This document shows, in pieces, positions 1-31,017 of a DNA stretch of 31,017 nt. The position numbers were made by a program, and so were the translations under genes. The notes under the pieces are model-generated. The model saw only the letters and a list, made by a program, of their open reading frames with translations, was not told the origin of the DNA and made no database searches. Position 1 is the stretch's first letter, and every line of letters starts with the position of its first letter. The stretch covers positions 891,309-922,325 of the forward strand of contig OV299793.1 in NCBI GenBank assembly GCA_923184405.1, read 5' to 3'. This DNA comes from Neisseria meningitidis (lineage in GTDB: Bacteria > Pseudomonadota > Gammaproteobacteria > Burkholderiales > Neisseriaceae).

Positions 1-20
1 GGTGTACTTCGTTCAGGTTA

Positions 21-731
21 CGTGTGCTACTAGATTAGCAGATGTTGCCCTCGAAATATAAGATAACGCACTGCAAATTAAGAAAAGAGTACGAAGAGCT
101 GCTCCGTTTTTTTGTACTCGAAGTTACCGCCCGTTCTGCCGCCGATATTTTGGGTATCCATCCCAATTCGGCAGCACTTGTTCTACCGTAAAATCCGCAC
201 GGTTATCAGCCATCATTTGTATGGCTGCCGATGAGGTTTTTGAGGCCCTGTCGAGCCGGACAAAGCGGTTTCGGCGGACGTAAAGGCGAACGTGGTCGCG
301 GTGCGGCAGGAAAAGTGGTTGTCTTCGGCATTCTGAGACGCAACGGACGGGTCTGCCGTTGTGGTGGATAATGCCAAGTCTGAAGCGTTACTCCTGTCAT
401 CAGAAGAAAATCATGCGGACAGCATTGTTTATACCGATAGTCTGAGCAACTGCGACAAGTTGGACGTAGGCGGCTTCATCCAGTTACCGCATTGCAACCA
501 TTCAAAGGAAGGTGCAGACCGTCAAAACCACATGAAAGCGGCATTGAGAACTACGGAATCAGGCAAAACGCGTCTTGCGCAAATACAACGAAAGTGATCG
601 TGTGGAAATCTTTCCCGCTGTTCTTGAAAGAATGCAAATTTCAGGTTTAACTTCGGCACACCACCGTCCCGACAGCTAAAAATTTTGCAGGATTGGTGTA
701 GAATTGCAGAAAACTAATCTAGTACAGCCCC
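21..731 (+). mobile_element. IS1016-like (IS1595 family) element, decayed copy A
   Basis: The right end is CTAATCTAGTACAGCCCC (714-731). Its reverse complement matches the left end at 21-38 in 12 of 18 positions, with 11 contiguous identical bases (TACTAGATTAG). The span of 711 bp is that of a full IS1016-type element. The interior encodes a broken transposase on the plus strand. The family assignment rests on the transposase motifs and end sequence; it differs clearly from the IS1016 remnant near 20 kb, so it is another member of the group. Confidence 0.75.
42..717 (+). pseudogene. IS1016/IS1595-family transposase, broken
   Basis: This encodes a DDE-type transposase of the small IS1016 group. 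Read across several frames it gives the N-terminal helix-turn-helix region (TARSAADILGIHPNSAAL-like), a shifted GGRRKGERGRGAAGKV-like block, and then an open stretch at 361-597 with DSIVYTDSLS (catalytic Asp region) and DRQNHMKA (the RQNHINGIENFW region). The C-terminus, with KILQDW, runs to the stop at 715-717. At least four frameshifts or stops separate these blocks, so the protein cannot be made. The start at 42 is the first ATG inside the left end and is only probable. Confidence 0.7.
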
Positions 732-1513
732 TTATTTTTAAGGTTTGTACTTTATCTTAAACATCAACAGCTCAGCTAGAAACTATAAAACCGCGTGTCT
801 ACCTGCGCCGAAAGTTCGCACCCTACACACGCAGGCTGCGCTACATTTTTGGGATGTAGGATAGGCATTTATACCCACACGGTTTCAGGCTGCCTTGAAA
901 TATGAAAGCAGCGATAGGGCAGCAAGTGCCCACCCTACGCTTGCTCCATAAGACATAATCAACAGTTACGCAATAAACTGTATAAGAGGATTATATTTGT
1001 ACATAATTTTATCTCTATGTTTCTGATTGGTTTATGATATTCGAAGCCTCCTTAGAATTTAAGTAGATAGTTTTCCTTGTCACTTCGCGCGTTGCTTGTC
1101 ATTGATAATAAGTCACTACTACTTACGTGAAAGCTACTCCTTTCTTGAAAAAATCGTCACGAACAGTTATCAATCTTTAAAATCTATTTAAAACAAAAAT
1201 ATACAGATATTTCAGGCTGCCTGAAACACAAAAATAACATTACCTGACCGCAACAGAGTTCGGAGCAGCCTGCACCCTAACCCTGTGCCTTAACGGTATG
1301 CAGGAGGCACGAGAGGTGCGAGGCATCCTCATCTAACTCGATTCCTAAGCCGTTTTACCTTCCTGAAACGAGAACTTTCCATACTTGCTCTTTACAAGTA
1401 CCATATATATCCTTACAATGCGTTCTGCTGCTTTATTTATATATTGCTTTCTACTTAATATGTTCCCTTTCCAGCCAGCCGTTATCCACATCCAATCTAA
1501 CTATATTTTATTT
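732..1513. other. Intergenic region upstream of the RTX exporter relic
   Basis: I see no credible gene in these 780 bases. The first part contains CACCCTAC-type short repeats (about 815-950), of the kind scattered between neisserial genes. Two copies of an alternative uptake-like motif occur: AGGCTGCCTTGAA (887-899, one extra T) and the palindromic TTTCAGGCTGCCTGAAA (1210-1226). The remainder, about 960-1200 and 1380-1513, is AT-rich and presumably held the promoter of the exporter gene, but I cannot assign one. Confidence 0.5.
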
Positions 1514-3646
1514 ATGTCTATCGTATCCGCACCGCTCCCCGCCCTTTCCGCCCTCATCATCCGTCGCCCATTACCACGGCATTGCCGCCAATCCTGCTGA
1601 TATACAGCACGAATTTTGTACTTCCGCACAGAGCGATTTAAATGAAACGCAATGGCTGTTAGCCGACAAATCTTTGGGATTGACAGGCAAAGGTAGTCCG
1701 CCAGCCTATTAAACGTTTGGCTATGGCGACTTTACCCGCATTGGTATGGTGCGATAACGGCAACCATTATACTTTGGCCAAAACAGACGGTGAAGGTGAG
1801 CATGCCCAATATTTGAATACAGGACTAAGTTATGAATAAGTCCGTGGTATTGTCTTTGCCGAATTTTCAACAGATAATCGGGCAGGACTGATATTAGTTG
1901 CTTCCCGCGCTTCGGTAGTTAAGCAGTTCCGCAAAGTTTGACTTTACCTGATTTATTCCGGCGGTAATCCAAACACCACCGATTGTTTTTTGAAGCATTG
2001 GTGGTGTCAGGTGGTGTTGCAGCTGTTTGCGCTGATTACGCCTCTGTTTCTCCAAGTGGTGATGGACAAGGTGCTGGTACATCAGGATTCTTACTTTGGA
2101 TGTGGTGTCGGTGGCTTTGCTGGTGGTGTCGTGTCTGAAGATTGTGTTGGGCGGTTTGCGGACGCATCTGTTTGCACATACGACTTCACATATTGATGAG
2201 CAATACGGAACGTTGTCATCTGGCATCTGCTTTCCCTGCCTTTTTTTTTTATCCTATTTCGAGCACAGACGAGTAAGATACGTGGTGGCTCGGGTGGAAT
2301 CGACAGACTGCAATTTTCGACCTAATAGGCGCTGGACTTCGGTGTTGGATTTGGTTTCGTTTATCTTCCGGCGGTGATGTGGTATTACAGCTCCACTCTG
2401 ACTTGGGTGGTATTACTGTTGCCTGCCCATGCGTTTTGGTCGGCATTTATCAGTCCGATTACTGCGGACGCGTCTGAACGATAAGTTCGCGCGCAATGCA
2501 GACAACCAGTCGTTTTTAGTAGAAAGCATCACTGCGTGGGTAATGCAAAGGATGGCGGTGGAGCCATGACGCAGTTGTTAACAATCAGTTGGCGGCTTAT
2601 GTATTTGGATTTCAACGAAGTTGGCGGTGGTCGGCCAAAGTGGGGTGCAGCTGATTCAGAAGCCGGTGACGGCGACGTTGTGATTGGCGCACGGCTGGTA
2701 ATTGAGGCAAGCTGACGGTGGGGCAGCTGATTGCGTTTAATATGCCCGACAGGTGTACGGCGTCCAGTTACCCACTGCTCATCGCAGCTGTAGCAAGATT
2801 TACAGCATGCTGGGGATTTCGGTGGCGCCTTTGGAAGATATTCTGAATGCGCCGACCGAGAATGCGTATACGCATATGGCTTTGCCTGATATCCAGGGAG
2901 ATTACGATAGAACATGTCGACTACCGCTATAAGGAGGACGGCAAGCTGATTTGCAGGATTTCAAACTGCGGATTCGGGCCGGGAAGTGCTGGAAATGTGA
3001 AACGATCGCGATCTGCGGCAACATCCACACTCACCAAATTCAAGAGATGCACCTGTCTCAATCTACAAAGAGCTAATATCCACAAGCGTCGCTATGGACG
3101 GCACGATGTGGCTTCATGCACAATCCAGCACTGGCTGCGGAGGCCAGGTCGAACAGAGCACCGCAAGAGCCAGAAGTGCTGCTGTACAGCTGCAACATAC
3201 GACAAAATAACGCCGCCGACGAATACAGATAAACCGCTTCAACGAATAATCCAAACAGGCAACTGGCGAGCACACACGAGTTTATGATGGAGAAGCCAGA
3301 CCGCAACGGCAACGTGGGGGCAGGCAATGAGCAAGCCGTCCAGCGGACAGCGGTAGCGTATTGCAGACTGCACGCGCGTTAATCACCAATCCACGCATTC
3401 TGATTTTTGATTGAGTAACCAGCGCGCTGGATAATAAAAGTGAACAAGCGATTATGCAGAACATGCAGGCCATTTGCGCCAACCGGACAGGTGCTGATTA
3501 TCGCCCACCGTCTGTCCACTGTTAAAACGGCACACCGGATCATTGCCATGGATAAAGGCAGGATTGTAAAAGCGGAAACACAGCAGGAATTGCTGGCGAA
3601 GCTGAACGGATATTACCGCTATCTGTATGATTTACAGAACGGGTAG
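1514..3646 (+). pseudogene. RTX-type I secretion ABC transporter (HlyB/RtxB-like), decayed
   Basis: An intact version would be the inner-membrane ABC exporter of a type I system that secretes RTX proteins of the FrpA/FrpC kind: an inactive C39-peptidase-like N-domain, six membrane helices and a C-terminal ATPase. The start is the ATG at 1514 (MSIVSAPLPALSALII). Recognisable pieces follow in order and in several frames: membrane-domain text (LFALITPLF, QVVMDKVLVH) near 2020-2080, ALTSVLD-like text near 2330, [13 protein letters not shown] near 2490, EITIEHVDYRYKEDGKL near 2895, a degraded Walker A region near 3010, and the C-terminal ATPase end with IIAHRLSTVKTAHRIIAMDKG in frame at 3440-3646. 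The 2133-bp span matches the roughly 710-residue family length. Frameshifts are numerous and amino acid divergence is high, more than in the housekeeping genes here. It follows an IS and has no RTX substrate gene in the window. Confidence 0.85.
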
Positions 3647-3737
3647 AAGGCGGGGGATGGGCGTGTAGGCTGCTTTTTCGTAACGTTCTGCGTTTTCAGA
3701 CCGTCGTTTACTGGGTTTACTGACTGAAATGAAACCA

Positions 3738-3789
3738 AAGTGCAGGCTGCCGGAAAGACTTTTTCTGTCTTTTTAGGCAGCCTGCACTT
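3738..3789 (+). terminator. Hairpin terminator behind the exporter relic, built from AGGCAGCCTGCA-type repeats
   Basis: AAGTGCAGGCTGCC at 3738-3751 pairs perfectly over 14 bases with GGCAGCCTGCACTT at 3776-3789. It lies 92 bases after the exporter stop. The arms contain AGGCAGCCTGCA, resembling uptake sequences of Kingella-type dialects rather than the local ATGCCGTCTGAA. Confidence 0.7.
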
Positions 3790-3868
3790 CTTCTTCACTC
3801 ATCTAGAGACCTTTGCAAAATTCCCCAAAATCCCCTAAATTCCCACCAAGACATTTAGGAGATTTTCC

Positions 3869-4867
3869 ATGAGCACCTTCTTTCAACAAACCGCGCAAGC
3901 CATGATTGCCAAGCACATCGACTGAGCCCCACTATTGAAGTTGGACCAGGTAATTGATTGGCAGCCGATCGAGCAATACCTGAACCATCAAAGAACCCGT
4001 TACCTCTGAGACCACAGCGGCCGTCCTGCCTAACCCCTGTTGTCCATGTTCAAAGCCGTCCTGCTCGGACAATGGCACAGCCTCTCCAATCCCGAACTCG
4101 AACAAAGCCTCATCACCCGCATCGACTTCAACCTGTTTTGCCGCTTTGACAAACTGAGCATACCTGATTACAGTAAAAAGCAGTTACCAAAAACAGTACG
4201 GCGTTGCCTCGCCTTAGCTCAAAGAAGGAACGATTCTCTAATGTGCTGAAGCACCAAGTGAATCAGCTTCCAAAGCAGTCACTCACGGCAGCACCCTCCA
4301 GTCAGCTGCGCTGATAAACAGTATAACTCCACTAGAAGTATAACGAAGAAGGACAAATCAGCTGTTTAGCCTCGCCGAGTAAGGAAAGCGATGCATGATG
4401 GCTAAAGAACAACGACCTCGACAAACTCGGTTACGTACAATATACCTGTGCCGATTCGCAAGACTATATCGAGATAATGCACATCACCTCCGCCAATGCC
4501 CATGAGTGCAAACACCTGTCGCCGTTGATGGAAAGGTTGCCCGAAAGTACGACCGTCTAAGCCGACAAAGGCTATGACAGTGCGGAAAACAAGCAACATC
4601 TGGAATAACATCAGTTGTAGGACGGCATTATGAGCGAAGCCTGCCGCAACCGTCCGCTGACGGAAAAGCAAACCAAACGCAACCGGTATTTGTCGAAGAC
4701 CCGTTATGTGGTCGAACAAAGCTTCGGTACGCTGCACCGTAAATTCCGCTATGCGCGGGCAACCTATTTCGGACTGATTAAAGTGAGTGCGCAAAGCCAT
4801 CTGAAAGCGATGTGTTTGAACCTGTTGAAAGCCGCCAACAGGCTGAAGTGCGCCCGCTGCCGCCTAA
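3869..4867 (+). pseudogene. IS5-family (IS1106-like) transposase, broken
   Basis: The start is the ATG at 3869 after an AGGAGA ribosome-binding site. The N-terminal part reads to a frameshift and stop near 3925. A second block spans about 3945-4180 (the RIDFNLFCRF region). About 80 bases of Correia-like DNA then follow at 4188-4270. The frame is recovered from about 4410 (KLGY, ECKHLSPLMERLPE, ADKGYDSAEN) to the C-terminus (SFGTLHRKFRYARATYFGLIK, 4710-4780). The proper stop is at 4865-4867, one frameshift away. There are several in-frame stops (for example 4558 and 4606), so it is not functional. Confidence 0.85.
4188..4270. repeat. Correia element fragment inside the IS5-family element
   Basis: The stretch AAAACAGTACGGCGTTGCC, then CTTAGCTCAAAGAAGGAACG, then GTGCTGAAGCACCAAGTG, matches the left and middle part of the long Correia repeat. 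The terminal TATAGTGGATTAA and the whole right half (CTGTCTGCGGCTTCGTC onward) are missing. It is therefore a truncated or recombined copy within the transposase. Confidence 0.75.
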
Positions 4868-5040
4868 AAGGCAGCACGGATGCCTGATTATCGGGTATCC
4901 GGGCAGGATTAAGGGGTGTTTGGGTAAAATTAGGCGGTATTTGTAGCGAAAACAGCCGAAAACCTGTGTTTGGGTTTCGGCTGTCGGGAGGGAAAGGAAT
5001 TTTGCAAAGGTCTCTTTCGTCATTCCCGCCACTTTTCGTC

Positions 5041-5060
5041 ATTCCCGCGAAAGCGGGAAT
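5041..5060. repeat. dRS3 repeat, copy 1
   Basis: ATTCCCGCGAAAGCGGGAAT is the 20-bp palindromic neisserial dRS3 repeat (ATTCCC-N8-GGGAAT). With the second copy at 5117 it brackets a 56-bp spacer beginning CTAGA and ending TCTAG, the arrangement of a neisserial intergenic mosaic element. A degraded partial copy, ATTCCCGCC, lies just before it at about 5030. Confidence 0.9.
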
Positions 5061-5116
5061 CTAGAATCTCGGACTTTCAGATAATCTTTGAATATTGCTG
5101 TTGTTCTAAGGTCTAG

Positions 5117-5136
5117 ATTCCCGCTTTCGCGGGAAT
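5117..5136. repeat. dRS3 repeat, copy 2
   Basis: ATTCCCGCTTTCGCGGGAAT is the reverse complement of copy 1, so the two copies face each other around the 5061-5116 RS-type spacer. dRS3 is known as a target for filamentous phage integration in meningococci and as a recombination substrate. Confidence 0.9.
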
Positions 5137-5203
5137 GACGGTTCAGTTGCTACGGTTATTGTCAGGTTTCGGTTATGTTGGAATTTCGGGAAACTTATGA
5201 ATT

Positions 5204-5383
5204 GAAACCTTTGCAAAAATAGTCTGTTAACGAAATTTGACGCATAAAAATGCGCCAAAAATTTTCAATTGCCTAAAACCTTCCTAATATTGAGCAAAAA
5301 GTAGGAAAAATCAGAAAAGTTTTGCATTTTGAAAATGAGATTGAGCATAAAATTTTAGTAACCTATGTTATTGCAAAGGTCTC
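5204..5383. repeat. AT-rich repeat (ATR-like), probable MITE with IS1106-type ends
   Basis: A 180-bp, very AT-rich segment with no gene starts GAAACCTTTGCAA (5204-5216) and ends TTGCAAAGGTCTC (5371-5383). The two are inverted repeats with one mismatch. Length and composition fit the roughly 183-bp AT-rich repeat described in meningococcal genomes. The ends match the GAGACCTTTGCAA termini of the adjacent IS5-family element, which suggests it is a non-autonomous relative mobilised by that transposase (inference). Confidence 0.7.
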
Positions 5384-5404
5384 AATGCTAAATATCTAGC
5401 AAAA

Positions 5405-5430
5405 AAGTGCGGTCAAAATTCACCGCACTT
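5405..5430 (-). terminator. sodC terminator made of an inverted pair of Haemophilus uptake signals
   Basis: AAGTGCGGT (5405-5413) and ACCGCACTT (5422-5430) are inverted copies of the 9-bp Haemophilus influenzae uptake signal core. With flanking A and T runs they form a rho-independent terminator 20 bases after the sodC stop. This is foreign to Neisseria, whose terminators use ATGCCGTCTGAA pairs. Confidence 0.92.
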
Positions 5431-5449
5431 TTCGTTTCGAACAATCGAA

Positions 5450-6010
5450 TTATTTAATCACGCCACATGCCATACGTGGGCCGCCACCGCCAAGTGGAGC
5501 TGGATGATCGGAGTGATTATCACCACCCGTGTGGATCATAATAGAGTGACCGCGAACATCATCTAAATGTTTAAGACGTGGTGCTAAAACAGGATTTGTT
5601 GCTGTGCCATCATGCAATACAGTTAATGCAGGTAAATCACCTAAGTGTGCATCATCTTGCCATGGGTAACCATGTTGTTTTGCACCTTTAGGATCCCAGT
5701 GACCGCCTGAGCCTAAACCAGCTGTCAATTTACCTTCTTTTTCTTTTGGCTCACAGCTTGGGTTTTCATGGATGTGGAAACCATGTAAGCCTTCGCTTAA
5801 TCCTTGTAAATCAGGGGTAAACACAAGACCATAGTTAGATTCAGTAATAGTCACTGTACCCACATCTTTGTTACCGTTTACTGGATCAAGTTGTTGCACT
5901 TTCACTTCAATAGAAGCACCTTTAGGTATCGTATTATGCTCGTGTGCTTGCGCAACACCAACTGAACATACTGCACTAACCGCTAGTGCTAATAAGGTTT
6001 TCATATTCAT
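5450..6010 (-). CDS. sodC: Periplasmic Cu,Zn superoxide dismutase
   Basis: It converts superoxide to peroxide and oxygen in the periplasm and protects against host oxidative burst. The 186-residue frame is intact. Residues 1-22 are a Sec signal peptide ending AQA before HEHN. Metal ligands are visible in [27 protein letters not shown] and MIHTGGDNH. The disulfide pair is the Cys of NPSCEP and of MACGV, and the active-site Arg is in GGPRMACG. The start ATG follows AAGGAGAT. A possible promoter has TTGACT at 6051-6056 on the minus strand, with a weak -10 about 16 bases on. It is lower in GC than its neighbours, and its terminator is a Haemophilus uptake-signal pair, so it was acquired from Haemophilus, as is known for meningococcal sodC. 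One of the few unbroken genes in this window. Confidence 0.97.
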
Positions 6011-6165
6011 TGCAATCTCCTTTATTGCAGTAAAAACTCGCGACTATTTTAGTCAATTTTGTTTTAAAAGCCGATAAATTTTTACGAAAATTTTACATTA
6101 ATTGTTATTTGCAGAAAATTAGAACCCGTTATCACGTCTTGGATAAATGCCAAAACCATTGTGAT

Positions 6166-6264
6166 TCAGAGAATTAAAAAGAAAAATTTCGGAATCCTCA
6201 TCCTTTTCTGAAACCTGATTGCGGTATCCATGGCTTTGTCTTTGTCATTTAAGTTTGTGTTCAT
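6166..6264 (-). CDS. Small hypothetical ORF (32 codons)
   Basis: The frame begins MNTNLNDKDKAMDTAI and ends in a hydrophobic PKFFFLIL. An AAGAAGG ribosome-binding site lies about 6 bases before the ATG. I do not recognise it. The frame is open further upstream to about 6411, through IS1016-derived DNA, so a longer or relic origin is possible. It lies between sodC and mutY, transcribed toward sodC. Low confidence. Confidence 0.25.
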   Translation of the reverse strand: MNTNLNDKDKAMDTAIRFQKRMRIPKFFFLIL

Positions 6265-6371
6265 GTTTTGACCTTCTTTGCTTTTTAAATCCTTTTTAAA
6301 TTGCCGACTTCTTCCGTTCCAAATGTCCCATTTGAACATTATCCCGCCGCCTAAAATACGACCCAAATTCA

Positions 6372-6437
6372 TCGGTTGTTCTTGCTGCGATACCTGCAAA
6401 CAACAGTTCAATGGGTTTATTTTGTTTATTCTAACCT
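6372..6437 (-). mobile_element. IS1016 transposase 5' fragment (copy B)
   Basis: On the minus strand this reads KQNKPIELLFAGIAARTTDEFG-like in pieces, matching the N-terminus of IS1016 transposase (KQNKLIELFVSGVTARTAAE). At DNA level AACAGTTCAATGGGTTTATT resembles the copy near 20.14 kb. No terminal repeats are visible. The stop codon of mutY (6426-6428) falls inside this remnant. Confidence 0.6.
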
Positions 6438-7464
6438 ATTACCGTTTAAATAAATTTCCAAAGGCTTGGGCAGGCCGTAATCTTTCAAATGCGTCGGCTT
6501 TATCCAAATGCCGTCTGAAGGGCTTTCAGACGGCATTTGTCCTTCAAACGGCGTAATCATCAGCAACAAGTGCGTCAGCCAGTGGGTCAGGGCGGTTTGT
6601 TCGTCCATATCTGCCATGGTCAGGAGAATTTGGCGGCAAAGTCGGAAAGCCCGTTCAAACTTTCAAAACACGGCACGCAATACAGCCCGCCCCAAATGCC
6701 TTTGGCGGGGCGTTTTTCCAGCAAAATCGCGCCGTTCCGGTTGCGGATAATCAGCCAGTAAAGCGGCAGGGTCGGTACTTCGGCGGCGGTTTTTTGCGCG
6801 GCAGCTCGGCGGTGCGGTTTTGCTTTTTTGCTTCGCAGATGTCCGCCATCGGGCATTGGTGGCACAAGGGTTTCGTCCGTTTGCACACGGTTGCGCCCAA
6901 ATCCATCAAACCTTGTGTATAGGCAGGCATATCAGCGTTTTCAGACGGCAGCAGGCTTTCGGCAAGTGTCCTGAGCGAGTTTTCAAATTTTTTGTCCTGC
7001 GGATTGCCGTCGCGGGCGAACACGCGGCAGAGTACGCGTTTGACGTTGCCGTCCAAAATGGTTTCGCGGCGGTTGAAGGAGAAGGCGCAAATGACGGCGG
7101 CGGTGCTTCTGCCTACGCCGCAGAGCGTTTCCAAATCTTTGCGTTCCGATGGAAACGTGCCGCCGAAGTGCCTGACGACTTGTTGCGCGGCTTTGTGCAG
7201 GTTGAGCGCGCGGCTGTAAAAGCTAAAGCCCGCCCACAACGACAACACTTCGTCTTGCGGCGCGGCGGCAAGCGTCTGAACGGTCGGGAATTTTTCTAAG
7301 AAACGCGGATAGTAGTCCAACACGGTGGCGACCTGCGTTTGCTGGAGCATGATTTCGGAAAGCCAGACGCAATAAGGGTTTTTGACCTGCCAAGGGAGGT
7401 GGTGGCGACCGTGTTGTTTTTGCCAGCGGATGAGCCGTTCGGAGAAGGGGATGGGTGTGTTCAT
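6426..7464 (-). pseudogene. mutY: Adenine DNA glycosylase MutY, two frameshifts as sequenced
   Basis: MutY removes adenine mispaired with 8-oxoguanine. The start is the ATG at 7464 (MNTPIPFSERL), not the upstream in-frame TTG. Visible elements in order: ENPYCVWLSEIMLQQTQV-like N-terminus (here KNPYCVWLSEIMLQQ), the helix-hairpin-helix/Gly-Asp region (LCGVGRSTAAVICAF, ILDGNVKRVL), and the Fe-S cysteines C-x6-C-x2-C-x5-C in VCKRTKPLCHQCPMADIC. The NUDIX-like C-terminal domain that reads 8-oxoG follows (LLEKRPAKGIWGGLYCVP). The first frameshift, near 6790, is one A short in a poly-A run; the second, near 6632, is one C short. Corrected, the protein has the usual length of about 346 residues. An inverted uptake-sequence pair lies inside the C-terminal coding part. 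Confidence 0.93.
6508..6536. repeat. Inverted DUS pair within the mutY coding sequence
   Basis: ATGCCGTCTGAA (6508-6519) and its complement (6525-6536) are separated by five bases. They encode part of the mutY C-terminus, around QMPSESPSDGIW. Such pairs normally sit after genes as terminators. Confidence 0.95.
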
Positions 7465-7536
7465 TAATATCAATCGGTGGTTTTATTTATATTTAAAACA
7501 GTATGTTATTGTATAACATTGTGAAAATAATTCTTA

Positions 7537-7564
7537 TTGACTTATTTTTGTAGGGGCATATAAC
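7537..7564 (+). promoter_or_regulatory. Sigma-70 type promoter for the Zn-alcohol dehydrogenase gene
   Basis: TTGACT (7537-7542), a 16-base spacer and TATAAC (7559-7564) lie about 60 bases upstream of the start codon, in an AT-rich gap between divergent mutY and the dehydrogenase gene. A ribosome-binding site AAGGAG sits at about 7612-7617. Seen by eye only. Confidence 0.6.
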
Positions 7565-7625
7565 TCATATAAAGAAACTTTATTGCGGTATTGAAACTAT
7601 TTATCAACAAGCAAGGAGTATCAGC

Positions 7626-8665
7626 ATGAAAGCAATGGTTTATCACGGCGCAAACGACATCCGTTTTGAAGAAAAACCCCGTCCGCAGATTATCGATCCG
7701 ACCGATGCGGTGGTGAAAATCGTCAAAACCACGATTTGCGGTACCGATTTGGGTATTTGGAAAGGCAAAAAAACCGAAGTCGCAGACGGTCGTATTCTCG
7801 GTCATGAAGAGCATCGGTATTGTAGAAGAAGTCGGCGAGGCTGTAAAAAACATCAAAGTCGGCGATAAAGTCATTACTTCATGCGTCAGCAAATGCTGTA
7901 CTTGCGACAACTGCAAAATCCAACTTTATTCGCATTGCTGCAACGGCGGCTGGATTTTGGGCTACATGATTGACGGCACGCAGGCAGAATACGTCCGCAC
8001 GCCTTATGCCGACAACAGCCTCGTGCCGCTGCCCGACAACGTCAACGAAGAAGTCGCCCTGTTGTTGAGCGACGCTTTGCCGACCGCACACGAAATCGGC
8101 GTGCAATACGGCGATGTCAAACCCAGCGACACCGTATTCATCGCAGGTGCCGCTCCTGTCGGTATGTCCGCCTTGTTGACCGCCCAACTGTATAGCCCCG
8201 CCGCCATTATCGTGTGCGATATGGACGAAAACCGTTGAAACTGGCGAAAGAGTTGGGCGCGACCCATACCATCAGCCCCGCCTCAGGCGATGTCTCCAAA
8301 CAAGTTTTTGCCATTGTCGGCGAAGACGGCGTAGATTGTGCCATCGAAGCCGTCGGTATTCCTGCGACTTGGAATATGTGCCAAGACATCGTGAAACCGG
8401 GCGGTCATATCGCCGTTGTCGGCGTACACGGCCAATCCGTTGATTTCAAACTGGAAAAACTCCTGGATTAAAAACCTCGCCATCACTACTGGTTTAGTCA
8501 ATGCCAATACTACCGAAATGCTGATGAAGGCAATTTCAGCAGCTCAGTCGATTACACCAAAATGATGACCCACCATTTCAAATTCAGCGAATTGGAAAAG
8601 CCTACGACGTGTTCAAACACGCCGCCGAAAACCAAGCGATGAAAGTGGTTTTGGAAGCGGATTAA
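7626..8665 (+). pseudogene. Zn-dependent 2,3-butanediol/alcohol dehydrogenase (MDR family), frameshifted as sequenced
   Basis: Medium-chain Zn-alcohol dehydrogenase of the threonine/butanediol dehydrogenase group. The catalytic zinc site shows TICGTDLGIW and GHE. The structural-zinc cysteines are in CVSKCCTCDNCK. The Rossmann segment has FIAGAAPVGMSALLTAQL with IIVCDMDENR. The C-terminal part gives VGIPATW, PGGHIAVVGVHG, HHFKFSELEK and the end VVLEAD. The start ATG follows AAGGAG. Five single-base indels break the frame: an extra A near 7811, a T lost near 8237, an extra C near 8463, a base lost near 8535 and an A lost near 8600. Corrected length is about 346 residues, normal for the family. 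Substrate is inferred from the family; it could be named adh or bdh. Confidence 0.88.
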
Positions 8666-8696
8666 TCGGCCTTGAATCAGTTGTTTTTTTAAGCGG

Positions 8697-8729
8697 ATGC
8701 CGTCTGAATGCGTTTCAGACGGCATTTTT
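8697..8729 (+). terminator. DUS-pair terminator after the dehydrogenase gene
   Basis: ATGCCGTCTGAA (8697-8708) and TTTCAGACGGCAT (8713-8725), followed by a T run, form a compact hairpin 31 bases after the stop. Confidence 0.9.
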
Positions 8730-8866
8730 CAGCCGCGTAGTATGGGCTGTCCGGCTGCTGTCGAATGAACTGAACGTTATTTTATTATGCGGAAGGCGGA
8801 TGGGCATTTTAGGGGCGGTATGTCTGATCAGTGCTGCCGTGTATGCCGACTGTGCCTCCAATCGGC

Positions 8867-8909
8867 AAAATGCCGTCTGAAACAGGAAAGGTTTTCAGAC
8901 GGCATTTTT
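8867..8909 (-). terminator. DUS-pair terminator of eda
   Basis: AAAATGCCGTCTGAAA and TTTTCAGACGGCATTTTT pair as a hairpin flanked by A and T runs on both sides. It can therefore terminate transcription in either direction and lies directly after the eda stop. Confidence 0.9.
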
Positions 8910-8919
8910 ACGATGCGAA

Positions 8920-9557
8920 TCAGGCTTTGAGTTTCAACGCCGCCGCTTCTTTGGCGAGGCGGGTGATGGTGTCCCAGTCTTTGTTTTTCACGGCTTCTTT
9001 CGGTGTCAGCCAAGAGCCGCCGACGCACAGGACGTTGGGCAGTGCCAAGTACTCAGGCGCGGTGGCGAGGCTGATGCCGCCTGTCAGGCAGAAGCGAACA
9101 TCGGCGTAAGGGCCGTACAGGGCTTTGAGCATGGCTTTGCCGCCAACGACTTCGGCAGGGAAGAGTTTGAGGGTGTCGATGCCGTGTTCTAAAGCCAGTT
9201 GGACTTCGCCCGGGGTGGCAACACCGGGAATCAGGGGGATGCCGCTGTTGTGGCCAGCTTTGGCGAGGGATTCGTGCTGACCCGGGCTGATGGCGAAACC
9301 GCGCCTGCGTCTTCGACGGCGTTGAGCTGTTCGGGATTGGCTACCGTACCCGCGCCGACGATGGCGTTGGACACTGCTTTGGCAATCAGGCGGATGGCGT
9401 CGAGGCCGACAGGGGTGCGCAGGGTGATTTCGAGGGTAGGGATGCCGCCTTCGACAAGGGCGTGGGACAAATCGACGGCGGTGCTTAAGTCGTCAATCGC
9501 CATTACCGGCACAACTGCGCCGGCGGTCAAAATTTCGCGGGGGGTCAGTTTGGACAT
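8920..9557 (-). pseudogene. eda: KDPG/KHG aldolase, one frameshift as sequenced
   Basis: It cleaves 2-keto-3-deoxy-6-phosphogluconate to pyruvate and glyceraldehyde 3-phosphate, the last Entner-Doudoroff step. The start is the ATG at 9557 ([20 protein letters not shown]). [16 protein letters not shown] with the catalytic Glu, GAGTV, and the Schiff-base lysine in TLKLFPAE are visible. The family motif FCPTGG appears here as FCLTGG, a Pro to Leu change next to the phosphate site. One T is missing in a T run near 9297 (GAVFAIS region), which shifts the frame; downstream reading is continuous to LAKEAAALKLKA. Full extent matches the usual length of about 212 residues. It lies behind edd on the same strand, separated by an inverted repeat and a DUS terminator. 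Confidence 0.93.
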
Positions 9558-9605
9558 TTCGATTCTCAGGGTGGAATGGGGTATTTTATTAAGATGGGAC
9601 AGGTT

Positions 9606-9668
9606 GTAGGTCGGATTCAAGAAACCGACATCTTGGACGGCTGTGTCGGATTCGAGAATCTGACCTAC
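9606..9668. repeat. Inverted repeat in the edd-eda gap
   Basis: GTAGGTCGGATTC (9606-9618) and GAATCTGACCTAC (9656-9668) are inverted with one mismatch around 37 bases. The GTAGGTCGGATTC family of repeats is common between neisserial genes. It could be the end pair of a small non-autonomous element or a transcript hairpin. Confidence 0.65.
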
Positions 9669-9694
9669 GTCTATCTTAAAACGCTTGAATAATT

Positions 9695-9731
9695 TTTCAG
9701 ACGGCCTTCGGTCTGAAAAGGCCGTCTGAAA
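9695..9731 (-). terminator. AG-DUS pair terminator of edd
   Basis: TTCAGACGGCCT (9696-9707) and AGGCCGTCTGAA (9719-9730), the AG variant of the uptake sequence, form a hairpin with a T run just after the edd stop. It may limit read-through from edd into eda. Confidence 0.88.
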
Positions 9732-9737
9732 CGCACA

Positions 9738-11571
9738 TCAGGCAAATTCGCCGCCGAAACTCATCGCACCGGTTTCCGCGCTGCTGGTCAAGCTGCGGAA
9801 GCTGGCGAAGAGTTCGCGACCGCAGCCGTGTTGGTTCGCGCCCAAGTCGATGGTTTCGACTTCGCGGGCGTTCCATTCGGCTTCGTCAATCAGGACGTTG
9901 AGTTCGCCGCTAACGGAGGCGAAGCGGATCAGGTCGCTGGTACGGATTTTGGCGATGTTGCCGCACATCAGGGCTTCGCGTGTCATGTGGATGGAGGCCG
10001 GAACTTTGCCGGATGCGCCGGACATACGACCGTCGGTCAGCAGTGCCACTTTGAAGCCGCGGTCTTGCAGGATGCCCAAAGGCGGGGTCAGTTTGTGCAA
10101 TTCAGGCATACCGTTGGCACGCCGGCCTTGGTAGCGGACGACGCACACGAAATCGCGTTCCAACTCGCCGCGTTCAAATGCGGACAATACTTCGCGATGG
10201 TCGTTGAACACGATGGCAGGTGCTTCGATGATGCGGCAGCCTTCGCGCACGGCGGATACTTTAATCACGCCGCGACCGATGTTGCCTTTCATCAGGCGCA
10301 GACCGCCGTCAGGGGAGAACGGGTTGCCAGCTTTGCGCAGGATGTCGTCGTTGCCGCTGGTTTCTGGGGCTTCGCGCCAATCGAGTTTGCAGTCGATAAG
10401 GAAAGGCTCTTAGGTATAGTGGCGCATACCGTGTCCGACAATGGTATCGACATCGTCGTGCAACAGGCCTGCATTCAGCAATTAGCGGATAACGAAAGGA
10501 AGTCCGCCCGCAGCGGTAAAGTGATTCACGTCGGCCATGCCGTTCGGCTACACACGGATCAACAACGGGATGATCGAAGAAATTTCGTCAAAGTCGTCCC
10601 AGTTCAAAATCACGCCAACCGCACGCGCCATAGCAACGAGGTGCATAGTGTGGTTGGTCGAACCGCCGGTCGCCATCAGGCGAATCAATGCGTTAATAAA
10701 GGATTCTCGGTCAACACTTCGCCAAATGGTTTAATCGTGCCGTTTTTGATGCCGCGCGCGAGGTGTCCGGCGGCGTAGCAGCTCAGCGCTTCGCGCAGGT
10801 CGGCGTAAGGATCGACGAAGGCGGCAGCAGGCGGGTGCACGCCCATCATTTCCATCATCATTTGGTTGGAGTTCGACGAGCCGTAGAAAGTGCAGGTACC
10901 TGGGCGGTGGTAAGAACCCATTTCGCTTTTCAAAAGTTCGTTGCGTACGACCTTGCGTACGGCGAAAAGCTGGCGGGTGCGGCTTTTTCTTTGTTGCCGA
11001 TACCGCTGGACATCGGACCTGCGGGGACAAAGATACCCTGAATATGGCCGAAGGTAAGAACGCCAGTCATCAAACCGGGAACGATTTTGTCGCACACGCC
11101 CACGCACAGGCTGCCGTCAGACATTTGATGAGACAGACCGACAGCAGTACTCATGGCAATCACGTCGCCGGAGAACAGCGACAATTCCATGCCGGAGTAG
11201 CCTTGCGTAATGCTGTCGGACATGGCAGGCGTGCCGACGGCAACTTGGGCGGTTGCGCCGTTTTTCTGCGCTTCGTCTTTGATTTGGTCAGGAAGTCTTT
11301 AAACGGCTGGTGTGCGCCAACCATGTCGTTGTAGGCGGTGATCGATGCCTAAGTTGAGAACGGTGTCCTGACGCATGTCGATTTTGATACTTTTAGGCAT
11401 GGCGGCATAGCCGTGTGCCAAGTTGCTGCAGCCGAGTTGGTTGCGATCTAAGCGTCCCATCTGTTTGGCACTACGGATCTTCGCCGGATATTTTTCACGC
11501 GTCGGACGGCTGCGTTCAACAATGCGCCCGGTGATTTCGGCGAGTTTGGAGTGGATAGGAGTAGTGTTCAC
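9738..11571 (-). pseudogene. edd: 6-phosphogluconate dehydratase, several disruptions as sequenced
   Basis: Fe-S dehydratase of the IlvD/Edd family, making KDPG from 6-phosphogluconate. The start is a GTG at 11569-11571 (MNTTPIHSKLAEITGRIVER) after AGGAG. Blocks in order: [31 protein letters not shown], the family signature [11 protein letters not shown] with a cluster cysteine, GTCTFYGSSNSNQMMMEMMG, GGSTNHTMHL-like text across a shift, and SGNDDILRK. The open C-terminal part is 9738-10292 (MKGNIGRGVIKVSAVREG, ALLTDGRMSGASGKVP). There are at least three frameshifts (near 11330, 10930 and 10720), and a Lys codon is changed to TAA at about 10410 (RHYT-stop-EPFL). The 1834-bp span fits the usual 611 residues. 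It is divergent from zwf across a Correia element. Confidence 0.92.
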
Positions 11572-11652
11572 GGTCGGTCTCCTGTCGGAACGGGGGTATT
11601 GGAGATTTGTTTGTGCGTTTCTGATTTTTGTATCAGGTATTCAGACGGTGAG

Positions 11653-11804
11653 TATAGTGGATTAACAAAAACCAGTACGGCGTTGCCTCGCCTTAGCTCT
11701 AAGTATAAGAGCTCTAAGACGTGAAAAACAATGTGAAACCATCCGTATTATCTGTACTGTCTGCGGCTTCGTCGCCTTGTCCTGATTTTTGTAAATCCAC
11801 TATA
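11653..11804. repeat. Correia repeat (CREE), long form, between edd and zwf
   Basis: A 152-bp element bounded by TATAGTGGATTAACAAAAA and TTTTTGTAAATCCACTATA, with the typical internal CAGTACGGCGTTGCCTCGCC and CTGTCTGCGGCTTCGTCGCC. TATA at each end marks the TA target duplication. The central part, where long forms carry an IHF site, is altered. Placed about 80 bases upstream of the edd start codon, its ends could supply promoter elements, as reported for other Correia copies. Confidence 0.95.
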
Positions 11805-12014
11805 TTTTAAAAGGTATCGCCGTCTGAAAGTGCGAAGCGGATATTATTATAGTACAAAATATGAAATTTTGTTACAGTAAAATCAGGTATTGAAAAGAAA
11901 TTTGATTTAAATCGCAGAATCTTTCGATTGTTGTAACGGAATAGGGAAACCTGCCCGATTTTTGGACTAGGTCAAATAAATTGTAAAAATTGGAATAGAC
12001 AAAAAGTGTAGCGG

Positions 12015-12033
12015 TGTGTAGTATTACTACACA
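12015..12033. promoter_or_regulatory. Candidate HexR operator upstream of zwf
   Basis: TGTGTAGTATTACTACACA is palindromic over 19 bases except for the unpaired centre. It lies 100 bases before the zwf start. Its core fits the TGTARTNNNAYTACA pattern described for proteobacterial HexR, and hexR is encoded in this locus. Confidence 0.65.
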
Positions 12034-12132
12034 TTATGCCGCCTGCCTTTGTTTCCGATATTGCGATGCAGCGTGATGGAGGAAACAGGTTTCAGACGGC
12101 ATCGAAAAATTCTTTCCTGACGAGATAATACG

Positions 12133-13576
12133 ATGAGTACACAAACAAATTTTGATTTGGTGTTGTTCAATGCGATAGGCGATTTGGCGATGCGCAAGCT
12201 GTTGCCCTGTCTGTACCAGGCACATGTTGTAGGTCTGCTTCATCCCGAAGGGCGTATTTTAAGGGTCAGCCGCAGCGAGTTGGATACCGAAGGTTTTACG
12301 GCGAAGTGGAAACCAGTTCCAAAATCCATGTGAAAGAAAATTTTTCCGATGAGGCTTGGGCATCGTTTGTCGAACGTCTCGCATATCTCAAAGTCGATGT
12401 TACGCAGCCGGACGATTTTGCCGCTTTGGACGATTTGGTCAAAGCGCGCAAAGAAACCGACAATGTCGTCATCTATCTTTCCACCGCGCCGAAATTCTTC
12501 GCGCAAACATGTGAAAACCTTGCCAAAATCGGTTTGAACGCCGACAACGTGCGTGTGGTTTTGGAAAAACCGTTAGGTACGGATTTGGCTTCTTCCCAGC
12601 AAATCAATACCGATGTTGCGCGTTATTTCAAAGAAGGGCAAATTTACCGCATCGACCACTACCTTGGCAAAGAAAGCCTGCAAAACCTGCTTGCGCTGCG
12701 TTTTGCCAATGTAATGTTCGAGCCGCTGTGGAACAATAAATACATCGAAAGCGTGCAGTTGACCATCGCCGAGCAGTTGGGCGTGGAAGAGCGCTGCGAG
12801 TTTTACGACATTACCTGCGCGTTGCGCGATATGGTGCAAAACCATTTGATGCAGATGCTGTGCATGACTGCGATGGAAGCCCCGCCAGCTTAGATGCCGA
12901 CGCGGTGCGCGATGAAAAAGTCAAAGTCATCAAGTCATTCAAGCCGCTGACCGTCGAGTCTGTCAATGAAAACGTCGTGCGCGGACAATATACCGCCGCC
13001 TGAGGCATGAACGGCTATCTTGAAGAAATCAACGTTCCGCAAGACAGCTTTACCGAAACCTACGTCGCCATTAAAGCCGAAATCGAAAACGAACGCTGGA
13101 AGGGCGTTCCCTTCTACCTGCATACCGGCAAACGCATGGCGGGCAAAGTGGCGGAAATCGTTTTGAACTTCAAAGATTTGAACAGCCACATGTTTGAAGG
13201 CAGCCGCACTGCGCCCAACCAACTCGTTATCGAGTTGCAACCATATGAATCCGTGCGCCTCTATACGCAGATGAAAACCCCGAGGGCAGGAAATAAGGTC
13301 GAAACCGTGCCGCTGGCAACCGATTTGGGCAAAGCATTGGAAAGCCGCCGCGCGGAAGCTTACGAGCGCCTGCTGCTGGATGTGATTAACGGCAAACTAG
13401 CTTTGTTTAACCGCCGCGACGAACTCGAAGCCGCGTGGGAATATGTGATGCCGATTTTGGAAAACTGGACAAATAACACCACGCCGCCGCACGGCTACGG
13501 CGCACACTCGTGGGGGCCTGAAGCCGCGCGCGAACTATTGGCGCGCGACGGACACAAGTGGCACGAAGAGCAGTAA
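12133..13576 (+). pseudogene. zwf: Glucose-6-phosphate 1-dehydrogenase, broken as sequenced
   Basis: NADP-dependent oxidation of glucose 6-phosphate to 6-phosphogluconolactone, the entry to the Entner-Doudoroff and pentose phosphate routes. The start ATG at 12133 gives MSTQTNFDLVLF. The dinucleotide motif normally GATGDLAMRK reads NAIGDLAMRK. The substrate/catalytic motif RIDHYLGKE is intact near 12650. C-terminal text (YAAWEYV-like EAAWEYVMPILE, HSWGPEAARELL) is intact. Disruptions: a G lost near 12316 (KVETSSKIH), a C lost near 12885 (MEAPASLDA), and GAA or GAC to TGA at 13003-13005 (YTAA-stop-GMNG). A Gly to Cys change occurs in ITCALRDM. Span equals 481 codons, normal length. First gene of a plus-strand run followed by a DUS terminator and a Correia element. 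Confidence 0.93.
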
Positions 13577-13588
13577 TACAATAATGCG

Positions 13589-13622
13589 TTCAGACGGCAT
13601 GGGGTTTGAAATGCCGTCTGAA
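13589..13622 (+). terminator. DUS-pair terminator after zwf
   Basis: TTCAGACGGCAT (13589-13600) and ATGCCGTCTGAA (13611-13622) form a hairpin 12 bases after the zwf stop. Unlike other copies there is no long T run, so termination may be partial, allowing read-through to pgl. Confidence 0.8.
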
Positions 13623-13636
13623 CGTAAGTAAAGCAG

Positions 13637-13742
13637 TATAGTGGATTAACAAAAATCAGGACAAGGCGACGAAGCCGCAGACAGTACAAATAGTACGGCA
13701 AGGCGAGGCAACGCTGTACTGGTTTAAATTTAATCCACTATA
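13637..13742. repeat. Correia repeat, short (106-bp) form, between zwf and pgl
   Basis: TATAGTGGATTAACAAAAA at the left and AATTTAATCCACTATA at the right enclose the canonical CAGGACAAGGCGACGAAGC and GGCAAGGCGAGGCAACG core. This is the internally deleted form without the IHF segment. A processed hairpin from it would lie in the zwf-pgl transcript. Confidence 0.95.
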
Positions 13743-13854
13743 AAAAGCAGTCCCGATATTTGGTATCAAAGCATAAACAACTGTTCGGCCGACATATTGC
13801 TCAACCCGTTTCCATAACGGAATATGCCGTCTGAAATAAAAAAAGGACACAAAT

Positions 13855-14548
13855 ATGTTTGTTTGGCACGAATACGAAAATGCGGCAGAAGCGGCGCAGT
13901 CTTTGGCTGACGCAGTGGCGGATGCTTTGCAGGGCGCACTGGACGAGAAGGGCGGTGCGGTGTTGGCAGTTTCCGGCGGACGTTCGCCGATTGCATTTTC
14001 AACGCCCTGTCGCAAAAAGATTTGGATTGGAAAAACGTCGGCATCACCTTGGCAGATGAACGCATCGTGCCGACCGTCCACGCCGACATCAATACCGGTT
14101 TGGTGCGCGAATACCTGTTGAAGAACAAAGCGGAAGCGGCAATGTGGATTCCTATGGTGGAAGACGGAAAAACTGAAACCGAATTACATCCCGATGCTGT
14201 GTCGATTATGCACTGAAACATTACAAACAGCCCGATGTTTTGGTTTTGGGTATGGGAAACGACGGGCATACGGCTTCGATTTTCCCGAAAGCTCCGCAGT
14301 TTCAGACGGCAATCGACGGTTCGGCAGGTGTCGCGCTGGTGCATACCACGCCTGTTACCGCGCCGCACAAGCGCGTCAGCATGACCTTGGATGCGATTGC
14401 CCATACGGGGCATGTGTTTTTGGCGATACGGGGCGAAGAGAAAAAAGCCGTGTTCGACCAAGCCGCACAAGGCGAAAACCGCGAATATCAGATCAACCTC
14501 GTTTTGAACCATCAAGGAGTGAACTGCCATGTCTTCTACGCCGAATAA
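13855..14548 (+). pseudogene. pgl: 6-phosphogluconolactonase, two frameshifts as sequenced
   Basis: It hydrolyses 6-phosphogluconolactone between Zwf and Edd. The start ATG at 13855 (MFVWHEYENAAEAAQSLAD) follows AAAAGGA and a single DUS at 13824-13835. The family motifs SGGRSPIAF, TLADERIVP and LGMGNDGHTASIFP are present in two frames. A T is missing near 13999 (AFFNALSQK) and a G near 14203 (AVVDYALKH). Span equals 231 codons, the normal size. The 3' end overlaps the glk start by 20 bases, so translation of the two is probably coupled. Confidence 0.93.
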
Positions 14549-15511
14549 ACAAGCCGGATATCCCCGACTGGTCGCCGATATCGGCGGGACAAATGCACGC
14601 TTTGCGCTGGAAACCGCGCCGCGCGTCATTGAAAAAGCCGCCGTGCTTCCGTGTAAAGACTACGATACGGTTACCGATGCGGTGCGTGCCTATCTGAATC
14701 AAAGCGGTGCAACAGCCGTACGGCACGCGGCATTTGCCATCGCCAACCCGATTTTGGGCGACTGGGTGCAGATGACCAACCACCATTGGGCGTTTTCCAT
14801 CGAAACCACCCGTCAGACTTTGGGGCTGGACACCCTCATCCTTTTGAACGACTTTACCGCGCAGGCATTGGCGGTAACGCAGACTTCAAGCAAAGACCTG
14901 ATGCAGGTAGGCGGGCAAAGCCTGTCGAATTTGGCCCCAAAGCCGTTATCGGCCCCGGTACATGCCTGGGCGTGAGCGGATTGGTGCACAGCCACGCAGG
15001 CTGGGTGGCTTTGGCAGGCGAGGGCGGGCATACCAGTTTACCGCCGTTTGACGATATGGAAGTGCTGATTTGGCGGTACGCCAAAACAAATACGGCCATG
15101 TTTCCGCCGAACGCTTTTTGAGTGGCGCGGGCTTGAGCTTGGTTTACGAGGCTTTGGCTGCAAAACGAAAGCCAAACCCGCCAAACTGATGCCGTCTGAA
15201 ATCACGGAAAAGGCTTTGAGCGGCGCGTCGCCTTTGTGCCGTCAGACTTTGGACATCTTCTGCGCCATGCTCGGCACGGTTGCTTCCAACCTCGCCCTGA
15301 CGCTGGACGCGCGCGGCGGCGTGTACCAGTGCGGCGGCATTATTCCCCGCGTGTTGGAATATTTCAAAACTTCCCGTTCCGCAGCCGTTTCGAGAACAAG
15401 GGCAGGTTTGAAGCATATCTTGCCGCGATTCCCGTGTATGTCGTCTTGAGCGAGGTTCCCGGAATTTCCGGTGCGGCTGCGGCTCTCGACAACCATTTGA
15501 GAAACGTTTAA
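14529..15511 (+). pseudogene. glk: Glucokinase, several frameshifts as sequenced
   Basis: ATP-dependent phosphorylation of glucose in the cytoplasm. The start ATG at 14529 has AAGGAG at 14514-14519, inside the end of pgl. The phosphate motif [11 protein letters not shown], the catalytic [15 protein letters not shown] (as GPGTCLG), and [12 protein letters not shown] are visible, followed by [31 protein letters not shown] and the end ALDNHLRNV. Frame breaks: an A lost near 14920, an A lost near 15087, an indel near 15166 and a C lost near 15381. A DUS at 15189-15200 is part of the coding sequence (MPSEIT). Corrected length is about 328 residues. Confidence 0.92.
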
Positions 15512-15560
15512 CCACAGCGGCTCCTTGCAGCGGGGCTGCATTATCGAAGGGCATATCATT

Positions 15561-16409
15561 ATGTTAAGCAAAATCAGCGAATCACTGGCAAACCTTTCCG
15601 GTGCGGAACGCAAAGTCGCCGAATGTGCATTGGCGGAACCCAAATGGTTCGTTCATGCCGCCGTTGCCGAAATTGCCGAACGTGCGTCCGTCAGCCAGCC
15701 GACCGTCATCCGATTCTGCCGCAGCTTGGGTTATAAAGGGCTGCCCGAGTTCAAGCTCGCCTTGTCCGCCAGCATCGGTCATGAAGGTATGCCCTATGTC
15801 CACGAAGAACTCAATGCCGACGACGATATGGCAAGCGTGGTCGAGAAAGTGTTGGGCAATGCCGCCGCCTCGCTGTTAGGCAAACGCCGCTTCCTGAAAG
15901 AGTCGGAGCTGGAAAACGCCATTGCCACGCTGATGCACGCCCGTCGCGTCGAGTTTTACGGTGTCGGCAATTCCGGTATCGTGGCGCAGGACGCGCAACA
16001 CAAATTTTTCCGTTTCGGAATGTCCACGGTCGCCTGTGTCGATACGCACACGCAGCTGATGGCAGCATCCGTTTTGAGCGATCAGGATGCATTGGTTGCC
16101 ATTTGCAACACAGGTTCGTCTATCGAACTTTTGGATGCGGTCAGCATCGCCAAAGAAAACAGCGCGTCCGTCATCGCACTGACCCGCAACGATTCGCCTA
16201 TGGCGCAACTTGCCGACTGCGTGTTGAGCGTTGCCACACAGGAAAATGCCGAACTCTACACGCCCATGGTTTCCCGCCTCTTGCAGCTTGCCGTCATCGA
16301 CATTCTCGCCATCGGACTTGCCCTGCGCTTAGGCGATGCTGCCAGCCTACAATTGCAGAAAAGCAAAAAAAGCATACACAACAAGCACATCGATTACGAC
16401 AAAGATTGA
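15561..16409 (+). CDS. hexR: RpiR-family sugar-phosphate regulator HexR
   Basis: Transcription regulator of central carbon genes that responds to KDPG in other proteobacteria. The 282-residue frame is intact. I chose the ATG at 15561 (MLSKISESLANLSGAERKVAE), which starts the family's N-terminus, over the ATG at 15525. The N-terminal helix-turn-helix (about residues 1-80) includes AERASVSQPTVIRFCRSLGY. The C-terminal SIS domain (about 120-255) includes VEFYGVGNSGIVAQDAQHK and AICNTGSSIELLDAV, the phosphosugar-binding serines. It lies in the glk-pgi run it likely controls, with a candidate operator before zwf. It is unbroken although every neighbour is broken. Confidence 0.93.
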   Translation: MLSKISESLANLSGAERKVAECALAEPKWFVHAAVAEIAERASVSQPTVIRFCRSLGYKGLPEFKLALSASIGHEGMPYVHEELNADDDMASVVEKVLGNAAASLLGKRRFLKESELENAIATLMHARRVEFYGVGNSGIVAQDAQHKFFRFGMSTVACVDTHTQLMAASVLSDQDALVAICNTGSSIELLDAVSIAKENSASVIALTRNDSPMAQLADCVLSVATQENAELYTPMVSRLLQLAVIDILAIGLALRLGDAASLQLQKSKKSIHNKHIDYDKD

Positions 16410-16411
16410 CC

Positions 16412-16442
16412 TTCAGACGGCATCCCACAAATGCCGTCTGAA
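16412..16442 (+). terminator. DUS-pair hairpin between hexR and pgi
   Basis: TTCAGACGGCAT (16412-16423) and ATGCCGTCTGAA (16431-16442) form an inverted pair two bases after the hexR stop. It separates hexR from pgi by 120 bases, so pgi may have its own promoter or depend on read-through. Confidence 0.88.
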
Positions 16443-16529
16443 ATGCCGAACAACGACCGTCGGCGGCTTGCGGCAGTTTCCGGCAGCCTTTTCATCCCAC
16501 AACAAAAAACCTCATTCAGGAGCATATAG

Positions 16530-18171
16530 ATGAAACACTTTCACGACTTACCCGCATGGCCGAAATTGTGGAACCACTTTGACGACAGCAAAACATTGCA
16601 TATGCGCGAAATGTTCGAGCAAGACCCGCAGCGTGCGGAACGCTACTGGCTGCAAGTCGGCGGACTGACGCTGGACTACTCCAAAAACCGCATCAACGAC
16701 GAAACCATGTCGCTTTTGTTCGAGCTGGCGCGTGAAGCAGGCGTGCCGGAGCGGATGCGGCAGATGTTCCACGGCGAAAAATCAATACGACGGAAAACCG
16801 CGCCGTCCTCACGTCGCCCTTCGCAACCGCACCAATTCGCCGATTGTGGTTGACGGTGAAGATGTGATGCCAAAAGTCAACCGCGTTTTGCAACGTATGG
16901 GCGAATTTGCACACGAAGTCCGCAGTGGAAGCTGGCTGGGCTATACCAACCAAGTCATTACCGACGTTGTCAACATCGGCATCGGCGGATCGGATTTGGG
17001 CCCGTTGATGATGTGTACCGCGCTCAAACCTTTCGGTCATCCACGCCTCAATATGCACTTCGTCTCCAACGTGGACGGCTCGCAACTGCGCGACGTATTG
17101 TCCAAAGTCCACCCCGAAACCACGCTGTTCATTATCGCCTCCAAAACCTTTACCACGCAGGAAACGCTGACCAACGCGCTGACCGCGCGCGAATGGTTTT
17201 TGAATCATGCAGGCGACGAAGACGCCGTCGCCAAACATTTCGCCGCTGTTTCCAACAATCAAAAAGCCGTTGCCGAATTCGGCATCGACACCGCCAATAT
17301 GTTTGAATTTTGGGACTGGGTCGGCGGTCGTAACAGACTGTGGTCCGCCATCGGATTGCAGATTATGCTGCATCTCGGCGAAGAAAACTTCATCGAAATG
17401 CTCAACGGCGCGCACCTGATGGACCAACATTTCATCAACACTCAGCTCGAGCGCAACCTGCCCGCCATCCTCGCCCTTATCGGCATCTGGTACATCAACT
17501 ACTACGGCGGCGGAAGCCACGTCATCGCACCTTACGACCAACACCTCCACCGCCTGCCCAAATTCATCCAGCAGCTCGATATGGAAAGCATCGGCAAACA
17601 GGTTACGTTGGACGGCAAAGCAGTCGGACACGAAACCTCGACGATTATCTGCGGCGAAACGGGCATCAACGGACAGCACGCCTTCTTCCAACTGCTGAAC
17701 CAAGGCACGCACATTACCCCCATCGACCCAATCGCATCGCTTGAAAAACGCAGGAACATGCCATGACACGACGAAGTCATGCTTGCCAACGTCTTCGCCC
17801 AAGCAGAAGCCTTTATGCGCGGCAAAACCTCTGACGAAGTCCGCTCCGAACTCAAAGCGCAGGCTGTGGATAAGGCGCGCATCGAAGAGCTGGTCACGCA
17901 CTAAACCTACTCCGGCAACTGCCCGTTTAACCTCATAATCATGTATAAGGTCAACCAGCGCAACATGGGCAACCTGATTGTCATGTTCGAACACAAAAAC
18001 TGAGTACAAGGCATCATTTCGGGCATCAACAGCTTCGACCAGTGGAGCGTAGAACTCTGCAAACAACTGGCTAAAACCATGTTACGCGAACTGACCGGCG
18101 AAACCGGGCCGCAAAAGCACCACAGTTCGACCGAACGCATGATCAACCTCTACCTGCAGACCAACAGCTAA
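16530..18171 (+). pseudogene. pgi: Glucose-6-phosphate isomerase, broken as sequenced
   Basis: It interconverts glucose and fructose 6-phosphates. The start ATG at 16530 ([19 protein letters not shown]) follows AGGAG. A one-base loss in an A run near 16781 ([12 protein letters not shown]) shifts the frame; the second frame is open to 17766 ([36 protein letters not shown]). Then come three in-frame stops: TGA at 17764, TAA at 17902 and TGA at 18001. Signature positions are also changed: GGRYS reads GGRNR, the FDQWGVE motif reads FDQWSVE with Gly lost, and WGETG reads CGETG. Substitutions are denser toward the 3' end. Span matches 547 residues. A 457-codon open frame on the opposite strand is only a shadow. 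Confidence 0.93.
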
Positions 18172-18187
18172 TAAAACCTGCGGAAAA

Positions 18188-18221
18188 ATGCAGTCTGAAC
18201 GCCGACCGTTTCAAACAGCAT
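18188..18221 (+). terminator. Decayed DUS-pair terminator of pgi
   Basis: ATGCAGTCTGAA (18188-18199) has one mismatch to the DUS and TTCAAACAGCAT (18210-18221) has two to its complement. The inverted arrangement survives but pairing is weakened. Sixteen bases after the pgi stop. Confidence 0.6.
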
Positions 18222-18261
18222 TTTATCGAACAGGAAAACCGACGGTAAACTTGCAGAGTGT

Positions 18262-18924
18262 GTGCAATCCCGACATGATGGTTTGCATAAATTTAAACAT
18301 GTATGTTCCGCAGCAAAGGCACTGATTAAAGAGCCGTTGGACAAAGCGAAACAAAGGAACGAAGAACTTGAAGCGGCAGAAGAAGCGGCGGCGCAGGAGG
18401 CAATGGGTCAGAAGCAGGAAGTCGACCGCGTATCCGAATGGGAAGAACGCTACAAGTCGTCGAGCAGCGAGTTCGAGCAATTCTGGAAAGGATTGCCTCA
18501 AACCGTACAGAATAAGCTGCAAGCCTCACAGAAAACATGGAAAAGCGGGATGGATAAAATCCGTGCCAACAATGCGAAAGCTGAAAGTGAAACGACAAAC
18601 GGCATAAAAGTCAGCGAACTGGCATGCAAAACGGCGGAAACCGAAGCACGCTTGGAAGAGCTGCACAACCGTAAAAAAGCCCTTATCGACGAAATGGCCA
18701 GGGAAACGGACTAGAAAGAACTGCCAAAGCGGCTCTGAACAGAGCGGTTCAGGCTACTGCCCGCCGATATTGCCGAAACCGTCATGCCCGAGTACCGCAA
18801 CTGACAAAACGGTTTGAATGCCAAATGCGCTGACAGCGACGAATACGGCGTGGCACAATCGGACTGCCGTACCAGAGAAATCAATGCGAAAACCAAAGAA
18901 ATCCAAGGTTATCTGATGGACTGA
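18262..18924 (+). pseudogene. LprI/DUF1311-like protein, three in-frame stops
   Basis: A single frame of 221 codons interrupted only by stops at 18712, 18736 and 18802. The first part reads KGLPQTVQNKLQASQKTW then a Cys-containing segment SELACKTAETEARLEEL. The second reads LPADIAETVMPEYRN-stop-QNGLNAKC, then QSDCRTREI and QGYLMD. The pattern of LP..., SQ..W, spaced Cys, and TR..L resembles the lysozyme-inhibitor LprI-like domain, apparently twice. The stop in EYRN-stop-QNG would be a Trp in an intact version. Family proteins are periplasmic, but no signal peptide is visible, so the true N-terminus is probably upstream or lost. Assigned by pattern only. It follows pgi on the same strand. Confidence 0.5.
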
Positions 18925-18970
18925 AACTTGGATGCGGGAATGTCGGCGGCTTTTGCGTTTTTGTCGTTTT

Positions 18971-19125
18971 TATAGTGAATTAAATTTAAACCGATACAGC
19001 GTTGGCTCGCCTTAGCTCAAAGAGAACGATTCTCTAAGGTGCTGAAGCACCAAGTCAATCGGTCCGTACTATTTATACTGTCTGCGGCTTCGCCGCCTTG
19101 TCCTGATTTTTGTTAATCCACTATA
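18971..19125. repeat. Correia repeat, long (155-bp) form, at the edge of the IS630 relic
   Basis: TATAGTGAATTAAATTTAAA at the left and TTGTTAATCCACTATA at the right enclose the typical core, with the IHF-containing middle (GAACGATTCTCTAAGGTGCT). Its right TATA end coincides with the point where the minus-strand IS630 transposase reading stops. Confidence 0.95.
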
Positions 19126-19726
19126 TCTTTTTCCACTTATATGTGCTTTCACTATTTGACCTTTCAGGCTGCGGGTATAGGGACGGAACAGCGTAGCGGT
19201 CAAATCCTATTTCATCCAAATAAACACGTTGGTAGTCGGAAAATTCGAGCCAGCTGTGTCAAATAATGCGGTACTTTGACCGGCTCTTGATCTCTGTAAA
19301 TGGTGGTCTTGTTTTTGCGCGTTATCCCCATCTGTTTCAGTGCATAGCAAACGGTGGCTGCCGTACAATCAAAATGTTTGGCGATTTCATGCAGATAGGC
19401 ATCCGGATGTTGCCCAATATATTGAGCCGGTTTTTGCCTATCCGATTTGACGGCATTTAGACCGGTAAATTGATGTTTTAGGCTGCCTGTTTGTTTTTTA
19501 AGGCAAATCCACAGGTAAAGCGTGTTTCTTAACAAGTTAAACGTTGCTGCAGTTTGGCTGATGATTTTGCATTGTTCGTAATATCGTGGATTAAATTTAA
19601 ACCAGTACGGTGTTGCCTCGCCTTGCCGCACTAATTGTACTGTCTGCGGCTTCGTCGACTTGTCATGATTTCTGTTAATCCACTATAGTTTAAAGCTTTG
19701 TCAATAAAGTCCGCAGAGTATGCCAT
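19126..19726 (-). pseudogene. IS630-family transposase, split by a Correia element and 3'-truncated
   Basis: The minus-strand start at 19726 reads MAYSADFIDKALN. The reading is interrupted by the Correia element at 19582-19687 and resumes as YYEQCKIISQTAATFNLLRN, LYLWICLKKQTGSLKHQ, HPDAYLHEIAKHFDC and ALKQMGITRK. After a frameshift it continues as YQRVYLDEIGFDRY, which includes the first catalytic Asp of the DDE triad, then in another frame LFRPYTRSLKGQIVK. It ends at the second Correia element (19125). The last half, with the remaining catalytic residues, is absent. IS630 elements target TA, as Correia elements do. Confidence 0.88.
19582..19687. repeat. Correia repeat, short form, inserted in the IS630 transposase
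   Basis: TATCGTGGATTAAATTTAAA and TCTGTTAATCCACTATA bound 106 bases with the usual CAGTACGGTGTTGCCTCGCC and CTGTCTGCGGCTTCGTCG core. One end has drifted from TATAG to TATCG. Removing it together with one TA copy restores the transposase reading ...DKALNYYEQC. Confidence 0.95.
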
Positions 19727-19768
19727 GGTTAGATCTTCAAAGTTGAGTATTGTACTATTTTGTTTATG

Positions 19769-20238
19769 GGGCAGTCCTAGATGACTAGGATAAACTCGAC
19801 TTTACTAATTGTTTTAAAATGGAAATTTGAACTCTATCTCACTGTTGTTAAAACGTCGTTCGTACCCCTTTAAATACAGCTCAAAATGCGCTTTGGGAAT
19901 GCCGTCAAACTTGCGTAAATGACGTTTTGCCCGGTTCCAAAAGTTCCCAATTCCATTGATATGGTTTTGTCGTTCAGCAAAATAACTTTCATCTGCTTCT
20001 ACTTCGCCGTCAAACATTTCCAAATGCGGACTGTTTTGATAAATAAGTAATCGTAAACGATGAAAATAATAGGCTGCGGTAATTTTATTAACGCCTACTA
20101 ACTCTGCTGCAGTTCTTGCAGTTACACCTGACACAAACAGTTCAATGAGTTTATTTGTTTATACCAGCTTAGACGACTTTTTCTCATAGGGGCAACTCTA
20201 ACTTAATTTGAATTTCCCTAGTTATCTAGGACAGCCCT
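19769..20238 (-). mobile_element. IS1016 element with internal deletion (copy C)
   Basis: The ends are GGGGCAGTCCTAGATGACTAGG (19769-19790, two bases over the usual repeat) and the inverted TAGTTATCTAGGACAGCCC toward 20238. They carry IS1016-type terminal repeats. At 470 bp it is about 240 bp shorter than a full element, and the loss lies in the middle of the transposase. Confidence 0.88.
19814..20187 (-). pseudogene. IS1016 transposase, internally deleted and frameshifted
   Basis: The start at 20187 reads MRKSRLSWYKQ. One A is missing in an A run near 20157, which shifts the frame before ...SGVTARTAAELVGVNK. The reading continues with AAYYFHRLRLLIYQNSPHL and GEVEADESYF, then jumps directly to AERQNHINGIGNFWNRAKR. 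About 80 residues between the two catalytic regions are therefore missing without loss of frame. The C-terminus FNNSEIEFKFPF is also shortened. Confidence 0.88.
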
Positions 20239-20302
20239 TGTTTTTAATTGACTATAATCCGCTATATTGTGAGAAGCTGGATGACGGATGAGGATAAAAT
20301 AA

Positions 20303-20328
20303 ATGCCGTCTGAATCTTCAGACGGCAT
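20303..20328 (-). terminator. DUS-pair terminator of gyrA
   Basis: ATGCCGTCTGAA (20303-20314) and TTCAGACGGCAT (20317-20328) are separated by two bases, 14 bases beyond the gyrA stop. Confidence 0.88.
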
Positions 20329-20341
20329 CGGGAGATGATTT

Positions 20342-23099
20342 TCAGTTCTCGACTTCCGGTCCGGTTACATTGGAAATTACAGAAGCGTCGGAGAGTTCGG
20401 ATTCGTCTTCGGCAACACGTTCCAGCGATACCAAGGTTTCGACTACGTACAAGTTAAGCAGATACACGCCTGCCGCGGCGCGACTAGTTTAGCAGATTTG
20501 TTCGACTTTGGTGCGGATAAGTACGCCGCCGCTGGTAATCAGCATCAAATCGTCGGTAATTCGCCGACCAAGGTTGCGGCGACCAAATCGCTGTTTCGCT
20601 CGCCAGTGTTAACGGCTATATTGCCTTGCCCGCCTTTGATTTTGCGGCTGTAATCGGCAATCCGGGTGCGTTTTCCATATCCGTTGGCAATGGCGGTTAA
20701 AACTTGCAAACCGCTTTCTTCGGTTTCAGGGCGAAGGTAATCAGGCTGACGATTTTGCCGTCGGCAGGCAGGCGCATATCGCGCAAACCGCCGCTGCCGC
20801 GACCGGACGGGCGAACACCGTGTTTGCCGCTCGGCAGTGCGTTTTAGTCGTCGGCGGTTTCATCTTCGATGCCGTCTGAAATTTCGGCTTCGATGTCGGC
20901 ATCTTCCGCTTCGTCGTTGCCGGATTTTTCCCAGTATTCGCTGAAGCGGATGGCTTTACCTAAGTTGGAGAACAGCATGATGTCGTCCACACCGCCTGTT
21001 TGCGCAGCGCCGACGAGGTAGTCGCCTTCTTTGAGCGCGATGGCTTTAATGCCTTCCGCGCGGACGTTTTTAAAGGCGGAAAGTTGGACGTTTTTCACTA
21101 TTCCCTGCGCAGTGGCGAAGAAGACGTATTGGCCTTCCGGAACTCGCGAACTGCCAGAATCGCGCTGACTTTTTCGCCTACTGCCAACTGGATGACGTTC
21201 GTTAATCGGACGGCTGCGGCTGTTGCGTCCGCCTTCGGGCAGTTCGTAAACCTTAATCCAATGACACTTGCCCAAATTGGTAAAGAACATCAAATAATCA
21301 TGCGTGTTGGCAACAAACAGGGTTTGATAAAGTCTTCGTCTTTGGTGGCAGCCGCCTGTTTGCCGCGCCCGCCGCGACGCTGCGCCTGATAGTCGGTGGT
21401 CGGCTGGGTTTTGATATAGCCGCCATGTGTCAGGGTAACGACCATTTCGCGTTGCGGAATCAGGTCTTCATCGGCAACGTCGCCACCGAACGGGTTGATT
21501 TCGCTGCGGCGTTCGTCGCCATAGTTGGATTTGATTTCTTCCAGTTCGTCGCGGATGATTTGGGTAATGCGTTCGGGTTTGGAGAGGATATCCACAAAGT
21601 CGATGATTTTACCCATCAGGTTTTTGTAGCTTTCGACAATTTCTTCTTGATCGAGGAATATCAGGTTTCGCAGGCTCATGCGTAAAATAGCATCTGCCTG
21701 AATCTCGCTCAGGTAATAACCTTGCTCTTTCAAGCCGATGTTTGCAGCCAATCCTTCCGGACGCATCATTTCCAAATCCGGACCGGAACGCGTCAGCATT
21801 TCTTCAACAGGCTGCTGCGCCAAGGGTGCGCAAGCAGTTTGTCTTTGGCCTCAGCTGCGTTGGGCGATTCTTTGATGAGCTTGATGATTTCATCGATATT
21901 GGACAGTGCGACCGCTTTGCGCTTCGGCAATATGCCACTTCATGGCGTGACATCTTCAGCGGAAAAGCGTACGTCGGTAACGACTTCGCGGCGGTGGCGC
22001 ACGAATTCGGAGAGAATCTGTTTCAGGTTCAACAGGCGCGGTTGTCCGTCGACCAAAACCACCATATTGATGCCGAAACTGTCTTGCAGCGGAGTCAGTT
22101 TGTAGAGTTGGTTTAAGACGACTTCAGCATTTTCGTTGCGTTTCAGCTCGATAACGACGCGCATACCGGATTTGTCGGATTCGTCGCGGAGCTCGGAAAT
22201 GCACCTCCAGTGTTTTTTCCCGAACCGTCGCCGATTTTCTCGACCAGCTTGGCTTTGTTGACCTGATAGGGGATTTCGTCGATAACGATGGCTTCGCGTT
22301 CGCCGTTTCTGCCTATGGGTTCGATATGGGTCTTACCGCGCATAACGACGCGGCCGCGGCCTGTATTACAGCGCTTCGCGCACGCCGCTGAAGCAGTAAG
22401 ACCGTTGCCCCGGTCGGGAAGTCAGAGAATGTGGATAAGCTCGATCAGATCGTCGATTTCGGTGTCGGGCGCAGCGAGCAGGCGCAGGCAGGTATCTGAC
22501 GGTATCAGAAAGGTTGTGCGGCGGGATACCGGTCGACATGCCGACGGCGATGCCGGACGAGCAGTTGACGAGCAGTGTTGGGAAACGGGTCGGCGGTACA
22601 AGCGGCTCATGTTCGCTCACCGCTCGCTAGTATCGGGCAGAATTTCGACGGTTTCTTCCTCAATGTCTGCCAGCATTTCGTGGGAAATTTTCGCCCATGC
22701 GGATTTCGATGTAGCGCATGGCTGCGGCGGCAAGCACGTCCACCGATCCGAAGTTGCCCTGTCCGTCTATCAGCACATAACGCATAGCGAAATTTTGCGC
22801 CATACGGACGATGGTGTCGTATACGGCGGTATCGCCGTGGGGGTGGTGTTACCGATGACGTCGCCGACAATGCGCGCCGATTTTTTGTAGGCGGCATTCC
22901 AGTTGTTTTTCAATTCGTGCATCGCGTACAGTACGCGGCGGTGTATTGACTTGAGACCGTCGCGAACGTCCGGCAGCGTCGCCCGACAATGACGCTCATG
23001 GCGTAGTCGAGATAGCTTTTGCGCATTTCGTCTTCAAGGCTTACCGGCAGGGTTTCGAGGAACGAATTTGTGGTCGTGGCGGATGGTTGCGTCGGTCAT
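20342..23099 (-). pseudogene. gyrA: DNA gyrase subunit A, many disruptions as sequenced
   Basis: GyrA cuts and rejoins DNA to introduce negative supercoils and is essential. The start ATG is at 23099 (MTDATIRH). Blocks in order on the minus strand: [13 protein letters not shown] and [10 protein letters not shown] with the catalytic Tyr (neighbouring Thr changed to Ile), [77 protein letters not shown], then DYQAQRRGGRGKQAAATKDE. QRRGGRG is the GyrA box, which excludes ParC. The C-terminal beta-pinwheel follows (AFKNVRAEGIKAIALKEGDY) and the end is ISNVTGPEVEN. More than ten frameshifts or stops are spread over the gene, which cannot encode a working gyrase as written. The 2758-bp span matches about 916 residues. 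Confidence 0.93.
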
Positions 23100-23135
23100 G
23101 GTTTCAATGTTTCGTATGGCAAAAAATTGTTGCTT

Positions 23136-23144
23136 ATTTTAGCA
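23136..23144 (-). promoter_or_regulatory. Possible extended -10 element of gyrA
   Basis: On the minus strand TGCTAAAAT, an extended -10 type element, lies 37 bases upstream of the gyrA start. No clear -35 is visible. A single uptake core GCCGTCTGAA is at 23175-23184. Confidence 0.35.
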
Positions 23145-23196
23145 TATTTTGACGCGGAACGGTGCGGCGGTTACGCCGTCTGAAACACAGTGCGGA

Positions 23197-23696
23197 TTAT
23201 AATGCCGAGGAAATTTCGTTGCGGAGATTGTCGAGAAACCTGCCTTGGCGGACTTGTTCAGCGGCTGTGTCGTAATCTTGTCGGGCAAACGACTGTTTCA
23301 GACCACAGAACAGTTTTTCTTGTTCGTCGCGGATTTCGTTGTCGAGATTTTTCAAGGATTCAAGGTCGTTGCCTGCCCGTGCCTCCATCAGCGTTTCGCG
23401 CCATTCCATTTGCTGCATAAGGAATTCGGGGCGAAAGCGGTATGCTCCGGCGCGTCGGCATCGATGCCCGATGTTTTCAGCAGGTAGGCGGCGCGGTCGA
23501 TGGGGTTTTTCAAGGTGCGGTAGGCATCGTTGATGGTGGAAGACATCATCACTGCCTGCTTTTGCTCAAAGGCGGAGGCTGAAGCGAATTGATCGGGATG
23601 GAAACAGGCAGCCAAGGCGCGGTAGGTTTGTTACAAGTTTTCGGTGTCGATATCGAAAGCGGGTTCAATCCGGAAGAGGGTGAAATATTGGGACAT
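23197..23696 (-). pseudogene. hscB: Fe-S co-chaperone HscB, one stop and one frameshift as sequenced
   Basis: A J-domain protein that brings IscU with its cluster to the HscA chaperone. The start ATG is at 23696 (MSQYFTLF). The J-domain HPD is visible in FHPDQFASASAFEQKQAVMM. The C-terminal helical IscU-binding domain is MQQMEWRETLMEARAGNDLE through GRFLDNLRNEISSAL. A Glu codon is changed to TAA near 23631 (ENL-stop-QTYR), and one C is missing near 23430 (FAPEFLMQQ). Corrected length is about 166 residues. It is separated from the isc operon by arfA on the other strand; hscA and fdx are not in this window. Confidence 0.92.
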
Positions 23697-23719
23697 AGTA
23701 GAATGATAAATGTAAGATT

Positions 23720-23748
23720 TTGGCAGAAAACTGTTTTTGCCTTATAAT
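23720..23748 (+). promoter_or_regulatory. Promoter of arfA
   Basis: TTGGCA (23720-23725), a 17-base spacer and a consensus TATAAT (23743-23748) lie 30 bases upstream of the arfA start. A GAAAGGA ribosome-binding site follows at about 23765-23771. The closest match to consensus I noticed in the window. Confidence 0.8.
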
Positions 23749-23777
23749 CTGCAGCTTCTTAAACGAAAGGACTGAAT

Positions 23778-23953
23778 ATGGGCGGCAAAGTGCAGCACAA
23801 TAAAGGCAAAATACGCGACAATGCTTTAAAAGCCTTAGTGAAATCCGATTTGTTCCGGCACAAGGTGGAACGGAAAAGGAAAGGCAAAGGCAGCTACAAC
23901 AGGCAGGAAGCGAAAAAATGGCGGGACGGTTTGATACTGTCCCGCCGTTTTGA
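23778..23953 (+). CDS. arfA: Alternative ribosome-rescue factor ArfA
   Basis: ArfA recruits release factor 2 to ribosomes stalled at mRNA ends without a stop codon, backing up tm[23 protein letters not shown] then [16 protein letters not shown] matches the family: the H-x-KGxIxDNA start and the basic KGKGSY. The ATG at 23778 follows AAAGGA. As written, one T is missing in GGTTT near 23930, so the frame runs on past the normal end. With that T restored the protein ends RDGFDTVPPF and TGA at 23951-23953, 57-58 residues. The last codons form a terminator hairpin, so most mRNA probably ends before the stop codon, the known way arfA is kept under tmRNA control. It is convergent with iscA. Confidence 0.85.
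23920..23951. terminator. Bidirectional terminator inside the 3' end of arfA
   Basis: GGCGGGAC (23920-23927) pairs with GTCCCGCC (23939-23946) around an 11-base loop, followed by GTTTT on the plus strand. On the minus strand the same hairpin is followed by ATTTTTT, a good terminator for iscA. The plus-strand T run directly overlaps the arfA stop codon. Confidence 0.88.
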
Positions 23954-23957
23954 TACC

Positions 23958-24282
23958 TTAAACATGGAAACTTTCGCCGCAGCCGCAGGAGTCTTTGACA
24001 TTGGGGTTTTCAAATTTGAAACCCTCCTGCAAACGCTTCTTTGGTGTAATCGACTTGCGTGCCGTCCGCATAAACCAGGCTTTTCGGATCGATATAAATG
24101 CAGCGCGCCGTGTCCTTCGAAAATCAGGTCGTCGCCATCAGCTTCATCGACAAATTCAAGGTTGTACGCCATCCCCGAGCAGCCGCTGGTTTTCACACCC
24201 AAGCGTACGCACCAAGCCTTTGCCGCGTTTGGCAGAGATAGTCATTGATGTGTTTTGCGGCATTCTCGGTAAGGGTAATCAT
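23958..24282 (-). pseudogene. iscA: Fe-S cluster assembly A-type protein IscA, frameshifted as sequenced
   Basis: An A-type carrier for Fe-S clusters. The start ATG at 24282 gives [16 protein letters not shown], then a shift occurs near 24235. [20 protein letters not shown], with the first conserved Cys, is open in another frame. A second shift near 24105 breaks the YIDPKS region. The end [11 protein letters not shown] carries the C-x-C pair. Corrected length is about 106 residues. Last gene of the isc run here; its stop is four bases from the arfA stop. Confidence 0.92.
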
Positions 24283-24331
24283 ATTTCTTCCTTGTTGTAC
24301 CGACCCGGACGGACCTGAAGCGGCGGGTTAG

Positions 24332-24365
24332 TTCGAGACGGCATTGCGGGACGATGCCGTCTGAA
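24332..24365 (-). terminator. DUS-pair hairpin between iscU and iscA
   Basis: TTCGAGACGGCAT (24332-24344) has one extra G relative to the DUS complement; ATGCCGTCTGAA (24354-24365) is exact. The hairpin is imperfect and probably attenuates rather than stops transcription into iscA. Confidence 0.65.
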
Positions 24366-24370
24366 AGGCT

Positions 24371-24759
24371 TTATCTGTTTTCCTGACGTTTGCGGTAGTC
24401 GGCAACAGCCGCTTTTACCGCATCTTCAGCCAAGATGGAGCAGTGGATTTTTAACGGCGGCAATTCCAACTCTTCGGCGATTTCGCTGTTTTTGATTGCC
24501 AGCGCGTCATACAGGACTTTTGCCTTTGACCCACTCGGTAATCAGGGCTGGACGAAGCGATGGCGGAACCGCAGCCGTAAGTTTTGAATTTCGCATCTTC
24601 GATGATGCCTTCATCGTTCACTTTGATTTGCAGGCGCATCACGTCGCCGCAGTACGGTGCGCCAACCATGCCAGTGCCGACAGATTCGTCGTTTTTGTCG
24701 AAAGTACCGACGTTGCGGGGATTTTCGTAGTGGTCGATTACTTTATCGCTGTATGCCAT
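24371..24759 (-). pseudogene. iscU: Fe-S scaffold protein IscU, frameshifted as sequenced
   Basis: The scaffold on which IscS and its partners build [2Fe-2S] clusters. The start ATG at 24759 gives MAYSDKVIDHYENPRNVG. The three cluster cysteines are visible in GAPYCGDVM, YGCGSAIASSS and, after the frameshifts, KIHCSILAEDA. The HscA-recognition LPPLKIH-type motif (ELPPLKIHC) is also present. Two extra C residues, near 24546 and 24520, shift the frame in the LITEWVKGKS region. The end is DYRKRQENR. Corrected length is about 128 residues. Confidence 0.93.
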
Positions 24760-24825
24760 GATGTGGTTTCCTTAATGTTTTGATGATTTAAGTGGTTTGT
24801 TTTGCCGGGTTTCAGACGGCCTGAG

Positions 24826-24954
24826 TTAGATTTTGCACGCTCCGCCTTCACAGCCGTCGTCGTTTTCGAATCGACGCCGCGCTTCCACGGTAACGCCGTC
24901 GAAATCGTCAAGCAGGTTGTCGAGATTGTCCAAATCTAAATCTTGTTCGTTCAT
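24826..24954 (-). CDS. Small acidic Cys-containing protein in the isc operon
   Basis: An unbroken 42-codon frame between iscS and iscU. It starts MNEQDLDLDNLDNLLDDFD and ends DDGCEGGACKI. The ATG at 24954 is preceded by GAGAAAAAT, a plausible ribosome-binding site. The N-terminal two thirds are strongly acidic with a heptad-like Leu/Asp pattern. The tail has two cysteines spaced C-x4-C. I do not recognise a family; it is not IscX. Position, same strand and close spacing (67 bases from iscS, 66 to iscU) suggest co-transcription with iscSUA. A role in metal or cluster handling would be inference. Confidence 0.6.
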   Translation of the reverse strand: MNEQDLDLDNLDNLLDDFDGVTVEARRRFENDDGCEGGACKI

Positions 24955-25021
24955 ATTTTTCTCTTGATTGCTTTGTTTTTGGAATGCCGTCTGAAGCGTT
25001 CGGATGGCACGTTGGTACGCT

Positions 25022-26236
25022 TTAATGCGCCGCCCATTCAATCGAGTTCAAATCAATCCCGTCTTTGAACATTTCCCACAACGGCGACAGTTCGCGCAGT
25101 TTGCCGATTTTGGATTTAATCAGTTCGGCGGCAAATTGCACTTCTTCTTCAGTGGTCATGCGACCGAAGGTGATGCGCAGGGACGAGTGCGCCAATTCGT
25201 CATTTCTGCCCAATGCGCGCAGGACGTAGCTGGTTCGAGCGAGGCGGAGGTGCAGGCGGAGCCGCTGGATACAGCGAGTTCTTTCACTGCCATAATCAGG
25301 CTTTCGCCTTCGACGAAGTTGAAGCTGACGTTCAGGTTGTTCGGGGCGCGGTGTTCGAGGTCGCCGTTGATATAGACTTCTTCGATGCCTTCGATGCCTT
25401 TGAGGAAGATGTCGCGCAGATTGCGGTAGTGCGCCATATCTTGTTCGAGTTCTTCTTTGGCGATGCGGAAGGCTTCGCCCATACCGACGATTTGGTGGGT
25501 CGGTAATGTGCCGCTGCGGAAGCTGCGTTCGTGGCCGCCACCGCGCATTTGGGCTTCGAGGCGGACGCGCGGTTTGCGGCGGACGTACAGAGCGCTGATG
25601 CCTTTAGGGCCGTACACTTTGTGCGCGGACATCGACAGCAGGTCGAGTTTGGCGGCTTCGACATCGACAGGTACTTTGCCGCAGGCTTAGGCGGCATCGA
25701 CGTGGAAGACGATTTTACGTTCGCGGCAGATTTCGCCGATGGCAGGAATATCTTGCACCACGCCGATTTCGTTGTTCACCCACATTACGGAAATCAGGAT
25801 GGTGTCGTCGCGGATGGCGGCTTTGAGTTCGTCTAAATCAATCAAACCGCTTTCTTGAACGCCCAGGTAGGTTACTTCGAAACCTTGGCGTTCGAGTTCG
25901 CACATTATATATAAAACGGCTCTTGTGTTCGGCTTTGACGGTGATGTAAGTGTTTGCCTTTGATTTGTAGAAGTTTGCCGCGCCTTTGATGGCGAGGTTG
26001 TCGGACTCGGTCGCGCCACTGGTGAAAACGATTTCTTTAGAGTCGGCATTAATCAGGGCAGCCATGTCGGCGCGGGCCTATTCGACGGCCTCTTCTGCTT
26101 CCCAGCCGAAGCTGTGGCTGTTGGAGGCAGGGTTGCCGAAGGTTTCGGTCAGATACGGAATCATTTTTTCGGCAACGCGTTTGTCAACGGGGGTGGTGGC
26201 GGCGTACTCGAGGTAAACAGGGGTTTTGACGGTCAT
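25022..26236 (-). pseudogene. iscS: Cysteine desulfurase IscS, broken as sequenced
   Basis: A PLP enzyme that supplies sulfur from cysteine for Fe-S clusters and tRNA thiolation. The start ATG at 26236 gives [54 protein letters not shown] and FHVDAA are visible, followed by the PLP lysine motif [25 protein letters not shown] and the active Cys in [13 protein letters not shown]. The end is [13 protein letters not shown]. Breaks: TAG for Lys near 26080 (AVE-stop-ARAD), TAA for Gln near 25687 (DAA-stop-ACGK), and frameshifts near 25920 and 25228. Span equals the normal 404 codons. Second gene of the isc operon, 46 bases after iscR. Confidence 0.94.
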
Positions 26237-26282
26237 GGTTTGCACTTTCTTTTTAGGGTGTTATTAAATGGATGTCCGTAAA

Positions 26283-26710
26283 TTAAACGACGCGGCTGCC
26301 GTCGCAGTTGCATATCTGTTCGATGATGCTTTGCAGGGTAACGCTGCCGAGGTAGTCGTTGATGGTTTTGTTCAAAGTCTCCCAAAGATCGTGCGTCACG
26401 CAGGGCGCGCCGTGGTGGCAGTTGGCTTTGCTGACGCAATGGGTTGCGTCCAGCCGATCTTCGGCGGCGGTGATGATTTCAGCGATGTTGATGCGTGCCG
26501 CCGGGGCGGCGAGGATGTAGCCGCCACCAGGCCCGCGCAGGCTTTCAACAAGTCCGGCGCGGCGGAGTTTGCCGAACAATTGCTCGAGATACGACAAGAT
26601 ATGTTTGGGCGTTCGCTGATGGCACTGAGTTTGACGGCGCCGGTTTGCGCGTTCATCGCCAAATCCAGCATAGCGGTAACGGCGAAACGCCCTTTGGTGA
26701 TCAATCTCAT
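26283..26710 (-). pseudogene. iscR: Rrf2-family Fe-S regulator IscR, one frameshift as sequenced
   Basis: A transcription regulator that senses Fe-S supply through its own [2Fe-2S] cluster and represses the isc operon. The start ATG at 26710 gives MRLITKGRFAVTAMLDLAMN. The winged helix region continues (LSAISERPNIS) and is cut by a one-base loss near 26605. The other frame gives SYLEQLFGKLRRAGLVESL, then GPGGGYILA. The cluster cysteines are in HCVSKANCHHGAPCVTH, with C-x5-C-x5-C spacing. The end is DGSRVV. Corrected length is about 142 residues. First gene of the operon, behind an IscR-type box. Confidence 0.92.
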
Positions 26711-26751
26711 GGTGGTGGTTGCCCGTGTCGGTTTTTTTATTAGTGGGTGGA

Positions 26752-26780
26752 ATTGTCCAATATCTGAGTGTTTCAGTCAA
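26752..26780 (-). promoter_or_regulatory. Promoter of the isc operon
   Basis: On the minus strand TTGACT (26775-26780), a 17-base spacer and GACAAT (26752-26757) lie about 42 bases before iscR. The -35 lies inside the IscR-type box, so bound IscR would occlude RNA polymerase. Confidence 0.6.
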
Positions 26781-26784
26781 GCAT
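26760..26784 (-). promoter_or_regulatory. IscR type-1 binding site
   Basis: The 25-base minus-strand sequence, starting ATGCTTGACTG and ending ACTCAGATAT, fits the Escherichia coli type-1 IscR consensus (half-sites ending GACT and AGTC around an AT-rich centre) at 22 of 25 positions by hand comparison. It sits on the promoter of iscR. Confidence 0.65.
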
Positions 26785-26945
26785 GAAGTCGGAATGTGCG
26801 ATTGGCTGTTTAAATCGGCAGATTGATTGATTTGTAATATGTTGATTTTAATATATTATTTTTGAATTTTAAACCTTATGCCGCTTAAAGTATGGAGCTG
26901 CGGTGGGTGCAGTAAATGTTGAAATGATTTGCCTTATAATCAATA

Positions 26946-26973
26946 TTGATATACATTATCTATTTCATATAAA
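26946..26973 (+). promoter_or_regulatory. Promoter of lldD
   Basis: TTGATA (26946-26951), a 16-base spacer and TATAAA (26968-26973) lie 27 bases before the lldD start, in AT-rich DNA divergent from iscR. A second TATAAT at about 26935 lacks a good -35. Confidence 0.6.
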
Positions 26974-26999
26974 GTTATTCAGGTATTCAGGGGCGACAA

Positions 27000-28040
27000 A
27001 TGAAACGTGATTTGAGCAAAATGACCTGCATCGAAGACTTGCGCCGCGTTGCCAAGCGCAAAATGCCGCGTATGTTTTACGATTACATCGATTCGGGTTC
27101 GTGGACGGAAACGACTTATCGGGAAAATACTTCGGATTTCAAAGACATCCGCTTCCGTCAAAAAGTATTGGTCAATATGGAAGGACGCAGCCTTGAGACC
27201 AAAATGATCGGGCAGGATGTGAAAATGCCGGGGGCGATTGCGCCGACGGGTTTTACCGCCATGGCACACGCAGACGGCGAAATTTTGGCGGCGCGGGCGG
27301 CGGAGAAATTCGGTATTCCGTTTATGCTGTCCACCATGTCCATCTGCTCGATTGAAGACGTTGCCGAGAACACATCAGCACCATTTTGGTTTCAGCTTTA
27401 TGTGATGCGCGACCGCGAGTTTATGGAAAACCTGATTAAGCGCGCGAAGGATGCCAAATGTTCGGCATTGGTATTGACCGCCGATTTGCAGGTTTTGGGT
27501 CAACGCCACAAAGACATCAAAAACGGCCTGTCCGCGCTGCCGAAACCGACCATCGCCAATTTAATCAATCTGGTGACCAAACCGGAATGGTGCATGAAAA
27601 TGCTGAACACGGAACGCCGCACGTTCCGCAATATCGTCGGACACGCGAAGAACGTCGGCGATTTGTCTTCGCTGTCTTCACGGACTTCCGAACAATTCGA
27701 CCCGCGCCTGAGCTGGGACGATGTGGCGCGCATTAAAGATTTGTGGGGCGGCAAGCTGATTATCAAAGGCATTATGGAACCCGAAGACGCGGAAAAAGCA
27801 GCGAAAAGCGGCGCGGACGCATTGATTGTTTCCAACCACGGCGGCCGACAGCTCGACGATACCGTGTCTGCCATCAAAGCCTTGCCCGACATCGTCAGCG
27901 CAGTGAGCAGCGACATCGAAGTTTGGATGGACAGCGGCATCCGCAGCGGTCAGGATATTTTGAAGGCGTGGGCTTTGGACGCGAAAGGTACAATGATAGG
28001 TCAGGCGTTCCTGTATGGCTTAGGCGCGTATGGCGAATAA
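27000..28040 (+). CDS. lldD: FMN-dependent L-lactate dehydrogenase, C-terminal nonsense codon
   Basis: It oxidises L-lactate to pyruvate at the inner membrane and feeds electrons to the respiratory chain. The start ATG at 27000 gives MKRDLSKMTCIEDLRRVAKR. The N-terminal FYDYIDSGSWTE, PGAIAPTGFTAMAHADGE, LTADLQVLGQRHKDIKNG and the active-site signature SNHGGRQLDD (His/Arg) are present. The FMN phosphate site GxR near the end reads GQAFLYG where the family usually has GRAFLYG. The frame stops at TAA 28038-28040 (GAYGE-stop-GVTRAL), where GAA has become TAA. In the same frame it would continue to TAG at 28170-28172, giving the full 390 residues. Missing 43 residues of the C-terminal helices would likely inactivate it. 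Confidence 0.93.
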   Translation: MKRDLSKMTCIEDLRRVAKRKMPRMFYDYIDSGSWTETTYRENTSDFKDIRFRQKVLVNMEGRSLETKMIGQDVKMPGAIAPTGFTAMAHADGEILAARAAEKFGIPFMLSTMSICSIEDVAENTSAPFWFQLYVMRDREFMENLIKRAKDAKCSALVLTADLQVLGQRHKDIKNGLSALPKPTIANLINLVTKPEWCMKMLNTERRTFRNIVGHAKNVGDLSSLSSRTSEQFDPRLSWDDVARIKDLWGGKLIIKGIMEPEDAEKAAKSGADALIVSNHGGRQLDDTVSAIKALPDIVSAVSSDIEVWMDSGIRSGQDILKAWALDAKGTMIGQAFLYGLGAYGE

Positions 28041-28187
28041 GGCGTAACCCGTGCGCTGGAAATTCTATATAAAGAAATGGATGTATCTATGGCGATTACT
28101 GGACACCTCGATATTCAAGATGTCGATGCCTCGATTTTAAGGTGTAAGGATTGGGGTAGGGAAACGCTTTAGATACTCCATAATACG

Positions 28188-28219
28188 ATGCCGTCTGAAC
28201 ACAGGGTTCAGACCGCAAT
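28188..28219 (+). terminator. DUS-pair terminator of lldD, partly decayed
   Basis: ATGCCGTCTGAA (28188-28199) is exact. The partner TTCAGACCGCAAT (28207-28219) carries a mismatch and an extra A. It lies 16 bases after the full-length lldD stop. Confidence 0.7.
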
Positions 28220-28315
28220 AAAATTTTGCTGTATTTTAATAATGTGTTCATTCAATATCTGACAAAACGCCCTTTTGTAAAGGAAACTTTATCAAACGGC
28301 GTTGCCTCCAATGCA

Positions 28316-31017
28316 CTACATCATTTTTTCAAGCGATGCCACACCTAAAGTCAATGACTCCGTAAATTGTCCATTTTCCTGTTGATCAGTCAAAAACGGT
28401 AAACCGATCAAACGATAATGCGATGTATCATCTTGCAAAATCTAATCCATCCCACATTCCACAGAGATAAATTCTAAAAATTCTTCTTTCCATCAATCAC
28501 TTTCAACTAAATGCTCACCTTTGAGCCCAATGAAATTTTGGTAATGCAAAAAGTCATTCACATCATTCCAATAAGATTTTTGTTTGTCTTTCAGCAAGCA
28601 AATAAATTCAGGCATAAATCTTTCACCATCGACAAAGTAATTCAATTTAATCAACTCTTCAACACCGATTAAAAGAATTTCTATTCAGCATTCAAATCGC
28701 CCAACCGCGCTAGAAACTAATTAACATAACACTAATTCCAGAATAAATTCCGTCAAAATTATTCTACATTCACCAAGGCATTATGAGTGTCAATAATCGC
28801 ATTGACGCCAATCTTTTTTGACCCATCTTTCCCAACATGTGATTATAATTTATCTATAATGACTCATACATATATTCTTTTGTACAGATAGCAAGGCATA
28901 CCACTTTCATTCAGATGTTTTTCAGCCATCTCCAAGATTATTCAGGCAGCCTGCAAGTTTATCATCCAAGCGAACCTATTTGTATTGCCCTAATCTTAAA
29001 AATTCAATTTGCCAGTCTTTCAACAAGTTATTTTGCATTCATTGCGATTTTGAATGTTGAGTTTGCTTTGCAGGCGGTTAAAATGGAATAAAGATTGATA
29101 TTTTTCCCTTTGATATGTAAAACTTTATTGAAAATGTGCCGCTCCATTTCACTCCATTTTTATGGTTTGAGTAAAATTATTTTGTGTACCGATTTGTCGG
29201 GCTGTTTCATCAATTTCATCGGCTGTAAATTGCGTTTCCTGCAACAATTGATTGCCGTGAATTTGGAATGAAAGCGTTTGCGGATTGGCTTGCAGGCTAT
29301 CTGCATTATTGGCTTTGGCGTTTGGGTTGGGGATTTTTTTACTCGCCCAAATTAACAACTCTCTAAAATCCTTATTGTCGGCAAATTCAGATTTGAGTTT
29401 AAATGTTGCCAACACCTTATCATCGTCATTTTCAGGCAAATAACCGTCATTTCGCAACTCGATTTTCAGTTCTGAAATATAGCAGGATTGATCATCGTGC
29501 GTGTAATAAAACAATTCTTCCAAGATACGCAATTCGTGTTGCATGTCGTTGTCAAATTTGCGTTTATTCGGCTGTTTACTTTCAAACGCAAATGTGAAAA
29601 TAACGCAAGCCACGACCAATCAACTGCTTTTCCGATACGGTAGCGGCAGCCGTTTTGCCAGACTGTTTATTTGAACCACCGCCATTTTGCCCTTCATACA
29701 AACGCACAATATCAAACAAATTCAGAACGTCCCAACCTTCGGTTAATCTATCTACCGTAAAAATGGCACGGATTGGATTATCAGCCGCTTCCAAATTGTT
29801 TAGCAATTTTTCGGTTTCATGTCGGTTTTTCAGTTTTGTTTTGTTGGTTTCGGAGTTGGTAATAATCACATTATGTTTTTGATAATTTTGTTTCACCCAA
29901 TTTGCCAAATGTGCAAACTCAAAGCCATTTTCCTGCATAAATTTTACGGCTTGTTCGGTTCGGGTTTTGCCTTGTTCGTTGGCGTTGTCGCTATTATTCA
30001 GGCTGCCTGAAACGTATCTAAAAAACTCAAAATCATCCGCTTGTACATTTTCTGCCCAATTTAAAATGCCGAATAATCCGCTTTGATTCATCAATCGTCT
30101 TACTTCTAAACAACATCACAGGCTTGAAATTGGCAATGCCGTATTTCAACGCGATTTGATGGCGATACCAAGCAAATAATAAAGCGTGCAACACCCGCTC
30201 TTCTTATTCAGCAGTACTAGATACCGAAGTAATTTCTTCGATATAACCTTTTTGCAAAAGCTCTTTTAAGCCAAATTTTTGTGATGATTGTGTCCACATA
30301 TTTTTGTTGCACGTCAGCATTTTCAGGCAGCGTGGCGGCAAATTCCAACAGCACATTTTGGCCGGGATTAACATTTTTATTGAGCAACGAATTCCAAAAC
30401 CATATGCTCCCAGCCTTTGCGTTCAATTTCGGCAACGCCCGCATGGCCTTTAATTCACACTTCCAAATCCAACTCATCCTGTTTTTGCCTTTGGTTTGTG
30501 CGTTTAAATGGGTGTACTTCATCGCCCAGCATCCACAAAGTTCAATTTGTGCAAATCCGCCAATGTGGTTTGGTTTTCTCGCTCGGTGTGGATATCGTTA
30601 TACAGTTTTTGAATACAATACGTAGAATGAACGAAGTAAATGCCGTCTGAATGTAGGCTGAACATTTCCACTTTGCGAATAGGAATTACCGTATCACCTT
30701 GCAAAATCTTCTCGGTAAATAAAAATTTTGCGTGCGCCGGTCAATAAATTATTTTCGTTTTATCCGATATTATTTTGATTGACGAAAAACAAAAATGCCG
30801 ATAATAACAGCACCAAAATAATACAAAATCAACACCGCCATCATCATCATTTTGCCAGCACCTGTTGCCATATTGAACAGCAAATGGGTAGGGCGGTTTT
30901 GATATCAGGGAAATCCTTTAATTTTGGAAGCGCGGTCAAAATCACAGTTTTCTAAAGCCGTTTTTGCCATTCAAAAAACGGATATTTTAAATTGCGTTTT
31001 CAATATTACACGTAGCT
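28316..31017 (-). pseudogene. res: Type III restriction endonuclease subunit Res, partial and broken
   Basis: The helicase/nuclease subunit that works with a Mod methylase, which would lie beyond 31017. On the minus strand from the window end: FFEWQK, Walker A as NMATGAGKM (usual MATGTGKT), ILQGDTVIPIRKVEMFSLHSD, KLYNDIHTERENQTTLADLH, and a shifted DEAH box near 30520 that now reads DEVH. Motifs near 29750 follow (IFTVDRLTEGWDVLNLFDIVR and SEKQLIGRGLRYF), then the linker (RILEELFYYTHDDQSCYISE). The C-terminal PD-(D/E)xK region reads FMPEFICLL and FIGLKGEHLVES, with expected Asp and Glu changed. The stop is at 28316-28318. At least eight breaks. The DNA is AT-richer than its neighbours and carries a foreign uptake dialect, so it was probably acquired. 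Confidence 0.88.

Follow-up and report, generated by a model that had tools for sequence, protein, structure and literature searches.

Two routes to non-stop arfA mRNA have been described, namely termination of transcription and cleavage by RNase III (PMC8012679). In Neisseria gonorrhoeae, transcription of arfA is reported to end at the hairpin, ahead of the stop codon (Schaub et al., 2012, as reported in PMC8327144), and in Escherichia coli an ArfA protein of 53–55 residues is fully functional (PMC3989591). Reviews explain the gonococcal need for tmRNA by there being no ArfA homologue, or none that is usable (PMC3989581, PMC8327144). Contrary to the lack of an ArfA homologue given in these reviews, the N. 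gonorrhoeae genome compared here (L006) carries a conserved, open arfA frame of 73 residues.

The stretch analysed here (the window; 31,017 nucleotides from N. meningitidis) contains an instance of the published gonococcal case, and the mechanism of an in-gene arfA terminator is itself already known. We assign a probability of roughly 0.85 to the reading that the window holds an ordinary Neisseria arfA whose 3' coding region contains an intrinsic terminator, giving non-stop mRNA and control by tmRNA. Over positions 23700–24310 the window is 96.6% identical to the nearest genome compared (L034) and 95.4% identical to N. gonorrhoeae L006. The Neisseria DNA uptake sequence, GCCGTCTGAA, occurs 16 times across the whole window and its complement 11 times, 27 copies in all.

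The coding region of arfA up to the T run described below comprises 58 codons on the plus strand (23778–23951), in a frame that stays open to 24248. That a gene for ArfA starts at ATG 23778, as the initial annotation had it, is borne out by a match of residues 4–46 to the Pfam family ArfA (PF03889; E = 4.5e-22, 77.7 bits against a gathering cut-off of 25.5). An NCBIfam scan of the protein read from this ATG returned no family at E 0.001. Sequence comparison also matched the protein to the E. coli ArfA present in solved structures of ribosome complexes (E = 7.2e-11 to 5.1e-10), and from this match its predicted role is to recruit RF2 to ribosomes stalled on non-stop mRNA. A Shine–Dalgarno-like AAAGGA, presumably used in translation of the gene, lies six bases before the ATG (23766–23771, plus strand). 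Further upstream, the near-consensus promoter that had been claimed is present as a putative site, TTGGCA-17-TATAAT (23720–23748, plus strand; score of 11/12). This was the only site scoring at least 9/12 in a 2-kb promoter scan (shuffles averaged 1.6), and of the 19 class-A rows, window included (the classes are defined below), 17 share its TATAAT and the other two have TATGAT.

A GC-rich hairpin had been placed at 23920–23946, near the 3' end of the coding region. Folding recovers a stable structure there, at 23916–23950 on the plus strand, with 15 pairs and, as the sequence reads, a loop of five (minimum free energy of −25.4 kcal/mol, z of −6.29; none of 200 shuffles as good). Its energy was reached by none of 500 uniform synonymous recodings of codons 43–61 and by none of 500 within-gene codon shuffles. 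When the within-gene codon control was applied to 27 distinct relatives, at most 20 of 500 sequences were as stable as the observed hairpin in each of them. Under the uniform synonymous control, no more than 25 of 500 were as stable for 24 of the 27 relatives; in the remaining three, all of class B (L028, L048 and L049), it gave 32, 63 and 83 of 500, so that the stability of these hairpins is not exceptional by this control. In most loci, therefore, the structure exceeds what the protein sequence demands.

The GC stem is followed in the window by TTTT and then GA (T run at 23948–23951, plus strand). A search requiring at least five T in eight positions did not pick the window's arfA hairpin, whose tail as read is TTTTGA, and a terminator scan of the window did not list the arfA site, reporting four sites elsewhere against 3.4 expected. 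Searches of the window for Rfam families at the gathering threshold and for tRNA or tmRNA genes returned none.

The T run had also been said to overlap the arfA stop codon, and this part of the proposed anatomy does not hold. The TGA at 23951–23953 (plus strand) that was taken for the stop is rejected, since its frame is shifted by two bases from that of ATG 23778; the first in-frame stop is the TGA at 24246–24248, which gives a frame of 156 residues. Transcripts that stop in the T run, or even far beyond 23953, would likewise lack a stop codon, and 3' ends beyond 23953 would thus not refute the mechanism of the initial annotation, contrary to what it had stated.

The odd stop and frame of the window's arfA are most likely to be sequence error. 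Alignment of the window to the nearest genome shows 136 insertions or deletions of 1–2 nt over 25.8 kb (5.3 per kb), and a second alignment, covering 5.1 kb at the left end of the window, shows 97 (19 per kb). These 233 indels are dense throughout the window and worst at 28–5014 and after 30000, and some of them may be true divergence instead of error. Genes read off this window will often be broken, given this density. The genes gyrA, hscB, iscA, iscU, iscS and iscR were recognized by NCBIfam only as fragments in the reading frames scanned from the window, and damage spread over so many housekeeping genes is best taken as sequence error. Given the number of indels relative to the nearest genome, the same explanation most likely applies to the loop and stop of arfA. 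The loop is shorter in the window than in all 17 aligned relatives (11 distinct rows), by one base in 16 comparisons and by two in one, so intact copies of the gene exist; a TGA directly 3' of the T run is found in none of 27 relatives. The arfA gene of the closest relatives comprises 73 codons and overlaps, 3' end to 3' end, with iscA on the opposite strand.

Alternatively, the frame change could be real, a strain variant that runs into the iscA antisense region and does little harm, since ribosomes would seldom reach the codons beyond the terminator. Among 74 of 165 homologous protein clusters, at least one (P0002) switches to the altered frame at the same residues as the window, and in three more (P0055, P0056 and P0066) the frame changes slightly earlier than in the window. 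P0002, however, has two members, both from short contigs, and the four altered-frame clusters may themselves be errors. Together with the 233 short indels, the recovery of gyrA, hscB and the isc genes only in pieces, and the greater length of all 17 aligned relatives at this very point, this makes a genuine variant very unlikely. For viewing the arfA terminator, the window is thus a poor example.

In each of 27 distinct Neisseria relatives, a hairpin followed by a T run (five T in eight) lies at codon 56.7–61.7 of arfA, and the in-frame arfA stop comes 7–118 nt past the called T run. In the relatives shown, the T run is longer than that of the window. The loci fall into two classes. Class A consists of 18 relatives and the window and has a stem beginning GGCGGGA, with arfA flanked on the opposite strand by iscA (convergent) and hscB (divergent). 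Class B consists of nine relatives and has a stem beginning TCAG(G/A)TTTT, unrelated in sequence to the class-A hairpin although it occupies the same place in arfA. In none of the nine class-B loci did tblastn find an IscA or HscB match within about 1.5 kb on each side. That hairpins of unrelated sequence occupy this position in both gene contexts suggests that the in-gene terminator has been retained for arfA itself. A covariation analysis found one pair changed on both sides, which was matched by 132 of 500 shuffles and is no excess over chance, and 96.1% of alignment cells are able to pair compared with 44–63% in slid versions. The class-A stem hardly varies, so covariation is uninformative either way.

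Both class-A neighbours are present in the window, in pieces as read. On the minus strand, convergent iscA occupies 23958–24282 (NCBIfam IscA on 23961–24071, with a tblastn match; the gene is intact in L034) and divergent hscB occupies 23197–23696 (NCBIfam HscB on 23200–23418, with a tblastn match). The arfA gene therefore sits antisense within the isc cluster (23197–24282), as it does in all 18 class-A relatives. On the minus strand the hairpin (23912–23950) is followed by ATTTTTTC; the class-A hairpin begins about 7 nt past the iscA stop, with ATTTTTTCGC after it. The minus-strand fold energies are −18.4 kcal/mol in the window, −23.9 kcal/mol in L034 and −27.2 kcal/mol in L006. An A6 tract precedes the stem in 17 of the 18 class-A relatives and in the window, and it is weak evidence of selection for a minus-strand T run since it also encodes lysines. 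We infer from this arrangement that, in class-A species, the minus-strand form of the hairpin probably doubles as the terminator of the convergent iscA.

If that were its only function, the hairpin would be in the arfA frame merely through gene overlap. Its position about 7 nt after the iscA stop, the ATTTTTTC that follows it on the minus strand and the convergent IscA in all 18 class-A relatives and the window would fit such an arrangement. It would not account for class B, in which all nine relatives, with no IscA match, keep an unrelated T-tailed hairpin in the arfA frame, and we regard it as extremely unlikely.

In the proposed mechanism, RNA polymerase would stop in the T run, at about codon 57–62 and before any in-frame stop, so that most arfA mRNA would be non-stop. 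The tmRNA–SmpB complex would rescue ribosomes at the end of this mRNA, and the short ArfA would be tagged and degraded. On failure of trans-translation, untagged ArfA would build up, recruit RF2 and release stalled ribosomes. The steps of termination, tagging, degradation and release are taken from the literature or inferred; the identity of the gene, the hairpin, its conserved place before the stop, the gene order and the presence of tmRNA and RF2 (prfB) genes in near relatives were observed directly. The predicted Neisseria product of about 57–61 residues fits the activity of the E. coli protein at 53–55 residues. That terminated arfA mRNA is non-stop, so that tmRNA keeps ArfA low, is well supported for Neisseria. 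The initial annotation had proposed this mechanism for the window, and its substance stands, given the T-tailed hairpin before the in-frame stop in all 27 relatives and the published account for N. gonorrhoeae; what falls away is its anatomy, in which the out-of-frame TGA served as the stop. It also overlooked the convergent iscA, the low quality of the sequence and the earlier description of this case within the genus Neisseria.

The hairpin might instead be an RNase III site, with the non-stop mRNA produced by cleavage and not by termination. The E. coli arfA works in that way (PMC3989591, PMC8327144), and a stem of 15 pairs, as in the window, would be compatible with it. On the other hand, all 27 relatives carry a T run directly behind the stem, and PMC8327144 itself reports a gonococcal arfA hairpin that ends transcription. 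Cleavage as the source of the non-stop mRNA is therefore unlikely, and termination remains the preferred explanation.

The partner genes were sought in near genomes. Both tmRNA and prfB scored over the cut-off in all 18 of the ArfA-bearing near genomes common to the searches; tmRNA in the window's own genome is assumed from these near relatives. ArfA was found in 25 of 60 genomes, all of them within the genus Neisseria (25 of the 36 genomes of the genus). The 11 Neisseria genomes with no ArfA match include seven that are 99–100% complete and four that are at most 85% complete, and arfA is probably missing in some Neisseria species.

The comparison outside Neisseria covered 20 ArfA loci. Long stems and T runs are present in all five loci of one group, presumably Pasteurellaceae, and lie after the stop in two of the five. 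In the 15 Halomonas-type loci the best T-tailed structure comes after the stop in 11, and four have none. This mixed layout indicates that ArfA genes do not in general carry an in-frame terminator.

The class-A arrangement raises a further idea, which we consider a long shot. A single hairpin might serve two opposed genes, ending the isc transcript after iscA and making the arfA mRNA non-stop, and isc transcription up to or across the hairpin might tune the supply of ArfA, through antisense RNA or polymerase collision. If true, iron–sulfur status would be linked to ribosome rescue. Antisense pairing between arfA and mscL in E. coli is reported to act likewise for osmotic stress (PMC10070815). 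A literature search turned up no published account of one hairpin serving both iscA and arfA; a supplementary table of arfA neighbours belonging to PMC10070815 may list iscA.

Of the described systems, N. gonorrhoeae arfA is the closest. L006 has the same gene and the same type of hairpin, with one stem pair and a few residues distinct from those of the window. Its T run is longer and its frame spans 73 residues, whereas in the window as read the frame is shifted and the tail is TTTTGA. The E. coli arfA resembles the Neisseria gene in its 3' coding hairpin, in a convergent neighbour that overlaps its 3' end, and in the non-stop mRNA and control by tmRNA that are predicted for Neisseria (PMC3989591, PMC8327144, PMC10070815). 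It differs in being truncated by RNase III and in having mscL as that neighbour, where Neisseria has iscA. The brfA gene of Bacillus subtilis shares with Neisseria arfA, as proposed here, an intrinsic terminator in the coding region, non-stop mRNA, control by tmRNA and the use of RF2, although it encodes a factor of a Gram-positive bacterium that is set apart from ArfA in its description (PMC6881298). Beyond this known mechanism, the comparison worth keeping is that of the two Neisseria groups, in which unrelated hairpins occupy the same codons of arfA.
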